Positions 1 to 64,000 of a stretch of DNA of 64,000 nt are shown one piece after another (positions within the stretch are counted from its first letter, which is position 1; every line of letters begins with the position of its first letter). Below the pieces are notes generated by a model that worked only from the letters and a program-made list of their open reading frames with translations, had not been told where the DNA came from and ran no database searches. Both the position numbers and the translations under genes were made by a program. Source of the DNA: Actinomycetota bacterium (GTDB lineage Bacteria; Actinomycetota; Geothermincolia; Geothermincolales; RBG-13-55-18); the NCBI GenBank assembly GCA_003598015.1, contig QZKE01000047.1, positions 1 to 64,000 of the forward strand. The letters run 5' to 3'.

Positions 1-66
1 TCGAGCCGTAAGGCAGAGCCGGCGAAATTCCGGCACCGACGGTGAGAGTCCGGATGGGAGAAGACC
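1..66 (+). promoter_or_regulatory. FMN riboswitch (RFN element), 5' end cut off by window start
   Basis: The 3' half of an RFN element is visible: the GCCGGCGAAATTCCGGC hairpin, then ACCGACGGTGAGAGTCCGGA and the conserved closing GATGGGAGAAG. These are the FMN-binding core sequences of the family. It stands directly before a terminator hairpin and the riboflavin operon, so FMN probably causes premature termination. The 5' half lies outside the window. Confidence 0.95.
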
Positions 67-82
67 TCCAGGCGGTCATCTA

Positions 83-118
83 CGGGCGCCGGGTATTCTC
101 CCGGCGCCCGTTATTTTA
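83..118 (+). terminator. Intrinsic terminator of the FMN riboswitch
   Basis: An 11-bp GC-rich stem (83-93 with 100-110) closes a 6-nt loop and is followed by TTATTTTA. It sits between the riboswitch core and the ribD start, as expected for the expression platform of a transcription-attenuating riboswitch. Confidence 0.9.
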
Positions 119-161
119 CGCAGACGAGACATCCCGGTCCTGCGATCCGGGAGAGGTGGAG

Positions 162-1283
162 ATGAGTATGGAGTTCAGCGCCGAAGACAGGCGATGCATG
201 AGGAAGGCGCTATCCCTGGCCGCGAGGGGAAAGGGGATGTGCCATCCCAATCCCATGGTGGGAGCGGTGGTAGTCAGGGATGGAGAGATAATCGGGAGCG
301 GCTATCACCGCGGGCCGTTCACGCCGCACGCGGAGGTCGCAGCTCTACGGCAGGCCTCGGAGATGGCACGGGGGGCTGTCCTGTACGTGAGCCTGGAACC
401 CTGTAATCACCAGGGAAGGACGCCGCCATGCACGGAAGCGATATTGCGGGCGGGGGTGGAGAGAGTGGTCATAGCGGCGCCGGACCCCAATCCAAACGTG
501 GAAGGTGGGGGGGCTGATAGGCTTGCGCAAGCCGGCCTGCGCGTCGAACACGGGCTTCTGGCGGAGGAGGCATCACAGCTAAACGCTGCCTATGAGAGAT
601 ATGTGCTCACCGGCAGGCCCCTGGTGACGGTGAAGATGGCGGCGACAGCTGACGGCAAGATCGCGGCACGCGGCGGCGCATCCAGATGGATAAGCGGCGA
701 AAAGGCCAGGAAGATGGTGCATGCCATGCGGCGGGAGAGCGACGCGATCCTGGTGGGAAAGGGAACGGTTGCGGCCGATGATCCCGAACTGACCGTACGC
801 ATGGTCCCATTGCGCGGTGCCAGACCGCCCGCGCGCGTCGTAGTAGATACACGGCTGGAGCTCCCCCTCGGTTCCAGGCTGGCACAGGGAGGTGAACCCC
901 GGGTGATAGTGGCCACAACGCCGGAACACGATCGCGGCAAGGCGGCCGCATTGACCGCGAGGGGGGTGGAGGTGATGGTGCTTCCCGGGCGCGACGGACG
1001 GGTGGACCTGGAGGGCCTGCTCGATGCGCTGGGCAGACAGGGCGTGGCGGATCTCCTCGTGGAGGGAGGCCCCACCCTGGTCGGCTCCCTGTTCGGGCAG
1101 GGCCTGGCGGATCGCCTGGCCCTGTTCATTGCGCCCAAAGTATTCGCGGATGGAGAAACGCCGGCATGGATAACCGGCAGGGAGGTCAACGACCCGGGGC
1201 AGGCGATACCCCTGAGGTGGGGTACGGCGCGCAGAGTGGGAGAGGACCTCCTGCTCGAAGCGGAGATGCGGAGACGGGAGTAG
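162..1283 (+). CDS. ribD: Bifunctional diaminohydroxyphosphoribosylaminopyrimidine deaminase / reductase RibD
   Basis: Carries out the second and third steps of riboflavin synthesis: deamination of the pyrimidine ring and NADPH-dependent reduction of the ribosyl chain, in the cytosol. An N-terminal zinc deaminase domain (residues about 1-145) shows HAE at His56-Glu58 and PCNHQGRTPPC with Cys81 and Cys90. A reductase domain follows from about residue 150 (KMAATADGKIA). The length, 373 aa, is normal. ATG 162 is chosen because GAGAGGTGGA lies just upstream; an in-frame ATG at 42 falls inside the riboswitch. It is the first gene of ribD-ribE-ribBA-ribH. Confidence 0.96.
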   Translation: MSMEFSAEDRRCMRKALSLAARGKGMCHPNPMVGAVVVRDGEIIGSGYHRGPFTPHAEVAALRQASEMARGAVLYVSLEPCNHQGRTPPCTEAILRAGVERVVIAAPDPNPNVEGGGADRLAQAGLRVEHGLLAEEASQLNAAYERYVLTGRPLVTVKMAATADGKIAARGGASRWISGEKARKMVHAMRRESDAILVGKGTVAADDPELTVRMVPLRGARPPARVVVDTRLELPLGSRLAQGGEPRVIVATTPEHDRGKAAALTARGVEVMVLPGRDGRVDLEGLLDALGRQGVADLLVEGGPTLVGSLFGQGLADRLALFIAPKVFADGETPAWITGREVNDPGQAIPLRWGTARRVGEDLLLEAEMRRRE

Positions 1284-1286
1284 GGG

Positions 1287-1949
1287 ATGTTCACGGGAAT
1301 CATCGAAGAGGTGGGAAGCCTCAGGGATCTCAGATCACACGGGAACGGGGCGAGTATAACCGTATCCTGCCGGCATATATGGAAGGGACTGGATATAGGG
1401 GATTCTGTGGCGGTCAACGGCGTATGCCTGACCGTGGTGGGCAAGGGAGAAGGTTCTTTCGCCGCGGACATCAGCGGGGAGAGCATGCAGAGATCCAGCC
1501 TGGGCGGTCTCAAGCGGGGCATGCAGGTCAACCTCGAGAGGGCCCTGACCCTGAACTCGCGCCTGGGGGGGCATATCGTACAGGGGCACGTGGACGGGGT
1601 AGGCGTGGTCGTGGCCGTGAAGGAATCGCCGGAAGGAAGCGAATATACCTTTACGGCACCGGCGCAGATTGCGGGATACCTGGTGGAAAAGGGCTCGATA
1701 GCGGTGGACGGGATAAGCCTGACCATCAGCGCCCTGGGGGAAGATGAGTTCAGCGTGGCGGTTATCCCTCATACCGCCCGTGAGACAAACCTGAAGGGGA
1801 TCAAGGCGGGAGACCCTGTAAACCTGGAGGTTGATATATTGGCGAAGTACGTGCGCAGGTACCTGGAGCGCGGTTTTCCCGGCGACGAAACGGCCGGAGA
1901 GGGCGGCGGCTCCTTCTACGAGAAACTGGTTGAGGGAGGGTTTGCGTGA
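1287..1949 (+). CDS. ribE: Riboflavin synthase, alpha subunit
   Basis: Dismutates two 6,7-dimethyl-8-ribityllumazine molecules to riboflavin plus the pyrimidine precursor. The protein opens with the family hallmark [10 protein letters not shown] and has two lumazine-binding repeats: residues about 1-97, and about 98-195 starting at [12 protein letters not shown]. The 220-aa length is typical. It starts 3 nt after the ribD stop and its stop codon shares a base with the ribBA ATG, so it is translated within the rib operon. Confidence 0.96.
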
Positions 1950-3178
1950 TGGAAGACGATACGCGTAAGGAAGAAGGCCCCTTCGACAGCATCGAGGAGG
2001 CGATCGAGGACATCCGCGAGGGCAAGATCATCATCGTGGTGGACGACGAGGATCGCGAAAACGAGGGGGATTTCCTCATGGCCGCGGCCAGGGTCACCCC
2101 CGACGCCATCAACTTCATGGCCAAGCACGGCCGCGGCCTGATCTGTATGCCTTGCCTGGGAGAACGGCTGGACGAGCTGAATATCCATCCCATGGTAAGC
2201 AACAATACCTCTACCCACGAGACCGCCTTCACCGTGTCCATCGGCGCAAAGGGGAAGATAACCACGGGTATCTCGGCTTATGACCGGGCAGTTACCATAC
2301 AGACGGTGCTCGATCCCGCGACGCGGCCAGAGGATATTTCGCGCCCCGGGCACGTATTTCCCTTGCGCGCGAGAGATGGAGGGGTGCTCAGGCGGGCCGG
2401 CCATACGGAGGCGGCGGTGGACCTCGCACGCCTGGCCGGATTATTTCCGGCGGGTGTCATCTGCGAGATCATGAACGAGGACGGGACCATGGCCCGCGTG
2501 CCGCAACTGGCCGGGATAAAGGAGAAATTCGGGCTGAGGCTCGTGACCATAGAGGAACTCATACGCTACCGCAATCGCAACGAGACCCTGGTGAAGCGCG
2601 TGGCCGAGGTGCGCATGCCCACAGCGTACGGGGAATTCCGGGGCATCGGCTACGAATCCTTCATCGACGGGCAGAGCCATCTGGCACTGGTGAAGGGCGA
2701 TGTGACGGGCAAGGAAAACGTGCTGGTGCGGGTGCACTCGGAGTGCCTCACGGGAGACGTCTTTTCTTCTTTGCGTTGCGACTGCGGCGTGCAACTCAGG
2801 GTGGCCCTGCAGATGATCGAGGAGGAGGGCGAGGGGGTCTTCCTCTACATCATCGGTCATGAGGGTCGCGGGATCGGCCTTCCCCACAAGCTGCGGGCCT
2901 ACATGCTGCAGGAAGAGGGCAAAGATACGGTGGAGGCAAACATCGAGCTGGGATTTCCGCCGGACGCAAGGGATTACGGCATCGGAGCGCAGATCCTCTC
3001 TGATCTCGGCCTCACCACCATGCGACTGCTCACCAACAATCCCGCCAAAAGGGTGGGCCTCGAGGGTTACGGACTCAAGGTGGTCGAGCGGATACCCCTG
3101 GTCATCGAGCCATGCGAGGAGAACTACGCCTACCTCAAGGCCAAGCAGGATAAACTCGATCATATCCTGGAATTCTAG
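1949..3178 (+). CDS. ribBA: Bifunctional 3,4-dihydroxy-2-butanone-4-phosphate synthase / GTP cyclohydrolase II
   Basis: Supplies both starting branches of riboflavin synthesis. Residues about 10-215 are the DHBP synthase domain ([11 protein letters not shown], then HGRGLICMP). Residues about 220-400 are GTP cyclohydrolase II with the zinc-binding pattern [16 protein letters not shown] and GHEGRGIGL, the form common in actinobacteria and plants. Ile302 stands just before GHEGRG where other family members I recall have Arg. Start: ATG 1949 overlaps the ribE stop (TGATG) and has GAGGGAGGG 9 nt upstream; a GTG at 1946 is the alternative. Confidence 0.95.
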
Positions 3179-3195
3179 ACCGAAAGGAGAAAGGA

Positions 3196-3660
3196 ATGCC
3201 GACATACGAAGGTCACCTGGTGGCGACGGGGCTCAAGTTCGCCATCGTCGTCAGCCGCTTCAACGAGTTCATAAGCACGCGACTTCTCGACGGCGCCATG
3301 GACGCCCTCAAGCGCCATGATGCGGATATGGACGGCGTCGATATCGCCTGGGTGCCCGGGTCGTTCGAGATACCCATGGTGGCCGCCAGGCTCGCGGGAA
3401 GCGGGAGTTACGATGCCGTTATCTGCCTGGGCGCGGTCATCCGGGGATCCACGCCCCACTTCGAATACGTGGCCGCCGAGGTCTCGAAGGGTATCGCCCG
3501 GGTCAACCTGGACAAGGGAGTCCCTGCCGTTTTCGGCATCATCACCGCCGACACCATAGAACAGGCCGTGGAGCGGGCCGGTGCCAAGCAGGGGAATAAG
3601 GGTTGGCAGGCCGCGCTTACGGCGGTGGAGATGGCCAACCTGTTGAAGGAGATGAAGTAG
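3196..3660 (+). CDS. ribH: 6,7-dimethyl-8-ribityllumazine synthase
   Basis: Condenses the ribityl-aminopyrimidine from the RibD branch with dihydroxybutanone phosphate to form lumazine, the substrate of RibE. The 154-aa protein has the family core: VSRFNEFIS near the N-terminus, PGSFEIP, and [15 protein letters not shown] containing the catalytic histidine and phosphate-binding loop. GAAAGGAGAAAGG precedes the ATG. It closes the rib operon 17 nt after ribBA; no clear terminator follows. Confidence 0.96.
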
Positions 3661-3770
3661 CGGTATTTTGAAGAACCATAAAGATGTCTGGTGCGCATAC
3701 AAACCGCATGCAAGCCGTAAAGAGCTGAGCTTGTGCCCAGTTCGTGTTCGTATCCCAGGATTGTCCCGGC

Positions 3771-4589
3771 ATGGCTGTTTATGATGAGATCGGGATCGGA
3801 TATGATGCCACGAGAAGAGCCGACCCGTATATCACTTCGCGTATAATCCACTATCTCGATATCGATGATGAAGCCCTGTACCTGGATGCCGGTTGCGGCA
3901 CGGGCAATTATACCGTAGCCATAGCATCGCAGAGCAAGGCGGTGTTTTTCGGCATCGATGAGTCAGAGCAAATGATTGGAACGGCAAGAAAGAAGAGCAA
4001 CGCGATCCATTGGGCGGTTGGCGATGTATGTTCACTACCCTTTGAAGACAACACATTCTCGGGAGCCCTCTGCATCCTGGCGATCCATCATTTCAAGGAT
4101 CTCAACGGGGCATTCTCCGAGGTGTTCAGGGTCTTGTCACGCGGATGGTTGGTGATATTCACATCCGACAAGAGGCAGATGGAGGGCTATTGGCTAAACG
4201 AGTATTTCCCTGAGATGATGAGAAACTCCACGGCAAAGATGCCTGGCATCACAGAGGTTACGCTCGCCTTGCAGGCCGCAGGCTTCGCCGGCATTGTCAC
4301 GGAGCCATACGATGTGAAGCCAGATCTTCAAGATCGGTTCCTGTATTGTGGCAAGCATAGGCCCAGCATGTATTTCGACCCCATGATCAGAAGGGGGTCT
4401 TCCGGGTTCGCCCGCTTCGCGGATGCAGATGAGGTCGCGAAGGGGCTGGAAAGAATGTCCCGGGATATCGCGAGCGGGAGAATCGACGAAGTCATAGAAT
4501 CATACGGGAATGATAATGGGGATTACGCCTTCGTTGTTGCGGAAAAGGCCCGTATACCAGGGGAGGACCGGGCAATAAGAGATTCTTAA
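3771..4589 (+). CDS. Class I SAM-dependent methyltransferase, substrate unknown
   Basis: A Rossmann-type methyltransferase of about 272 aa. SAM-binding motif I, DAGCGTGNY, lies near residues 41-50, followed by the acidic GIDESEQMI strand and a VGDVCSLPFEDNTF motif; ILAIHHFKDL fits motif IV. The C-terminal 120 residues match no substrate domain I recognise. The start is uncertain: ATG 3771 gives MAVYDEIGIGYD, typical of such enzymes, whereas a GTG at 3744 adds nine residues. The gene stands alone between the rib operon and the signalling genes and looks less GC-rich by eye, so it may have been acquired. Confidence 0.8.
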   Translation: MAVYDEIGIGYDATRRADPYITSRIIHYLDIDDEALYLDAGCGTGNYTVAIASQSKAVFFGIDESEQMIGTARKKSNAIHWAVGDVCSLPFEDNTFSGALCILAIHHFKDLNGAFSEVFRVLSRGWLVIFTSDKRQMEGYWLNEYFPEMMRNSTAKMPGITEVTLALQAAGFAGIVTEPYDVKPDLQDRFLYCGKHRPSMYFDPMIRRGSSGFARFADADEVAKGLERMSRDIASGRIDEVIESYGNDNGDYAFVVAEKARIPGEDRAIRDS

Positions 4590-4867
4590 AACTGCTCCCT
4601 GCTGTTGCTGGACGGTTGAATATATGGATCTCACCCGGCTCTTTTTTGGCTGCTTGGTTTGGGCGGAAACGTTGTTGACTTACATGGTTTCCATATTGGA
4701 AGCAAACGGATGTGATACCTTTCCTCTACAGCGGAACGCGCAGGCATCCCGCTTCTCACATGGCCACACGCTCCGGGTTGGCTGCGGTTAAGACCGCCGT
4801 ATCGCCTTGCCGATACTCATATTATGACGTCGGAGCTTTTAAAGGATGCTGGAGAGACAACACAATC

Positions 4868-6868
4868 ATGGCCGGCAAGGCTGCTAAAGACCTTCTAAAA
4901 GAGGAACGTGAAGCGGTGCTGTCGCGGGCACTGGAGGCTGCTCCAGTGCCGGTACGGGAGATGGAGGAGCGCAACGGCGAGGACCCGCGACGCATCGTCG
5001 AGACACTTCTGGATTACATCATCGCCCTGGAAGAAGGCGATGAAACGTCCGCCTGCCGGATTCTGACGGATATGGCGGGGGAGTTTTCGGGCCGGGGAAT
5101 GGCGTGGCGCTCAGCAGGTGGACTGTGGCAAGCCCTGGCCTCCAGTATATGCGAGCATCTCGATGGGAAGAGCGACAGGACCGAGATGGGACGCATCGGC
5201 AGCGGACTGCTGCACGCGCAGGCAGAGGTATTCGAAACCTGCATGGCCGCAGAGGCGAGAAGACGAGACAGGATAGCCCGACACCTGCGCGAGGTAGACC
5301 GCTTCCCGGACACCATTGCCGCTACCCTGGACCCCCTCACGCTGACCAGGGTAGGCATGGACCGGCTGAAGGGTCTCGTACACGTGGAGCATGCGACCAT
5401 CATGCATGTCGACGCCTCGAGACGATTGATCCCCACCGAGGGCGACCTGGTCGCAGAAGCCGGGAGTATGCCAGCCCTGGAATTGAAGGGCCAGGCTGCT
5501 TTCACGCTTCTGGAACTGGGAGACCCATACTGGGAAGGACCGGGAGATGCAACCTCCTGTCTCCATGCATTGAGAGAGATTGCAGGAGAGGGCGCCGTGC
5601 TGCTTCTGCCCATGACCGTGAGGGGGCGCACCACGGGCGTTATCTTCCTCTGCGATGGCCGGGAGAGGAAGCACTTCACGCGGGACGAGATCGAGCTTGC
5701 CAGCCGGTTTGCAAGCCGTTTTGCGGTGGCACTGGAGAACGCCAGTCTGCATGCGCGCGAGCAGCGCAAGATAAAGGAAACGGTCGCATTGCTCGAGATA
5801 ACCAGGGCCATCAACTCCACCCTGGACTTGCGGGATATACTCGCCAGGGTGGTGCAGATGACCGTGGACCTGTGCGGGGTGGTGATGTGTGCCGTCTTCC
5901 TGAGGGGTGATGAGGAGGATATATTTCTGCCGGCAGCGAGCTATGGATTCCTGGAGGATAGCGGGTGGGAGGCCGGCGAAGAAGCGGGTTTTATCGTCAC
6001 CAGTATGGACCAGACGGGGTTGGAAACGCTGCACAGGGGTGAGCCCGTTGCTTTCACGCCGTCGCAAGCGGAGTGCATGTTTCCAGCGGACCTCTTGTAC
6101 GAGCACGGCGTCGACCTGGTTTTTGTATTCCCTCTGAGCTCGAAGGAGATGCTCACCGGAGTGCTCGTTCTCTTCTACCCCTGCCGGGAGTCAGAGGATC
6201 TGGACAGGGAGGAAGTCGAGGTGGTCAGGGCGATTGCGGCGCAGGCGTCCATGGCTATCGAGAACGCCGCCCTCTATGAGGATATTGAAAAGAGCTACTT
6301 CTCCACGGTACAGGCACTGGCCAAGGCAATAGAGGTAAAGGACCCCTACACCCATGGTCATTCTGAACGTGTCACCGAATATGCGCTTATGATCGCGGAT
6401 GCCATGTGCCTGGAGGAGAGAGACAGGCAGAAACTGAAGTATGCTGCCACCTTGCACGATATCGGCAAGATCGGCATTGCGGGCAGGGTGCTCAACAAGC
6501 CGGGGAGCTTGACCGACGAGGAGTATACCCACGTCAAGACCCACCCAATGCTGGGTGTCAGCATCATAGAACCGGTTGAGTTCCTCCAGGGGCCGCGGCC
6601 AATAATCCTGCATCATCACGAGCATTACGACGGCAACGGGTATCCCACGGGCTTGAAGGGAGACGGCATACCGCTCTGCGCACGCATCCTGTCGGTGGCC
6701 GACGCCTTCGAGGCCATGCGTTCCGATCGGCCGTATCGCCGTGCCCTGCCCCTGCACAAAGCCAAAGACGAACTGCTCCGCAACGCGGGCACCCAGTTCG
6801 ATCCCGAGGTTGTCGAGACCTTACTGGACATATTGGAAAGATATGGTGATGACCCGATTAAGAGGTGA
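4868..6868 (+). CDS. GAF-GAF-HD-GYP domain protein (probable cyclic-di-GMP phosphodiesterase)
   Basis: Probably hydrolyses cyclic di-GMP in the cytosol in response to a GAF-bound signal. The 666-aa protein has an N-terminal region without an obvious domain, two GAF-like domains (about residues 175-300 and 310-470), and a C-terminal HD-GYP domain. That domain is intact: TLHDIGKIGI with His530-Asp531, ILHHHEHYDGNGYP with Gly591-Tyr592-Pro593, and ARILSVADAFEAM. No membrane segment is evident. ATG 4868 is chosen because GGAGAG is positioned upstream; open frame continues back to a GTG at 4712. It is the first of three signalling genes in the same direction. Confidence 0.9.
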   Translation: MAGKAAKDLLKEEREAVLSRALEAAPVPVREMEERNGEDPRRIVETLLDYIIALEEGDETSACRILTDMAGEFSGRGMAWRSAGGLWQALASSICEHLDGKSDRTEMGRIGSGLLHAQAEVFETCMAAEARRRDRIARHLREVDRFPDTIAATLDPLTLTRVGMDRLKGLVHVEHATIMHVDASRRLIPTEGDLVAEAGSMPALELKGQAAFTLLELGDPYWEGPGDATSCLHALREIAGEGAVLLLPMTVRGRTTGVIFLCDGRERKHFTRDEIELASRFASRFAVALENASLHAREQRKIKETVALLEITRAINSTLDLRDILARVVQMTVDLCGVVMCAVFLRGDEEDIFLPAASYGFLEDSGWEAGEEAGFIVTSMDQTGLETLHRGEPVAFTPSQAECMFPADLLYEHGVDLVFVFPLSSKEMLTGVLVLFYPCRESEDLDREEVEVVRAIAAQASMAIENAALYEDIEKSYFSTVQALAKAIEVKDPYTHGHSERVTEYALMIADAMCLEERDRQKLKYAATLHDIGKIGIAGRVLNKPGSLTDEEYTHVKTHPMLGVSIIEPVEFLQGPRPIILHHHEHYDGNGYPTGLKGDGIPLCARILSVADAFEAMRSDRPYRRALPLHKAKDELLRNAGTQFDPEVVETLLDILERYGDDPIKR

Positions 6869-6916
6869 AAGACCTGCGAGTTTGCAAGACAACAGGCGTA
6901 AGCAGTCGATATACAG

Positions 6917-6938
6917 GTGATGGCCCGCTGGCCGTCAC
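6917..6938 (+). other. Hairpin in the spacer before the receiver/GGDEF-like gene
   Basis: GTGATGGCC (6917-6925) pairs with GGCCGTCAC (6930-6938) with one G-U pair around a CGCT loop. No T-run follows, so it is not a convincing terminator; it may be an mRNA processing or stabilising structure. Confidence 0.4.
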
Positions 6939-6968
6939 GGGTGGGGAGTTGTGCCGGAGGTGGCATAG

Positions 6969-7952
6969 TTGTTCGACGAGATACTGAGGGGCGAGCATTC
7001 GCAACCCGGCGAGAGCAAGAAAAGATACAAGATACTCGTCGTGGATGACGACCCGAATATTCGTGAACTCATCGTGGAGACCTTGAACGGAGATAAATAC
7101 AATCCGCTGGAAGCCAGGGACGGCATGGAAGCCCTGCAACTCTGCGAAATAGAAAGGCCCGACATAGTCGTTCTGGACGTGATGATGCCGGACCTCGACG
7201 GCCTGGAGGTGTGCTTGCGTTTGCGCGGCGAAGCCCTCACCAGGCACATCCCCATCATCCTCCTTACCGCCAAGGGCCTGCTCGAAGATAAGATCAAGGG
7301 CATGGATACAGGAGCCGACGACTACATGACCAAACCGTTCGATCCGCTGGAGCTCGAGGCGAGGATAAGCATGCACCTGCGCCGCTCCGTACGGGACGGG
7401 GAGGCAAGCCCTCTCACGGGTCTGCCCGGCAATAGGGCCATCGAGGAGGCGATAGATACACGCATTCGCGCCGGTCTGAGATTCGCCGTCTGCTATATAG
7501 ACCTCGACGATTTCAAGGCGTATAACGACCGTTACGGCTTCCACGCGGGGAGCGAAGTCATAAAACTTACCACCCAGGCCATCCTCGAGTCGGTGGATAA
7601 ATACGGTGATGCGGATGATTTCATCGGCCATATTGGCGGTGACGATTTTATCGTGGTTACCGAAATGAAACGGGCGCCGCTCATTTCCCAGGAGATCATC
7701 CGGATTTTCGATGCGCGCATCCCGGAATGCTACGAACCCGAAGACAGGGAGAGAGGTTCTATCATCAGCACCGACCGCCAGGGAAAGCTGAACGAGTTTC
7801 CCATTATGACCATCAGCATCGCCGTAGCCCACAATACCTACCGCGACCTGGATCATCCGGGCAAAGTGGCGCAGATCGCCGCCGAGTTGAAGAAATACGC
7901 CAAGACCATGGAGGGCAGCAACTACGTTTTCGATCGGCGTCGCAGGGATTAG
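6969..7952 (+). CDS. Response regulator with receiver domain and degenerate GGDEF domain
   Basis: A 327-aa two-domain regulator. Residues about 20-140 form a CheY-like receiver: acidic VVDDDPN, phosphoacceptor Asp70 in VVLDVMMPD, the LLTAK threonine and the YMTKPF lysine. Residues about 150-320 resemble a GGDEF domain (LTGLPGNRAIEEAI, YIDLDDFKAYNDRYGF), but the active-site motif is GGDDF (223-227) and the usual GD after the second helix is replaced (HAGSEV). Cyclase activity is therefore doubtful. TTG 6969 is well supported by GGAGG 8 nt upstream. It probably pairs with the histidine kinase 19 nt downstream. Confidence 0.87.
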   Translation: MFDEILRGEHSQPGESKKRYKILVVDDDPNIRELIVETLNGDKYNPLEARDGMEALQLCEIERPDIVVLDVMMPDLDGLEVCLRLRGEALTRHIPIILLTAKGLLEDKIKGMDTGADDYMTKPFDPLELEARISMHLRRSVRDGEASPLTGLPGNRAIEEAIDTRIRAGLRFAVCYIDLDDFKAYNDRYGFHAGSEVIKLTTQAILESVDKYGDADDFIGHIGGDDFIVVTEMKRAPLISQEIIRIFDARIPECYEPEDRERGSIISTDRQGKLNEFPIMTISIAVAHNTYRDLDHPGKVAQIAAELKKYAKTMEGSNYVFDRRRRD

Positions 7953-7971
7953 AAAGTGACGGTGTAAGGAT

Positions 7972-10194
7972 TTGAGTGCGAGGGGACCGAAGTCGGAGAA
8001 GGGTGAAGCAACGGCAAAGGCCGGCAGGAGCGGTCAAAGAGAAGGAGTACGGCTGCTGCTTACCTCCACCCGCTTCATCGCCTCGCTGTTCTGGCTGACC
8101 ATCATCGTCGCCACCATGGTCTTCGTGCTGCCCTACTCGCAGCGCAGCGAATCACCCGTCTTCTACGGCTTCGTAGTCCTTTCGATCCTCGTGTTCCTTG
8201 GACACCATTATTTCCCTTACGAAGGATATCATCCGGTGGCCTACTTCCTGCTCCTGCTGGCGACAGATGCCCTGATCGCCGTGATGGTCTACTTGACGGG
8301 TGGCAGCCAGACCAGTATTTCCCTTCTCTACCTGACGGTCATCATCTTCGCTTCTGCATACTTCGAGTTACTCGAAACCATGCTGATCGTGGCGGTGACC
8401 TGCGCTTTCTATTTCCTGCCGCTCTCCTACGAAACCGTATCCAGCGAGACCCTCAAGGGAATGGCCATGGCGGTGCCTATATATTTCATCATCGCCCTCT
8501 GTGGGTTCTTCGTTATCAGCAAAGCGCGTGAAAAGGAGAGGGAGAAACAGGCATTGACCTTCCTTTTCGATCAGGCCGACATGAAGCGCAGGGAGCTTTC
8601 GACCCTCTACGCCGTATCGCTGAAATTCGCATCAACCCTGGACGATGAAGAGATGATGGACATCCTCGTCGATAATGCCAGCGAACTCGTGCCCAACGAC
8701 GCCATCGCGGTCTCGCTGCTGGAGGCTCCGGAGCACCTGCGCATCAAGGCGTATCGCGGCTTAGGTGAAGAGGAATCGGCTGCTCTGGTCGCTGTCTGCG
8801 ACGACAATCCCCTCTACATCTCGGCATCGGCGGTGCTTCCGGTGATCCTCAAGGACACGGAGGAGGACCCGCGTTTCCGCGCCTACCTTGATGGGATCGA
8901 CTTCACGTCGATGATCGCCGTGCCGCTTTACGCAAGCTCGAGCGTGATCGGCGTTCTCAGCTGTTTCTCCAAGGCAAGCGGGGCTTTCGACGATGATGCA
9001 GCGAGGATCCTGCTTACCCTGTCGAGCGAAGCCGCATTGGCAATGGAGAAAGCCGCGCTGTACCAGACCACGCTGGAAGACAAGAACAAGATCGAGACGA
9101 TCATAAACAGCCTCACGGACGGTCTTATGGTCCTCGATCACGAGGGAAGGATGGTATTGGCGAATCCGTTCATAGCACGCCTGATGGATCTCTCGGACAG
9201 AGACTACGACAGGTACCTTGCGGATATACTGCGGAGCTCGAATTACGGGATAGAATTCAAGGACAAGAGCTTCAATGAAGCTTTGCAGGAAGTGCTCCGG
9301 ACCGGGAAGAGCCTGAAGAACGAGATGGTGATCGAAACAGAACCGCCCATTATATTCCAGGTGTTCTGGGTACCCCTCTCGGATGTAGATGGCAGGGTGA
9401 TGGGGGCGGTAATACTGCTGCACGACATCACCGATTTCGTGGAACTTGACCGCATGAAATCTGACTTCATATCGATTGTGTCGCATGAATTGAAGACACC
9501 CCTCACTTCCATAAAGGGTTTCGTGCGCCTGATCGCGGCGGAGAGAGTCGGCCCGGTGACCGAAAAGCAGCGCCATTACCTGGACGTAGTGCAGAAGCAG
9601 ACGGAATCGCTGACAACGCTCATAAACGACCTGCTCGACCTATCCAGGATCGAGGCCGGCATTATCGAGGTGCGTCATGAGCCGCTGGTTATCGGCGAAG
9701 TCATAGGGGGAGTAGTGCAGCAACTGGATAACCTCGCCCAGGAAAAGGGCATAACGCTGAGGGTGGAAGCGGCGGAGGAACTTCCACTGATCAGCGGAGA
9801 CGGCGCGAGGTTGGGACAGGTTTTTATGAACCTTATCCATAACGCCATAAAGTTCACCCCGCATGGTGGGGATGTAAGGGTTAAAGTCGTCGCGTTGCAG
9901 GATTACTGCCTGGTGAAGATAAGCGATAACGGCATTGGTATATCCGCCCAGGACCTGCCGAGGATATTCGATAAATTCTACCAGGTTGATTCGTCCTCCA
10001 CGCGGCGGCAGAGCGGCACAGGTCTGGGTCTTTCCATCAGCAAGCAGCTGGTGACCGCACATGGCGGCGAGATATGGGTGAACAGCACGAAAGGCAAAGG
10101 CACCACCTTCAGCCTGACCCTTCCCTTGCATGCCCAACAAACGGCTTCGGGGCCGCGCAAGGAACCGGAAATAGGTGAGGCGGCTACGGGATGA
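7972..10194 (+). CDS. Membrane-bound sensor histidine kinase (TM-GAF-PAS-HisKA-HATPase)
   Basis: A hybrid-free sensor kinase of 740 aa. About six hydrophobic segments lie between residues 33 and 185, followed by a GAF domain (about 210-363), a PAS domain (about 377-490, IINSLTDGLMVLDHEG), a HisKA domain with phosphoacceptor His505 in SIVSHELKTPL, and an HATPase domain with NLIHNAIKFTP, DNGIGI and GTGLGLSIS. It presumably phosphorylates the receiver protein encoded just upstream. The TTG start at 7972 is the best in-frame candidate but its ribosome-binding site (AAGGA) is very close, so the exact N-terminus is uncertain. Confidence 0.9.
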   Translation: MSARGPKSEKGEATAKAGRSGQREGVRLLLTSTRFIASLFWLTIIVATMVFVLPYSQRSESPVFYGFVVLSILVFLGHHYFPYEGYHPVAYFLLLLATDALIAVMVYLTGGSQTSISLLYLTVIIFASAYFELLETMLIVAVTCAFYFLPLSYETVSSETLKGMAMAVPIYFIIALCGFFVISKAREKEREKQALTFLFDQADMKRRELSTLYAVSLKFASTLDDEEMMDILVDNASELVPNDAIAVSLLEAPEHLRIKAYRGLGEEESAALVAVCDDNPLYISASAVLPVILKDTEEDPRFRAYLDGIDFTSMIAVPLYASSSVIGVLSCFSKASGAFDDDAARILLTLSSEAALAMEKAALYQTTLEDKNKIETIINSLTDGLMVLDHEGRMVLANPFIARLMDLSDRDYDRYLADILRSSNYGIEFKDKSFNEALQEVLRTGKSLKNEMVIETEPPIIFQVFWVPLSDVDGRVMGAVILLHDITDFVELDRMKSDFISIVSHELKTPLTSIKGFVRLIAAERVGPVTEKQRHYLDVVQKQTESLTTLINDLLDLSRIEAGIIEVRHEPLVIGEVIGGVVQQLDNLAQEKGITLRVEAAEELPLISGDGARLGQVFMNLIHNAIKFTPHGGDVRVKVVALQDYCLVKISDNGIGISAQDLPRIFDKFYQVDSSSTRRQSGTGLGLSISKQLVTAHGGEIWVNSTKGKGTTFSLTLPLHAQQTASGPRKEPEIGEAATG

Positions 10195-10239
10195 CATATT
10201 GCCTATAACAAGGCGATACACTATACTTCAACCTTGAAA

Positions 10240-10356
10240 ACGCTTAACAGCGAAGCAGAAGCGGTTCCGCTTCTCACCCTGCGGTTATTGTACCGACAGG
10301 GTTTGTGAGAGCACTGGCCCGTGGATAGCGGGAGGAAGCCGCTATCCTTTTGTTTT
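10240..10356 (+). promoter_or_regulatory. Structured leader of infC operon (L20-leader-like attenuator)
   Basis: Three hairpins precede infC. GAAGCGG/CCGCTTC lies near 10258-10273. A larger stem pairs CTCACCCTG (about 10273) with CAGGGTTTGTGAG and encloses CGGT/ACCG. An intrinsic terminator follows. The TTCTCACC segment is shared by the first two structures, so they could compete. Operons starting infC-rpmI-rplT are commonly controlled by L20 binding a leader RNA; that this leader does so is an inference from position and structure. Confidence 0.6.
10323..10356 (+). terminator. Intrinsic terminator in the infC leader
   Basis: GATAGCGG (within 10323-10331) pairs with CCGCTATC (within 10339-10347) as a 9-bp stem with a 7-nt loop, followed immediately by TTTTGTTTT. 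It lies 5' of the infC Shine-Dalgarno AAGGAGGG at 10361, so full-length mRNA requires readthrough. This fits transcription attenuation. Confidence 0.8.
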
Positions 10357-10375
10357 GGTCAAGGAGGGATGCCAG

Positions 10376-10951
10376 ATAGACAAGAACGCTCGTATTAACG
10401 AGGGGATTAGGGCAAGAGAGGTCCGTCTCGTGGGTCCGGAGGGCGACCAGATAGGCATCAAGTCCATCGAGGAAGCCCTGGCAATGGCGGATGAAATGGA
10501 CCTGGACCTGGTTGAGGTAGCACCCCAGGCTCAGCCCCCGGTCTGCAAGATCATGGACTATGGAAAGTACAGGTACGAGCAGACGGTCAAGATGAAGGAA
10601 GCGCGCAAGAAGCAGAGTGTCATCGTCTATAAAGAGATGAAACTGCGCCCCAAGATAGACCGGCACGACTACGAGATAAAGAGAAAGCACATAGAGAGGT
10701 TCCTGAAATCAGGCTACAAGGTCAAAGTGACCATCATGTTCCGGGGCAGGGAGATGAGCCACACCGAGCTTGGAAATCACCTCCTGCAGCAGCTCGCTGA
10801 GGAACTTGTTGAGCTTGGGACAGTGGAATCAATGCCCAAGCTGGACGGCCGCAATATGCAGATGATCATGGCGCCGCTGGCCACGGCGAAGAAGGACGGA
10901 GGAAAACATGCCAAAGATGAAGACACACCGGGGAGCGGCCAAGAGGTTTGA
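10376..10951 (+). CDS. infC: Translation initiation factor IF-3, with apparent AUA start codon
   Basis: IF-3 binds the 30S subunit and checks start-codon pairing. The conserved core is clear: [39 protein letters not shown] and the C-terminal domain FRGREMSH. No ATG, GTG or TTG is suitably placed. A strong Shine-Dalgarno AAGGAGGG (10361-10368) is followed 7 nt later by ATA at 10376, giving 191 aa beginning DKNARINEG. The in-frame TTG at 10355 lies upstream of that site and within the terminator T-run. Rare start codons in infC are a known autoregulation device. The 3' end overlaps rpmI by 44 nt. Confidence 0.92.
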
Positions 10952-11105
10952 GATAACCGGCGGAGGCAAAATCCGGCGCAGAAAGGCATACGGCAGCCAT
11001 CTTCTCAGCAAGAAGAGCTCGCGACGCAAGCGGGGCTATCGTTTGAAGACCGAGATATCCGAACACGATGCCGACAGTGTAAAAAAACTCCTGCGGCAAG
11101 GGTAG
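10908..11105 (+). CDS. rpmI: Large ribosomal subunit protein bL35
   Basis: A 65-aa, strongly basic ribosomal protein with the usual L35 pattern: [18 protein letters not shown] at the N-terminus and the [12 protein letters not shown] stretch. The start lies inside infC, 44 nt before its stop, with GGAGGAAA upstream (GACGGAGGAAAACATG). This suggests translational coupling between IF-3 and L35. Confidence 0.96.
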
Positions 11106-11121
11106 ATAGCGCTATCCACGG
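11105..11121 (+). other. Palindrome in the rpmI-rplT spacer, complementary to the operon leader
   Basis: GATAGCGCTATC (11105-11116) is a perfect 12-bp palindrome. CGCTATCCACGG (11110-11121) is also the exact reverse complement of CCGTGGATAGCG at 10319-10330, the 5' strand of the leader terminator. It could form a local hairpin or a long-range helix. The regulatory meaning is an inference. Confidence 0.5.
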
Positions 11122-11159
11122 ATGACGCATTTTATAAGGTACGAAAGGACTGAGTAGAC

Positions 11160-11546
11160 ATGTCCAGGACTAGACATTCCGTGGCAAGGAAAAAGAGAAA
11201 AAAGAAGATAATGCGCATGGCCAAGGGATACCGCGGCGCCCGCAGCAGGTCATACCGCAGTGCCAACGAACAGGTCATGCACTCTCTGCAATATGCGTAT
11301 CGCGACCGACGGACCAAGAAGAGGGACTTCAGGCGTCTGTGGATAGCGCGTATAAACGCCGCCGCTAGACAGAACGGACTTTCCTACAGCAGGTTCATAC
11401 AGGGATTGAGGCTGGCGGAAATCGACGTGAACCGAAAGATCCTGGCGGAGATGGCGGTTTCCGATCCCGCTTCCTTCTCTGAGCTGGTAAAAAAGGCGAA
11501 AGATAACCTCGAGAAAGAGCCGGAGGTTGAGGAGGCGAGTGTCTGA
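11160..11546 (+). CDS. rplT: Large ribosomal subunit protein bL20
   Basis: Binds 23S rRNA early in 50S assembly and, in several bacteria, represses its own operon. The 128-aa basic sequence has the family hallmarks [36 protein letters not shown] and [13 protein letters not shown]. The C-terminal extension is acidic ([11 protein letters not shown]), longer than in many L20 proteins. AAGGAC lies upstream of the ATG. It follows rpmI after 54 nt that contain a palindrome. Confidence 0.96.
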
Positions 11547-12381
11547 TGGGGTTCGCCTGTCTGGCGTGATCGAGAGCCCGAAAAACGAACGCATACGGCA
11601 ATACCGCCGCCTGCGCAAGAGAAATTTCCGCTATCGGGAAGGAAAGTTCCTCGTAGAAGGGCTGCAATGCGTGGCGGAAGCCCTGGTTTCCGGACACGTC
11701 CCGGAATGCCTGATCTGCAGCAGCAAAGGTCTCGACGCCATGGCGGCGTATGCCGACGTGATCCGCGAACGTGCGATCCCCTGTTACAACGCAGCCGATG
11801 ATGTTATCGCGTCCCTGTCGGCCACGGTCACACCGCAAGGCATCATTGCCGTATCGCCACTGGTACACGTGGACATTAGCAGCCTATTGGGGGAAATACC
11901 GGCGACCATCCTCATCGCGAATCGCGTCAGGGATCCCGGCAACCTGGGCAACATGGTGAGAATAGCGGACGCGGCGGGAGCCGGCGGCATGGTGGTATGC
12001 GCCGAGAGCGCCGACCTGTATAACGCGAAGACGGTGCGGAGCACGGCGGGGTCCCTGTTCCACCTGCCTTTAAGCGTAGGGCAGGATATCGCGGCTGCGG
12101 CAAGAACACTCAAAGAAAGCGGGTTCACGCTCTTGGCCGCCGATGCACATTCCGGAACCGGCATGTGGGAGATAGAGTGGCCCGAAAGGCTGGCCCTGGT
12201 TATGGGCAACGAAGCCTGGGGAATACCACACGACGAGGAGGCGCTCGTGGACGAAATCGTGCATATACCGCTCATGGGACATGCCGAATCATTGAACGTA
12301 TCGGCAGCAGCGGCGATCCTTCTGTACGAGGCAGCGAGGAAGCGCGCAGAGGAGAGTGGCGGGGAAGGAACGGTCGGATGA
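11539..12381 (+). CDS. SpoU/TrmH-family RNA 2'-O-methyltransferase (TsnR/RlmB-like)
   Basis: A SPOUT-fold enzyme that probably methylates a ribose in 23S rRNA. About 280 aa: an N-terminal substrate-binding domain ([26 protein letters not shown]) and a C-terminal knot domain with motif 1 [20 protein letters not shown], motif 2 [10 protein letters not shown] and motif 3 [18 protein letters not shown]. It occupies the place of tsnR in actinobacterial rplT-tsnR-pheS clusters. The start is uncertain: GTG 11539 overlaps the rplT stop and follows GAGGAGG by only a few bases; GTG 11566 is an alternative. Confidence 0.88.
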
Positions 12382-13448
12382 TTTCACGGAAGCTACGCGA
12401 GGAGATAGACGCCGACCCCGAGCTAGGCGTCATCTACAGGGAGGCGCAGACGGCACTGGAGAGTGCCGCGGACCCGGGAGACATAGAGAGCGTACGGGTG
12501 AGCTTTCTGGGCCGTAAAGGCAGACTCTCTGCGCTCCTGCAGGGAATCAAGGATCTATCCCCGGAGGAGCGCAGGCGCGTCGGACGGCTCGGCAACAACC
12601 TGAAGACCTGGCTCGAAAATTCCCTGGAGAAAAAGGGAGATATGCTGCGGCGCCAGGAACTCGAAGGGACACTGGCCGGAGAGAGGCTGGACATCACCCT
12701 CCCGGGGAGATACATGCCGTTTGGGACACGGCACCTGCTCTCACGAATCATCGAGGAGATAGAGGATATCTTCATCGGCATGGGATATCGTGTCGTGGAG
12801 GGTCCCGAAGTCGAGCTCGATTATTATAATTTCGAAGCCCTGAACACGCCCGACTGGCATCCGTCAAAATCGTTGTCGGACACCTTCTATGTGAACGTTC
12901 CCGATGGAGAACACAGCGACGTGCTTCTGCGTACCCATACATCACCGGTACAGATCAGGGTGATGGAGAAAACGCCGCCACCCCTCTACGTCATCGCTCC
13001 GGGCAAAGCATACCGCCATGATGTCCCGGATGCCACCCATTCTCCCATGTTTCACCAGGTAGAAGGACTTGCCGTAGACGAAGGAATTACGCTGGGAGAT
13101 CTCAAGGGAACCCTCGAGCACTTCGCAAAACGCATGTTCGGCGACGATCGTCTGGTGCGTTTCCGACCCCACTTTTTCCCGTTCACCGAGCCGAGCGCGG
13201 AGGTCGACGTGTCCTGCAATATCTGTGGCGGGACCGGATGCAGGGTCTGTAGCGGCACGGGGTGGCTGGAGATCCTGGGATCGGGCATGGTCGATCCCAA
13301 CGTGTTCGAGTATGTAGGATACGATTCCGAGGCCATCAGCGGGTTCGCCTTCGGGATGGGTGTGGAGCGCATAGCGCTTCTGAAATATGGCGTCCCCGAT
13401 ATAAGGTACTTCTTCGATAACGACCTGCGCCTGCTGGGGCAGTACTAA
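12378..13448 (+). CDS. pheS: Phenylalanine-tRNA ligase alpha subunit
   Basis: Catalytic subunit of the (alpha-beta)2 PheRS. The 356-aa protein has an N-terminal coiled-coil, then class II motifs: a motif-2 region around MFHQVEGLAVDE and motif 3 GFAFGMGVERIALL. A CNICGGTGCRVCSGTGW cysteine cluster precedes LEILGSGMVDPN, as in a subset of bacterial PheS. ATG 12378 overlaps the methylase stop (ATGA) with AAGGAA upstream; the longer open frame running back into the methylase gene is a shadow. Confidence 0.96.
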   Translation: MISRKLREEIDADPELGVIYREAQTALESAADPGDIESVRVSFLGRKGRLSALLQGIKDLSPEERRRVGRLGNNLKTWLENSLEKKGDMLRRQELEGTLAGERLDITLPGRYMPFGTRHLLSRIIEEIEDIFIGMGYRVVEGPEVELDYYNFEALNTPDWHPSKSLSDTFYVNVPDGEHSDVLLRTHTSPVQIRVMEKTPPPLYVIAPGKAYRHDVPDATHSPMFHQVEGLAVDEGITLGDLKGTLEHFAKRMFGDDRLVRFRPHFFPFTEPSAEVDVSCNICGGTGCRVCSGTGWLEILGSGMVDPNVFEYVGYDSEAISGFAFGMGVERIALLKYGVPDIRYFFDNDLRLLGQY

Positions 13449-13460
13449 GAGGCGATGGGC

Positions 13461-15878
13461 ATGCGCGTTTCACTGGAATGGCTTGCGGAATACGTCGACC
13501 TGGTCAAGAGCCCCCAGGAGTTGGCGGACCTGCTGACGGGCTCGGGGACCGCGGTGGACGGTATTGAGGTGCTGGGCGGAGAGTACGAGGCTTTCATCGT
13601 AGGACGGGTTGTCGACGTGAGCAGCCATCCCGGCGCGGACCGTCTCACCGTATGCCGAGTCGACCTTGGTGGCGAGGTGGCGGATATCGTATGCGGGGCC
13701 CCCAATGTCCGGGTTGGAGCAGTATCGCCCGTTGCCCTGCCGGGGGCGAAGCTACCGGATGGCAGCGTCATTAGCGAGACCTCCATCCGCGGCGTCACCT
13801 CGCGTGGAATGCTCCTCTCCGAGAGGGAGCTCGGCATCTCCGAGGAAGCCGCCGGGATCATGCTCCTCGAAGAAGGGGCGCAGGCCGGCGACAAGCTGGT
13901 CGACGCCCTGGGCATGCGGGACACCGTCCTGGAACTCGAGATAACCCCCAATCGCCCCGACTGCCTCAGTATGATGGGGATTGCGCGTGAGGTCGCCGCA
14001 CTCACCGGTGAGAAAACGAGATGGCCGCGATGCGAGTTGAGAGAAGAGGGCTGTCCCGCCGAGCACGATGTACGCGTAGAGATAGTCGACGGCGACCTCT
14101 GTTCCCGTTATGCGGCGAGGGTAATCGACCGCCTGGAGATGGGCAACTCACCCTGGTGGATGCGGCGCAGGCTGCGGGCGGCCGGTATACGCCCCATCAG
14201 CAATGTTGTAGACGTAACCAATTACGTCATGTTGGAGCTCGGCCAGCCCCTGCATGCCTTCGATTACGACCTGGTGAGGGAGGGTCATATCATCGTGAGA
14301 AGGGCTGCCTCCGGTGAGAGGATAACCACCCTTGACGGGGTAGAGAGGTCGCTAACCACCGAGGATCTGCTCATATGCGATCCAGGCGGCCCTATAGCGC
14401 TGGCCGGGGTCATGGGAGGGGAGCACACCGAAGTCGGCGAGGGAACTACCAAGGTACTGCTCGAGTCAGCCCATTTCGACCCCGCGAATACCATGCGGAC
14501 CGCAAGGACCCATGAATTGCCCTCCGAGGCATCATACCGTTTTGAGAGGGGTGTCGATCCCGGTGGATGTGTGCGCGCCGCGGACCGCGCGGCCTACCTC
14601 ATGCAGGAACTTGGGCGGGGCGTGGTGGAGCCGGGCGTCGTGGATGTACGGGCACGCGTGATAAGACCGATACGGCTCGAACTGAGGGTGAAGCACGCCG
14701 CCGGGCTGATAGGGATATCGCTACGTGGAGAAGATGTCGCCGCGCTGCTGCGTTCCATCGCACTCGATGTGCTGGAGATCAAGGAGGATGGTGACGAAAC
14801 GACCATAGGAGTCGAGGCGCCCACTTTCCGTCCCGACCTGGTGAGGGAGATCGACCTGGTGGAAGAGGTCGCGCGCCTCTACGGCTACGATCGCATACCG
14901 GCGACACTGCCGCGTTCTTCGCACAATGTCGGCCACCTTACACAAGAGCAGAAGACGCGGCGCGAGATAGCCGGCGTCATGGCGGGCATCGGGCTGCACG
15001 AGGCCATTACCCTGGCCTTCATATCTCAGCGCTGGCTGGATACCCTCGATCCCGAGAGAAAGTACCTGCCGTCCGAACTGGCCTCACTGCGCAACCCCAT
15101 CAGCGTGGAGACGGCGATCATGCGACCGTCCCTGCTTCCCGGGATGCTGGAGGCAGTGGGATTCAACCTCAACCGCCGCATGACGGACATACACCTGTTC
15201 GAGATAGGCAGGGTATTTCGTCCCCTCCGTGGTGACAAGCTCCCCGCGGAGCCGCTCATGCTTGGCTGTGCGCTGGCCGGCAGGTGGCTGCCCAAACAGT
15301 GGGACCGGGAGGAGGAAGAGGTCGACTTCTTCACCTGCAAGGGTATCCTGGAGAGGTTGCTGCAGTCCTTGCATATCACGGACTGGGATCTGCGCCGGGA
15401 GAGAATGCCGTTCCTCCACCCCGCACGATCCTGTGCGGTGGGTATTGGCGGTGCAGATGCCGGTTACCTGGGGATGATCCATCCCCGGGTCGCCGCGGAA
15501 GCGAGCCTCCCCGAGAATATCGCCGTTTTAGAGCTCGATATGGCGAGGCTGACCTCGGTTGCGCAGTCGCTGATTCCATACCAGGAGATACCACGCTATC
15601 CCTCCATCCAGATGGACCTCGCCATGGTAGTAGCAGAGGAGGTCGATTCTCAGGACGTGGAGGGTGTGATACGGGAGGTGGGTGGAGATCTCCTGCGCGA
15701 TGTGCGCCTCTTCGATCTCTATCGTGGCCGGCAGCTCGGCGTATCCGAGAAGAGCCTGGCCTACAGCCTGTCTTTCTACGCCATGGACCGTACGCTCAGG
15801 GATGAGGAGGCAAGATCCGTGTACGATGACATCGTCAGCGCTCTCGCGCAGAGGTGCGGAGCCAGGCTGCGCGCGTAA
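13461..15878 (+). CDS. pheT: Phenylalanine-tRNA ligase beta subunit
   Basis: Structural and editing subunit of PheRS, about 805 aa. Domains in order: N-terminal B1, an EMAP-like tRNA-binding domain (FIVGRVVDVSSHPGADRL), B3/B4 editing core, B5, the catalytic-like core and a C-terminal anticodon-binding FDX-ACB domain (YQEIPRYPSIQMDLAMVV). AAGAGG lies 8 nt before ATG 13461; ATG 13455 is too close to it. It ends the translation operon and is followed by a terminator shared with the convergent rpsT. Confidence 0.95.
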   Translation: MRVSLEWLAEYVDLVKSPQELADLLTGSGTAVDGIEVLGGEYEAFIVGRVVDVSSHPGADRLTVCRVDLGGEVADIVCGAPNVRVGAVSPVALPGAKLPDGSVISETSIRGVTSRGMLLSERELGISEEAAGIMLLEEGAQAGDKLVDALGMRDTVLELEITPNRPDCLSMMGIAREVAALTGEKTRWPRCELREEGCPAEHDVRVEIVDGDLCSRYAARVIDRLEMGNSPWWMRRRLRAAGIRPISNVVDVTNYVMLELGQPLHAFDYDLVREGHIIVRRAASGERITTLDGVERSLTTEDLLICDPGGPIALAGVMGGEHTEVGEGTTKVLLESAHFDPANTMRTARTHELPSEASYRFERGVDPGGCVRAADRAAYLMQELGRGVVEPGVVDVRARVIRPIRLELRVKHAAGLIGISLRGEDVAALLRSIALDVLEIKEDGDETTIGVEAPTFRPDLVREIDLVEEVARLYGYDRIPATLPRSSHNVGHLTQEQKTRREIAGVMAGIGLHEAITLAFISQRWLDTLDPERKYLPSELASLRNPISVETAIMRPSLLPGMLEAVGFNLNRRMTDIHLFEIGRVFRPLRGDKLPAEPLMLGCALAGRWLPKQWDREEEEVDFFTCKGILERLLQSLHITDWDLRRERMPFLHPARSCAVGIGGADAGYLGMIHPRVAAEASLPENIAVLELDMARLTSVAQSLIPYQEIPRYPSIQMDLAMVVAEEVDSQDVEGVIREVGGDLLRDVRLFDLYRGRQLGVSEKSLAYSLSFYAMDRTLRDEEARSVYDDIVSALAQRCGARLRA

Positions 15879-15934
15879 TCACGCTACGGGCATCCACCTC
15901 CATCACCAGGGTGGAAAGACATCCCAAACACGAT

Positions 15935-15972
15935 AAAAAGCCCCCAGCCGTATTGGGGGGATATTTTTTACG
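15935..15972. terminator. Bidirectional terminator between pheT and rpsT
   Basis: A stem of CCCCCA (15941-15946) with TGGGGG (within 15953-15960) is flanked by AAAAAG on the left and ATATTTTTTA on the right. It can therefore act on both strands, ending the pheT transcript and the convergent rpsT transcript. Confidence 0.85.
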
Positions 15973-15987
15973 GGAATTGAGATCCGG

Positions 15988-16251
15988 TCAGGAGACCCGG
16001 TTGTATCTGTGCATCAGACGAGACTTCCGGTTGGCGGCGTTGTTCTTATGGATAATGCCGTCACTTGCCGCCTTGTCCAGCGCCCGGATGGCTTTGTTGA
16101 GCAATGCTTCGCTTTCCTCCCGGTCGCCACGCTGCAGCGCGGCATCGAAATGCTTGACGTAGGTCTTTATCTCCGTCTTGCGGGACTTGTTGCGTATGCG
16201 CCTTTTTTCCGATTGCCTCATGCGTTTTTCCTGTTGCTTGATGTTAGGCAA
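15988..16251 (-). CDS. rpsT: Small ribosomal subunit protein bS20
   Basis: Binds 16S rRNA in early 30S assembly. The 87-aa basic protein reads PNIKQQEKRMRQSEKRR, then LLNKAIRALDKAASDGIIHKN, then NAANRKSRLM, all standard for S20. The start is TTG at 16251: AAGGAGG lies 7 nt upstream and homologs begin MPNIK, whereas the in-frame ATG 45 nt further out would add a foreign sequence. It is monocistronic and convergent with pheT. Confidence 0.95.
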   Translation of the reverse strand: MPNIKQQEKRMRQSEKRRIRNKSRKTEIKTYVKHFDAALQRGDREESEALLNKAIRALDKAASDGIIHKNNAANRKSRLMHRYNRVS

Positions 16252-16274
16252 ACCTTCTCCTCCTTTCTCCAAGC

Positions 16275-16290
16275 CGTCGAAATTGTAGCA
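16275..16290 (-). promoter_or_regulatory. Extended -10 promoter for rpsT
   Basis: Read on the minus strand, TATGCTACAAT places TACAAT (16282-16287) behind a TGn extension, giving transcription start near 16275 and a leader of about 25 nt before the TTG codon. No good -35 hexamer is visible, as is usual for extended -10 promoters. Confidence 0.5.
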
Positions 16291-16314
16291 TACCATGGCA
16301 GTGCGGTGCCAGGT

Positions 16315-16700
16315 TTCCGGCCCGGTATACTTTGGTAACTGTCCTCGCTACGTTGGTGCTTTTCCGGCCCGGGGCCTCCAGGTAACGGTCTCGCTCGGCG
16401 CGCATCCCGCGGGATAGGAAGAAGAAACTCATCTTCACCTGCGCGCACTCCCTGCGACCGACCTGGTAGTTCCCCGGGCTGGTGTCAGCTCAGACGGAAG
16501 CTCGGACCAGCCCTCGGTTGCCGGGCGGGGGTTTTTGTACAGGCTATGCCCGGGCGTGGTCTTGCTGTACCTTACGCTCTGGTACACACGTTTCTTGTTT
16601 TCGAGCAGTTGCTTGTTTCCTGGTTGCTTTTCCGGCCCGGCCCCCGCTTCCCGGGTGGGGGTTTGTATGGCGGATTCCGGGCGTAATACGGCATGCGTTA
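16315..16700. repeat. Repeat-rich, non-coding spacer between rpsT and lepA
   Basis: I see no convincing gene in the roughly 500 bases between rpsT and lepA. Two diverged copies of a unit beginning TTTCCGGCCCGG and ending GGTAAC...TCGCT lie at 16314-16349 and 16361-16396. A second pair, 16511-16540 and 16641-16668, shares CCGGG(C/T)GGGGGTTT. Part of the first unit recurs near 34474. GGGCTGGT (16476-16483) pairs with ACCAGCCC (16506-16513), and the 16641-16666 segment looks like a terminator hairpin ending in TTTGT. Confidence 0.6.
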
Positions 16701-16727
16701 TGCAGGCCGGGCACGGTTGCTTCGCGA

Positions 16728-16738
16728 TGTGCGATAAT
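16728..16738 (+). promoter_or_regulatory. Possible extended -10 promoter for lepA
   Basis: TGTGCGATAAT places GATAAT (16733-16738) behind TGC. It is 18 nt before the lepA ATG, so transcription would start almost at the ribosome-binding site. No clear -35 is seen; the call is weak. Confidence 0.3.
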
Positions 16739-16755
16739 TACCGAGGTGTATAAGA

Positions 16756-18570
16756 ATGGAAAAAAACAAAATAAGAAATTTCTGCGTAGTAGCACATATA
16801 GACCACGGCAAGTCCACATTGGCCGACAGGTTCCTGGAGATAACCGATACCGTGCCGCGCCAGAAAATGTCCGAACAGTACCTCGACCGCATGGAGCTGG
16901 AACGTGAACGCGGGATCACCATCAAGGCACAGGCGGTGCGGATGCACTATTCTCCCGGCGAGCAGGGGGAACACCGTCTCAATCTCATAGATACCCCGGG
17001 CCACGTCGATTTCTCCTACGAGGTTTCGCGCAGCCTCGCGGCATGCGAGGGAGCGGTGCTCCTGGTAGATGCATCCCAGGGCGTTGAGGCACAGACGGTA
17101 GGGAATGCATACCTGGCCGTGGAAGCCGGACTGACTGTGATCCCCGTGGTGAACAAGATCGATCTTCCTTCCGCGGACTACGAGGAATCAGCCATGGAGG
17201 TCGCAGACCTTCTCGGTATCGACCCATCCGAGGTGCTGTCGGTTTCCGCGAAGACCGGAGAAGGAGTGGAGCAGCTCCTCGAGGAGGTAATAAGGCGTAT
17301 ACCGCCACCTGTCGGGGAAGACAGCTTGCCCCTGCGCGCGCTGGTTTTCGATTCCACCTACGACCTATACCGCGGCGTGGTCGCCTTCGTCAGGGTGAAA
17401 GAGGGCGTAGTCAGGAAGGGCATGAAAGTGCGTTTCATGGCCACTATGACCGCTGCGGACATCGACGAGGTGGGATATTTCTCCCCGGACATGATCTCCT
17501 GCGACAGCCTTGCGGCTGGGGAGGTAGGGTATATCATCACCGGCATCAAGGATGTCGTTCGAATACAGGTAGGAGATACGGTAACCGCAAGGGATGCTCC
17601 CGCTGCCGGACCGCTGCCGGGGTACCAGGAGCCGAAGCCCATGGTCTTCGCGGGCATCTACCCCGTGGATTCCGACGATTTCACCTCCCTCAACGATGCA
17701 CTGGAGAGGCTCAAGCTCAACGATGCCGCCCTCACCTACGCCAAGGAGACCTCCAAGGCTCTGGGGTTCGGCTTCAGATGCGGTTTTCTGGGTTTGTTGC
17801 ACATGGAGATAGTACAGGAGCGTCTGGAGCGGGAATACGGGCTCGACCTGGTCATAACCGCTCCCAACGTGGTGTATGAGGTAGAGGAGCAAGGAGGCGG
17901 GGTGGTCTACGTACGCAATCCCTCGGATATGCCGGATATGGGGACGTTGAGAGAAGTGAGGGAACCTTACGTCCTGGCCACTATCCTGGTGCCGCCCGAT
18001 CACATGGGCGCCATGCTGGAACTCGTTAAGGAGAGGCGGGGGATATACCAGGATATGACCTATCTGTCCGGCCGGCGGGTCGAGATACGCTGCCGCCTTC
18101 CCCTGGCTGAGATGGTAGTGGACTTCTACGACCAGTTGAAATCGCGCAGCCGGGGCTATGCATCACTCGACTACGAACACGCCGGATTCTCGGCCGGCAA
18201 CCTGGTGAAGCTGGACATCCTCATCAATGGCGAACCCGTTGACGCCTTTTCGTCCATCGTGGAGAGAGGCAGTGCATACGATTATGGCCGGCGTATCACG
18301 CAGAGGTTGCGCGAGCTCATACCTCGACAGCTCTTCGACGTACCCGTTCAGGCGGCCATCGGCGGACGTATCGTGGCGAGGGAGACCATCAAGGCGAAGC
18401 GCAAAGACGTACTGGCCAAGTGCTACGGCGGCGATGTCACCAGGAAGAAGAAACTGCTGCAGAAGCAGAAAGAAGGCAAGAAGCGCATGAAGATGGTGGG
18501 AAAGGTGGAGATACCGCAAGAGGCCTTTATCTCCGCCCTGAGAATGACCAGGGAGGAGAGCGGCAGATGA
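16756..18570 (+). CDS. lepA: Elongation factor 4 (LepA), back-translocating GTPase
   Basis: A ribosome-associated GTPase of 604 aa. G-domain motifs are [13 protein letters not shown] (P-loop, near residue 12), RGITIKAQA (switch), DTPGHVDF and NKIDLPSAD. These are followed by the EF-G-like domains and the LepA-specific C-terminus ([21 protein letters not shown]). GAGGTG precedes ATG 16756. Downstream hemW overlaps it by 4 nt, a common pairing. Confidence 0.97.
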
Positions 18571-19676
18571 GACTGTACATACACCTGCCTTTCTGCCTCT
18601 CGCGCTGTGCATACTGCGATTTCAACTCGCGGGTCGCCGGATTCCGCGTCAGGCGCGATTACGTGCTGGCTCTGCTGCGGGAACTCGACACATGGGCCTG
18701 TATCCTGGGAGAAAAGGAGAGGCTGCTGGAGTCGATATATATCGGCGGCGGCACGCCGTCGCTGATGAGCGGCGGTGATATCTCCGGGTTGCTGGGCGAG
18801 GTAACCGCACGATTCCGGGTGCATGGGGGGACCGAGGTAACCGTCGAGGTTAATCCGGCCACCTGGAACCGCGAGGACTTCGCCATCGCATGCGCGGGCG
18901 GCGTAAACCGCATCAGCATCGGAGTGCAGGCGCTGCGGGACAGGGACCTGAAGCTTCTGGGCAGGGCACACGATGCCCGGGAAGCTAAAGATGCCGTGAC
19001 GCATGCCATGGGCAGCGATGCCGCCTCGGTTTCGGTGGACCTGCTCTACGGCTTGCCGGGCATGAGCGCCGATGTTCTGCGTGAATGCCTGAACGAGGTG
19101 CTTGAAATGGGACCCCATCACCTGAGCCTGTATGCGCTCACCCTGGAAGAGCGAACGCCGCTGTATGATGCCGTCGCCGGGGGAGAAATCGCGCTTCCGG
19201 GTGAAGACGAGGTGGCCGAGGAGTTCCTGGCGGGGGCGGGTCTGCTGCACGAGAGGGGATTTGAACACTACGAGATCTCGAACTTCTGCCTTCCCGGTCA
19301 CCACAGCCGCCATAATCTGGCCTGCTGGACGAGGGAGGAGTACCTGGGGATCGGTGCCGGTGCCCATTCCTTCCTGGGAAGCCTGCGCTTCCGGAACACC
19401 GCCTCCGTCCTGGCGTATAAGAGCATGGTGGGCGCAGGACTGTTGCCGGTATCCGACTGCGAACTCCTCGCCGGGCAAGAGGAAGTAAGCGAGGAGATCA
19501 TGCTGGGGCTGAGGACTGACCGCGGGGTGCGTGATGATATCCTGGGAGCTGGAGACGCATACCTTGAGGACCTGGAGGACGAAGGGCTGCTGGTGAGGGA
19601 GGGAGGGCGCGTGCGCCTGACGGATCGGGGAATGCTGGTCTCCAACGCCCTTATAACCGACCTGCTGCCCGCTTGA
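18567..19676 (+). CDS. hemW: HemW-like radical SAM protein (HemN family)
   Basis: A radical SAM enzyme homologous to coproporphyrinogen dehydrogenase; members next to lepA are usually HemW, thought to handle heme rather than oxidise coproporphyrinogen. The 369-aa protein begins [19 protein letters not shown] with the CxxxCxxC cluster, then IGGGTPS, EVNPAT and RISIGVQ. It has the short HemW-type N-terminus without the extra N-terminal motif of HemN. ATG 18567 overlaps the lepA stop, with GGGAGGAGAG upstream. Confidence 0.9.
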
Positions 19677-19701
19677 CGTGCGATCGCGAGAACCAATAGG
19701 T

Positions 19702-19707
19702 TATAAT
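19702..19707 (+). promoter_or_regulatory. -10 element of the hrcA promoter
   Basis: A perfect TATAAT, placing transcription start about 7 nt downstream, inside the CIRCE left arm. No good -35 is found at 17 nt; TTGACG at 19673 is about 23 nt away. Confidence 0.6.
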
Positions 19708-19712
19708 CGAGG

Positions 19713-19737
19713 TAGCACTCTAAGTAGGAGAGTGCTA
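19713..19737 (+). promoter_or_regulatory. CIRCE operator (HrcA binding site)
   Basis: TAGCACTC (19713-19720), a 9-nt spacer and GAGTGCTA (19730-19737) match the CIRCE inverted repeat, with the outermost pair lost on the left (G for T). It lies just after the -10 and before the hrcA start, so HrcA should repress its own operon until heat stress. Confidence 0.95.
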
Positions 19738-19764
19738 AATGAACTCGCAAGAGGAGAGCGCTGG

Positions 19765-20793
19765 ATGCTGGACAAGAGACAACAGAAGATATTGAAAGCA
19801 GTGGTGCACAAGTACATCACCACCGGCACGCCCGTCGGGTCCAAATCACTGGCGGCCAGCCTCAACCTCGGCGTAAGCGCGGCCACCATCCGCAACGAGA
19901 TGAGCAAACTCGAGGGCATGGGCTACCTGTACCAGCCCCATACTTCGGCCGGCCGGTTGCCTACCGACCTCGGCTACCGCTTCTACGTGGACAGCCTCAG
20001 CGGGCGTACTCGCCTGCGCGAGGAGGAGAGGAAGGCCGTCCTCACTCTCTTTTCCCAGAAAACACGCGAACTGGAAAACCTGCTGCAAGAGACCAGCACG
20101 CTGCTTTCCCGCCTGACCAGCGCCGCGGCCATGGTCATAGCCCCCCGCTTGCGCCGGAACACCATCAAACACGTCGACATCGTGGACCTGGCGGAGGACA
20201 TCATCCTCCTGGTGATCATCACCGATACCGGCAGGGTCGAGAAAAAGCTCATCGATATGAAGGGCATCGATGAGGCGATCGACCTCGACGGGATACAATC
20301 CTTCCTCAACCGCAAACTGCAAGGCAAGGGGCTGGACGAGTTCGCCCACCTCTCCGGAAGCCCCGAGGTAGCCAACCTGAAGTCGCCGCTGCTCACCGCG
20401 AAAGTTATGGCGGTTATCAAAGATATCCTCTGCGAAGAGGAGTACGAGAAGGTCTTCGTAGGAGGAACGGTCAACCTGCTGCGCTATCTTGACGACGAGG
20501 GGGCAAAGAGGATCGAGGATCTGCTCAAGCATTTCGAGGAACAGTATTTCCTGCTGAACTTGTTGGGCGAAGCCCTGGGCTCGAAGGAGACACTCGTGCG
20601 TATCGGGGACGAGAACATCTACAAGGAACTGCAGACGTTTAGCCTGGTCGCCACCCCTTATGCCATCGGGGAAGAGATGGTCGGCACGGTAAGCGTGCTG
20701 GGGCCGACACGGATGGATTATGCCAGGGTCATACCTACGGTCGATTTCATAGCCAAGTCCCTTAGCCGCACACTCGAGATGCTCAAAGGATAA
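19765..20793 (+). CDS. hrcA: Heat-inducible transcription repressor HrcA
   Basis: Represses heat-shock genes by binding CIRCE. The 342-aa protein has an N-terminal winged helix (MLDKRQQKILKAVVHKYI, GSKSLAASLNLGVSAATIRNEM, YLYQPHTSAGRLPTDLGYRFYVD) and the HrcA effector domain. ATG 19765 follows GAGGAG; the frame remains open back to 19678 but that would read through CIRCE. First gene of hrcA-dnaJ-rsmE-mtaB. No groEL, dnaK or grpE is in the window. Confidence 0.96.
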   Translation: MLDKRQQKILKAVVHKYITTGTPVGSKSLAASLNLGVSAATIRNEMSKLEGMGYLYQPHTSAGRLPTDLGYRFYVDSLSGRTRLREEERKAVLTLFSQKTRELENLLQETSTLLSRLTSAAAMVIAPRLRRNTIKHVDIVDLAEDIILLVIITDTGRVEKKLIDMKGIDEAIDLDGIQSFLNRKLQGKGLDEFAHLSGSPEVANLKSPLLTAKVMAVIKDILCEEEYEKVFVGGTVNLLRYLDDEGAKRIEDLLKHFEEQYFLLNLLGEALGSKETLVRIGDENIYKELQTFSLVATPYAIGEEMVGTVSVLGPTRMDYARVIPTVDFIAKSLSRTLEMLKG

Positions 20794-20798
20794 AAAGG

Positions 20799-21917
20799 TT
20801 GACGGTGCGTACCATGAAGGATTACTACGCGGTACTGGGCATTGCGAAGGATGCTACCCCGGAGGAGATAAAGCGGGCATACAGGCAGTTGGCGCTGCGA
20901 CACCATCCCGATGTCAGCGATGAGGACGGCGACGTAGGGACCCGTTTCAAAGAGCTAAGCGAGGCATACGAGGTGCTGAGCGATCCCGAACGGAGGAGAA
21001 GATACGATCTCTTCGGTGAGGAAGGGCCGGCCCTATCGGGCTTCGGCCAGGGTTTCGACGCATTCACTGGACCCTTCGGGGATATCTTCAACCTCTTCTT
21101 CGGCCGTGGACAGGCCCGCGACACGCATGCGCCACGGCGGGGAAGCGACCTGCTGTTTACGCTGGAAATAACCCTCATGGAGGCATTTGGGGGTATCACT
21201 CGTAGCATCGAGATTCCAAGGCATGAGCAATGCTCCACATGCGGGGGCACGGGATTGGAGAAAGGCTTCGGCCACGATCTCTGCCCGGAGTGCGGCGGTG
21301 AGGGGAAGATAACCCACATGCGGCGCAGCTCCTTTGGCACCTTCAGCTCTACGGTCGCCTGCCGGCGCTGCGGCGGTAGCGGCGAGATAAACACCCACCC
21401 CTGCCGGGAGTGCGACGGTAGGGGTGCAAGGCAGATCGTGGATGGTCTGGAAGTGGACATCCCGGCCGGGGTCGACAGCGGCGATCGGATACGCATGACC
21501 GGCAAGGGCGAGGCGGGCAACATGGGCGGACCCCCGGGGGATCTCTACATCGAGGTAAGGGTCAGAGAGCACGAGACTTTTTCCCGCCACGGCAGCGACC
21601 TCCACGCCATGGTGACCGTGGATATCTCCGAGGCGGCGCTGGGTACGGACGTCGTCATCGCTACGCTCAACGGCGAAGATAGCCTGCACATACCGGCGGG
21701 AAGCCAACCTGGAGAAGTCTTCAAGTTGCGGGGCAAGGGAATGCCGCGCCTGCGTGCGCGGTCCGCGGGGGATCTCTTTCTCACGCTGGAGGTTAAAGTT
21801 CCGCGTAAATTGAACACCGAGCAGAAGCGGCTGCTCAAGGAGTATCAACGCATCGAAGCACAGAAAAAGGACGCATCCGGAATGATCGCACGCCTGCGCA
21901 AGGCGATGAGGCCCTGA
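20799..21917 (+). CDS. dnaJ: Chaperone protein DnaJ
   Basis: Co-chaperone that stimulates DnaK. The 372-aa protein has a J domain with HPD in LRHHPDVS, a short G/F segment, four CxxCxGxG-type zinc motifs (CSTCGGTG, CPECGGEG, CRRCGGSG, CRECDGRG) and the C-terminal peptide-binding domain. The start is TTG 20799 with AAAGGA 8 nt upstream, or ATG 20814 (MKDYYAVLG) with a poorer site. It lies 5 nt after hrcA, as in other actinobacterial hrcA-dnaJ2 pairs. Confidence 0.95.
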   Translation: MTVRTMKDYYAVLGIAKDATPEEIKRAYRQLALRHHPDVSDEDGDVGTRFKELSEAYEVLSDPERRRRYDLFGEEGPALSGFGQGFDAFTGPFGDIFNLFFGRGQARDTHAPRRGSDLLFTLEITLMEAFGGITRSIEIPRHEQCSTCGGTGLEKGFGHDLCPECGGEGKITHMRRSSFGTFSSTVACRRCGGSGEINTHPCRECDGRGARQIVDGLEVDIPAGVDSGDRIRMTGKGEAGNMGGPPGDLYIEVRVREHETFSRHGSDLHAMVTVDISEAALGTDVVIATLNGEDSLHIPAGSQPGEVFKLRGKGMPRLRARSAGDLFLTLEVKVPRKLNTEQKRLLKEYQRIEAQKKDASGMIARLRKAMRP

Positions 21918-21919
21918 TC

Positions 21920-22651
21920 TTGACCACGGCCAGATTTTATGTAGACTCCGCGGCGCTCCTGGAAGGGCAATTGATCCTCGAGGGCGCAGACCACCACCAT
22001 CTCAGCCGCGTGCTCAGGATGCATGACGGCCAGTTCCTGCAATTGATGGACGGCAAGGGGGCAATCGCCCGGGGTAAGATCCTCGAGATCTCGCGGGCCT
22101 GCACTTCTGTTATGGTCGAAGAAGTACGGTTAGTGGAGGAGGAGCGGCCGCTATTGAAGCTTTTCCAGGCGTTGCCGCAGGGCAGAAAGATGGACTCCGT
22201 GGTGCAATGGAGCGCGGAGTTGGGTGCGGCTGTCGTGACGCCGTTTGCATGTTCACGCTCTCACGTCCTGGATGTGTCGGTGGAAAAGAGGTTTGAGAGA
22301 TGGTGCAGGATAGCCATGGAGTCCTCGCGTGTAGCCGGGCGGCCCTATCTCCCCGAGATCAGCAAAGCCCGCGGGTGGGACGAGGTATTGTATGAGCTCG
22401 CGGACGTGGAAGTCGTGCTCGTGGCGGACGAGGTGGGTGGAGCGCGGCCCCACGACGCCCTGGGTGACGCGATGGTTCCGGAGGCAGTGGGACTGGTAAT
22501 CGGGCCGGAGGGGGGTTTCACACAGGTGGAGAGGGAGGATCTGCTCGCAGGAGGGGCTCTTCCCGTGAGCCTGGGAGATACGGTGTTGAGGACGGAGACC
22601 GCGGGCATGGTGCTCATGGCCGCGGTAAGGTGTCGTTACGGATTGCTGTGA
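21920..22651 (+). CDS. rsmE: 16S rRNA m3U1498 methyltransferase RsmE
   Basis: A SPOUT methyltransferase modifying U1498 of 16S rRNA. The 243-aa protein has an N-terminal PUA-like domain (HHLSRVLRM) and a knot domain with GLVIGPEGGFTQVE and SLGDTVLRTETAGMV, both diagnostic. The start TTG 21920 comes 2 nt after the dnaJ stop. Its frame overlaps the open region before mtaB by a few bases. Confidence 0.94.
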   Translation: MTTARFYVDSAALLEGQLILEGADHHHLSRVLRMHDGQFLQLMDGKGAIARGKILEISRACTSVMVEEVRLVEEERPLLKLFQALPQGRKMDSVVQWSAELGAAVVTPFACSRSHVLDVSVEKRFERWCRIAMESSRVAGRPYLPEISKARGWDEVLYELADVEVVLVADEVGGARPHDALGDAMVPEAVGLVIGPEGGFTQVEREDLLAGGALPVSLGDTVLRTETAGMVLMAAVRCRYGLL

Positions 22652-22659
22652 GGGTGAAC

Positions 22660-23931
22660 ATGGCCGGAGTCGCCGTTTACACGGTGGGCTGCAAGGTGAA
22701 CCAGGCGGAGAGCGATGAGTTGAGAGCGGGCCTGCAGGATGCAGGTCACGATATCGTACGTCTGCCCGCCATAGCGGATCTCTGCGTGGTGAACACCTGC
22801 ACGGTGACGGCCGAAAGCGATCGCAAGTGCCGTAAGCTCATCCGCTGGCTGGCAAGACGCGGTGCCCGAGCCATCGTTGTCGCGGGATGTTACGCGGAAG
22901 TGAGGCCGGGCGATCTGGAAACATTGCCGGGAGTCTTGCGCGTGCTGCCGAACGCGCGGAAGGATGGATGGTTGCGGGAGATAACGTCCATGCTGCCGGA
23001 GGGTGGATGCGGCAGCCGCGAGCCGGAAACCCGCCGCACGCGCTCCTTCATCAAGGTACAGGACGGCTGCGAACGCGCCTGCTCCTACTGCATAGTGCCT
23101 CTGGCCAGGGGGAAGGAGAGATCGCGACCCGTGGGTGAGATCATGCATGAGGCGACACGGTGTATTGCGACGGGATCGCATGAACTAGTCCTCTGCGGCA
23201 TCAACCTGGGAAGGTACAGCCAGGGGACCGGCAGGGACCTCGGCTATCTGGTGCGCGAGGTGCTCTCCGCCGGAGATGGATACAGGGTAAGGCTCAGTTC
23301 CATCGAACTGGAGGACCTGCACATCGCATGGCTGCGGGATTGGGCCGGATCGGACCGGATCTGCCCCCACCTGCATATCCCGCTGCAGAGTGGCGACGAT
23401 GCCATCCTGCGGGATATGGGCAGGGGATACACTGCTGAAGACTTCAAAGCACTGGCGGGATCGCTACGCGCGATCTGGCCGGAAGCATCCCTGACTACCG
23501 AGGTTATCGTGGGGTATCCTGGTGAGGACGACGAAGCATTCCGGCGCACCGTAGAGGTCCTCTCGCAGGTACGACCGGCGCGCGTTCACGTTTTCCGCTT
23601 TTCACCGCGGCCGGGTACGCGGGCATGGAGCAGGAAGGATGCATCAGATCATGTGGAGACGGAGCTGAGATCCGGGATACTGCGGGAGTTGGCGGAAGAA
23701 TGGCGTTTGGGGTACATTGAGGAGCGCGGGGGGGAGTTACGCGACCTGCTGGTGGAGGAGGTCGTGGTACGCGAGGGAAGCGCGATAGCCCGAGGGACCA
23801 CGGAGGACTTCATCAAGGGAACTCTCTTCTCGGTTCCTTCCGGAATCGCAGCGGGAGAGATCGTATCTTGTGAGATCTGCGGAGTGACGGGAGGCAGGGC
23901 AAGGCTGGAAGCAGTGGAAGGCAATGCCTGA
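22660..23931 (+). CDS. mtaB: tRNA (N6-threonylcarbamoyladenosine-C2)-methylthiotransferase MtaB
   Basis: Adds a methylthio group to t6A37 of tRNAs. The 423-aa protein has an N-terminal UPF0004 domain with conserved cysteines (TVGCKVNQAES, VVNTCTVT, VVAGCYAE), a radical SAM cluster CERACSYC, IPLQSGDD and a C-terminal TRAM domain. ATG 22660 follows AGGGTG; the extra N-terminus from 22630 overlaps rsmE and is not conserved in style. The position after rsmE is common. Confidence 0.93.
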   Translation: MAGVAVYTVGCKVNQAESDELRAGLQDAGHDIVRLPAIADLCVVNTCTVTAESDRKCRKLIRWLARRGARAIVVAGCYAEVRPGDLETLPGVLRVLPNARKDGWLREITSMLPEGGCGSREPETRRTRSFIKVQDGCERACSYCIVPLARGKERSRPVGEIMHEATRCIATGSHELVLCGINLGRYSQGTGRDLGYLVREVLSAGDGYRVRLSSIELEDLHIAWLRDWAGSDRICPHLHIPLQSGDDAILRDMGRGYTAEDFKALAGSLRAIWPEASLTTEVIVGYPGEDDEAFRRTVEVLSQVRPARVHVFRFSPRPGTRAWSRKDASDHVETELRSGILRELAEEWRLGYIEERGGELRDLLVEEVVVREGSAIARGTTEDFIKGTLFSVPSGIAAGEIVSCEICGVTGGRARLEAVEGNA

Positions 23932-23982
23932 AACACGCTGCGGACGGGACTAAGCGCCGGCCACTAGTATGGGAGGAGCGAC

Positions 23983-24327
23983 ATGGAGGAATGCATTTTC
24001 TGCAAGATCGCACGAGGAGAGATGGCGTCGGACATGCTCTATTCCGATGATGATGTCATTGCGTTTCGGGATATCAACCCCCAGGCACCCGTACATTTTC
24101 TGGTCTTACCCAGAGAACACATCGTCTCCGCCCTCGACCTTACGCCGGATGATGCCGTGCTTCTTTCCAGGATCTTCGAGGTCATCAACATCGTCGCCGA
24201 AAAGGAGGACATAGCCGAGAGCGGCATGCGCGTTCTAACCAATGTCGGGAGAGCGGCTGAGCAGATCGTCCTCCATCTACATTTCCATGTCCTGGGGGGC
24301 AGAAGGCTGCACTGGCCGCCGGGTTAG
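23983..24327 (+). CDS. HIT-family nucleotide hydrolase/transferase (HinT-like)
   Basis: A 114-aa histidine-triad protein, probably acting on AMP-linked substrates. MEECIFCKIARGE is the standard N-terminus with CxxC, followed by DDDVIAFRDINPQAPVHFLVLPREHI and the triad VLHLHFHVLGG. The usual QSVPH segment is EQIVLH here. GGAGGAG precedes the ATG. It stands between mtaB and phoH. Confidence 0.93.
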   Translation: MEECIFCKIARGEMASDMLYSDDDVIAFRDINPQAPVHFLVLPREHIVSALDLTPDDAVLLSRIFEVINIVAEKEDIAESGMRVLTNVGRAAEQIVLHLHFHVLGGRRLHWPPG

Positions 24328-24361
24328 ATGCTTAGCCGGACAAGCATCCTGGATAAGGGAG

Positions 24362-25354
24362 GTGCTGAAAACGGAGGATAGGGGTCAGAAAGAACTGAAA
24401 ATCCTGGTGCCGGGCAACCAGCCCATGGTCGCCCTCCTGGGAGATCGGGACGAGATGTTGAAGGTGGTCGAGAAGGCCTTCAAGAGCAGCATCCTGGTGA
24501 GGGGAAACGAGATCACCATACGCGGCGACGCCGGCGAGCTCGAGACCATAGGCAAGCTCTTCGAGGAGTTGCTGGAGTTGCTCACTTCCGGCATGCCGCT
24601 GACCCCGGAAAGCGTGGAGCGGGCGATTGAGATGATCCTGGAGGACGGGGAGTTGAACCCCACACAAGTCTTCACGGATATAATCATCTCCAGGAGGGGA
24701 AAGGTCATCCGTCCCAAGACTCCGAACCAGAAGCGCTACGTGGAGGCGATACGCTCGAACACCATCGTCTTCTCCATCGGCCCGGCAGGAACCGGAAAGA
24801 CCTACCTGGCCATGGCCATGGCGGTAAAAGCCCTGCTCGCCAAGGAGGTAGGCAGGATGATCCTCACTCGTCCCGCCGTAGAGGCAGGAGAGAAGCTGGG
24901 CTTCCTCCCCGGGGACATGTACCAGAAAGTCGACCCGTATCTCCGCCCCCTCTATGATTGCCTCTACGAGATGCTGGAGGTGGAAAGATTCTCAAAGTAC
25001 ATGGAGCAGGGGATAATCGAGGTCGCGCCGCTGGCGTTCATGCGCGGGCGCACCCTGAACGACGCCTTTATCGTCCTGGACGAGGCTCAGAACACTTCGC
25101 CGGAGCAGATGAAGATGTTCCTGACCCGGCTCGGCTTCGGCTCCAAGGCGGTGGTGACCGGCGACATAACACAGATCGACCTGCCGGGCGGGCAGCTTTC
25201 CGGGATGAACGTGGTGAGGGAGATTCTCACCGACATAGGCGGCATAGAATTCGTATACTTGGACGAGAGAGACGTAGTCCGGCACAAGATCGTACAGGAG
25301 ATAGTGCGTGCCTATAGCCGCTACGACGAATCCCGCAACGAGCGCGGAAACTGA
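24362..25354 (+). CDS. phoH: PhoH-like ATPase
   Basis: A cytoplasmic P-loop ATPase, often next to ybeY and linked to RNA metabolism. About 330 aa: an N-terminal KH-like region ([13 protein letters not shown]), then the PhoH domain with Walker [28 protein letters not shown], Walker [15 protein letters not shown] and [11 protein letters not shown]. The start is uncertain: GTG 24362 is adjacent to AAGGGAGG, and the open frame runs back into the HIT gene. First of phoH-pgpH-ybeY-hlyC. Confidence 0.9.
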
Positions 25355-25452
25355 CGCAAGGGTCGAGGGGAAGATGAATACCCGGGTGCTTGCAGCGGGA
25401 TTGGGGATGGTGCCGATAGTGGCGTTGCCGATGTATACGACACCCGTTGTTG

Positions 25453-25458
25453 TATAAT
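25453..25458 (+). promoter_or_regulatory. -10 element upstream of pgpH
   Basis: A perfect TATAAT lies 17 nt before the pgpH ATG, implying transcription start around 25465 and a 10-nt leader without a Shine-Dalgarno. No good -35 is present at 16-18 nt. It may give a near-leaderless extra transcript inside the operon. Confidence 0.4.
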
Positions 25459-25474
25459 AATACAGATCGATGAT

Positions 25475-27580
25475 ATGGACGAAAAAGAAGGCTCAAAAGG
25501 GCATAAACCCTGGTATGGGTCGTTTATCCCCGAGAGCGGGGAAAAACGGGCCTTTCTGATTTCCCTCACGCTGCTCGTTTGCATCCTCGCCATGCTCGTG
25601 CTGGAATACGCGCCGAGAGTTACCCGTTTCGAGGTCGGCAAGCCGAGCACGGAGACGGTCATATCATCGCGCGACTTCAGTGTGGTCGATGAGGAATCGA
25701 CGCAACAGGCTGAGGATATCGAACGCAGGAGGAAACAGCAGCTCTTCATCGATGACAGCGCCCTAGAGGGAGCCGTAGACAGCCTGGCGGGATTCTTCGA
25801 TCAGGCCCGCATTATCTCGAAGCACAGCGAGAGCACGGCGGGAAAGGTAGCGGAGCTGCTGGCTACCCAGGAGGATCTGGAGGTGAGCTTCGGGGTACTG
25901 GAGACCGTCGTCACAGCCACCGAAGAGGAATCATCATTGATCTATGCCACGGCGATCGACCTCCTCAACGTGGCCATGTCGGAGCCGGTTGCGGGCGACA
26001 ACATCGCTGAGAAGCGGGAGGAGATAGAAGCGCGGGCGGAGGGCATGCCCATCGTCGTAGATGCCAGGCGGGCGGCCATGGAGCTGGCTGCTTCCTTCCT
26101 CACCGTAAACACCCCGTATTCTTCCGCGACCATTAACCTGGATATAGAAACGTCGCTGGAAGAGTTGGGGCCGGTGACCATCAAATACAGCGTAGGTCAG
26201 AAGATAGTCGACAAAGGCGAGATAATCACCGAGCTGACCCTGGCATCGCTAAGCGCGGCGGGGGCGCTCTCTCCCGTGGGAAACTATCAGCAGGTACTGG
26301 GTATCGGCCTTCTCGTACTGGCGTTATACGCCCTGGCGCTCATCTTCTTCAAGCGCTACCGGCCGGATATCGCGGGGAACTGGAGAGTCGTGGCCATGAT
26401 CTGCCTGGTATTCCTGGTGTTCTGCCTGTCCTGCCGCCTCTGCGCGGTCTTTATCGATGAAAACCCCCTGTGGGGATACCTGATCCCCCTGGCCCTGGTC
26501 GGCATGACCATGGCGGTCCTCCTGGACCGGCTGGTGGCGCTGTTCATGGTGTTGATGGGAGGGGTGCTCACGGGACTCTTCGTCAAGGGCAACATATACC
26601 TCACCATAGCCGCGTTGATGGGGGGTCTCGCCGGCGCTCTCCTGGTGGTGGAGGTGAAAAACCGCCAGGACCTCATGCGCAGCGCCGTCGAGGTCTCGCT
26701 GATCATATCCGCCGTTTCCATGATCACCGCGAGCCTCATCAAGGACGTGAGGTTCATCCTCCTCGCGGGCCTGCTGGGACTGGGGAACGGGATCGTCGTC
26801 TCCATCGTCACCCTCGGCTCCCTGCCGGTGCTGGAAAGGATATCCGGTATCGTGACCCCCATGCATCTTCTGGAACTTGCCTCGCCCGATCAGCCACTCA
26901 TGAGAGAGCTCATCTCCAAGGCGCCGGGGACCTACAGCCACAGTGTGATCGTGGGCAACCTGGCCAATGCGGCGGCCGTCGAGATCGGCGCGGATGCCCT
27001 GCTCGCGAGGGTGGGATCCTACTATCACGACGTAGGCAAGATCAAGCGTTCGGGTTTCTTCGTAGAAAACCAGCCCCGGGGATTGAGCAGCCACGAAAAC
27101 CTCAAGCCCAACCTGAGTGCCCTGGTCATCACGGCTCATGTCAAGGAGGGCGTGGAGCTGGCCCGCGAATATCACCTGCCGGACGAGATCGTGGCCATAA
27201 TCAAGCAACACCACGGCACGTCACTCGTGCGTTATTTCTATGCCCGGGCGCTGGAGGAGGGGAGCGGTCCGGAAACCGTGTCCGAGAGCCGTTTCCGCTA
27301 CCCCGGAGAGAAACCACAGAGCAAGGAAGCGGCCATAGTCATGCTGGCGGATGCCATAGAGGCCGCGGCAAAAGCACTCGAGAAGCCGACGCCGGTGAAG
27401 TTGGAGCAGCTGACGCGCATGCTCAGCATCGAACGGCTGCAGGATGGACAGCTTAACGAATCCAACCTCACCCTGGGCGATCTCGAGAAGATAAACAAGG
27501 CCTTTTTGCGCATCCTAACCAGCATGTATCATGAACGCGTGGAATACCCCGCTCTGGTAAAGGAAGAGGGCATATCTTGA
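25475..27580 (+). CDS. pgpH: 7TM-HD domain protein, PgpH-type cyclic-di-AMP phosphodiesterase
   Basis: A membrane protein of 701 aa in the 7TMR-HD family, whose studied members hydrolyse c-di-AMP. One N-terminal membrane segment (about 27-45) precedes an extracytoplasmic domain to about residue 270. Seven-TM-like hydrophobic stretches follow to about residue 470, then an HD domain ([36 protein letters not shown]). ATG 25475 lacks a clear ribosome-binding site. The gene is followed by ybeY with a 4-nt overlap, the conserved order. Confidence 0.9.
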
Positions 27581-28011
27581 GAGTCGCAGTGAACAGCTCT
27601 GTTGCCTGCCGCATCGATAAGAGAGCATTGAAAAGAGCCTGCATCAAGGCCTTGAGGGCGGAGCGGGTGAGGAGGGATGCCGTGCTCTCGCTGGCCTTTC
27701 TCTGCGAAGGCGATATGTGCGATCTCAACCGCCGTTATCTTCTCAGGGACGGGCCAACCGACGTCCTGGCGTTTCCCATGGAGGTGGAAACCCCGGGCGG
27801 CTTTCTCCTGGGAGATGTAGTCATCTGTCCGGATTACGTGGTCTCGCGGAAGGGGGAGTACGGTATCGAGGATGGAAAGGAGTTGGAATACGTGGCCATC
27901 CACGGCATACTTCACCTGTTGGGATACGAGGATGATGATGAAGAGGGGGCGCTTGCCATGGACCGCAGGCAGAGAGAGATACTGGGGGTAGCGGGAGAGG
28001 TGGAGCGATGA
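27577..28011 (+). CDS. ybeY: Endoribonuclease YbeY
   Basis: Metal-dependent RNase involved in 16S rRNA 3' processing and 70S quality control. The 144-aa protein has RYLLRDGPTDVLAFPM, GDVVIC and the metal site HGILHLLGYED. The family consensus I know is HGxLHLxGYDH, so the third ligand position is Asp, not His. TTG 27577 overlaps the pgpH stop, with AGGAAGAGGG upstream. It is coupled to hlyC by another 4-nt overlap. Confidence 0.92.
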   Translation: MRVAVNSSVACRIDKRALKRACIKALRAERVRRDAVLSLAFLCEGDMCDLNRRYLLRDGPTDVLAFPMEVETPGGFLLGDVVICPDYVVSRKGEYGIEDGKELEYVAIHGILHLLGYEDDDEEGALAMDRRQREILGVAGEVER

Positions 28012-29336
28012 CGTTGCTTGTGCGCTTCGCGGTCGAAACAGCCGAGGCCGCGAGCGGGGTGAGCGGAGGCGAACTGGCCTGGCGTATAATCGTCCTGGCC
28101 CTGCTGCTCGTCGCGGCCGCCTTCCTGGCCGCTGCCGAGATATCCCTGGTCAGCGTGAACCGTTTCCGCGTGCGCTCGCTGCGCGAGGAGGGAAACCGGC
28201 GGGCGGATAAGCTGGACAGGCTACTGGATCATCCCAACCGTTTTCTCTCCACCATCCTCATGCTTACCCTGCTGGTCCAGGTGGGGGCGTCGGCCATAGC
28301 GACCGGCCTGGCATTGAGCATCGGGCTTCCCGTGGCCACCGCCATAGCCACGGGCGTTATGACCTTTCTCATCTTCATATTCTCTGAAATGGCGCCCAAG
28401 ACCTATGCCACCAATCATCCGGAACGGGTGGCCATGGCGGTTGCGCCCGTCGTGAACATCCTGGCCGTGGTCTTCTACCCCGTTGTACGCGTCTTGATAC
28501 TCATCTCCAACGGCGTCATCCGCATCTTCGGCGGAAAAACCATCAAGGAAGGCCCCTTCGTCACTGAGGGCGATATCAAAGCGCTTGTCTCGGCAGCCGA
28601 GGAGCAGGACGTCATCGAGGAGGAAGAGAAGAAGCTCATCCATTCAATCTTCGAGTTCGGGGACACCCTGGTGAGGGAGGTCATGATACCGAGGACCGAC
28701 ATGGTCATGCTGGACGAGGAATCAGGACTGGAGGAAGCACTGGAGATCATCCTCAGCTCAGGTTTTTCCCGCATTCCCGCATACAGGAAGGACTTCGACC
28801 ACATCGTCGGCGTCCTCTACGCCAAGGACCTCTTGCCCTATCTCAAGCGCGGAGAGAGCGACGTAAGGCCGCGGGATTTCCTGCGCGAGACATACTTCGT
28901 GCCCGAGACGAAGAGGGTCAGCGAACTCCTCACGGAGCTACGCACGCTCACCATCCATATGGCGATAGTCCTGGACGAGTACGGCGGCACGGCTGGGCTG
29001 GTGACCATTGAGGACATGCTGGAGGAGATCGTCGGCGAGATATTCGATGAATACGACAGCGCTATGGAGCTCTACGAGAGCCTGGGGGACGGCAGGTATT
29101 CCTTCGATGCGCGTATCTCCATAGATGACCTCAACGAGCTGCTCTGTACGGACCTGCCGGCCCACGAGTGGGACACCCTGGGCGGGCTCATATATAACCT
29201 CATGGGAAAGATCCCCAAGCAGGGGGAGGCGGTGGAGTTCGAGGGGATGCGCCTTACGGCCCAGAAAGTGGTAGGCCGGCGCATCTACAAGGTACTCCTG
29301 GAGGTTTTGGAGCAGGAGGAATGTGACAGCGAGTGA
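28008..29336 (+). CDS. HlyC/CorC-family membrane protein (DUF21-CBS-CorC)
   Basis: An integral membrane protein of 442 aa, probably linked to divalent-cation transport. A DUF21 domain with an N-terminal helix (about 20-45) and further hydrophobic segments to about residue 165 is followed by two CBS repeats (MIPRTDMVMLDEE; LYAKDLLP, VLDEYGGTAGLVTIEDMLEEI) and a CorC_HlyC domain. ATG 28008 overlaps ybeY. Position after ybeY is conserved in many Gram-positives. Confidence 0.93.
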   Translation: MTLLVRFAVETAEAASGVSGGELAWRIIVLALLLVAAAFLAAAEISLVSVNRFRVRSLREEGNRRADKLDRLLDHPNRFLSTILMLTLLVQVGASAIATGLALSIGLPVATAIATGVMTFLIFIFSEMAPKTYATNHPERVAMAVAPVVNILAVVFYPVVRVLILISNGVIRIFGGKTIKEGPFVTEGDIKALVSAAEEQDVIEEEEKKLIHSIFEFGDTLVREVMIPRTDMVMLDEESGLEEALEIILSSGFSRIPAYRKDFDHIVGVLYAKDLLPYLKRGESDVRPRDFLRETYFVPETKRVSELLTELRTLTIHMAIVLDEYGGTAGLVTIEDMLEEIVGEIFDEYDSAMELYESLGDGRYSFDARISIDDLNELLCTDLPAHEWDTLGGLIYNLMGKIPKQGEAVEFEGMRLTAQKVVGRRIYKVLLEVLEQEECDSE

Positions 29337-30132
29337 GCATTCCGGAAGAAGGCCGAAAGGAAGCGCCGGCTGGATATACGCGGGTGACCTGCTGGGCAAG
29401 AATATCGGGCTGATCTTCACCGACCGCCGTGGAGGCGCGAGCCCACCCCCCTTCGACTCCCTCAACCTGGCTTATCATACGGGCGATGAGCCCGACAACG
29501 TGGTCCGCAACCGTGCGGAAGTCGCGCAGACACTGGGCATACCGGAGAAACGTTTCGTCTACCTGGATCAGGTACACGGCCTGCATGTGGTCCGGGCAGC
29601 GTTACCCGACGGCGGAAGCACAGGAGAGGCGATCTTGGCGGCCGACGGTGTATTCACCACGCAGCGGGGAGTAGTGCTCTCCGTTCTCACGGCAGACTGC
29701 GTACCTATCGCCGTCGGACTGCCCGCAGCGGGCATAGTGGCCATGCTGCATGCCGGATGGAGGGGGACGGTCGGGAACATCGCCGGCTGTGCGCTGCACG
29801 GGATGCGCATGGAGCTAGGGCTGGACCCGGGGGAGATACACGTGGTTATGGGACCGGCTATCGGCCCGTGCTGTTATGAAGTCGATGAAGGCAGAGCCCG
29901 CCTTTTTGTCGAAAGATATGGCGAAAAGAGTAAGGTGGTGACCGGAGAAGATGGACGCAGGCTGGACCTCCTGCGAGCCAACCTGCTCAACCTGATCGAA
30001 GCGGGAGTGAGAGAGGAGAACATCAGCGGGGTGGGAGGATGTACCTGTTGCGATGACAGGTACTACTCCTTCCGCAGGGATGGAGTCACCGGCAGGCAGG
30101 GGGCATTCGTCTTCCTGCAGGACGGGGGGTGA
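29323..30132 (+). CDS. pgeF: YfiH/PgeF-family polyphenol oxidase-like protein
   Basis: Member of the family assigned to removal of mis-incorporated L-Ser from peptidoglycan precursors, also described as laccase-like or purine nucleoside-acting. The 269-aa protein has SLNLAYHTGDEP, VHGLHVV, LTADCVPI, MLHAGWRGTVGNI and GPCCYEV, covering the Cys/His metal site. GTG 29323 overlaps the hlyC end by 14 nt, with AGGAGGA only 2 nt upstream, so the start is not certain. Confidence 0.9.
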   Translation: MTASEHSGRRPKGSAGWIYAGDLLGKNIGLIFTDRRGGASPPPFDSLNLAYHTGDEPDNVVRNRAEVAQTLGIPEKRFVYLDQVHGLHVVRAALPDGGSTGEAILAADGVFTTQRGVVLSVLTADCVPIAVGLPAAGIVAMLHAGWRGTVGNIAGCALHGMRMELGLDPGEIHVVMGPAIGPCCYEVDEGRARLFVERYGEKSKVVTGEDGRRLDLLRANLLNLIEAGVREENISGVGGCTCCDDRYYSFRRDGVTGRQGAFVFLQDGG

Positions 30133-30146
30133 GATTTGCGATCGCA

Positions 30147-30440
30147 ATGAAGGTAAGGGCGCATGTGCTGGTATCCGGCAGGGTCCAGGGGGTATATTAT
30201 CGCTCCTACGCCGTGGACCAGGCCATTTTGCTCGGGGTAACGGGATGGGTGCGTAATATCCAGGGAGGGCGCGTAGAGGCGGTCTTCGAGGGAGAGGAAG
30301 ACGCCGTGGAGAAGATGCTCGCCTGGTGCTGGGAGGGGTCTCCTTCATCGCGAGTGTCCGCTGTGGAGGTGGAACGGGAGGAGCCGACGGGGGAATTCAC
30401 GGATTTCTCCGTGGCGTATGGATACAGGGGTGGGAGATGA
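30147..30440 (+). CDS. acyP: Acylphosphatase
   Basis: Hydrolyses acyl phosphates. The 97-aa protein has the signature VSGRVQGVYYRSY with the phosphate-binding Arg and GWVRNIQGGRVEAVFEG with the catalytic Asn. ATG 30147 is preferred because homologs begin close to this motif; GTG 30129, overlapping the pgeF stop, would add six residues. Confidence 0.93.
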   Translation: MKVRAHVLVSGRVQGVYYRSYAVDQAILLGVTGWVRNIQGGRVEAVFEGEEDAVEKMLAWCWEGSPSSRVSAVEVEREEPTGEFTDFSVAYGYRGGR

Positions 30441-31096
30441 GCGAAGCCGATATCGTGCTCAGGTTGCTGATGGCAACTGCCTGTGGCGGGCTCATCGGCA
30501 TCGAACGGGAGCGCGGAGACCGCCCCGCGGGCTTTCGCACCTATATCATGATATCGCTGGGGGCTGCCCTCTTCACCGTCCTCTCACTCATTGCTTTCCC
30601 GGGTGCAGACCCGGCACGGGTCGCTGCACAGGTCGTGGTGGGAATCGGCTTCCTGGGAGTGGGGGTCATCGTGGTCTACGCCGGCACGCATGTCGTCGGG
30701 ATTACCACGGCGGCCACCATGTGGGCCACCGCGGCGGTCGGCATGGCCGCGGGCTCTGGATATTACATGACCTCCCTATACACTACGGGGATAATCCTCG
30801 CCGTGCTTGTTGCGCTGCCCTGGGTGGAGAAGAAGATCATAGCCAGGTTCAGGAGCCGCCAGCTCTATTTCACCATCCACAGTCGCCCGAGGCCGGGATT
30901 GGTGGAGGAAGTGGAGGCTACCCTCTCTCAATACGGCATCAACTCTATGTTGCTGAGGTTCTACGAGTGCAAAGGCGGCGAGGGCGAATGCTCCATCCTG
31001 TTGCGGGTCAGCGTGCCCGCACGTATAAACATTATTGAGGTCATGGACACCCTGTATCAGATATATGGGGTCAGCGTCGTGAGCTTCGAAGAATAG
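30437..31096 (+). CDS. MgtC/SapB-family membrane protein
   Basis: A 219-aa inner-membrane protein. The N-terminal MgtC domain has the conserved GGLIGIERERGDRPAGFRTY and about four to five hydrophobic segments to residue 130 (VVVGIGFLGVGVI, GITTAATMWATAAVGMAAG). The C-terminal 85 residues look like a soluble ACT-like domain. Function in this genome is unclear: the family is tied to Mg2+ limitation and acid stress. ATG 30437 overlaps the acyP stop. Confidence 0.9.
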   Translation: MSEADIVLRLLMATACGGLIGIERERGDRPAGFRTYIMISLGAALFTVLSLIAFPGADPARVAAQVVVGIGFLGVGVIVVYAGTHVVGITTAATMWATAAVGMAAGSGYYMTSLYTTGIILAVLVALPWVEKKIIARFRSRQLYFTIHSRPRPGLVEEVEATLSQYGINSMLLRFYECKGGEGECSILLRVSVPARINIIEVMDTLYQIYGVSVVSFEE

Positions 31097-31123
31097 CGCC
31101 TGAGCGTGCGGGAGAAGGATTGA

Positions 31124-31801
31124 TTGGAAAACATTGCGCGGAACCTGGAATCGGTGCGGGAACGCATAGAGCGAGCGGCCGTGAGGTCCGGGATGGACCC
31201 CGGCGGCGTCACGCTCGTAGCCGTCAGCAAGGGAAGGTCCCTGGAATCGATCAGGGCGGCGGTGAGCGCGGGCCAGACAGTGTTCGGCGAGAACCGCGCC
31301 CGGGAGTTATGCGATAAGATGGACCGGTTGGACGCGGACCTGGAATGGCATTTCGTTGGCCATCTCCAGAGGAATAAGGTTAATATGGTGGTAGGAAAGG
31401 TGGCTCTCATCCACTCCGTTGACAGCCTGCGCCTCCTGGAGGCCGTCGCTTTGCGTGCTGAGGAACTGGGGATGATCCAGGATATCCTCCTGCAGGTGAA
31501 CGTGTCCGGCGAGGAGAGCAAGTACGGTATCGCGGCGGAAAGAACCGCGGAACTACTGGAAGCGGAGCTGGACCTGGCAGCCGTTAGAGTGCGCGGGCTT
31601 ATGACCATGGCGCCCCTGGCGGTCGAGGCGGAGATAAGGCCCTGTTTCCGCCGCTTGCGGGAGCTCAGAGATGAACTGGCGCGGGATTATCCCGCTGCAA
31701 GCCTCGATATCCTGAGCATGGGCATGACGCAGGATTTCGAGGTGGCGCTGGAAGAAGGAGCAAATATGGTCCGCATCGGGACGGCCATATTCGCCACATA
31801 G
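31124..31801 (+). CDS. yggS: YggS-family pyridoxal-phosphate homeostasis protein
   Basis: A PLP-binding, TIM-barrel protein (alanine racemase N-terminal fold) involved in vitamin B6 and amino-acid balance. The 225-aa sequence has LVAVSKGRSLESI with the PLP lysine, FGENRARELCDK, WHFVGHLQRNK and SMGMTQDFEVALEEGANMVRIGTAIF. TTG 31124 follows GGAGAAGGA. It heads the conserved yggS-sepF-proC-yggT-divIVA order. Confidence 0.95.
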   Translation: MENIARNLESVRERIERAAVRSGMDPGGVTLVAVSKGRSLESIRAAVSAGQTVFGENRARELCDKMDRLDADLEWHFVGHLQRNKVNMVVGKVALIHSVDSLRLLEAVALRAEELGMIQDILLQVNVSGEESKYGIAAERTAELLEAELDLAAVRVRGLMTMAPLAVEAEIRPCFRRLRELRDELARDYPAASLDILSMGMTQDFEVALEEGANMVRIGTAIFAT

Positions 31802-31821
31802 AGTCGTTGGGAGGTATCGCC

Positions 31822-32274
31822 ATGGCTGGTTTTTTTCGCAGAGCCCTGATATACCTTGGGCTCGTGGAGGATGACGAGTTCGAGGAGATGCTGGAATACG
31901 AAGAAGGCCGTGTAGATATCGCAGAACCCCCGCCTTCACGGCGAGCGCAGCGCGAGGAAGCAAGGGTAGCATCTATCCAGGCCGTGCCCAGCAAACAGGT
32001 GCGTATGCACATGGTAGAGCCTAAGTCCTTCAACGATGCGGAACAGATCGGACAGAAGTTCAAGTCGGACATACCGGTTATCATCAACCTGCAGCAGGCG
32101 GACGCGGAACTGGCTAAGAGGCTGATCGATTTCTCCAGCGGCCTCACCTACGGCCTCGACGGGGGGATCCAGCGCGTGGCCGAAAAAGTCTTTCTGCTGT
32201 CACCCCATAACGTGGAGGTATCCGCCGAGGACAAACGATGGCTGCGCGAAAAGGGTTTCTTCAACCAGTTTTAG
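31822..32274 (+). CDS. sepF: Cell division protein SepF
   Basis: Membrane-binding FtsZ partner of Gram-positive divisomes. The 150-aa protein has an N-terminal amphipathic helix (MAGFFRRALIYLGLVED), a variable linker and the SepF core (VVEPKSF-like MHMVEPKSFNDAEQIG, PVIINLQQ, RLIDFSSGLTYGLDGGIQRV). ATG 31822 has GGGAGG 7 nt upstream. Its presence supports a monoderm host. Confidence 0.95.
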   Translation: MAGFFRRALIYLGLVEDDEFEEMLEYEEGRVDIAEPPPSRRAQREEARVASIQAVPSKQVRMHMVEPKSFNDAEQIGQKFKSDIPVIINLQQADAELAKRLIDFSSGLTYGLDGGIQRVAEKVFLLSPHNVEVSAEDKRWLREKGFFNQF

Positions 32275-32314
32275 TTTTATCCGGCGGAGGCAAGGCTATT
32301 ACAGGAGTTTGCAT

Positions 32315-33112
32315 ATGAGCAGGATCGCTTTTATCGGCGCCGGCAAGATGGCGGAAGCGATATTGAAGGAGTTGCTGCGCGTGGAATGGGCGGGCAAGGA
32401 GAGTATCGTCCTCTCGGACGTGGACCGCGAACGCCTGGAGTCGATGGCCGTGGAATACGGGACGATTACGACCCCATCCAACCCCGACGCCGCCCGCGAT
32501 GCGGAGATCGTCCTCCTGGCGGTGAAGCCGCAGAAGCTCGAGGAGGTCCTGCGCGAGTTGTCCGGCGTGATTGACGCCGGCCAGTTGGTAATATCCATAG
32601 CCATGGGTAAGAGCACCGAGTTCATCGAAGCACTCCTGCCCGAAGGTATTCCCGTAGTACGGGTGATGCCCAATAACCCGGCCATGGTCGGAGCGGCGGT
32701 ATCCGTATTGAGTTATGGGCGCCATGCGGACGAAGAAGCGCGCCGCAGGGCGAAAGAGGTCTTCTCGTGCCTGGGCGAAGTATACGAGATCGCCGAGATG
32801 CTGCAGGACCAGGCCATGGCCATCTCCGGTTGCGGCCCGGCCTATTTCTACGTGATCGCCGAAGCATTGTGCGATGCCGGGGTAAGGCTCGGCCTCGATC
32901 GCTCGCTGGCGCGGAAACTGGTGACCGGGACGATGATCGGAGCCGGTACCATGATGAGAGATTCCGGCGAACATCCTGCACAACTGAAGGACATGGTCAC
33001 ATCGCCCGGCGGTTCCACCATAGCAGCCCTGGAAGCCCTCGAGGAGGCAGGATTGCGCAACGCGTTCTATAAGGCTGTAGCGGCGGCGTGGAGGAGGGCC
33101 AAGGAGGTATGA
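32315..33112 (+). CDS. proC: Pyrroline-5-carboxylate reductase
   Basis: Last step of proline synthesis: reduces 1-pyrroline-5-carboxylate with NAD(P)H. The 265-aa protein has the Rossmann start RIAFIGAGKMAEAI, RVMPNNPAMVGAA and the C-terminal dimer domain with ISGCGPAYFYVIAEAL and VTSPGGSTIAALEALE. ATG 32315 has AGGAG 7 nt upstream. It lies within the cell-division block in its usual place. Confidence 0.95.
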   Translation: MSRIAFIGAGKMAEAILKELLRVEWAGKESIVLSDVDRERLESMAVEYGTITTPSNPDAARDAEIVLLAVKPQKLEEVLRELSGVIDAGQLVISIAMGKSTEFIEALLPEGIPVVRVMPNNPAMVGAAVSVLSYGRHADEEARRRAKEVFSCLGEVYEIAEMLQDQAMAISGCGPAYFYVIAEALCDAGVRLGLDRSLARKLVTGTMIGAGTMMRDSGEHPAQLKDMVTSPGGSTIAALEALEEAGLRNAFYKAVAAAWRRAKEV

Positions 33113-33113
33113 G

Positions 33114-33392
33114 GTGGAGGTAGTCGGCGATATCCTATGGTGGATATTGCTCGCCTATCTCGTCGCCATAGTCGCGAGGATCATCATCGGCTGGTTGCCG
33201 GTGAAATGGCCGCGCAGCATCAGGCCCATAGTGGTGTTCATCTACGACATCACCGAGCCCCTGCTCTCTCCGCTGCGCGGGGTGATACCCATCGTTCCCC
33301 TGGGCGAAGGGGCGGGATTGGACCTCTCGCCCACCATAGTGATATTTGCGATACTGTTCCTGCAATGGCTGGTAAGAAAGGTTTTTGGCTAG
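33114..33392 (+). CDS. YggT-family membrane protein
   Basis: A 92-aa protein with two hydrophobic helices (about 7-27 and 70-88) separated by the conserved PRSIRPIVVFIYDITEPLLSP-type loop of the YGGT family. Function is unsettled; it is linked to division or osmotic stress by neighbourhood. GTG 33114 has AAGGAGGT 6 nt upstream and begins directly after proC. Confidence 0.92.
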   Translation: MEVVGDILWWILLAYLVAIVARIIIGWLPVKWPRSIRPIVVFIYDITEPLLSPLRGVIPIVPLGEGAGLDLSPTIVIFAILFLQWLVRKVFG

Positions 33393-33503
33393 CTGAAAGC
33401 CGGGTTAACTTGTTAGCGGAAAGCCCCGATAAACTTTATACTTGTTAGTAACGGAGGGATCTGTCCAGGTATCAGGTGTGGCGCGTTAAAGGAGGCGGTT
33501 GAG

Positions 33504-34463
33504 TTGGCTATCAGCCCCATGGATATCCATCACAAAGAATTCGGCACGGTTCGTATGGGAGGATACAACAAGGAGGAGGTCGACTCCTTCCTGGATATGG
33601 TAGCGGACGAATTGGACAGGTTGCTCCATCGCAGCCAGGAGCAGGCTGAGCTGGTGGAGTCGATGCGGCAAAAGGCGAGCCAGTTCGATTCCATGCAACA
33701 GACCCTGCAGAACGCACTTATCAATGCCCAGAAGAGCGCGGATAACATAGTCCAGGAAGCGCGGGCTCAGGCCGAGGGCCAGATGAAAGAGGCCCAGGAG
33801 CAGAGTGCGCGCATCCTGGAGGATGCACAATCGGAGAGATCCCATATATCCCAATCATTCGCCGGCATACGCGACCAGGTATACAGGTACATGTCCACCA
33901 TGCGCGAGCTTCTGGATAAAAACCAGGCGATGATCAAGGAGTACGAAGCACGGCTTTCGGCGGCCGAATTGAAGGAACAGCCCGCGGCCGCTCCAGCTCC
34001 GCCCGCACCGGAGCCGGCATCTGCATCCGCCCCGATTCCGGAGTTCCCCAGGCAGGCTGCCTTCGAGGAGGCGCCTCCCCGCATGCCGGAACCACCTGCC
34101 CCACCGCAGTACGAACCGGCGGAGTCATCCATGCGCGCAGAGCAGGTGCAACCGCCCGCGCCGCTCCCGGAACCCGTTGTTGAAAAACCGTACGAGCCAC
34201 CGCCCCAGCCAGCTGCGGAGCCTGCGATGGCACAATACGAAGAGATGGAGACCGCGGCAGTCATGGAGGAAACGCCTCCCCCTCCCCCTCCGCCCACATA
34301 CACCCCGGAGCAGGAGATGGAGATGATGCGGGAGACCTTGACGCAGGAAGGGCCGCCGGCTCCAGACGTGGAGGCGTTGCCTGCTGCCGAACCGGAGCCC
34401 GCCGCCGAGCCTGCCGAACCCCCCGAGGAAGAGGGCGGCGAGAAGCACTTTTTCTGGGAATAG
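33504..34463 (+). CDS. divIVA: DivIVA-family cell division/polarity protein
   Basis: A coiled-coil scaffold that senses curved membrane at septum or poles. Of 319 aa, the first 60 are the conserved DivIVA domain (ISPMDIHHKEFGTVRMGGYN, then KEEVDSFLDMV), with coiled coil to about residue 155. The second half is low-complexity, rich in Pro, Ala and Glu, ending HFFWE. TTG 33504 has AAAGGAGG about 9 nt upstream. It ends the sepF block. Confidence 0.94.
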   Translation: MAISPMDIHHKEFGTVRMGGYNKEEVDSFLDMVADELDRLLHRSQEQAELVESMRQKASQFDSMQQTLQNALINAQKSADNIVQEARAQAEGQMKEAQEQSARILEDAQSERSHISQSFAGIRDQVYRYMSTMRELLDKNQAMIKEYEARLSAAELKEQPAAAPAPPAPEPASASAPIPEFPRQAAFEEAPPRMPEPPAPPQYEPAESSMRAEQVQPPAPLPEPVVEKPYEPPPQPAAEPAMAQYEEMETAAVMEETPPPPPPPTYTPEQEMEMMRETLTQEGPPAPDVEALPAAEPEPAAEPAEPPEEEGGEKHFFWE

Positions 34464-34473
34464 GTTCGCTGTT

Positions 34474-34545
34474 GCCCGGGGACGACAGGTAACGGTCTCG
34501 CTCCGTTTCTTAAACCTGATGCGGTTGCTTATCCGGCCCGAGGCC
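34474..34545. repeat. Copy of the dispersed GC-rich intergenic repeat
   Basis: CAGGTAACGGTCTCGCTC at 34486-34503 is identical to 16379-16396; upstream GCCCGGGG also matches, giving about 30 nt with four mismatches. GGTTGCTTATCCGGCCCGAGGCC (34522-34544, broken here by one base from the other copies) resembles 16354-16376 and 16622-16640. It lies between divIVA and the 4Fe-4S gene. Confidence 0.6.
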
Positions 34546-34637
34546 GAGTACACCGGCCGATAAATATGGTGATGCACCGAGAGTGCCGATGCGCCACGCC
34601 TGCAAGGTATAAAGGCCCTATGCAGCAGGAGGTCGTT

Positions 34638-35477
34638 ATGGCTGGAAAACAGAGGACTGGAGGCATCGCGGCAACGTTGCTCTCTGCCCTGACCGTCGCG
34701 GGGACATTGCACCAGGCATCACCCTGCCATTGGGGAGACCCGTTGATCGCGGAGGAGAGTGGGCTCCGTCAGTTCATGCTGAAACGTTACGCCTGGATGG
34801 AAGTACGGCTGCTGGCATTTTTATACTGGCTTCTCCGCCGTCCCTTCATGAGCAACTCATGGATCAACCGGCTGTTCTATTACTCCATGGCCAAGTTCGC
34901 CGGCGAGCATATGGTTGCCAGCCAGGTCATGACCTTGGAGGAGATGCTGGAGTTCATAGCGGATATGCCCGAGGACGGAAAGATAGCGGTTGGCCCCTGC
35001 CGCTGCCGCCTGGCCACCCATGCCTGCGACCATCCGCTGGAGACCGACATCGTGATCATGACCGGCACCGAGATATGGCTGGACCTCTTCCCCAAGGACT
35101 ACCGCGTCATCGCCAGGGAGGAAGCCGCAAGCATCGTGAGGGAGTGCTACGAACTGGCATTGGTGCCCATGCTGGACAGGCACATGTATTTCCGCGGGAG
35201 CGCCAATTACTTCGTTATCTGCAATTGCTGCAAGTGCTCCTGCCTGCCCATCTGGGCCTACAGGACCTACAAGAGAGCCGGATACCGGTACATCCCCTCC
35301 GTATACCGCTCCATCGTGGATTCAGGCAAGTGCGAGGGGTGCGCGACCTGCGTTGAGATCTGTGCCTTCGAGGAGAGAAGGCTGAGCGGGAACAAGGCTC
35401 AAGTCCTCGATTGCCAGGGGTGCGGCCTGTGTGTCAAGTTCTGCCCCAACCAGGCCAACACCATGGTCGCGCGCTGA
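34638..35477 (+). CDS. 4Fe-4S dicluster ferredoxin-like protein with CNCC motif
   Basis: A 279-aa iron-sulfur protein of a family I recognise from anaerobes but cannot assign a reaction. Seen: GPCRCRLATHACDHPLE in the middle, an unusual CNCCKCSC motif near residue 195, and a C-terminal ferredoxin domain CEGCATCVEIC plus CQGCGLCVKFC for two clusters. A hydrophobic stretch (VRLLAFLYWLL, about 55-66) may lie on the membrane. ATG 34638 follows GGAGGT. It is the only gene on the plus strand between divIVA and ileS. Confidence 0.8.
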   Translation: MAGKQRTGGIAATLLSALTVAGTLHQASPCHWGDPLIAEESGLRQFMLKRYAWMEVRLLAFLYWLLRRPFMSNSWINRLFYYSMAKFAGEHMVASQVMTLEEMLEFIADMPEDGKIAVGPCRCRLATHACDHPLETDIVIMTGTEIWLDLFPKDYRVIAREEAASIVRECYELALVPMLDRHMYFRGSANYFVICNCCKCSCLPIWAYRTYKRAGYRYIPSVYRSIVDSGKCEGCATCVEICAFEERRLSGNKAQVLDCQGCGLCVKFCPNQANTMVAR

Positions 35478-35525
35478 ACAGGCGAGGCGCGCGACGCAAA
35501 GCCGGGGAGGTCAATAACCTTCCCG
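35466..35525 (+). other. Tandem hairpins at the 3' end of the 4Fe-4S gene
   Basis: GTCGCGCGC (35466-35474, the last codons) pairs with GCGCGCGAC (35487-35495) across the stop codon. A second hairpin, CGGGGAGGT/ACCTTCCCG, covers 35503-35525. No T-run follows. They may end or protect the transcript. Confidence 0.45.
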
Positions 35526-35542
35526 TGCCACCCTCGTCAACA

Positions 35543-35574
35543 TAGTTAACATAATACTAGTTAATAATTAACTA
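35543..35574. promoter_or_regulatory. AT-rich operator-like palindrome with a third half-site
   Basis: TAGTTAA-TAA-TTAACTA (35558-35574) is a perfect inverted repeat, and another TAGTTAA occurs at 35543-35549, 15 bp upstream. The island is strikingly AT-rich for this region. No gene start is nearby on either strand, so its target, if any, is not evident. Confidence 0.4.
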
Positions 35575-35731
35575 TTTGAAGGTGGGAAACAGGAATATGA
35601 GATAGGTACCCGGGGCGATGCGCATATGGCCGCTGCATCCCCGGCAGAGTTATTCGGCTCTTCTCCGGAGGCGTGGCCTGGCCAGACCAAACCCACCATC
35701 CTTTGCCCGCACTTTCAGGAGAGGAACCGGG

Positions 35732-36793
35732 TCATTGAGGTCTAAGAATCTCGACGGTGAGGACGTCGTCGGGAGTAACATTCCACCTACATGTGGAGCT
35801 ATCCCTGCCGGACGCCAGCTCGTACAGCCCCTGGGCCGTACCTGCCAGCATCGGCTCCATGCATGAATTCTCTACGCTCATCTCCAGGTGATCCTCGTCC
35901 AGCTCCAGGGAAGAGACGCTTCCCAGGCCGCGCACGGCCAGCCCGTGGAAGAGGGTCTCGATCTCGTTCCACCCCGTGATGTGTTGCAGCCTGTCCCTGG
36001 CGTAGAGCCTCTGGGTCTCGACGACCATGTCCGGTATGGCCTCCTGCAACTCTACCTCCAGTTCGTTCAACATGGCATCCAGCCCCCAGGGCGTGAAGAA
36101 AGCGATCCTTTCTTTGCTCACGGGGTGGGATATGATCCCCGTCTCCACATCCCAGCGATAGGCCGCCATATCCAGGGGGATGTGGCAGGCGGGGCAGCGG
36201 TCGTACTCGATCCTGCCGGGCCGGTAGACATAGCGCCTCTCTTCAAACCTGCCCTGCAGCTCGACACGGTGACTGCCGAGGCGTATGACCACCTCGTATT
36301 CGTCCTCGTCCGTCTGCCGGTATTCGGAGTAAGCGTCTCTCCCCTCGATGGATTCCACGGCACCCAGGATATTGCCGCAGATTATCGCCAGGGAATGGGG
36401 GTTGTTGACCAGGAACCTAAGGCGATAATCACCCCCCTTGCCCCTTTGCATTTCGAGCATCCGGATCGTACCGTAGCCGTATGCCTTGCCCAGGTTGCAG
36501 AGGTATGCTACCACCTGCTTGAAGCCGATCCGCCTGAGCGTTTTGCGCAGGGGTGAGGGCACGATGTTGTCCACGTATTGCCGGGCATTCCGGGATGCGC
36601 ATTCGGTTGTGATGTGCTCCAGGGGGATGCCGATCATCTCCGACAGACCATTGAAGATACCGTCTATGCGGTCGAAATCGAAGAAGCTCATGCGTATGGG
36701 CTGCTTTCCGGTCTGGATTATCGCTCCATTGTCCTCCCACTTGTACATCTTGCTCACCAGGAGCGGGACCCCGCATTCCCTGCACATTCTCAT
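35732..36793 (-). CDS. Unrecognised protein made of two copies of one domain, each with a CxxC
   Basis: I do not recognise the family. The 353-aa protein seems to be a tandem duplication. Each half begins with a short cysteine motif (CRECGVPLL near residue 4; CPACHIPLD near residue 200), then a Trp, a GII/GAI turn, an aromatic-rich segment and a region ending GYGTIRMLE or GLGSVSSLE with a later GRD. No signal or membrane segment. The start ATG at 36793 has GGAG 7 nt upstream. It follows the DUF167 gene on the same strand after about 170 nt. Confidence 0.75.
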   Translation of the reverse strand: MRMCRECGVPLLVSKMYKWEDNGAIIQTGKQPIRMSFFDFDRIDGIFNGLSEMIGIPLEHITTECASRNARQYVDNIVPSPLRKTLRRIGFKQVVAYLCNLGKAYGYGTIRMLEMQRGKGGDYRLRFLVNNPHSLAIICGNILGAVESIEGRDAYSEYRQTDEDEYEVVIRLGSHRVELQGRFEERRYVYRPGRIEYDRCPACHIPLDMAAYRWDVETGIISHPVSKERIAFFTPWGLDAMLNELEVELQEAIPDMVVETQRLYARDRLQHITGWNEIETLFHGLAVRGLGSVSSLELDEDHLEMSVENSCMEPMLAGTAQGLYELASGRDSSTCRWNVTPDDVLTVEILRPQ

Positions 36794-36963
36794 GGTATTT
36801 CTCCAGTCTCTCCGCCACTTTTGCATGCCGGGCAAATATCCGTGCTATGAAGAGATATTCGGCCGGGGTCGGCGATCTCTTGATGCAGCATCACGGGCGC
36901 TCTTCGGCGTGCGCTGCCGCAAGACAGGATAAACTCCGATTCTGGCTGAACCGGAAGCGGCGG

Positions 36964-37260
36964 CTATGTTATCTGCAGCCGGGCCCGGGTTTCCGAGGGC
37001 GTTATACCGCGGGCGAGCACCGTCTTGTTGCGCGCAGTGTGGCCTCTCAACAACTCGATACGGGAGGAGGGGATGCCCAGGGCTTGCGCCAGCAGTTTAA
37101 GCGCTTCCCTGTTCGCCTTGCCTTTCTCGGGCAGAGAGTGCACGCATATGACGACCCTCCCATCTCGCAGCCCCTCCACGCCGTGCCGCGACGAGGCGGG
37201 ACGCACCCGGATCTCGATGGTGGAGCCATCTGCGTGTTCCCTTACCGCCCGACCTTCCAT
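36964..37260 (-). CDS. YggU/DUF167 (UPF0235) family protein
   Basis: A 98-aa protein of unknown function with the family pattern IEIRVRPASSRHGVEG, VHSLPEKGKANREALKLLA and LLRGHTARNKTV. ATG 37260 is chosen because GAGG lies 6 nt upstream; ATG 37275 is possible. In many bacteria this gene directly follows yggT; here it is on the opposite strand about 3.6 kb away, behind divIVA and two accessory genes. Confidence 0.9.
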   Translation of the reverse strand: MEGRAVREHADGSTIEIRVRPASSRHGVEGLRDGRVVICVHSLPEKGKANREALKLLAQALGIPSSRIELLRGHTARNKTVLARGITPSETRARLQIT

Positions 37261-37472
37261 GGCGACCTCGCTCATCCGGGAAGGAGGGATTCTCTTCCCG
37301 TACCCCATGCAAATCGCTGTATGTCTACCAGTATTCTTCTTTCGGGAACGATGTACAAGGGCGTGCATGCATGTGCTTCCGCCACGGGAACGGCATGATG
37401 ACCGGTACGAGCTGTGCGTGAGCTCGGCAGAGCGATGGGACGGTCTTCCATGGTGTATAGCCGCCCATGTTA

Positions 37473-37501
37473 TTGCACTAAGATAACCTGCGTGCTAATA
37501 A
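37473..37501 (+). promoter_or_regulatory. Promoter of ileS
   Basis: TTGCAC (37473-37478), a 17-nt spacer and TAATAA (37496-37501). Transcription would start near 37508, leaving a leader of about 30 nt. This is too short for a T-box, and none is seen. It also excludes the in-frame ATG at 37501 as the start codon. Confidence 0.6.
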
Positions 37502-37536
37502 TGGAGCAAAATCCCTTGTTGTCACGGAGTGAGGAG

Positions 37537-40302
37537 ATGGATTACCGTAAGACCTTGAACCTCCCGCGGACCGATTTTCCCATGAAAGCGAACCTGCCCA
37601 GGAGGGAGCCGGAGATCCAGAGGTTCTGGAAGGAAACAGACATCTACGGGCGAGTCCTCGAAGCGACGGCCGGCAAGCCGCCGTTCATACTGCATGACGG
37701 TCCCCCCTATGCCAATGGCGACCTGCACCTGGGCACGGCCCTGAACAAGATCCTCAAGGATATCATCATCAAGTACAAGAGCATGAGTGGCAACTTCTGC
37801 CCCTATGTGCCGGGATGGGATTGCCATGGACAACCTATAGAGTTCAACGTGGAGAAGATGCTCGGCGAGGAAAAAAGCAAGCTGGACATCATGGAAGTGC
37901 GCAGGCGCTGCCGCGAGTACGCGCTGCATTACGTCGACCGCCAGTCAGAGCAGTTCCAGCGCCTGGGCGTGCGTGGCGATTTCGACCACCCCTACCTTAC
38001 CCTCAAGCCCTCCTACGAGGCGGTGAACATCTGGGTGCTGGCAAGGATGCTGGAGCATGGCCTCATATTCCGCAGTCGCAAGCCCATCCATTGGTGCCCG
38101 CGCTGCGTTACCGCCCTGGCGGAGGCGGAACTCGAGTACGCGGACAAGATATCTCCTTCCATATATGTGAAATTCCCCCTGCTGGAGCCCGTACCGGGCG
38201 CGGGAGAGAAGGCCGCAATGGTGATCTGGACCACCACGCCCTGGACCCTGCCCGCCAACGTGGCCATCGCCCTCCATCCCGGCATGGACTACGTCCTGCT
38301 GCAGGCGAACGGCGAGAACCTCATCCTGGGGGAGCCCCTGCTCGAGAAGGCCGCCAGTGAGATGGGCATCGGAACATACGCGGTGAAGGCGAAGTTGAAG
38401 GGAAGCGAGCTCTCGGGCGCAAAGGCCGTCCACCCGTGGCGGGACCGCCCCTCGATCATAGTCACGTCGGAATATGTGACCACCGAGCAGGGAACGGGAG
38501 TGGTGCACATTGCGCCCGGCCACGGCCAGGAGGATTACCAGGTAGGGCTGGAGTATGACCTGCCCATGCCCATGCCCGTGGACGACCTGGGGAGGTTCAC
38601 CGCCGAGGCGCCGGAGTTCGAGGGGCTGTTCGTTGACGATGCCAACCCCGCGATCATCTCGGACCTGAAAGAGAAAGGCCTGCTCCTCGGGGTGGGGGAT
38701 TTCACGCATTCTTACCCCCATTGCTGGCGTTGCAAGGGGCCGGTGATCTTCCGCGCCACGCCCCAGTGGTTCGTGGGCGTTGATCGTCCCTACGACGGCG
38801 CCTCGCTGCGCCAGAGGTGCCTGGCTGCCGTCGATGATGTGAAGTGGATACCGGAATGGAACAGCCGCCGCATGCGCGGGATGTTGGAGACCCGCCCCGA
38901 CTGGTGCATCTCCCGCCAGAGGGCATGGGGTGTGCCCATACCGGCCTTCTACTGCCAGGATTGCGGCAAGGAGCTCTTCACATCAGCTTCCTTGCGTAAG
39001 GTGGAGGAGCTCATCGCTGCGGAGGGCGCGGACGCCTGGTTCCTGAGGGATGCGGTAGAGATACTCGGAGAGGGCTTCAGCTGCGAGGGATGTGGGTCGG
39101 AGCGATTCCGCAAGGAGAACGACATACTGGACGTCTGGTTCGAATCCGGTATAAGCCACGAGGTAGTCCTGAACCAGTGGGAGGGGATGACCTGGCCCTG
39201 CGATATGTACCTGGAGGGTAGCGACCAGCACCGCGGCTGGTTCCAGACCGCACTGCTCACCGCCATGGGGACGCACGGAGCACCCCCTTACCGCTCCGTA
39301 CTCACCCATGGTTTCTTCGTGGACGCCGAGGGAAGAAAGATGTCCAAGTCCCTTGGCAACGTCATCAACCCCCAGGATATATGCGACACGCTGGGAGCGG
39401 AGATCCTGCGGCTATGGGTGGCCGCCGCCGACTATACCGTAGATATCCCGGTATCACAGGAGATATTCGATCGCCTGGTGGAGGCGTACCGCCGCATGCG
39501 CAATACCCTGCGCTTTCTCCTCGGTAATCTCCATGATTTCGACGCGGACAGGGACGCGGTGGAACCGGGAGGGATGGAGGAGCTGGACCGTTGGATCATG
39601 TCGCGGCTGCAGGGATTGGTGGAACGCTGTACAGGCGCTATGGAGGAGTATCAGCTACACGTTCTCTACCATGCGCTGCATAACTTCTGCGCCGTCGATC
39701 TGAGCTCGCTCTACCTGGATATCCGCAAAGACTGCCTGTATACCTTCGCACCCGCTTCGGCGCAGAGAAGGTCGGCGCAGACCGCCGTCTACAACATCCT
39801 GCATACCATCGTCCGACTCATGGCGCCGGTTCTGTGCCACACGGCCGAGGAAGCATGGCGTCTCATGGAAGGTGAAGCCGATACGAGCGTGCAACTCCAG
39901 GAATGGCCGTTCCCCGGCGAGGAGTGGAGGGACAGAGCCCTCGAGGGGACATACGATGATCTGCTGGTCGTGCGCGATATGGTCACCAAGGCTCTGGAGG
40001 AGAAACGCACCGCCAAGGAAATCGGGACCTCCCTCGAGGCGCTGGTGAAGCTTTCCATACCTCCTTCCCTGGCGGATGTTTTCGTTTCCAGGAGGGACTT
40101 CCTGCCTACGTTGTTCATCGTCTCCCGAGTGGATCTGGATATCCTGGCGGAAGAAGGGGAGGTCCAGGTCATGGTGGAGAAGGCGCCCGGAGAGAAATGC
40201 GCGCGATGCTGGAATTATCGCATCTCGGTGGGAGAGGATGGATCGCATCCGGAGATATGCGATCGTTGCCTGCCCGTGGTCAGAAGGGCCTCGACCGAAT
40301 AG
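37537..40302 (+). CDS. ileS: Isoleucine-tRNA ligase
   Basis: Charges tRNA-Ile, with an editing domain that removes valine. The 921-aa class I enzyme has the HIGH variant PPYANGDLHLGTAL, the CP1 editing region with TTPWTLPANVAIA, the KMSKS loop GRKMSKSLGN and a C-terminal zinc motif CARCWNY...CDRC, typical of the bacterial type. ATG 37537 is chosen because GGAGTGAGGAG lies upstream and homologs start MDYRKTLNLP; an upstream in-frame ATG at 37501 sits in the promoter. Confidence 0.97.
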   Translation: MDYRKTLNLPRTDFPMKANLPRREPEIQRFWKETDIYGRVLEATAGKPPFILHDGPPYANGDLHLGTALNKILKDIIIKYKSMSGNFCPYVPGWDCHGQPIEFNVEKMLGEEKSKLDIMEVRRRCREYALHYVDRQSEQFQRLGVRGDFDHPYLTLKPSYEAVNIWVLARMLEHGLIFRSRKPIHWCPRCVTALAEAELEYADKISPSIYVKFPLLEPVPGAGEKAAMVIWTTTPWTLPANVAIALHPGMDYVLLQANGENLILGEPLLEKAASEMGIGTYAVKAKLKGSELSGAKAVHPWRDRPSIIVTSEYVTTEQGTGVVHIAPGHGQEDYQVGLEYDLPMPMPVDDLGRFTAEAPEFEGLFVDDANPAIISDLKEKGLLLGVGDFTHSYPHCWRCKGPVIFRATPQWFVGVDRPYDGASLRQRCLAAVDDVKWIPEWNSRRMRGMLETRPDWCISRQRAWGVPIPAFYCQDCGKELFTSASLRKVEELIAAEGADAWFLRDAVEILGEGFSCEGCGSERFRKENDILDVWFESGISHEVVLNQWEGMTWPCDMYLEGSDQHRGWFQTALLTAMGTHGAPPYRSVLTHGFFVDAEGRKMSKSLGNVINPQDICDTLGAEILRLWVAAADYTVDIPVSQEIFDRLVEAYRRMRNTLRFLLGNLHDFDADRDAVEPGGMEELDRWIMSRLQGLVERCTGAMEEYQLHVLYHALHNFCAVDLSSLYLDIRKDCLYTFAPASAQRRSAQTAVYNILHTIVRLMAPVLCHTAEEAWRLMEGEADTSVQLQEWPFPGEEWRDRALEGTYDDLLVVRDMVTKALEEKRTAKEIGTSLEALVKLSIPPSLADVFVSRRDFLPTLFIVSRVDLDILAEEGEVQVMVEKAPGEKCARCWNYRISVGEDGSHPEICDRCLPVVRRASTE

Positions 40303-40312
40303 GCAGGCATAT

Positions 40313-40498
40313 GACATCGGGACGCCCGGTGGCCGGCGGGGATAGCGGCCCTTTTCAAATCCATCTCGGCACTTCAAGCCAGTATGCCTCCTGCGGAGAG
40401 GCCGGAGGGCTCGCTTCAAGAAGTGCGGGTGAAAACCGTCCGGCCTGACCCCGGGCAACGACGCCCGAGTCCCGATATCAATTCACCCGCATTTCTTG
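40313..40498 (+). ncRNA. Candidate structured RNA between ileS and the DksA-like gene
   Basis: CAAGAAGTGCGGGTGAA (40417-40433) pairs over 17 bp, with one G-U, with TTCACCCGCATTTCTTG (40482-40498); the 48-nt interior contains a CGGGC/GCCCG hairpin. Competing pairings exist: 40313-40323 with 40469-40479 (10 of 11 bp) and 40400-40406 with 40439-40445 (7 bp). It matches no RNA family I know. The role is unknown: leader, terminator remnant or free RNA. Confidence 0.4.
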
Positions 40499-40525
40499 GA
40501 GAAGAACCGGCCGTCGATTTCGTAC

Positions 40526-40553
40526 TTGTGAAAAGAATGGAATCGTGCATAAT
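40526..40553 (+). promoter_or_regulatory. Promoter of the DksA/TraR-like gene
   Basis: TTGTGA (40526-40531), a 16-nt spacer and CATAAT (40548-40553) lie about 45 nt before the start codon and immediately after the inverted repeat. Confidence 0.45.
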
Positions 40554-40599
40554 AGGGATAATGTATGGCAAGGAAAGTCGTCAAAGGCTGTGATTGCAG

Positions 40600-40974
40600 A
40601 TGAATAAAAAGAAGCTTACAGCGTTTCAAAAGATACTCTTGCAGGAAAAGGATGTGCTGGAGAAGCAGTATCGTGACCTGGAGGAGGGGAACCTGCATAA
40701 CTCGCAATCCGACTTCTCGGGGGAGATGCCCTTCGAGGAGGAATACGCGGCAAGTGGGACCACCACCTTCGAACGCGAGAGGGACCTCTCCCTTTCCGAG
40801 AACGTCAAAGATATCCTCAAACGCGTCAACGAAGCCCTCGACCGCATCGACAGCGGCACTTTCGGTGTCTGCGAGATGTGCAGCCAGCCCATACCCGAAG
40901 AGCGCCTGAAGGCGCTGCCATACGCCAACCTCTGCATTACGTGCAAACAGAAAGAAGAAAAGGCCTTCCGGTAA
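40600..40974 (+). CDS. DksA/TraR-family zinc-finger protein
   Basis: A 124-aa protein with an N-terminal coiled-coil and a C-terminal C4 zinc finger (CEMC...CITC) in GTFGVCEMCSQPIPEERL. The family binds RNA polymerase or has looser regulatory roles; short Gram-positive forms lack the acidic tip of DksA. Start: ATG 40600, or TTG 40594 which is better spaced from AAAGG. Located between ileS and lspA as in many Gram-positives. The 3' end overlaps lspA by 34 nt. Confidence 0.88.
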   Translation: MNKKKLTAFQKILLQEKDVLEKQYRDLEEGNLHNSQSDFSGEMPFEEEYAASGTTTFERERDLSLSENVKDILKRVNEALDRIDSGTFGVCEMCSQPIPEERLKALPYANLCITCKQKEEKAFR

Positions 40975-41441
40975 CCCTCCTGGTTACCGCCCTCATCACG
41001 CTGGCCATCGACCAGTTGAGCAAAGCCCTTGTAAGGGTATATCTGCCAACCGGTAAAGAGGTGTCTCTGGGCGGTTTTGGAAAACTGTCTCAGGTGCGCA
41101 ACCCGGGCACGGCTTTCGGGATCATCGAGGGCAGATCGTGGCCGCTTTTCCTGGCGAGCATAGCCATATTCATAGTGCTCGTCGTGGTCTTATGGCGCTG
41201 GGGGGGGCCGGGATCGTTCTTTTTCCAGATGGGCCTGGGCTTGATTATCGGTGGGGCGATAGGTAACATCATCGACAGGATAGCCCTGGGCGCGGTTGTC
41301 GACTTCGTAGATCTTGGATTCTGGCCCATGAGATCCTGGCCCGTGTTCAACTTTGCCGACCTCGCCATCGTCATCGGGGTGGGAATCACTCTGATAATCG
41401 TGATCAAGGACAGCCTCAGCAGGGAACCGCAGGAGGTGTAG
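40941..41441 (+). CDS. lspA: Lipoprotein signal peptidase
   Basis: Membrane aspartyl protease that removes signal peptides from prolipoproteins. About 166 aa with four hydrophobic segments; catalytic motifs are VRNPGTAFGI and FNFADLAIVIGV, with DQLSK in the first helix. The start is uncertain: GTG 40941 lies within the DksA-like gene (34-nt overlap) and is the last standard codon before helix 1. It is followed by lgt, completing the first two lipoprotein-maturation steps, which the LivK lipoprotein here needs. Confidence 0.92.
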   Translation: MQTERRKGLPVTLLVTALITLAIDQLSKALVRVYLPTGKEVSLGGFGKLSQVRNPGTAFGIIEGRSWPLFLASIAIFIVLVVVLWRWGGPGSFFFQMGLGLIIGGAIGNIIDRIALGAVVDFVDLGFWPMRSWPVFNFADLAIVIGVGITLIIVIKDSLSREPQEV

Positions 41442-41527
41442 GCGAGCCCGCAACCCCTGGAAGAACGGAGGCGTCGGATGCCTGAGGAAGCGGTGCAGCC
41501 TGTGAGGCGAGGAATGAGGAGTAGTGA

Positions 41528-42295
41528 TTGAGACCGGAACTGTTTGACATAGGCCCTTTGACCGTGCACGCGTACGGGTTTTTCCTCGCCCTGGCCTTTA
41601 TCGTGGGCATGCTGGTGAGCTTCTGGTACCTCCGCCGGCAGTTTCTCGATGCCTACGTCGTTTTCGAGCTGGTACTGGCAGCCGCGGTGGGAGGAATTAT
41701 CGGCGCCAGGATCTTCTATGTGGTAGGGCATTGGAGCGAGTTCTCGGCCAACTGGTGGGAGATCCTGAAGTTCTGGAATGTCGAGGGTCTTGTCTTCTAT
41801 GGCGGATTCATCGTCGGGGTACTTGCCGCGGCGGCCGTGATAAGGCTGCGCGGCCTGTCCGTAGGGGTGGTACTGGACTCGGGCGGCCTGGCGGTACCGG
41901 CCGCATTGGCTGTAGCCAGGGTGGGATGCTACCTTAACGGGTGTTGCTTCGGAAAATCATCCGGACTGCCCTGGGCGGTGTATTTCCCCGTAAAAACACA
42001 GATGAATATGGGTATGCCCCCCAACCCAGTCCATCCCACGCAGATCTACGAGATTATCCTCGACCTGGCGATACTCGTGATCCTACTCGCGGTCTACAAG
42101 AGGTTCAGATATCGCGGAGAGATAATGCTCTCCTTTATCATGCTCTACGCCGTTGCCCGTTTTATACTGGAGTTCTTCCGCTACCATACCAATGCTTCAG
42201 CGAACCTGTTCTTCCAGCTCCTCAGCATAGCCGCTTTCGCTCTAGCCGGTCTGGCGCTGCTGTTCAGACGCAGATTACTGCCGGAGGCAAGATAG
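41528..42295 (+). CDS. lgt: Prolipoprotein diacylglyceryl transferase
   Basis: Transfers diacylglycerol to the lipobox cysteine. The 255-aa membrane protein has about seven hydrophobic segments; the signature is ARVGCYLNGCCFGKSSGLPW, with HAYGFFLALAF at the N-terminus and HPTQIYE further on. TTG 41528 follows GAGGAG. It lies directly downstream of lspA and one base before rluD. Confidence 0.95.
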   Translation: MRPELFDIGPLTVHAYGFFLALAFIVGMLVSFWYLRRQFLDAYVVFELVLAAAVGGIIGARIFYVVGHWSEFSANWWEILKFWNVEGLVFYGGFIVGVLAAAAVIRLRGLSVGVVLDSGGLAVPAALAVARVGCYLNGCCFGKSSGLPWAVYFPVKTQMNMGMPPNPVHPTQIYEIILDLAILVILLAVYKRFRYRGEIMLSFIMLYAVARFILEFFRYHTNASANLFFQLLSIAAFALAGLALLFRRRLLPEAR

Positions 42296-42296
42296 T

Positions 42297-43229
42297 GTGC
42301 GGCCCTTGAGGTATACCGTCTCCGCGGAGGAGAAGGGCGATAGACTGGACCGTTTCGTCGCCAGGTCCACCGGCATGACCCGGACTCAGGCGCAACGACT
42401 CGTCGCTTGCGGCGCCATCAGGGTGAACGGGGAGATACTCTCCAAGCATCACCGCTTGCGGGAGGGTGAAAACGTCGAGGTAGAGCTGCCGGATCCCGAG
42501 GCCGCGGAGCCTTCGCCCCAGGATATTCCGGTCGAGATACTCTATCAGGACAGCGAGCTGGCCGTAATATCAAAGCCCGCGGGCCTCGTGGTCCACCCTG
42601 CTGCGGGGCATGCGGAGGGCACGTTGGTAAACGCCCTCCTCTACGCCATCGATGATCTCTCGGGAATCGGTGGGGTCCTGCGTCCCGGCATAGTGCACCG
42701 CCTCGACCGGGATACCTCGGGACTCATGGTGGTGGCAAAAAGCGACCTTTCCCATGTTCGTCTTCAGGAGATGATAAAACAGCGAGTGCTGAAGCGTTTC
42801 TACCTGGCCCTCGTGCACGGAATACCCGCCACGCGGCTGGGGACGGTTGATGCGCCTGTAGGAAGGGATGCGCGGGATCGCAAACGTATGGCGGTGACGT
42901 CGGAATCGGGTAGGCCGGCCGTCACGCACTTCAGGGTAGAGCGGGAATTCAAGGACTGTGCCCTCCTCGAGGTAGAGCTGGGGAGCGGCAGAACCCATCA
43001 GATACGCGTTCACCTCTCCTATATCGGCCATCCTGTAGCCGGCGATAGGGAGTATGGCGTCAGGGGCGAACTGGAAAGGGAATTGGGCCTGGAACGTCAA
43101 TTCCTTCATGCCTTCAGGCTGGAATTTCCACATCCCGTCGGCGGCGAGGATCTCGCTTTCGAGGACCCGCTGCCACAGGACCTGGAGCGAGCGCTGCGCA
43201 TACTGGAAACCATGCAGGGCCCCACTTGA
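42297..43229 (+). CDS. rluD: RluA/RluD-family pseudouridine synthase
   Basis: Isomerises uridines in 23S rRNA (RluD type) or tRNA. The 310-aa protein has an N-terminal S4 RNA-binding domain (RLDRFVARSTGMTRTQAQRLVACGAIRVNG) described by position 17-47, and a catalytic domain with the HRLDRDTSGLMVVAKS motif containing the catalytic Asp, and GRTHQIRVHLSYIGHPVAGD. GTG 42297 has GGAGG about 10 nt upstream. The choice of RluD over other RluA members is by context with lspA. Confidence 0.9.
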   Translation: MRPLRYTVSAEEKGDRLDRFVARSTGMTRTQAQRLVACGAIRVNGEILSKHHRLREGENVEVELPDPEAAEPSPQDIPVEILYQDSELAVISKPAGLVVHPAAGHAEGTLVNALLYAIDDLSGIGGVLRPGIVHRLDRDTSGLMVVAKSDLSHVRLQEMIKQRVLKRFYLALVHGIPATRLGTVDAPVGRDARDRKRMAVTSESGRPAVTHFRVEREFKDCALLEVELGSGRTHQIRVHLSYIGHPVAGDREYGVRGELERELGLERQFLHAFRLEFPHPVGGEDLAFEDPLPQDLERALRILETMQGPT

Positions 43230-43262
43230 GCGATTTACCAGTTTCTGCTACTCCTTTCAAGG

Positions 43263-43311
43263 CCTGAAAACGACCACTCAAGAACCGAATTGGCTCGTTT
43301 TCGGGATTTTA
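43263..43311 (+). terminator. Intrinsic terminator after rluD
   Basis: CCTGAAAACGA (43263-43273) pairs with TCGTTTTCGGG (43295-43305), 11 bp with one G-U, followed by ATTTTA. The 21-nt loop is long, so strength is uncertain, but it separates the ileS-rluD group from the winged-helix genes. Confidence 0.6.
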
Positions 43312-43365
43312 CTCAAATCACGTGAACAATCGGATGATTATTGTATCGAAAGGAGAAACTCCATA

Positions 43366-43650
43366 ATGTCGGATTACCAGGAAATGAGCGGTAAGGGTGG
43401 GAACGGAGTCTCGGACAGCCTTATCCGCATCGAGCTGATCACCCATTTCCATCGCAATCCGGGCCTGCACGGTACGGCCCAGGAAATGGCCGAGGCCATC
43501 GGTCGGGAGCCCTGCAGGGTGGAATGCCAGATGAATAAACTTGTCCAGCTGCATATACTCGAGGAAACCCCGTCCAACGGCCAGAACCGTTATCGCTATA
43601 TGCAGCCCCATTCCGTAGCGGCTTATGTGTTCAGGAAGTCCGGCAGGTAA
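43366..43650 (+). CDS. Small winged-helix-like protein
   Basis: A 94-aa protein without a family I can name. Residues about 18-80 look like a winged helix: LIRIELITHFHRNPGLHGTA, then AQEMAEAIGREPCRVECQMNKLVQLHIL and a basic wing (NGQNRYRYMQP). The same pattern begins the next gene (RVIRMELISYFSLYP...EEMAARLGRGVEQVERQMDALVELCIL), so the two are paralogous in this region. ATG 43366 has AAAGGAG about 10 nt upstream. It probably regulates transcription. Confidence 0.75.
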   Translation: MSDYQEMSGKGGNGVSDSLIRIELITHFHRNPGLHGTAQEMAEAIGREPCRVECQMNKLVQLHILEETPSNGQNRYRYMQPHSVAAYVFRKSGR

Positions 43651-43851
43651 ACCGGCCGTTGCGTAAGCCTCCGCCACGCAAACATCCCGGCTGGATCCGC
43701 GAATCAACGTCAACCATCCCTCTATAAGCTGGTATTTTAGGATTTCACCCTGTTGGCGGCTTTAGCGCGGACCTGCGTCATACCGGGATGATTACCGTTC
43801 TTCCCTGCAAAGTTACCTTTTGGTATTAAAAACCATCCGTTCGCGGGATAT

Positions 43852-43875
43852 TTGTTCACAAATTCCAAATATAAT
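43852..43875 (+). promoter_or_regulatory. Promoter region with palindrome before the winged-helix/GAF gene
   Basis: TATAAT at 43870-43875 is a perfect -10; the -35 region is poor. TTTGTTCACAAA (43851-43862) is a 12-bp palindrome overlapping the promoter, a possible binding site for one of the two winged-helix proteins. The rest of the 277-base spacer shows nothing else I can name. Confidence 0.45.
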
Positions 43876-43927
43876 CCCATAATCTGTATAAGGCGAGGGG
43901 ACTGAAGATGCAGACAAGGGAAAGGAC

Positions 43928-45259
43928 ATGACGAACATACCGGACAGGGTAATCAGGATGGAGCTCATCTCCTATTTCAGTCTGTATCCAGAGACCGTTG
44001 CTACGTGCGAGGAGATGGCTGCGCGGCTCGGCAGGGGAGTTGAACAGGTGGAACGGCAGATGGACGCCCTAGTTGAGCTGTGTATCCTCACGAAGACTCG
44101 GGAAGGCAGCCGCGTGCTCTTCAGCTACCTGCCTCCGCTCTCCGTGAAGCTGGCGTCGAAAAAGAACGGAAATCAGGAAGTGAAGCGCATCTCCCCCTAT
44201 TTCGCGGTCGTATCCGGCAATCACGAGACGAAAGGGAACAGGCGCGAGAAGAGCGACGATGAGGTGGAGGGAGAGGTCGGCGTCCGGTTACAGCTAATGA
44301 TCTCGGCTCTGAAGATGGAGACCTGGAAGGAGTGCATGGAGCTTCTGCTGGATATCGTCTATAGAGGTGAGGGCGCTCCATGCGGAGCATATCTCCTGAA
44401 GGAACGCTGTTCGGAGCTGTTGTGGGACTGCCAGCGCGGCACCAACGGCACCAAGGCCGGGATGAGCAAGATCGCCGGGGTGCAGAACATGGTAGTCGAA
44501 GGAGAACTCATCAAGGAGAAGGGCCTTCTGGATACCTCCCACCATATCAAGTACCTCTACCCTCTGGGCGCTGACGAAGACGTGTTGATCTGCGTGAACA
44601 GGAACGGGAGCTACCATATCGACGTCTCGTTCCTGCGCTCCCTTTTTGTCGATATCCTGCCTATCGTGGCCGAGAAACGGCGTATAGACCTCATGGGGGA
44701 GGTGACCGCCGAGAGATTGCTGCAGGACAGCATATACTGGAGCACGGTGCACAGCCCGGATATGAGCAAAGGGCTGCTCGGGGCGCTCGCCTGTGTTGCC
44801 AAGAGCGTGGAGGCGTCTCGCGTCTCCCTGCTCGTCAAGGACGGCAGCGGCTCGCTGCGCACGTTATCGACCTACGGTCATCGCCGTAGCCTGCTGGAAC
44901 AGGGGCGTGCTTTCCCCGTGGGAGAGGGCGTGGTGGGATGGTGCGTGGAGAGAGGAGACACCGCCAACCTGACAAATCCCAGGGTCGATCCGCATTTCAT
45001 CTCCAACGACTACGACGATATTGACTCCATGCTCTGCTGCCCTCTGATACCGCCTGATGGAGAGACCATGGGGGCTATCTGCGCGGTTAACAAGCATCAT
45101 GACGACAGGGGAAGCAGGAAGCACTTCGACGAGAAGGACGTACGCCTCTTCGAGGGGATCGCCAAGACCCTGGCCAGCGCGCTCGCGAACAGGAACAACC
45201 ACACAAAGTTCCTCCCCCGTCAGGTGATCCAGGCGCTCATGGCCGCGCAGCCTTTTTAG
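43928..45259 (+). CDS. Winged-helix-like and GAF domain regulatory protein
   Basis: A 443-aa protein. Residues 1-75 resemble the small upstream protein's winged helix. Residues about 110-255 match no domain I recognise and carry two or three cysteines. Residues about 275-430 are a GAF domain (GLLGALACVAKSVEASRVSLLV, FPVGEGVVGWCVERGDTANL, MLCCPLIPPDGETMGAICAVNK). It may sense a ligand and control genes, but no output domain other than the N-terminal DNA-binding candidate is seen. ATG 43928 follows GGGAAAGGAC. Confidence 0.78.
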   Translation: MTNIPDRVIRMELISYFSLYPETVATCEEMAARLGRGVEQVERQMDALVELCILTKTREGSRVLFSYLPPLSVKLASKKNGNQEVKRISPYFAVVSGNHETKGNRREKSDDEVEGEVGVRLQLMISALKMETWKECMELLLDIVYRGEGAPCGAYLLKERCSELLWDCQRGTNGTKAGMSKIAGVQNMVVEGELIKEKGLLDTSHHIKYLYPLGADEDVLICVNRNGSYHIDVSFLRSLFVDILPIVAEKRRIDLMGEVTAERLLQDSIYWSTVHSPDMSKGLLGALACVAKSVEASRVSLLVKDGSGSLRTLSTYGHRRSLLEQGRAFPVGEGVVGWCVERGDTANLTNPRVDPHFISNDYDDIDSMLCCPLIPPDGETMGAICAVNKHHDDRGSRKHFDEKDVRLFEGIAKTLASALANRNNHTKFLPRQVIQALMAAQPF

Positions 45260-45289
45260 GGCGAGCGTATGCGGTCCGCCGCTGGGAGG

Positions 45290-46171
45290 TCACGCCCCCG
45301 GTGAGGGGTGGCGTTCGTCTTCTCCCGCGATGGTGATACCCTCCCGGTCCATCTCCTCCTCCAGGAGCGCTATGGCCTCTTCGAGCTTGACCCTGCGCCG
45401 CAGCAGGGCTCTGTGGCGCGCCAGGTAACTCTCCCCGAGATGGCCCGTGGCGGTCCTCTCCGGGCAGATGTCCTCGAAGGAACACCAGGGGCAGAGGCGG
45501 TTGGGAGTAGCGGGAAAATCCCCCTTGGAAATGCATTGGGCCGTATGCGCCAGCCTTTCCTCGACGCGGGAAAGGCCGTCTGCGTCGCATGGCCTGGTCG
45601 TATAGCGGCGGTTGGGGATGAGGTAATAGAAAGTGAGCTTGGAGGGGGTTATGCCCCAGACCTCGCGGCAGGCGAGCTGGTAGATGGGAAGCTGTAGATC
45701 TTCGCGCAGGCGGCTAAGTTCCGGCAGGCGGCGGCTGGTCTTGTAATCGAGGATCTCGTAGGTACCATCGACATTACAGTCCACGCGGTCGATGACTCCC
45801 GATAGGATGTAGTCATCCATGTCGATCTCGAAACGTTCCTCAACGGCTACCGGCAGGCGGAAAGCATCGAGGTTGGAATAATAGTACTGCGTGAGCACTT
45901 CGCGGGCGTTCTTCAAAAAGGAGCGCTCGTCCTCGAGGCTGGCATATCCTTCGCTCTCCCAGCACTTGTCGAGATACGCCAGAAGGCCCTCCAGGGACGG
46001 AGGCTCGGGCGTATCGCGATCGTACAGCCACTCCAGGGCCGCGTGCATGCTTCTTCCGAAGGAAAGATAGGAGGTGGGCTCCACTTCCAACCCATCCACG
46101 TACTGGAAGCGGTAGGAGAGAGGGCATTTCTCATAGGAACTCACCGCTGAATAACTCAACCTTACCTGCAC
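45290..46171 (-). CDS. PD-(D/E)XK nuclease, RecB/AddB C-terminal type
   Basis: A stand-alone nuclease of about 293 aa, perhaps for recombination or repair. Seen: LSYSAVSSYEKCPLSYRFQYV, LSGVIDRVD, EILDYKTSR with the catalytic Asp/Lys, LQLPIYQLAC, and C-terminal CPWCSFEDICPE. The first Cys plus the last three fit the 4Fe-4S arrangement of AddB-like nucleases. The GTG start at 46171 has AAGGAG 6 nt upstream; the frame is open to 46282. It is divergent from dnaE, with 170 nt between the starts. Confidence 0.85.
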   Translation of the reverse strand: MQVRLSYSAVSSYEKCPLSYRFQYVDGLEVEPTSYLSFGRSMHAALEWLYDRDTPEPPSLEGLLAYLDKCWESEGYASLEDERSFLKNAREVLTQYYYSNLDAFRLPVAVEERFEIDMDDYILSGVIDRVDCNVDGTYEILDYKTSRRLPELSRLREDLQLPIYQLACREVWGITPSKLTFYYLIPNRRYTTRPCDADGLSRVEERLAHTAQCISKGDFPATPNRLCPWCSFEDICPERTATGHLGESYLARHRALLRRRVKLEEAIALLEEEMDREGITIAGEDERHPSPGA

Positions 46172-46345
46172 TACCGGCTCCTTCGACTCCACCACAGGCG
46201 CAGGGAAAACGACTGTCTGCGGGGAAAGATATAATAGCATAGTCAGCCTATACCTTGCGTGGCAAGCACATGGCTTTGACACTTATGGATTGTATATCAT
46301 GTTCCCGGCGGTGGTGTAGGCATAATATCTACCCGGAGGTATGGA

Positions 46346-49300
46346 TTGGGGGTTTCCTTCGTTCACCTGCATAACCATACCGAGTTCTCCATGCTCGATG
46401 GAGCGGCGCGTATCCCGGATCTGATAACCTCGGCCCGGGAAAAGGGTTTCGAGGCCCTCGCCATAACGGATCACGGGGGGATGTACGGAGCCGTACCCTT
46501 CTACAAGGCCGCGGTGGAGAAGGGGATAAAACCCGTCATAGGCTTTGAGGCATATCTCACCCTGGGCTCGCGTTTCGATCGGAAGCCGGCGAAAGAGGAC
46601 CCCAACTACCACCTCTTACTCCTTGCGGAGAACCAGGAGGGTTACCGCAACCTCATGAGACTGGTCACGGCATCCTTTATGGATGGTTACTACTACAAGC
46701 CGCGCATCGATAAAGAGCTGCTGCGCGAGCACCACGCAGGCATAATAGCGTTCTCCGCGTGTCTCAAGGGAGAGATCGCATCGCTTCTCCTGGCGGACGA
46801 CTATGAAGGTGCGGCCGAGGCGGCGCGAGAATACCTATCCATTTTTAGGGACGGCAATTTCTTTATCGAGCTCATGGACCACTCCCTGCCCGAAGAGAAA
46901 AAGATCGCTCCCGGGCTGGTCCAGCTCGGGCGCGAGCTGGGTGTAGGTCTCGTGGCCACCAACGACCTGCATTACGTGGGCAGGGATGATAATATCTACC
47001 ACGACGTGCTGTTATGCATCCAGACCAACTCGACTTTGGATCAGGAGGACCGGCTCAGGTTCTCCAACGACCAGTTTTACCTCAAGGACTTCGAGGAGAT
47101 GAGCGCCCTCTTCCGGGAGACACCTGAGGCGCTTTCCAACAGTGTGGGCATCGCGGAGAGATGCAACGTCGAGCTGGATTTCGGCCGCTACCTCCTCCCC
47201 AATTACCAGGTGCCGCAGGGATACGACCTCGATGGATACCTGGAGAAACTGGCCTGGGACGGCCTGGCGAGAATATACGAAGACGTGATACCGTCCCTGC
47301 AGGAGCGCCTGCGCTACGAGCTCTCGGTCATCAAGGACATGGGATTTTCCGGTTATTTCCTCATCGTCTGGGATTTCATAAAATACGCCAAGGAACACGG
47401 TATCATCGTGGGACCGGGCCGCGGCTCGGCCGCCGGTTCGCTGGTGGCCTATTGCCTGGGGATAACCACGGTGGACCCCATCCGTTACGGGCTGCTCTTC
47501 GAGCGTTTCCTCAATCCTTCGCGCCGCACCCTGCCCGATATAGACATAGATTTCTGTTACAAACGCCGCCCCGAGGTGATCGAGTACGTGAGGAGCAAGT
47601 ACGGCGAGGATCGCGTGGCGCAGATCGTGACCTTCTCTACCATGAAACCGCGAGCGGCTATACGCGACGCGGGAAGGGTATACAGCATGGAATACGGCAA
47701 GGTGGATCGCCTGGCCAAGATGGTGCCGGAGGTTCTCAACATCACCCTCGACAAGGCCCTGGATACCTCTCCGGAACTGCGCGACGCATTCGAAAACGAC
47801 GAGATGTACAGGAACATCATCGAGACGGCGCGAAGGCTGGAGGGAATAACCCGCCAGGACGGCATACATGCCGCCGGGGTGGTCATAGCCGACGACAAGC
47901 TATCCCTCTATACCCCCCTGCAAAGGCGGGGAGCCGAGGAGGAGATCGTTACCCAGTACGATATGGATGCCATCCAGGCCATAGGCCTTCTGAAGATGGA
48001 CTTCCTCGGACTGCGCACGCTGACGGTGATCAGCGATACCCTCGAGAACATCGAGCGCGTCCACGGCATAAAGGTAGATCCCGACCGCATACCCCTGGAT
48101 GATCCCAGGACCTACGAGCTCCTGCAGCGCGGCGATACCGTCGGGGTCTTCCAACTCGAGAGCCCGGGGATGCGCTCCCTCCTCCAAGACCTGCGTCCCG
48201 ACTGCTTCGAGGACCTCATAGCCGTCCTCGCCCTTTACCGCCCCGGTCCGCTAAAGAGCGGGATGGTGAAGGATTTCGTGGGGCGCAAACACGAGCGTAT
48301 GCCCATAGAGTATCTCCACCCCGACCTCGAACCCTTGCTCGAGGAGACGAACGGGATCATCCTCTACCAGGAGCAGGTCATGCGGCTGGCGGTGGAGATG
48401 GCCGGATACACCATGGCGGAGGCGGACGGACTGCGCGGGGTGGTGGCAAAGAGCAAGGCCGAGGAGATGAAAGAGCAGAGGGACAAGTTCATCGGGGGCA
48501 TGGTCGGAAGGGGTTATTCTCACCGCCTGGCGGAGAAGTTGTTCGAGTTGGTAAAGCATTTCGGTGAGTACGGCTTCAACAAGAGCCACTCCACGGCCTA
48601 TGCGGTCATTTCCTACCAGACCGCCTATCTCAAGGCGCATTTCCCCAGGGAGTTCATGGCGGCCAACCTCACCAGCGTAACCGGGAACAAGGACAAGGTG
48701 CCGGTTTTCGTGAACGAGTGCCTGAAGATGGGCATCCGGATTCTGCCGCCGGATATAAACGAAAGCCTGAAGGAGTTCACCCCGGTCGAGGAGGGGATAC
48801 GCTTCGGCCTCTCGGCGGTGCGTAACCTGGGAGCCGGCGCGGCCGAGAAGGTGATATCCCTGCGCCGTGAAGGGGGCCCCTACCAGACCCTGCTTGATTT
48901 CTGCTCGCGGGTAGGGTCGGGCATCGTCAACAAGAGAGCGCTGGAAAGTCTGATCAAGAGCGGCGCTTTCGACTTCCTGGGTTACACCCGCAATCACCTT
49001 CTCAAGGTCTACGACCGCGTCGCCGACCTTGCGGCGGAAAAGCAGCGCCTGCTCGAGGAAGGTCAGCACTCCCTCTTCGGGGACGAGGAAGCGGAGGACC
49101 CACTTGCCGCCAATCCCCTGGAGGAGGAACTGCCCCGGGACAAGCTGCTCGCCTACGAGAAGGAGATGCTGGGCATATATGTCACCGATCACCCGTTGAT
49201 GCAGGTGAAGGAGCTTATGAAGCGTCATGTGGAGAGCGAGATCGCCGACCTCTCGGAGCTCGGTGACGGCGCCGTGAAGTGGATCGGGGGCATTGTCACC

Positions 49301-49777
49301 AAGAAGACCCAGCGCTTGACACGCAGGAACGAGCTCATGGCCAACCTGACCCTGGAGGACCTGACCGGCAGGGTCGAGGTAACCGTGTTCCCCGCCCTCT
49401 ATCTGCTGCACAAGGAGTATCTGGAAGAGGACCGCATAGTCTGCGTCAAAGCCAGGGTCGAGGCGGGAGAAAGGGATGAGGAAGCGGCAACGGTGCGCGT
49501 GGTGGCGCTGGATATCGCGGAGCCGCGTCTGAAGAATCCGGAGGAATGCGATCTGTATATAAGCATGTGGAACTCCCAGGCGGAGATAGAGACCGTGGGA
49601 GAGTTGAAGGATATCCTGGGGAGGCATCCGGGCGGTACTGCTGTTAAACTCAAACTGATTAGCTCTGAGGCTATGCGCGTATTCATGCTTCCCGACGAGC
49701 ATCGCGTCAGCCCGGACAGCTCCCTCTATGCCGAGGTCATCGCCCTTCTGGGCGACGGTTGTATTGCGTTGGAGTAG
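46346..49777 (+). CDS. dnaE: DNA polymerase III alpha subunit (DnaE)
   Basis: Catalytic replicative polymerase. The 1143-aa protein opens with a PHP domain (FVHLHNHTEFSMLDG) and continues with the Pol III catalytic domain (PGRGSAAGSLVAYCLGI, LPDIDIDFCY), the helix-hairpin-helix region (GFNKSHSTAYAVISYQTAYLK, described by position 740-760) and a C-terminal OB domain (WIGGIVTKKTQR, NLTLEDLTGRVEVTVFP). TTG 46346 has GGAGGT 5 nt upstream; the ATG at 46341 is in another frame. Length is near the DnaE1 norm. Confidence 0.96.
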   Translation: MGVSFVHLHNHTEFSMLDGAARIPDLITSAREKGFEALAITDHGGMYGAVPFYKAAVEKGIKPVIGFEAYLTLGSRFDRKPAKEDPNYHLLLLAENQEGYRNLMRLVTASFMDGYYYKPRIDKELLREHHAGIIAFSACLKGEIASLLLADDYEGAAEAAREYLSIFRDGNFFIELMDHSLPEEKKIAPGLVQLGRELGVGLVATNDLHYVGRDDNIYHDVLLCIQTNSTLDQEDRLRFSNDQFYLKDFEEMSALFRETPEALSNSVGIAERCNVELDFGRYLLPNYQVPQGYDLDGYLEKLAWDGLARIYEDVIPSLQERLRYELSVIKDMGFSGYFLIVWDFIKYAKEHGIIVGPGRGSAAGSLVAYCLGITTVDPIRYGLLFERFLNPSRRTLPDIDIDFCYKRRPEVIEYVRSKYGEDRVAQIVTFSTMKPRAAIRDAGRVYSMEYGKVDRLAKMVPEVLNITLDKALDTSPELRDAFENDEMYRNIIETARRLEGITRQDGIHAAGVVIADDKLSLYTPLQRRGAEEEIVTQYDMDAIQAIGLLKMDFLGLRTLTVISDTLENIERVHGIKVDPDRIPLDDPRTYELLQRGDTVGVFQLESPGMRSLLQDLRPDCFEDLIAVLALYRPGPLKSGMVKDFVGRKHERMPIEYLHPDLEPLLEETNGIILYQEQVMRLAVEMAGYTMAEADGLRGVVAKSKAEEMKEQRDKFIGGMVGRGYSHRLAEKLFELVKHFGEYGFNKSHSTAYAVISYQTAYLKAHFPREFMAANLTSVTGNKDKVPVFVNECLKMGIRILPPDINESLKEFTPVEEGIRFGLSAVRNLGAGAAEKVISLRREGGPYQTLLDFCSRVGSGIVNKRALESLIKSGAFDFLGYTRNHLLKVYDRVADLAAEKQRLLEEGQHSLFGDEEAEDPLAANPLEEELPRDKLLAYEKEMLGIYVTDHPLMQVKELMKRHVESEIADLSELGDGAVKWIGGIVTKKTQRLTRRNELMANLTLEDLTGRVEVTVFPALYLLHKEYLEEDRIVCVKARVEAGERDEEAATVRVVALDIAEPRLKNPEECDLYISMWNSQAEIETVGELKDILGRHPGGTAVKLKLISSEAMRVFMLPDEHRVSPDSSLYAEVIALLGDGCIALE

Positions 49778-49849
49778 GAGCGTGATATGCATGGCCGGAA
49801 CGAATGCCGATCTTTCAATACGCCTTGAACGGGAAGATGAGGGGTCGTC

Positions 49850-51121
49850 TTGAGAATATTGCGAGGGGAAGATTTCGAGAGCCCGTCTTCGCTGCGGGAA
49901 GCGCTCGGCTGGGACTTCTGGACGGAGGAAGGCCCGGTTGATGAGGTGAGAGCGATTATCGCCCGCGTCCGCGACGAGGGTGACGCCGCGCTCATCGATC
50001 TGACGCGCCGCTACGACGGGGTCGACCTCACCTCCAGGGGCTTGCGTGTCGGTGCCGGAGAGCTGGCCAGATCCGCCGAGCTCGTGGGGCATGAATTCTC
50101 TACCGCGCTGAAGGCCGCGGTTAAATCAATTACGTCGTTTCACCGTCATCAGACCTGGGAATCGCAGTTCTGGGAATCCGAAGAGGGAGCGAGGATCGGG
50201 CAGATGGCCAAGCCGCTGCACAGGGTGGGCGCGTACGTGCCGGGTGGCAAAGGCGCCTATCCCTCCACGGCCATAATGACTCTGATACCGGCAAAGGTAG
50301 CGGGCGTGCCGGAGATAGCCGTCTGCGTGCCACCGGCCGCGGACGGGGAGATAAGCCCGTACACCCTCTTCGCGCTACATACCCTGGGGGTGGAGGAGAT
50401 CTATCGCGTGGGTGGCGCGCAAGCGGTCGCAGCCATGGCGCTGGGGACTCAGGCCATCAGGGCGGTGGACAAGGTGGTAGGCCCCGGGAACGTCTATGTC
50501 ACGCTGGCCAAAAAGGAAGTCATGGGCCGCGTGGGCATAGACATGCTTGCCGGGCCGAGCGAACTGGTCGTGCTTGCCTCGGCAGAGGCCGACGTGGAAT
50601 GCATCGTCCTGGAGATGATGGCGCAGATGGAGCACGGCTCTGGAGCCAGGGCATGCCTCGTGGCCACGGATGAGAGCCTGATACGGCAGGTCGAGGAGAG
50701 ACTCTCTCGGGCGCAAACGGGTGGTGGTGACCCGAGGCAGATGCAGGCCAGCGCGGCGCTGGTCGCAGACCTGGACGAGGGAGCGGATCTCGTGAACGAG
50801 CTTGCACCGGAACACCTGGTCATAGCCACGGATGACGTCACCGGCATACTGCCGAAGGTGCATAATGCCGGAGCCATATTCCTCGGTGCCGATTCCCCCG
50901 TGGCTCTGGGCGATTATGCCGTAGGCGTTAACCATGTCCTGCCCACCAAGGGAGCAGCGCGTTACTCATCTCCGCTGGGGGTCTACGATTTCGTCAAGAT
51001 GAGCAATATCGTGTTCTCCAACCCAAAGGCGAACCGTGCCCTTGGTCCGGTGATCGAGGCCATCGCCAAAGTAGAGGGGTTCATCAACCATGCCGACGCC
51101 ATGCGCAGGAGATGCCACTGA
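49850..51121 (+). CDS. hisD: Histidinol dehydrogenase
   Basis: Two-step oxidation of L-histidinol to L-histidine with NAD+. The 423-aa zinc enzyme has VGAYVPGGKGAYPST, GGAQAVAAMALGT, VVGPGNVYVTLAKKEVMG, IDMLAGPSELVVLA and the C-terminal LAPEHLVIAT and HAD. TTG 49850 follows GATGAGGGG. It starts the histidine cluster 72 nt after dnaE; no terminator is seen between them. Confidence 0.95.
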   Translation: MRILRGEDFESPSSLREALGWDFWTEEGPVDEVRAIIARVRDEGDAALIDLTRRYDGVDLTSRGLRVGAGELARSAELVGHEFSTALKAAVKSITSFHRHQTWESQFWESEEGARIGQMAKPLHRVGAYVPGGKGAYPSTAIMTLIPAKVAGVPEIAVCVPPAADGEISPYTLFALHTLGVEEIYRVGGAQAVAAMALGTQAIRAVDKVVGPGNVYVTLAKKEVMGRVGIDMLAGPSELVVLASAEADVECIVLEMMAQMEHGSGARACLVATDESLIRQVEERLSRAQTGGGDPRQMQASAALVADLDEGADLVNELAPEHLVIATDDVTGILPKVHNAGAIFLGADSPVALGDYAVGVNHVLPTKGAARYSSPLGVYDFVKMSNIVFSNPKANRALGPVIEAIAKVEGFINHADAMRRRCH

Positions 51122-51130
51122 TAACCCCGA

Positions 51131-51222
51131 CCCCAAGCGTGCCCGGTGAAAATGGTCCATCGCGATGGTGAAACGTTGGATTGGGATGGGCACGTTCCAG
51201 GCCTGGCCCCAAGCGTGCCCGG
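51131..51222. repeat. Repeats and palindromes in the hisD-hisB spacer
   Basis: CCCCAAGCGTGCCCGG occurs twice in direct orientation (51131-51146 and 51207-51222). Between them lie the 12-bp palindrome CCATCGCGATGG (51157-51168) and a hairpin GGGCACG (51188-51194) with CGTGCCC (51214-51220) enclosing CCAGGCCTGG. No gene fits in this spacer. Confidence 0.65.
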
Positions 51223-51291
51223 CCTAACATCTCCCGTCAAATACTCGCCCATGCTTCTCGCATAAGAACCGTATATGCTAATCTATTTACC

Positions 51292-51879
51292 ATGAGAAAA
51301 TCGCAGCTGCGCAGAAAGACCAGCGAAACCGATATCCTGCTGGAGATAGACCTCGATGGAAACGCAGGGGTTGAGGTCTTAACGGGTATTGGTTTCTTCG
51401 ACCATATGCTCATGCTCCTCTCCCACCACGCCGCTTTCGATCTCAGGTTGAAAGCGCAGGGCGACCTGGAAGTGGATCAGCATCATACCGTGGAGGATGT
51501 AGGCCTTTGCTTTGGAAAAGCGCTGGTGGAGGCCCTGGGGGAGAAGAAGGGCATAGCCCGCTACGGCTGGGCGCTGCTGCCCATGGACGAAGCTCTATGC
51601 CTTGTAGCCATGGATCTCTCGGGCCGGCCGCATCTCTCGTATGATGTGGATCTGCCGGTGCAGCTGGTCTCAGACTTCGACCCCACTTGCGTCAGGGAAT
51701 TCCTGCAGGCATTGGTGAACGCGGGTGGGCTGACCCTGCATGTCAGAAGCCTGAGCGGCGAGAATCCTCACCATATCCTCGAGGCGGTCTTCAAGGGCCT
51801 GGGGAGAGCCTTGCGGATGGCCGTCCGCCTCGACGCCTCTTCGCGAGACATACCCTCTACCAAGGGAACCCTGCATTAG
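51292..51879 (+). CDS. hisB: Imidazoleglycerol-phosphate dehydratase
   Basis: Sixth step of histidine synthesis, Mn-dependent dehydration of imidazole glycerol phosphate. The 195-aa protein has the metal motifs GFFDHMLMLLSHHAAFD and VDQHHTVEDVGL, and NPHHILEAVFKGLGRAL. ATG 51292 has no clear Shine-Dalgarno and follows an AT-rich stretch, so it may be leaderless or weakly initiated. Open frame upstream to 51181 runs through the repeat region and is rejected. Confidence 0.95.
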   Translation: MRKSQLRRKTSETDILLEIDLDGNAGVEVLTGIGFFDHMLMLLSHHAAFDLRLKAQGDLEVDQHHTVEDVGLCFGKALVEALGEKKGIARYGWALLPMDEALCLVAMDLSGRPHLSYDVDLPVQLVSDFDPTCVREFLQALVNAGGLTLHVRSLSGENPHHILEAVFKGLGRALRMAVRLDASSRDIPSTKGTLH

Positions 51880-51896
51880 GAAACTGGAGCACTCGC

Positions 51897-52502
51897 ATGA
51901 TCGCGATAATCGACTATGGTATGGGCAACCTGCGCAGCGTGGAAAAGGCCTTCGTCTATCTGGGGCACGACGTAAAGGTCAGCCGCGACCCGGCGAGCAT
52001 CGAGAACGTTGAGGGGATCGTGCTGCCGGGTGTCGGGGCTTTCGGCGACGCCATGCGGGAGCTGAGCGGTGGCGGTTTTATCGAGCCGCTCCGCGACGCC
52101 GTCGCCGGGGGCAAGCCCCTGCTCGGGATCTGCCTGGGATTCCAGCTTCTATTCGAAGAAAGCGAGGAGAGCCCCGGGATCATGGGGTTGGGTATCCTGC
52201 CGGGACGGGTGGTGAGGTTCCCCCCCAGCGTGAAGATCCCCCACATGGGATGGAACGACGTGTGCTTCGCCCGCTCACACCCGGTCCTCGAGGGGGTAGA
52301 GGAGGGATCGTACTTCTACTTCGTGCATTCCTACTACGTGGTGCCGCGCGAGGCGGACGACAGGTTGACCACGACCGGATACGGGATGGATTTCGCGTCG
52401 GGTGTCGCGCGTGACCGCCTGATAGCATTCCAGTTCCACCCGGAGAAGAGTTCCGCTTCAGGCATGCGCATCCTGTCCAACTTCGCCCGCATGTGTGGTT
52501 GA
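51897..52502 (+). CDS. hisH: Imidazole glycerol phosphate synthase, glutaminase subunit HisH
   Basis: Releases ammonia from glutamine for HisF. The 201-aa class I glutaminase has IIDYGMGNLRSVEKAF, LPGVGAFGDAM, the nucleophile LGICLGFQLLFEESEE and the catalytic His-Glu in FQFHPEKS. ATG 51897 has CTGGAG 7 nt upstream. It lies between hisB and hisA in the usual order. Confidence 0.96.
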   Translation: MIAIIDYGMGNLRSVEKAFVYLGHDVKVSRDPASIENVEGIVLPGVGAFGDAMRELSGGGFIEPLRDAVAGGKPLLGICLGFQLLFEESEESPGIMGLGILPGRVVRFPPSVKIPHMGWNDVCFARSHPVLEGVEEGSYFYFVHSYYVVPREADDRLTTTGYGMDFASGVARDRLIAFQFHPEKSSASGMRILSNFARMCG

Positions 52503-52513
52503 GGAGGCCCGAG

Positions 52514-53239
52514 GTGTTCCGTATCTACCCCGCCGTGGATATAAAGGGTGGCCGCACCGTACGGCTGTACCAGGGGGATCTGGGCAAGGAGACGGTCTAT
52601 ACCGGCAGACCCTGGGAGGCGGCCCTGGCCTGGCAGAATATGGGGGCCTCCTACCTGCATGTGGTCGATCTGGACGGTGCAGCCAGCGGCGGACTGATCA
52701 ACCTGCCCGAGGTTACCGAGATCCTCGAGCGGGTGAGCATACCCGTACAATGCGGCGGTGGCGTGCGCAGCAGAGATGATGTCGCACGCCTGCTCTCGCT
52801 GGGTGTGGCGCGCGTGATCCTGAGTACGCGCGCGCTGGAGGAACCCGCATTCGCAGAGGAGATGATCGAGATTTTCGGCGCCCAGGTCATCGTCAGCATT
52901 GACACCAGGGCTGGAGTGGTGGCGACGGGGGCGTGGCGTGAGACGGCGGGGCGTTCGCCCCAGGAGATAATGGAACAGCTTGAGGGCTGCGGAGCGGAAC
53001 GCATCATCCATACCGATATCTCCCGCGACGGCACCCTGAAGGGGCACGACACGGAAGCGTTGGAGCCTTTCCTGGACAGGAGATTGGGGGTCATCGCGGC
53101 GGGCGGCATCAGCAACCTCTCAGATCTCCATAGCCTGAAGGGGCTGATGCCGAGAGGACTTGAAGGCGCCGTCGTAGGCAGGGCGGTCTACACGGGCGAC
53201 CTCGATCTGACCGCGGCGCTGAAGCTCGAGGAAGCATGA
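52514..53239 (+). CDS. hisA: Phosphoribosylformimino-AICAR ribotide isomerase HisA
   Basis: Amadori isomerisation of ProFAR to PRFAR. The 241-aa TIM barrel starts FRIYPAVDIKGGRTVRLYQGD with the catalytic Asp, and has VQCGGGVRSRDDV, TDISRDGTLKG with the second Asp, and IAAGGISNLSDL. GTG 52514 has GAGGAGG 6 nt upstream. A dual HisA/PriA role (TrpF activity), known in actinobacteria, cannot be judged from the sequence alone. Confidence 0.94.
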   Translation: MFRIYPAVDIKGGRTVRLYQGDLGKETVYTGRPWEAALAWQNMGASYLHVVDLDGAASGGLINLPEVTEILERVSIPVQCGGGVRSRDDVARLLSLGVARVILSTRALEEPAFAEEMIEIFGAQVIVSIDTRAGVVATGAWRETAGRSPQEIMEQLEGCGAERIIHTDISRDGTLKGHDTEALEPFLDRRLGVIAAGGISNLSDLHSLKGLMPRGLEGAVVGRAVYTGDLDLTAALKLEEA

Positions 53240-53287
53240 AGGCATGGCGCCCGGAGGTCGCGCATACTTTGAGAGGAGTTCGCTGCC

Positions 53288-54046
53288 ATGCACACCAAGC
53301 GTATAATCCCATGTCTTGATGTGGACAAGGGCCGGGTGGTCAAGGGTATCAACTTCGTCTCGCTGCGCGACGCTGGTGATCCCGTGGAGATGGGCGCGGT
53401 CTACGACAGGGAGGGCGCCGACGAACTCGTCTTCCTGGACATAACCGCATCCCACGAAGAAAGAGACCTGGTCTTCGATATGGCGGCCAGGGTGGCCGAG
53501 CAGGTCTTCATTCCTTTCACGGTAGGGGGAGGACTGCGCAACGAAGGGGATATCCGCCATATGCTGGCCACCGGCGCCGATAAGGTCTCCCTGAACACTT
53601 CCGCCGTCAACGACCCGAGCCTGGTCACTTCCTCGTCCCGCAGGTTCGGCGCCCAGTGCGTGGTCATCGCCATAGACGCCAAAATGAAAGGGAAGGGACG
53701 TTGGGAGGTCTACGTAAACGGCGGGAGGACACCCACCGGCATGGACGTCGGCGATTGGGCCCGCCGCGTCGAGTCGCTTGGCGCCGGTGAGATCCTGCTC
53801 ACCAGCATGGATCGAGACGGGACGCGCGACGGCTACGACCTGGAACTGACGCGGATGGTGGTGGAAGCGGTCAATCTGCCGGTTATCGCCTCGGGAGGAG
53901 CTGGTAACCTGGACCACCTGGCCGAAGTCATATTGAAGTCGGGAGCGGACGCCGTGCTGGCGGCATCAATATTCCACTACGGCGAGTACAGCATACGGGA
54001 GGCCAAGGCATTTCTCCGGGACAAAGGCATAGCGATCAGGCTATGA
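53288..54046 (+). CDS. hisF: Imidazole glycerol phosphate synthase, cyclase subunit HisF
   Basis: Uses ammonia from HisH to form imidazole glycerol phosphate and AICAR. The 252-aa barrel has [52 protein letters not shown] and [18 protein letters not shown] precedes the ATG. It is the last his gene before the transporter; hisI comes 5 kb later. Confidence 0.96.
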
Positions 54047-54205
54047 GGCGGATAGTTATGCCGGCACGAGGAGCGGCTTGTATTGATGGTGGACATCGGA
54101 GCAGGTCATGTGGTAGAAATATCTTCTATGGTGGTTTTGTTCGGGTATCGCCGGTAGATTCAGTAAGAAAGTGTAGGCAGACAGGAAGTAAGGGGGTTGT
54201 TTAGG

Positions 54206-55396
54206 TTGCACGGTAAAAGAATCATAGTTCTCATCGCCGTCGCGGCTTTCGTTTTTTCCGCCCTGCTGATGTTGCCGGGTTGCGGAGAGACGGAGACCGG
54301 GACGAAGGAGCCCATCAAGATTGGCGTGGTGCTCTCGGAGAGCGGGGCGAACGAGCCCCTGGGTAAGCCCGAGCGCAACGCCATCGAACTCTTCGTGCAG
54401 AGGCTGAACGACGCGGGGGGTATAGACGGGCACATGGTAGAGGTGATCATCAAGGACGACCAGAGCGACGCCAACAAGGCCCAGCAGGCGGTGGTCGAGT
54501 TGCTGCAGCAGGAGGACGTGGTGGCGGTCATCGGCTCAAGCGGTACGGGCCAGACTTTATCCATGAAGCAGGAGACGACCAAGGCGGAGGTGCCACAGGT
54601 GTGCATGGCCGCGGGAGCCAACATCATGGACGGCGACATCACCTGGATGTTCCGTACCCCTCCCACCGCCACCGAGGCGGGCAAGAAGGTGCTGGAGTAT
54701 ATCGACGACACCATCGGGGTGAAGCGCATCGCCCTTCTCTACGACACCAACGCTTTCGGCACCGACGGAAAGACCGTCGTCGAGGCCGAGGCTCCGGAAT
54801 ACGGCCTGGAGGTCGTGGTGTCCGAAGGATATGCCACCGATGAATCCGAGGAAGGCATGGATACCCACCTCACCAACATCATGACCGCCAACCCGGATGT
54901 CGTGGTGGTATGGGGCACCAACCCCGGTCCGGCGAAGATCGCCAAGCGCATGATGGATAAAGGCATCGACCTGCCCTACGTAGGCAGCCACGGAATCGCG
55001 AACCAGGCGTTCATCGAGCTTGCCGGCGATGCCGCCAACGGGGTCATCTTCCCCGCGGGCAAGATGCTCATCTACGAGCAGGTGCTCGAGCCTGGCAGCG
55101 AGGAGTACGACTTCATCAAGGACTTCGCAGATGCCTACTTCGAGGAGTACGACGAGCAGATCAACACTTTCGCCGGTCACGGCTGGGATGCCATACTCAT
55201 CATCACGGAGGCCCTCAAGCGTGCGGGGGCGACCTCCACGCCCGCGGAGCTCCGCGACGAGATCGAGGGGACCGAAGGCCTGGTAGGCACGGCGGGAATC
55301 TTCACTTACACGGCGAGCGACCACAACGGCCTCTCGCCCGACGACTTGACCATGGTCGAGATCGTGGACTCCAAGTGGGAGCCCGCTGCAGAATAA
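54206..55396 (+). CDS. Branched-chain amino-acid-type ABC transporter substrate-binding lipoprotein (LivK-like)
   Basis: Extracellular binding protein anchored to the membrane. About 396 aa: an N-terminal signal peptide with lipobox (ALLMLPGCG), then a Peripla_BP_6 domain (IKIGVVLSESGANEPLGKP, VVAVIGSSGTGQTLSM, VGSHGIANQAFIELAGDAA). TTG 54206 has AAGGGGG about 9 nt upstream; TTG 54197 is too close to it. First gene of livKHMGF. The true ligand may be another amino acid, amide or small organic compound. Confidence 0.9.
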   Translation: MHGKRIIVLIAVAAFVFSALLMLPGCGETETGTKEPIKIGVVLSESGANEPLGKPERNAIELFVQRLNDAGGIDGHMVEVIIKDDQSDANKAQQAVVELLQQEDVVAVIGSSGTGQTLSMKQETTKAEVPQVCMAAGANIMDGDITWMFRTPPTATEAGKKVLEYIDDTIGVKRIALLYDTNAFGTDGKTVVEAEAPEYGLEVVVSEGYATDESEEGMDTHLTNIMTANPDVVVVWGTNPGPAKIAKRMMDKGIDLPYVGSHGIANQAFIELAGDAANGVIFPAGKMLIYEQVLEPGSEEYDFIKDFADAYFEEYDEQINTFAGHGWDAILIITEALKRAGATSTPAELRDEIEGTEGLVGTAGIFTYTASDHNGLSPDDLTMVEIVDSKWEPAAE

Positions 55397-55415
55397 GCTA
55401 TAGCTGAACGGACGG

Positions 55416-55455
55416 AAGGAGGAGGCTGGAACTCCGTCCGGCCTCCTCTTTTATT
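55416..55455 (+). terminator. Terminator-like hairpin between livK and livH
   Basis: AAGGAGGAGGC (55416-55426) pairs with GCCTCCTCTTT (55441-55451) over 11 bp, with the T-run overlapping (TTTTATT to 55455). Partial termination or mRNA protection here would make binding protein in excess over the permease, as is usual for such operons. Confidence 0.7.
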
Positions 55456-55475
55456 CCACGAAGAGGTGGAAGCCA

Positions 55476-56381
55476 CTGAGCTCGATATTTGATTTTTTCG
55501 GGAACTGCCCGCAGTATATCGCCAACGGGCTGGCCAACGGATGCATCTATATCCTGGTGGCCATGGGTTTTAACATCATCTTCAATTCCACCGGGATCAT
55601 CAACTTCGCCCAGGGAGAGTTCTGCATGTTCGGCGGCCTCTTCGCCTTCACCTTCGCGGTGACCCTCGGCCTGCCGCTGCCCATAGCCATACTCCTCGCC
55701 GTTGCCGCCACCGCCCTTATCGGGGGACTCATGGAGAGGTTGATGATCTACCCGCTGCGCAACGCCAGCGTGATCACCGCCATTATCGCGACGGTGGGGG
55801 CGTCTATCCTCTTCAAGTCTCTGGGCCGTCTCTTCTGGCCCAAAGAGGCTTATAAGGTGCCCGAGTTTACGGCGGGAAATATCACCATCCCGGGGGTCAC
55901 GGTATCCCGTCAATTCATCTGGGTTCTGGGGCTCACGGTGGTCAGCGTATTGCTGGTATACATGTTCTTCAACCACACCCGGGCGGGAAAGGCCATGCGG
56001 GCATGCTCGATAAACCGCCAGGCTGCGAGCCTGGTCGGTATCAACGTATCCCGCATGTCCCTCTATTCCTTCGTACTGGCCGCCGCCCTGGGCGGAGTGG
56101 CAGGACTGATCAACGCCCCATACGCCAGCTACTCCATCGGCCTTTTCCTGGGCATCAAGGGCTTCACCGCCGCGGTGGTGGGGGGGTTGGGGAACACCTT
56201 CGGCGCGGTGACCGGCGGCCTGGTACTGGGGCTCCTCGAGGAGCTCATCCCGGGATTCCTCACCGTGGTACTCGGCGTATCCACCGGCTACAAGGACGCT
56301 GTGGCGGCGGTCCTGCTCATAGCGGTACTCCTGCTGAGGCCCCAGGGCCTCGTCGGCAAAGGCGTTGTGGAGAAAGTGTAA
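55476..56381 (+). CDS. Branched-chain amino-acid-type ABC transporter permease (LivH-like)
   Basis: First membrane subunit of the transporter, with about eight hydrophobic segments; NSTGIINFAQGEFCMFGG and KGFTAAVVGGLGNTFGAVTGG are family motifs. Homologs begin about 27 residues before the first GTG (55557), and the matching first helix (QYIANGLANGCIYILVAMGF) is encoded upstream in the same frame. The only start there is CTG 55476, well placed behind AGAGGTGGA, giving 301 aa. The stop overlaps the livM ATG. Confidence 0.88.
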   Translation: MSSIFDFFGNCPQYIANGLANGCIYILVAMGFNIIFNSTGIINFAQGEFCMFGGLFAFTFAVTLGLPLPIAILLAVAATALIGGLMERLMIYPLRNASVITAIIATVGASILFKSLGRLFWPKEAYKVPEFTAGNITIPGVTVSRQFIWVLGLTVVSVLLVYMFFNHTRAGKAMRACSINRQAASLVGINVSRMSLYSFVLAAALGGVAGLINAPYASYSIGLFLGIKGFTAAVVGGLGNTFGAVTGGLVLGLLEELIPGFLTVVLGVSTGYKDAVAAVLLIAVLLLRPQGLVGKGVVEKV

Positions 56382-57514
56382 TGGACGGCAAATCGAACCC
56401 GACAAAGGGAGGGGGAGTCTCCCCGGGCACCCGCCTCGCCGAGCTGGTCAAGCGCAACCGCGCCGTGATCGTTTTCGGCGTGTTCATTCTGCTCCTGCCC
56501 CTGTGGGCGGAACATATATACAAGGGAATAAGCATCGACATCCTATTCATCATGCGCCTGGTGGGAGTGTTCACAATCGCGGCCGTCGGCTTGAACCTGC
56601 TCATGGGATACGCGGGTCAGGTCTCCCTGGGCCAGGGGGCCTTCTTCGGAATCGGTGCCTATACCTCCGCGCTTCTAACGGTCAGGGCGGGCTTTCCGGT
56701 ATGGCTGGGGATAGCGCTGGCCATCGCCATTTCAGCCGCTTTCGGGCTTCTGGTGGCTCCGGTACTGCGCCTGAAGGGCCACTACCTGGCCATGGCCACC
56801 TTGGGTCTGGCGATAATAGTCTTCGTCTTCCTGCGGGAGATGACCTGGCTGACCTTCGGAAACGACGGGGTAAGGAACATCCCGGAGCTGGCCCTGCCCT
56901 TTACTCACATCACCGGTTTCGACCTCCCCTTCATCAAGGAGAAGCTGCAGCGGCCGGAGCTCTATTTCCAGTTCTATTTCATATGGGTCGTGGCAATCGT
57001 GGTGCTCGCCCTCTGCGCCAACCTGGTTCGCTCGCGCGTCGGCCGCTCCATGCGCGCCCTTCACCAGTCCGAGGTGGCGGCGGAGGCCATGGGGGTGAAC
57101 GTATCGGCGCAGAAGATAAAGGTCTTCGTGCTCTCTGCGGCCCTGGGAGGGCTGGCGGGGGGCATCTACGCTAACCTGCAGGGATACATCGATCCCAACA
57201 TGTTCTCCATAACCCTATCCATATCCATACTGACCATGGTGGTGATCGGAGGCATGGAGAGCATCTGGGGGGCCGTGGCGGGCGCCGCCGTGATAACCTT
57301 TCTCCCCAAGTTCGTGGAGGCCATCCCGAAATGGGTGGGGGATGCCCCGAAATGGCTGGAGAGATACAGCAATTACGAGGGCATCGTCTTCGGGCTAATC
57401 CTCATCCTCACCATGGTCTTCATGCCCTCGGGGATAACCAGGGGGTTGTCGGACATGTTCCGCTATCGCCGCAGCCCCTTCATGAATCCCTTCCGTAGAA
57501 AGGCGGTGGAATGA
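56381..57514 (+). CDS. Branched-chain amino-acid-type ABC transporter permease (LivM-like)
   Basis: Second membrane subunit, 377 aa with about nine hydrophobic segments. NLLMGYAGQVSLGQGAFFGIGAY, given by position 75-97, and the loop VRSRVGRSMRALHQSEVAAEAMGVN-type segment near residue 210 are hallmarks; VVIGGMESIWGAVAGA follows. ATG 56381 shares a base with the livH stop (TAATG). Longer open frame upstream is a shadow of livH. Confidence 0.92.
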   Translation: MDGKSNPTKGGGVSPGTRLAELVKRNRAVIVFGVFILLLPLWAEHIYKGISIDILFIMRLVGVFTIAAVGLNLLMGYAGQVSLGQGAFFGIGAYTSALLTVRAGFPVWLGIALAIAISAAFGLLVAPVLRLKGHYLAMATLGLAIIVFVFLREMTWLTFGNDGVRNIPELALPFTHITGFDLPFIKEKLQRPELYFQFYFIWVVAIVVLALCANLVRSRVGRSMRALHQSEVAAEAMGVNVSAQKIKVFVLSAALGGLAGGIYANLQGYIDPNMFSITLSISILTMVVIGGMESIWGAVAGAAVITFLPKFVEAIPKWVGDAPKWLERYSNYEGIVFGLILILTMVFMPSGITRGLSDMFRYRRSPFMNPFRRKAVE

Positions 57515-58314
57515 TGCAGGCGGGGGATGTCCTCAGCGGGGATGCGCGGGACGACCTGCTCGCGGCGAAGGATCTCACCAAGACCTTCGGCGGCCTGGCG
57601 GCGGTGAAGAACGTCTCTTTCTCCGTGTCCGCAAAGGCTATCAAAGCCATCATCGGACCCAATGGAGCCGGGAAGACCACCCTCTACGACCTGCTGACCG
57701 GCATCTATCTGCCGGATGAAGGGAACGTGCTATTCCAGGGCAGGGAGATCGTCGGCCTGGCGACCCACGAGATAACCGCCCTGGGCGTCGCCAGGACCTT
57801 TCAGACCATACGCCTCTTCACCGGGATGACGGTCATGGAGAACGTCATGGTCGGGTTGCACCACCGTACCAAGACGGGATTCGTAAAATCAGCCCTGAGG
57901 GTGCCCTCCGGATTGCGGGAGGAGGCCTGGATGAGGGAAGAATCCCTGCGCATCCTGGATATCGTGGGCCTGGAGATGCAGGCGGAAAGCCTCGCCGGCT
58001 CGCTGCCCTTCGGGCAGCAGCGGTTGCTGGAGGTCGCCAGGGCCCTCGCCACTGCTCCCCGCGTCCTGCTGCTGGACGAGCCTGCTTCCGGATTGAACGC
58101 TTACGAGACGCGCGAACTGGGAGGGATCATCTATCGCATCAGGGATATGGGCGTCACCGTCATCCTGGTGGAGCACGACATGGGCCTGGTCATGCGCATA
58201 TCCGACGAGGTGCTCGTGCTCGATTACGGAGAGATAATAGCCGAGGGAACCCCGGAAGAGGTCAGCGCGGACGCGAGGGTCATAGAGGCTTATCTCGGTT
58301 CGGAGATCGATTGA
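57511..58314 (+). CDS. Branched-chain amino-acid-type ABC transporter ATPase (LivG-like)
   Basis: First ATPase subunit, 267 aa. Walker A IIGPNGAGKTT, Q-loop and VARTFQTIRLFTGMTVMENV, signature LPFGQQRLLEVARALA (a QQR variant normal for LivG), Walker B VLLLDEPASGLN and the H-loop ILVEHDMGLVM are all present. ATG 57511 (or 57514) overlaps the livM stop. Confidence 0.94.
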   Translation: MMQAGDVLSGDARDDLLAAKDLTKTFGGLAAVKNVSFSVSAKAIKAIIGPNGAGKTTLYDLLTGIYLPDEGNVLFQGREIVGLATHEITALGVARTFQTIRLFTGMTVMENVMVGLHHRTKTGFVKSALRVPSGLREEAWMREESLRILDIVGLEMQAESLAGSLPFGQQRLLEVARALATAPRVLLLDEPASGLNAYETRELGGIIYRIRDMGVTVILVEHDMGLVMRISDEVLVLDYGEIIAEGTPEEVSADARVIEAYLGSEID

Positions 58315-58378
58315 GGATGCATGTCGATATACCTGAACGCGTCGGCCGGGAGGCCGCAATGGAAAACGGGAGCCTGAA

Positions 58379-59125
58379 ATGCTCGAGGTAAACAACCTCT
58401 CGGCCTTTTACGGCAGCATAGAGGCCTTGCGGGCCATCGACCTCTGGGCCCGGGCGGGCAAGATAACCACGATCATCGGGGCAAACGGGGCGGGCAAGAC
58501 CACCCTGCTGCGCGCCATATCCGGGCTCATACCAACTCGTTACGGGGTGATCCGCTACGTGGGCCAGGATATAACCAATCTCGAGCCCTACAAGATAGTG
58601 AAGATGGGCATTTCCCATGTGCCCGAGGGACGCCAGGTCTTCGCAACCATGAGCGTGGAGGAGAATCTGGAGCTCGGCGCCTACCTGCGTACCAGCCGCA
58701 GGCGGTCCCGGGAGATACGCGGAGACCTGGATTTCGTCTATGACGTCTTCCCGGTACTGGGCGAAAGAAAGACTCAATCCGCGGGCACGCTGTCCGGCGG
58801 CGAGCAGCAGATGCTCGCCATCGGCAGGGCGCTCATGTCCAAGCCGCGCCTGCTGCTCCTGGACGAGCCGTCCATGGGACTCGCCCCGCTGGTAATCAAG
58901 GGCATCTTCACCTGCCTTAAACGCCTGCACGAGGAGGGGCTCACCATCCTCCTGGTGGAGCAGGACGCCCAGATAGCCTTGAGCGTATCGGATTACGGTT
59001 ACGTCATGCGTGCCGGCAAGGTACGCCTGGAGGGGGAAGCAAGGGAGTTGCTGCAGAGCGAAGAGATAAAAAGGATCTATCTCGGCGAGGAGCAGCCTCC
59101 GGAGGGAGGAAGTGATGGAGTTTAA
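58379..59125 (+). CDS. Branched-chain amino-acid-type ABC transporter ATPase (LivF-like)
   Basis: Second ATPase subunit, 248 aa. Walker [32 protein letters not shown] typical of LivF, signature [16 protein letters not shown] and Walker [14 protein letters not shown] followed by [10 protein letters not shown]. It starts 64 nt after livG. The 3' end overlaps hisI by 11 nt, tying the transporter to a histidine gene in one transcript. Confidence 0.94.
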
Positions 59126-59459
59126 ATTCGACGACAAGGGGCTCATACCCGCCATCATCCAGGATTGGGAGAACGGCGAGGTGCTCATGCACGCATACAT
59201 GAATGAGGAATCGCTGCGGCGAACCGTGGAGAGCGGCCGCACCTGGTTCTGGAGCCGCAGCCGACAGGAGTACTGGTGCAAGGGGGAGACCTCCGGCCAC
59301 CGCCAGTACGTGCGGGAGATACGTTACGATTGCGACGGCGACACCCTCCTTATCAAGGTGTTACAGGTGGGTCCGGCCTGCCACACGGGAGAGAGATCAT
59401 GCTTCTATCGCGTGGTGGAAGAAGCGCGAACCGACCTGGAGGACGAAGGGCAGCATTGA
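59115..59459 (+). CDS. hisI: Phosphoribosyl-AMP cyclohydrolase
   Basis: Third step of histidine synthesis, zinc-dependent opening of the adenine ring of PR-AMP. The 114-aa, single-domain protein has [48 protein letters not shown] and [20 protein letters not shown]. No fused HisE domain. ATG 59115 has GGAGG just upstream and lies inside the end of livF. It is separated from hisF by the five liv genes. Confidence 0.95.
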
Positions 59460-59702
59460 AGCGTGCCTTTCACCCGCCTGCCATACGTAGAGACCATCGG
59501 GGCCACGAGACGCCCTCCTCGTGATCAAACCCATCTCCAGCCGGGAAGGTGGAGCTCTCGCCGGCGCGGAATAATAAGTAAATCGCTGTGAGGCAAGGGC
59601 CCTGGGAACAGTAGCGGAGGTCAGCCGAACCTTGTTTCAGCTTCGTGAAGCATATGCCGAATCCTAACTTGGACGCCTATGCTGAGGAGGTAGGAGACCG
59701 TG

Positions 59703-60518
59703 ATGATATGTCCGCACTGCGGAGCTGAGAACGCGGACAGCTCGACATTCTGTTCGTTGTGCCTGGCCAGATTCGGAGACACGGCGCCCTCTCAGCAGGG
59801 TTATGGTCAACCAGCTCCGCAAACTCCTCAACAGCCCCAGCCCCAACAGCCATACGTCTCGCCGGGGGATTACCGTGCGCTGACCCAGGAGATGGCCCAA
59901 CAGCAGAGTTACGATAACCCCCAGCAACCGCCCCAACAGCCGTACGTCTCGCCGGGGGATTACCGTGCGCTGACCCAGGAGATGGCCCAGCGCGATCCCC
60001 AATCCGCATACCGGGATACCGCCTACTACCAGGCGGCCATGCAGCATCCGGGCGCCATATCCAGCGTAAGGGCGCCCGCCTACATGAGGCAGAGAAGCAA
60101 ACTGGATATTGTGATCATGTTGCTGGGGTACTCTTTCCTCACCTATTGCATACTCTTCCTCTGCCGTCTGGCCATAAGTATGGTGCTCCTGGGCGCTGCT
60201 TTCGGCGGTAGTGAAGCGGGCTTCACCTTCGGTATCGCGCTGCTGTTCATCTCGGACGCCGTGGTGCTCGCGCTGGGCGGGTACTTCGTATCGGCCAAGG
60301 CCATGCACGCGGGAAAAGGCTGGCTCTACGGTGCGGGTTGCGCGGCATGCACTATCTTCGTTTGGCAACTAGTGGTTTCCATCGCCTTTACCTTCCTGAT
60401 GACCGGAGATGTGTACGTCCCGCTCTTCACCCTGGCGGGCATCCTTTTTACCTTGTTCCTGGAACTGCCCATGGGGGCCCTGGGTGGCTGGCTGGCGGAA
60501 AAGAGGTACATGGGTTGA
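59703..60518 (+). CDS. Zinc-ribbon membrane protein with internal 30-residue repeat
   Basis: A hypothetical membrane protein of 271 aa. N-terminal zinc ribbon (CPHCGAENADSSTFCSLC), then a Gln/Pro-rich linker containing two copies of QQPYVSPGDYRALTQEMAQ, and four hydrophobic segments from about residue 137 to the end. AGGAG lies 6 nt before ATG 59703; GTG 59700 is adjacent. The next gene begins with a near-identical ribbon, suggesting a functional pair. No family function can be stated. Confidence 0.75.
   Translation: MICPHCGAENADSSTFCSLCLARFGDTAPSQQGYGQPAPQTPQQPQPQQPYVSPGDYRALTQEMAQQQSYDNPQQPPQQPYVSPGDYRALTQEMAQRDPQSAYRDTAYYQAAMQHPGAISSVRAPAYMRQRSKLDIVIMLLGYSFLTYCILFLCRLAISMVLLGAAFGGSEAGFTFGIALLFISDAVVLALGGYFVSAKAMHAGKGWLYGAGCAACTIFVWQLVVSIAFTFLMTGDVYVPLFTLAGILFTLFLELPMGALGGWLAEKRYMG
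59841..59989 (+). repeat. In-frame tandem duplication, 59-nt units 90 nt apart
   Basis: Positions 59841-59899 and 59931-59989 are identical apart from one base (A59852 versus G59942). The near-perfect identity indicates a recent duplication of the linker in the zinc-ribbon protein, exactly 30 codons in period. Confidence 0.85.
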
Positions 60519-60551
60519 TATCGTTGTCCTTGAAGGGGGGGAGGGGCGTAC

Positions 60552-61190
60552 ATGAAATGCCCTAAATGCGGTGCGGACAATCCCGATAGCGCGGAGTTCT
60601 GTTCGCTGTGCATGGAGAGGTTGCGGCAGGCAGGTGTTGAAACCCCGCAGCGCGGGTACGACACGGCGCCGGGAGACCTGTACGTGGCTCCGGGCGAGTG
60701 GAGGGGAGATGCTGAAGCCCTGCGACCATCCGTGAGCAAGGTCGTCAAAACCAAGGTGAAAAGGTTCCGCTTGAGGCTGGCGGTATATGGGGCGATAGTG
60801 GCCGCGGTAGTCATCTGGCTGGTCTTGAGCTTTACGGTATGGGGGAACCCGTCCGCCGCAAAAAGGTCGATGCAGCTTATAGACGCGGTAAATGCCAGGA
60901 ATAGCGAGGCCTTCGTGGGGCTTTTCGAGGAGAAGCACCGGCCTGCCGCGGAGGTCCTTTACAACGACTTGACTTCCTATCTCGGAGCGAACGGTGAATA
61001 TGAAGGCGTAAAGCTGGACGTCGAGGTAGCGAGCGTCTACGATGCCGCTTCCTATTTGGAGAGCGGCACCATCGCCCGGGGCGGCGGCTCCAGCGTGAGC
61101 ATCAGCGGCTCTGACAACCTGGTGATCATCCTGGAGAACCATAACGGCAGGTGGTATGTGGTCCCCTCGGGAACCGATCTTATCCCTTGA
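60552..61190 (+). CDS. Zinc-ribbon, single-pass membrane protein
   Basis: A hypothetical protein of 212 aa: zinc ribbon CPKCGADNPDSAEFCSLC (residues 3-20), a linker with YVAPGEW that echoes YVSPGDY of the upstream protein, one membrane helix (about 78-95, AVYGAIVAAVVIWLVLSF) and an extracytoplasmic C-terminal domain of about 110 residues that looks NTF2-like (INARNSEAFVGLF-type helix, then strands). ATG 60552 follows GGGGAGGGG. It starts 33 nt after the previous gene. Confidence 0.75.
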   Translation: MKCPKCGADNPDSAEFCSLCMERLRQAGVETPQRGYDTAPGDLYVAPGEWRGDAEALRPSVSKVVKTKVKRFRLRLAVYGAIVAAVVIWLVLSFTVWGNPSAAKRSMQLIDAVNARNSEAFVGLFEEKHRPAAEVLYNDLTSYLGANGEYEGVKLDVEVASVYDAASYLESGTIARGGGSSVSISGSDNLVIILENHNGRWYVVPSGTDLIP

Positions 61191-61346
61191 AAACACCTGC
61201 ACCTGTACCGGCGGTCCCGGACGGTATCGATCCAGGCTCTAGCGCGGCACTAAATACCGTGCGCTTTATCGCCATACGACGCGGGCCCTGCGTTATCATG
61301 CGAGGAAGATCATAGTACCGGCCACGGCCTGTATACGCGGAAAGGC

Positions 61347-61559
61347 ATGGCTTTGGGCTGGAGCGAGAGTTACCACGAGGATATGAAGAGGGAGGCGGAG
61401 CAGGAGATCGGAAGGCGCGTGGCGCCACTGCTCGCAAACATCATCGAGTTGCGGGAAGCGCTCGAGAAGTATGGTGATTTTGCCGGCGGCGCGGGAGAAC
61501 TGGAGGATCTGCTCGCACGTCTGCAGGAACTTCTCGAGGAATACCTGCAGACTTCGTGA
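61347..61559 (+). CDS. Small hypothetical protein, helical
   Basis: A 70-aa reading frame, mostly charged heptad-like sequence (LEDLLARLQELLEEYL), with no recognised domain. AAAGG lies very close to the ATG. It may be a real small gene, but coding evidence is only the open frame and its position. Confidence 0.45.
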   Translation: MALGWSESYHEDMKREAEQEIGRRVAPLLANIIELREALEKYGDFAGGAGELEDLLARLQELLEEYLQTS

Positions 61560-61572
61560 GGCCGCCCCAGCG

Positions 61573-61602
61573 TTCACCATCAGGACGGTGCGGTGTTACA
61601 AT
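61573..61602 (+). promoter_or_regulatory. Likely original promoter of tRNA-Leu, now separated by an insertion
   Basis: TTCACC (61573-61578), an 18-nt spacer and TACAAT (61597-61602). If the element at 61611-61839 and one target copy are removed, the -10 stands 13 nt before the tRNA 5' end, a natural spacing. Confidence 0.5.
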
Positions 61603-61610
61603 ATCTCTCG

Positions 61611-61839
61611 AGGTTCATCTGTGAGAAGTGTGGGTGATTAGTATGGTGGTGTTGTGGTCAGGCATAGGGGTCAGGCCTCGGATTATGCCTGACGGACTTG
61701 TTAATCCAAGCCGATATGCAGCGATATCAGGGGGGATAGTACTTCCTCGCCATCCATGTCGCGTGGCAAGCTCAGGCATAATCCGAGGCCTGACCCCTAT
61801 GCCTGACGGTAGCTACCCACACTTCTCACAGATGAACCT
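61611..61839. mobile_element. MITE-like inverted-repeat element inserted before tRNA-Leu
   Basis: A 229-bp non-coding element. Terminal inverted repeats of 25 bp are perfect (61611-61635 and 61815-61839, outer end AGGTTCATCTGTGAG). A second, inner pair of perfect 36-bp inverted repeats lies at 61657-61692 and 61772-61807 and contains AGGGGTCAGGCCT. CTCTCG flanks both ends (61605-61610 and 61840-61845), a likely 6-bp target duplication. The inner repeats resemble those mobilised by REP-type transposases, which is an inference. Confidence 0.8.
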
Positions 61840-61850
61840 CTCTCGATACT

Positions 61851-61937
61851 GCCGGAGTGGCGGAACAGGTAGACGCGCTGGTCTCAAAAACCAGTGGGGG
61901 TAACCCCGTGCCGGTTCGAGTCCGGCCTTCGGCACCA
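61851..61937 (+). tRNA. tRNA-Leu (anticodon CAA)
   Basis: An 87-nt class II tRNA. Acceptor GCCGGAG pairs with CTTCGGC, anticodon arm CTGGT-CTCAAAA-ACCAG gives CAA, a variable arm GGGGTAACCCC is present, and the T arm is GCCGG-TTCGAGT-CCGGC. The 3' CCA is encoded. It reads UUG codons. Confidence 0.97.
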
Positions 61938-61941
61938 GGAA

Positions 61942-61966
61942 AAAGCCCCGCCAACCGCGGGGCTTT
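61942..61966 (+). terminator. Terminator after tRNA-Leu
   Basis: AAAGCCCCGC (61942-61951) pairs with GCGGGGCTTT (61957-61966) around a CAACC loop, only 4 nt after the CCA end. The T-run is short (TTT). Confidence 0.8.
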
Positions 61967-62118
61967 ACCAATGTGAGCCGCAGGTGTTTTGTCACTGCCC
62001 GGGTTTATTATGTTTTTACGTTCTCCTTGGGTGAGGGGGCGGAGCTTGCGGGCTCCGTCCCCGAGCCTCACATTGGGTGCAGCAAACAACAATCAGCCAG
62101 ATAGATGAAAGAGGGGAG

Positions 62119-64000
62119 ACTTGGCGGAAGTCAAGAGATGGGTTCTCATCGACGGGCACAGCCTGGCTTACCGGGCCTTCTACGCGCTCCCCCCCGACCT
62201 GGCCACTTCCTCGGGACAGATTACCAACGCCGTGTACGGCTTCACATCCATGCTCATCAAGGTGCTCGAGGAGCTGCGTCCCCAAGGGATTATCGTGGCG
62301 TTCGACAAGGGCAAGCCCGCATTCCGCACCGAGAAGTACGCGGATTATAAGGCACACCGCAAGCCCATGCCCGGTGAGCTGCGCGAGCAGATCGATATAA
62401 TCCACGCCGTCCTGGATTCTCTGGGGATTCCCTCCCTCGAGGAGGAGGGCTACGAGGCCGATGATGTACTGGCTACATTGACCGCGACACTCCCCATGGA
62501 TAGCGAGATCTTTATCGTTACGGGCGACCGGGATGCACTGCAGCTCGTTGACGATCGCGTCAGCGTCATCGCCAACCGCAAAGGCATCAGCGACATAATC
62601 ATCTACGATTCCGGGGGGGTCAAGGATAAGTACGGCGTAGAACCACGGCAGATAGTGGATTACCTGGCCTTGAAGGGGGATCCCTCCGACAATATACCCG
62701 GCGTTCCCGGCATAGGAGAGAAGACCGCGGCCGCACTGATAGGCGAGTTCGGAAGCCTGGACGAGGTCTACGAACACCTGGGGGATATCAAGGGGGCCAG
62801 GGCAAGAAAGGCACTGGAGGAGAACCGGGAAAGCGCCTTTATGAGCCGCGAGCTCGCCAGCATGCGTCGTGACGTTCCCCTGGGGGGCGAGGACGCCCCC
62901 GCTTGGGAGATGCGTCCATGGGACGAGGACAAGGTTCGTGCTGTTTTCGATTCGCTGGAGTTCAGGAAGCTCTACGAACGCCTGGAGAGCATCAAGACGC
63001 AGCTTTTCCCTGAGCTCGCGGCGGAGAAACCAGCAGAAGAGATGCTCGACCAGGCCGTGCGCCTGGAGGTAGAGGATGAGACCGGGCTCACAGAGGCGCT
63101 GCGCTCGTGCGGGAGTTCTGCCGAGCTGTCCATATACGGCCATATAGAGGGGGAGGGATATACCCGCGGCCACATGAGCTCACTATCATTTACCAGCGGG
63201 GGCAGGATATTCCGTTTCTCCCTGGAGGATGAGAACATCCGCGCATACCTGCGTGTTCTGATGGAACATATCGCGCACGCCGGGGGGCTGCGGATCAACT
63301 GCTATCGCGGCAAGGATGTCATGGTGCAATGTGCCCGTCTCCTCGGCTTACGCCCCCGCTTCGATTTCGATGTGGAGCTGGCCGCATACCTCGTCAACCC
63401 GACCGGGGCGAAGCGGGGCCTGGAGGATGCCGTTCAGCGCTACCTGGGGATAACCCTCGCCGGGAAGGGGGAGGGGCAGCTCGATCTCATAGAGGAGGAT
63501 GAGGTCAGAGCCGAAGACGACATGCAGAGGACGCTTGCCGTCGCCAGGCTGGTCGAGCCCCTGGAAGCCGAGATGAACGCGAGGGATGTGAGGCCGCTCT
63601 ACGAGGACGTGGAGATGCCCCTGCAATCAGTCCTCGCGGACATGGAGGTGCGCGGCATACGGTTGGACCGAGGGGTGCTGGAGTCCATGCAGGGGGAGTT
63701 GGAGGAGGAGCTGAAAGGCCTCGAGGAACGGGCGTTCGAGTTGGCGGGTGAAACATTCAACCTGAACTCGCCGCAGCAGCTTTCACGCATCCTCTTCGAG
63801 GTTCTCGAGCTGCCTCCCCAGAAGCGCACCAAGACGGGTTTAGCCACCGACATCAGCGTGCTTACGGCGTTGTGCGAGGTGCACCCCATCGCCGAGATAC
63901 TCGTCCGCTACCGGGAACTCTCCAAGCTGCTCAACACCTACGTGAGCGCCCTGCCGAAGCTGGTGGACCCGGTGACCGGCAGGCTTCACACCTGTTTCAA
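62119..64000 (+). CDS. polA: DNA polymerase I, 3' end beyond the window
   Basis: Repair and Okazaki-processing polymerase; 627 residues are visible. Residues 1-290 are the 5' nuclease (LIDGHSLAYRAFYALP, AFDKGKPAFRTEKYADYKAHR by position 59-79, EADDVLAT, GDPSDNIPGVPGIGEKTA). A 3'-5' exonuclease-like domain follows but lacks the acidic DxE start (SIYGHIEGEG), so proofreading is probably lost. The start of the polymerase domain (SVLADMEVRGIRLD, FNLNSPQQL) is seen. TTG 62119 follows GAGGGGAG. Confidence 0.94.

Follow-up and report, generated by a model that had tools for sequence, protein, structure and literature searches.

The window analysed here, a 64,000-nt stretch of DNA from an Actinomycetota bacterium (contig QZKE01000047.1, positions 1 to 64,000 of the forward strand), contains the genes infC, rpmI, and rplT, which encode IF3, L35, and L20, behind a structured leader that ends in an intrinsic terminator (Table 1). 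A histidine kinase gene lies just upstream of the promoter assigned to this leader and ends at position 10194. Among the 13 members of the window's family (L001–L013), 12 carry the promoter pattern of TTG[CT], 17 nt, and TATACT, with L010 as the exception, and all 13 have ATA at the position of the infC start. AUA fits a pattern known from other bacteria, in which IF3 regulates its own gene at rare start codons. The initial annotation had placed a structured leader with a terminator at 10240–10356; both the terminator and these coordinates are right, and the element is best given as 10253–10356, with the promoter at 10199–10227.

Table 1. Features of the leader and the downstream genes in the window.
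Feature	Position	Strand	Remarks
Candidate promoter, TTGCCT–17 nt–TATACT	10199..10227	+	Single match, with 1.5 expected; weak alone
Unpaired AAGC	10253..10256	+	Its AA is the one said to be common to L20 leaders and 23S rRNA
Hairpin 1, AGAAGCG/CGCUUCU, loop GUUC	10257..10274	+	Arms 10257–10263 and 10268–10274
C linker and hairpin 2 (ACCCUGCGGU ... ACCG A CAGGGU)	10275..10302	+	Hairpin 2 proper, 10276–10302
Proposed antiterminator	10265..10333	+	10265–10271 and 10274–10277 with 10327–10333 and 10321–10324
Intrinsic terminator, GGATAGCGG / CCGCTATCC and TTTTGTTTT	10323..10356	+	Stem 10323–10331/10339–10347, then U tract
Shine–Dalgarno sequence of infC, AAGGAGG	10361..10367	+	From sequence
infC (IF3), start read as AUA	10376..10951	+	Pfam IF3_N and IF3_C; start inferred from spacing and alignment
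rpmI (L35)	10908..11105	+	Pfam Ribosomal_L35p
rplT (L20)	11160..11546	+	Pfam Ribosomal_L20; presumed ligand

In terms of folding, the region 10228–10375 was more stable than its dinucleotide-shuffled versions (z = –2.9; 2 of 200 shuffles as good), and so was the shorter region 10228–10320 (z = –2.5; 1 of 200). Hairpin 1 was present in the minimum-energy fold at eight of the nine transcript ends tried. With the transcript ending at 10356, hairpin 1 was open in the best fold, in which hairpin 2 and the terminator remained, and it was also open in the centroid of the 10228–10375 fold. Six terminator-like sites occurred between 9000 and 12600 versus 3.1 (sd 2.1) in shuffled sequences, a count that is unremarkable by itself. 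The 3' arm of hairpin 1 is the segment near 10270 that had been suggested from the letters to be shared between alternative hairpins, and this suggestion was borne out: 10265–10277 is able to pair with 10321–10333 in a duplex of –14.9 kcal/mol. In hairpin 2, C10277–G10301 and C10278–G10300 are two consecutive invariant C–G pairs.

The Rfam model of the L20 leader (RF00558, L20_leader), to which the B. subtilis infC leader belongs, matched the window at 10247–10359 over the full length of the model (positions 1–127) when its threshold was lowered, with a score of 30.3 bits and an E-value of 0.0012 in a search of 1251 bases. The initial annotation had not confirmed that the leader matches the described L20 leader families; the match found here is in the right place and orientation, and its score falls below the gathering score of 58.7 bits. 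At the gathering scores of Rfam, only a tRNA was found in the window. We then have, from genome scans with the unmodified model at E ≤ 0.001, the window leader as the sole match in its own 3.79-Mb genome (E = 8.3e-4) and matches in 42 of 296 Actinomycetota genomes, one of which passed the gathering score. The best match lay directly upstream of infC and on the same strand in all 42 matching genomes, the positions having been compared by hand with those of infC alone among the three genes, as located by a protein search. Weaker additional matches, G048:C8 and G251:C3, were located elsewhere. Among 14 control genomes, the three that were matched were those of B. subtilis, Thermotoga maritima, and Lactococcus lactis. 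One Actinomycetota genome, G301, had two infC matches (G301:C37 and G301:C215), each with its own leader, which represent either a paralogue or a mixed assembly. As for other Rfam models, a match to Hrs1 at 11081–11132 in the window (E = 3.7) was taken as chance. Matches to tmRNA were seen beside two infC loci (L015, 339–413; L017, 2489–2563) at 42.1 bits, against a gathering score of 47 bits, and L015 also had a weak permuted-tmRNA match.

The window leader shares with RF00558 its position before infC–rpmI–rplT, the AAG followed by hairpin 1 (AGAAGC/GCUUCU), and a second hairpin that has CC:GG near its base and is followed by a terminator. It differs in reading CUCACC where the model consensus is CUCgCC, in the fuller pairing of hairpin 2, and in lacking most of the A/U-rich spacer that precedes the terminator in the model. 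Judged by the Rfam threshold, the window leader stands outside RF00558, yet the alignment, the position, the conserved contacts, and the covariation described below indicate that it would work like a member and is very probably homologous to that leader.

Comparative evidence was gathered with a script that looked for hairpin 1 with C[CT]C[AG]CC after it and gave preference to sequences with a preceding AAG. It returned candidates in 55 of 70 upstream regions and none in the remaining 15. Alignment A2 was made from 38 of these 55 candidates; the other 17 were excluded for being doubtful, long, or weak (L029, L035, L038, L039, L041, L043, L044, L048, L050, L051, L053, L054, L057, L058, L061, L062, and L067). 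In A2, 93.2% of the stem cells were paired, both-side changes were present in 47 cells versus 16 in shuffles, and the covariation score was 0.278, versus 0.178 in shuffled alignments and at most 0.122 when the partner was slid. Helix 1 was paired in 98.2% of its cells, with both-side changes in two of its six pairs, and its forms ranged from AGAAGC/GCUUCU through AGGGGC/GCUCCU to AGGGGC/GCCCCU. Hairpin 2 had both-side changes in seven of ten pairs; its A–U pair and the two C–G pairs were constant in the 38 rows of A2 and also in two alignments described below, A3 (24 rows) and A4 (25 rows). From the A2 alignment alone, RNAalifold returned both stems in a shorter form of five pairs each. For a narrower alignment of 14 rows (A1), consisting of the window's family and one neighbour, it returned hairpin 1, hairpin 2, and the terminator, whose stem pairs were kept in all 14 rows, with a both-side change in only 1 of 21 pairs. 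Covariation is thus scant within the family; the signal comes from the wider relatives. The AA and the two C–G pairs were invariant in 87 aligned leaders (A2, 38; A3, 24; A4, 25), of which the 63 rows of A2 and A4 were partly chosen by motif and those of A3 by the model R1 described next; the motif letters of A2 are partly invariant by choice, because the script selected on them.

R1 was built from the 38 A2 leaders, all of them from Actinomycetota. In the window, it gave the element 58.4 bits, and every other score was 13 bits or lower. Over the 296 genomes, it matched 71 at E ≤ 0.01, comprising 32 that had supplied a model row and 39 that had not. The match lay upstream of infC and on the same strand in 30 of these 39, as counted by hand in a set that includes some genomes whose upstream regions had been inspected earlier and left unused in the model. 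Of these 30 matches, 29 were within 250 nt of infC and one (G058) was at 339 nt. All 26 non-model matches with E < 1e-4 were upstream of infC, and the nine failures (G004, G065, G083, G089, G099, G137, G142, G181, and G199) all had E ≥ 1.1e-4. In G004, infC was not found by the protein search, and the sole R1 match was weak (E = 0.0084). Weak second matches in G021, G146, and G176 lay away from infC.

We also collected 40 extra leader regions from outside the model, 21 around R1 matches and 19 around RF00558 matches. R1 matched 24 of them at E ≤ 0.001, and the 16 without a match all came from RF00558 matches. In the alignment of these 24 held-out leaders (A3), whose rows were both chosen and aligned by R1 and are hence biased towards the model, 92.9% of the cells were paired, and the covariation score was 0.422, versus 0.211 shuffled and at most 0.146 slid; hairpin 1 was 98.6% paired, with both-side changes in four of six pairs. 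According to the initial annotation, stems without covariation in related genomes would count against a regulatory leader; when the comparison was run, the stems covaried in both the seed and the held-out leaders. Beyond the Actinomycetota, R1 detected a leader upstream of infC at locus L088, from a Clostridiales genome (29.6 bits; E = 2.3e-6), and at E ≤ 0.1 it found no leader in 13 other loci from other phyla (L089–L101, three of which are clostridial). One further locus of the window's family, L014 (G008), has the kinase gene upstream and a hairpin with a U tract before infC. It had no R1 match, the domain of hairpins 1 and 2 was not detected in it, and these hairpins seem to have been lost.

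A Streptomyces-like class of leaders was recognised from L058, L061, and L062, which suggested the motif AAG[CU]-GGAG(G)..(C)CUCC-C-ACC. By script, this motif was present in 27 of 30 new regions of the class, or in 30 of 33 when L058, L061, and L062 are counted. Its frequency in mononucleotide-shuffled regions was 1.9%, and none of the 33 reverse complements contained it. One of the three regions of the class that lacked it, L145, had only 13 nt of upstream sequence. The alignment A4 contains 25 of 29 leaders of this class (L147, L160, L163, and L166 were left out), the script having dropped L144, L145, L148, and L151 beforehand. In A4, 91.4% of the cells were paired, and the covariation score was 0.278, versus 0.110 shuffled and at most 0.104 slid. 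A second model, R2, recovered L148 and L151, and not L144. Over the 296 genomes, R2 matched 25, and in 22 of them the match was upstream of infC (three of these 22 had supplied model rows); the failures, G006, G226, and G299, all had E ≥ 0.006. Across the three scans, the leader lies upstream of infC in at least 103 of the 296 Actinomycetota genomes (62 by R1, including 32 in the model, a further 19 by RF00558, and a further 22 by R2), a hand count that is a lower bound given the strict filters and that assumes identical genomes in all three scans. In the Streptomyces-like leaders L058, L061, L062, and L142–L171, CCGGUC or CGGUC often follows hairpin 2, and by eye GACCG stands upstream of AAG in several, which may form an outer stem.

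In L062 (genome G052), the Rfam family Scr1601 (RF02830) matched with 171 bits at 695–920 on the minus strand, and the match spans the AAGUGGAGGCU..CUCCCACC hairpin, hairpin 2, and the U-tract terminator. RF02830 exceeded its cut-off in 3 of 149 genomes, all of one genus, and each of these matches ended 92–96 nt upstream of the one to infC. A fourth match (G049:C35; 29.6 bits) was below the cut-off and away from infC, and in the genome of the window RF02830, whose gathering score is 100 bits, had no match at E ≤ 0.001. Compared with the window, RF02830 has a short, G-rich hairpin 1 (GGAG/CUCC) and a longer spacing to the terminator. In the excerpted text of PMC8388888, Vockenhuber et al. are credited with confirming 11 RNAs in S. 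coelicolor, scr1601 among them, and the scr1601 of S. ambofaciens turned up among UTRs. From its position and structure, Scr1601, which is filed as a Streptomyces small RNA, is likely to be a misfiled infC leader that has ended at its own terminator.

A terminator was present between hairpin 2 and infC in all 38 A2 leaders versus 9.9% of mononucleotide-shuffled regions, and a terminator stem of at least 7 pairs was present in 37 of the 38 versus 1.8%. At the 49 loci with a recognisable terminator, we compared the complementarity between the terminator 5' arm and the hairpin-1 3' strand with that of each locus's own shuffles. It was better at p < 0.1 in 18 of the 49 loci, and the Kolmogorov–Smirnov p-value was about 1e-8, in a set whose loci are related and whose p-values are not independent. 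Four other leader segments used as controls reached p < 0.1 in 4 to 6 of 49 loci, with slight departures from uniformity for the hairpin-1 5' arm (p = 0.04) and the hairpin-2 5' strand (p = 0.02). The duplexes of hairpin 1 with its own terminator averaged –10.8 kcal/mol, versus –9.7 kcal/mol for swapped pairs, a small difference (p = 0.03). When the comparison was repeated with another random seed, 17 of the 49 loci had p < 0.1, and all 17 were among the 36 loci outside the window's family. In L022, L038, L040, and L059, which belong to several other lineages, the complementarity was far above that of shuffles, with 0 of 200 as good in each. These results suggest that an antiterminator formed by hairpin 1 and the terminator is likely in the wider group. 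Six leaders of one class (L018, L019, L021, L022, L023, and L027) carry an additional conserved element, GGUUAUCCAUA after hairpin 2 and GGAUA a few bases on, and L030 has only the first part of this element.

The on/off attenuator that had been considered plausible from the window alone is supported by the comparative evidence, which points to L20 as the likely ligand. We consider it quite probable that the leader is an L20-type transcription attenuator of infC–rpmI–rplT. In the mechanism that we propose, RNA polymerase would start at about 10233 and make hairpins 1 and 2; together with the unpaired AA, these would constitute the L20-binding domain. Without an excess of L20, the 3' side of hairpin 1 (roughly 10265–10277) would be free to pair with the 5' arm of the terminator at 10321–10333, and once this antiterminator has formed, transcription would continue into infC–rpmI–rplT. 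When free L20 exceeds 23S rRNA, L20 would bind to and hold hairpins 1 and 2, the terminator at 10323–10347 would form, and transcription would end at about 10355, before infC. The direction of this switch is adopted by analogy from the B. subtilis leader, in which, according to the excerpted texts of PMC6097659 and PMC10931766, the terminator is stabilised by L20 binding.

The part of this mechanism that is most open to an alternative is the antiterminator. The same L20-binding leader might work without the proposed pairing, either because the terminator is on by default, because another strand acts as the antiterminator, or because L20 mainly blocks the translation of infC. In accordance with this alternative, the forced antiterminator was less stable than the free fold at all three transcript lengths tried, with a deficit of 4.8 kcal/mol for the end at 10331, 6.6 kcal/mol for 10335, and 8.9 kcal/mol for 10356. 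Within the window's family, the pairing was not significantly above shuffles, since 0 of 13 loci had p < 0.1 (0.11 for the window, L001, and 0.43–0.70 for L003–L005). The 5' CCUUGA of the window can also pair with UCAAGG beside the Shine–Dalgarno sequence of infC; however, UCAAGG is absent from L002–L005, and the sequestration of the Shine–Dalgarno sequence by this pairing is retained only as part of the present alternative. The complementarity in 17 of the 36 loci outside the family, together with the lack of an equal among 200 shuffles in L022, L038, L040, and L059, also argues against a leader that lacks the pairing, and we regard this alternative as unlikely. For the window itself, the proposed antiterminator is plausible, and its weakness in the family possibly reflects another antiterminator, kinetic folding, or a switch that is off by default.

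It is decidedly improbable that the same architecture serves a ligand other than L20, such as IF3, L35, or a complex. The operon also encodes IF3 and L35, and the AUA start of infC is of the type at which IF3 acts in other bacteria. Against this stand the homology to RF00558, in which L20 binding by the B. subtilis member is described in the excerpted text of PMC6097659, and the invariant AA and C–G pairs, which PMC7247131 ties to the L20 site of 23S rRNA. It is scarcely credible that the element is a plain terminator for the histidine kinase gene upstream and that its hairpins serve only to stabilise mRNA. Although that gene ends just upstream, a promoter conserved in the family lies between it and the hairpins, the hairpins covary and match RF00558, and the element goes with infC, given that just 12 of the 27 upstream regions examined (≤1500 nt each) contained the kinase, all 12 in the window's family, whereas the leader and its terminator persist in other families.

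An L20-type attenuator in the window can also be set beside the other known L20 systems. The L20 sites in the rpmI region of E. coli have the ligand and the gene cluster in common with the window, according to the excerpted text of PMC10931766. They differ from it in that they have no terminator and regulate translation, by means of an irregular hairpin and a long-range pseudoknot. As a candidate for E. coli-like long-range pairing in the window, we considered a perfect 12-nt complement between 10319–10330 and 11110–11121, in the gap between rpmI and rplT. Of 30 loci, only that of the window has it, and it was rejected for its lack of conservation; it is either chance or a recent inverted copy. 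The L20 r-leader candidate of Deltaproteobacteria has, like the window, an AA and two G–C pairs, and is set apart from it by its description as another structural scaffold, as far as the excerpted text of PMC7247131 goes. The likeness of an AA with two consecutive G–C pairs to the L20 site of 23S rRNA is drawn in the same excerpt.

In the published descriptions, as excerpted, L20 leaders have been placed in few phyla. The L20 motif is confined to Firmicutes and Thermotogales in PMC3766115, the genomes of which include Corynebacteriaceae and Mycobacteriaceae, and this paper suggests re-examining lineages without known motifs. The B. subtilis-type L20 leader is narrowly a Firmicutes leader in PMC6097659, and PMC7247131 gives L20 leaders in Gammaproteobacteria and Firmicutes, adds Deltaproteobacteria, and describes phylum-spanning leaders as unusual. 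Our literature search, which covered parts of the papers retrieved and outside the scope of which Choonee et al. 2007 and Deiorio-Haggar et al. 2013 fall, found no report of an Actinomycetota L20 leader. In M. tuberculosis, the infC 5' UTR is 326 nt long, and its abundance is 2.6 to 4.9 times that of the coding region, according to the excerpted text of PMC3207917.

We lean, with some reserve, towards a joint reading of these observations. The L20 leader may be old and phylum-wide in Actinomycetota, dating from before the split from Firmicutes or from an early spread, and the drift of hairpin 1 towards G-rich forms, which score below the Rfam threshold, may be why it has escaped notice. On the same reading, scr1601 would be a prematurely terminated infC leader and no trans-acting sRNA, and the long and abundant infC 5' UTR of mycobacteria may be another such product.

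Its occurrence in at least 103 of 296 genomes makes the leader a working hypothesis for how the balance of IF3, L35, and L20 may be maintained across the Actinomycetota, a large phylum of medical and industrial importance. A named Streptomyces RNA, Scr1601, gains a likely identity, and the many natural variants of the leader provide material on the evolution of one protein–RNA contact.

Follow-up and report, generated by a model that had tools for sequence, protein, structure and literature searches.

The tRNA-Leu(CAA) locus

The window, a stretch of 64,000 nt from an Actinomycetota bacterium (contig QZKE01000047.1, positions 1 to 64,000), carries a tRNA-Leu(CAA) gene that is separated from its promoter by a composite element of 227 bp, as judged from the sequence and from comparison with other members of the element's family. 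The locus is organised as follows:

61573–61578, + strand: -35 box TTCACC of the native tRNA promoter, the sole promoter-like site in 61500–62130, kept in a congener
61597–61602, + strand: -10 box TACAAT, preceded by TG (promoter scan); TAAAAT in eight of nine relatives and TACAAT in the ninth
61604–61611, + strand: left 8-bp target duplication, TCTCTCGA, with the expected transcription start at its end (sequence, script)
61612–61838, no strand: composite element, 227 bp; copies on contigs C33, C51 and C16, all within perfect 8-bp duplications of their own
61612–61635, + strand: left terminal inverted repeat, ISL3 type (sequence, end-pattern search)
61657–61693, + strand: left REP of the REPIN core (copy comparison)
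61694–61771, no strand: REPIN spacer, common to the copies on C33, C51, C16 and C32
61772–61807, − strand: right REP of the REPIN core (copy comparison)
61815–61838, − strand: right terminal inverted repeat (sequence, end-pattern search)
61839–61846, + strand: right 8-bp target duplication (sequence, script)
61847–61850, + strand: TACT, the four bases that end the original leader (sequence, relatives)
61851–61937, + strand: tRNA-Leu(CAA), intact, CCA encoded (ARAGORN, Rfam)
61942–61966, + strand: hairpin 3' of the tRNA, AAAGCCCCGC-CAACC-GCGGGGCTTT, a possible terminator although below the T-run threshold of the terminator scan; a congener has a similar hairpin after its tRNA

The element ends (GGTTCATCTGTGAGAAGTGTGGGT) are perfect inverted repeats of 24 bp, or of 26 bp if the GA that by chance precedes both ends is counted. 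We fixed the border by reference to the other family copies, nearly all of which start with GGTTC and carry 8-bp duplications. The initial annotation had recognised the insertion and the perfection of its repeats but gave a 229-bp element, 25-bp repeats and a 6-bp duplication; its border lies two bases too far out, with fewer duplicated bases counted, because GA precedes both ends. The insertion point is 9 bp past the -10 box, where transcription is expected to start, and the tRNA begins 12 bp from the element end and 4 bp from the end of the duplication. A 91-aa reading frame over the element runs on into the tRNA and was taken as spurious, and all Rfam matches at the locus other than the tRNA itself fall far below their gathering scores. 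A second CAA-Leu tRNA, which the initial annotation had suggested looking for, was not found in the assembly, which is 89.5% complete.

Nine relatives of the same family, in which tRNA-Leu(CAA) lies upstream of polA, were located by a protein search with the downstream polA; the element is absent from this site in all nine and the promoter is kept in all. Without the element, the window would read GCGTTCACC..GGTGTTACAATATCTCTCGATACT followed by GCCGGAG. G002, a congener whose locus has the same sequence as that of JAFGDU010000062.1 (Actinomycetota, Zod_Metabat.1188), has the empty site GCGTTCACC..GGTGATAAAATAGCTCTCGTACAT followed by GCCGGAG. The layout TTCACC-18-TACAAT-13 nt-tRNA obtained in this way is the same as in the empty site of the congener and of other family members, and across the nine relatives the -10 box lies 13–28 nt from the tRNA (13 nt in the four closest). 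A search with the end pattern returned 159 matches in the genome against two for its reversed control and, together with the empty site in relatives, this rules out a chance palindrome or an assembly artefact. The earlier proposals that a MITE-like insertion separates the tRNA from its promoter, and that its removal restores a -10 box at normal distance, are thereby borne out; neither of the outcomes named as speaking against them (the same arrangement in relatives with unrelated flanks, or a lack of other copies) was seen.

ISL3-type ends around a REPIN core

Multicopy (159 end matches), short (227 bp) and non-coding, the element has the properties of a MITE. By their sequence its ends are ISL3-family ends, and the same ends adjoin ISL3 transposase genes. 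One such gene, on contig C50 (Pfam HTH_Tnp_ISL3 and DDE_Tnp_ISL3), is frameshifted and terminates in the same terminal repeat (TACCCACACTTCTGGGAGATGAACC / GGCTACCCACACTTCTGGGAGATGAACC), and similar ends adjoin ISL3 genes in the genomes G016 and G005. Searches of this draft genome, a single metagenome assembly, 89.5% complete, found no ISL3 gene that is intact and has both ends, although such a gene or a second CAA-Leu gene could have been missed there; the element may be mobilised in trans by an ISL3 transposase. Fourteen of 33 paired copies in the genome have identical 8-bp flanks and 28 agree at 6 or more of the 8 positions, a few of the 33 probably being chance pairings in a catalogue that was built from searches and selected genome stretches and is incomplete. 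With up to two mismatches allowed, this genome contains 107 matches to the end, G002 nine, G001 none and the other relatives zero to four: the ISL3-type ends have expanded in this species. Carriage by viruses was tested, and viral contigs contained no exact match to the end pattern.

As comparison of copies shows, the element has two layers, an ISL3-type MITE and, inside it, a REPIN. Its core (61657–61807) consists of an inverted REP pair with a spacer and is predicted to fold into a hairpin. Each layer also occurs without the other, as MITEs of 66–101 bp that lack the REPIN pair (L225, L066, L212, L008, L007 and L011) and as a REPIN that lies upstream of tRNA-Thr on C15 and has no MITE ends. 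Copies of the element are 92% identical on C33, 91% on C51 and 76% on C16, and because each of these has its own perfect 8-bp duplication around the whole composite, the composite must have moved as one unit. The element unites a MITE of the DDE-transposase kind with a REPIN of the RAYT type, two mobilisation systems that are unrelated, and the joint form has spread as a whole. Some of the short MITE forms look like deletions between 6–7-bp repeats in the REP arms (CCTAGG in L008, AGGCCT in L007 and AGGCATA in L212, judged by eye).

The arms also change in a paired manner. Between the window copy and the C33 and C51 copies (L002 and L003), four stem pairs are changed on both sides (10/218, 11/217, 53/189 and 74/168), and the long stem contains three broken pairs, all of them in the C33 copy. 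Such paired changes between close copies suggest hairpin-templated correction or selection for pairing, and REPINs are known to undergo changes of this compensatory kind (PMC3116915). In a set of 28 elements, ends that belong to one element differ by 3.2 mismatches and ends from different elements by 4.4, a difference to which shared subfamily ancestry contributes.

Several known systems resemble parts of this arrangement. A 187-bp MITE of Microcystis aeruginosa (PMC11448079) is alike in its short non-coding form, ISL3-matching ends, 8-nt duplications and stem-loop; it differs in its end (GGCTCTTCG) and in its insertion in the sbp gene, and the relevant passages of that paper report no REPIN core. 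The REPINs and RAYTs of Pseudomonas fluorescens (PMC3116915) share the inverted REP pair with spacer, the long hairpin, the compensatory changes and a genomic RAYT, whereas here the pair is often carried by a MITE, with which it has moved, and the REP sequence is unrelated by eye, with GTC or CGTC rather than GTAG as the common tag. The nesting of insertion sequence and REP recalls ISPpu9 of Pseudomonas putida (PMC8450116) in the inverse order: there the insertion sequence lies within the REP, and here the REPIN lies within the MITE.

Insertion into two tRNA leaders and its probable consequences for expression

Among 43 tRNA genes checked, one other leader is hit. A 72-bp MITE of the same family sits between the promoter (TTGACG/TATACT) and the tRNA of tRNA-Ala(GGC), a gene that is single-copy in the assembly (L066 1498–1658; C63:25207–25364 of this genome). 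Its 8-bp duplication, ACGTGTGT, stops 4 bp before the tRNA, the same offset as at tRNA-Leu(CAA), and in both congeners the site is empty and the promoter conserved. The two insertions are independent, since target, length and arm sequence all differ. At each of the two genes the sequence from the promoter to about +1 is intact, as are the 12 leader nucleotides nearest the tRNA. The initial annotation had missed the 8-bp duplication, the MITE/REPIN composite and this second insertion at the same offset.

Could the two hits reflect targeting, with ISL3-type elements preferring transcription start regions including tRNA leaders, and not only survival? For random intergenic landing, the probability of two or more hits among the 43 leaders is about 0.002–0.03 with assumed copy numbers and intergenic fractions, the offset is 4 bp in both cases, and the promoter score at insertion sites is 6.7 against 5.1 (sd 0.4) for AT-matched flanks, a value reached in none of 5000 draws. 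However, the sample is 28 sites, the promoter matrix is crude, the duplications are 72% A+T, a composition that overlaps with that of -10 sequences, and survival alone would favour the same window and could give the same picture. We therefore regard targeting as possible but doubtful. Improbable in our judgement is a broader scenario in which the ISL3-type elements of this lineage prefer start regions, tRNA leaders included, and the 8-bp duplication lets them lie between the promoter and the RNase P site with both preserved, a safe harbour that would have permitted a burst of more than 100 end copies in one species and carried the REPINs along.

The most reasonable explanation for the present arrangement is that a non-autonomous ISL3-family element with a central REPIN transposed into the region where transcription of tRNA-Leu(CAA) starts, making an 8-bp staggered duplication of the usual kind. 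Because the cut would fall at about +1 and 8 bp are duplicated, the whole promoter is left upstream and the last 12 leader bases are left beside the tRNA. The old promoter would then yield a precursor whose leader, about 240 nt long, folds into one very long hairpin that should not terminate transcription because no T run follows it; RNase P would act at the unchanged junction and remove the leader, possibly with RNase III assisting by cleavage of the duplex. Twelve unchanged leader nucleotides should be enough for RNase P, given what is generally known of its contacts with the leader. We infer which transposase moved the element, the read-through and the processing, and give the explanation as a whole a probability of roughly 0.75; a model of read-through and subsequent RNase P cleavage fits best, since both genes keep their promoter and the 12 leader bases next to the tRNA unchanged. 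No terminator-like site appeared in the scan of the region, and the predicted tRNA fold is unaffected by the leader. Against this explanation, the draft genome yielded no intact ISL3 gene with its two ends, the one on C50 being frameshifted, and the predicted leader fold of about -158 kcal/mol could slow RNA polymerase or processing.

The initial annotation had left two options for expression, the old promoter or one within the element. Outward promoters are carried by some bacterial MITEs (PMC4133298), and weak promoter matches occur here at 61642 and 61845; these score 7.7 and 7.0, however, compared with 11.2 for the native promoter, the match at 61845 lies directly against the tRNA, with no space for a start site between them, and the scan of 61500–62130 finds the native promoter only. 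An element-borne promoter is unsupported by scan and scores and is very unlikely to drive the tRNA, which leaves the old promoter. Alternatively, the insertion may be recent, as its still perfect duplication allows, and harmful or neutral, with tRNA-Leu(CAA) silenced and Leu(TAA) reading UUG instead. Leu(TAA) and Ala(TGC) tRNAs are present in the assembly, and loss of Leu(CAA) may be tolerable if Leu(TAA) reads UUG, a further point against read-through. Yet the tRNA and its promoter are both intact, and the single-copy tRNA-Ala(GGC) is arranged alike, and its loss as well would be harder to tolerate; we consider silencing quite unlikely. With 72-bp and 227-bp hairpins between promoter and tRNA in two single-copy genes, the genome offers a natural test, on the read-through model, of the leader length that a bacterial tRNA tolerates. 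A literature search for MITEs in the leaders of bacterial tRNAs turned up none with the terms tried, which is weak evidence of absence.

REP sequences and a RAYT-like gene elsewhere in the genome

A RAYT-like gene on C29 (L079 880–2280) is flanked on either side by REPs of a related subtype; it matches Pfam Y1_Tnp above cut-off and NCBIfam REP_Tyr_transpos below cut-off (46.6 against 80 bits). The tag before the REP palindrome is GTC in 41 and CGTC in 22 of 84 pattern matches, some of which are spurious, and GTAG is not among the common tags at the REP foot in this set. We use the term REPIN for the layout and the link to a RAYT, and no membership of the GTAG superfamily is implied. One REP flanking the C29 gene is preceded by CGTC. 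The authors of PMC3733652 report finding no RAYT with CGTC-tagged REPs at its sides, and the REPs at this gene, with a structure unlike the CGTC families described there, may belong to another class.

On C32 (C32:20600–21017; L005/L252), a REPIN with remnants of MITE ends directly follows a tRNA- or tmRNA-like 3' end, GTTCGATTCTGGCCAGGGGCTCCACC; a tmRNA was considered, but ARAGORN finds no gene there. The REP pair on C15 (C15:57796–58044; L045), which lacks MITE ends, lies just upstream of the tRNA-Thr(TGT) promoter and is seen in neither congener, part of the G001 stretch reading N. A further REP pair without MITE ends (L038) lies just upstream of the tRNA-Ala(TGC) promoter.
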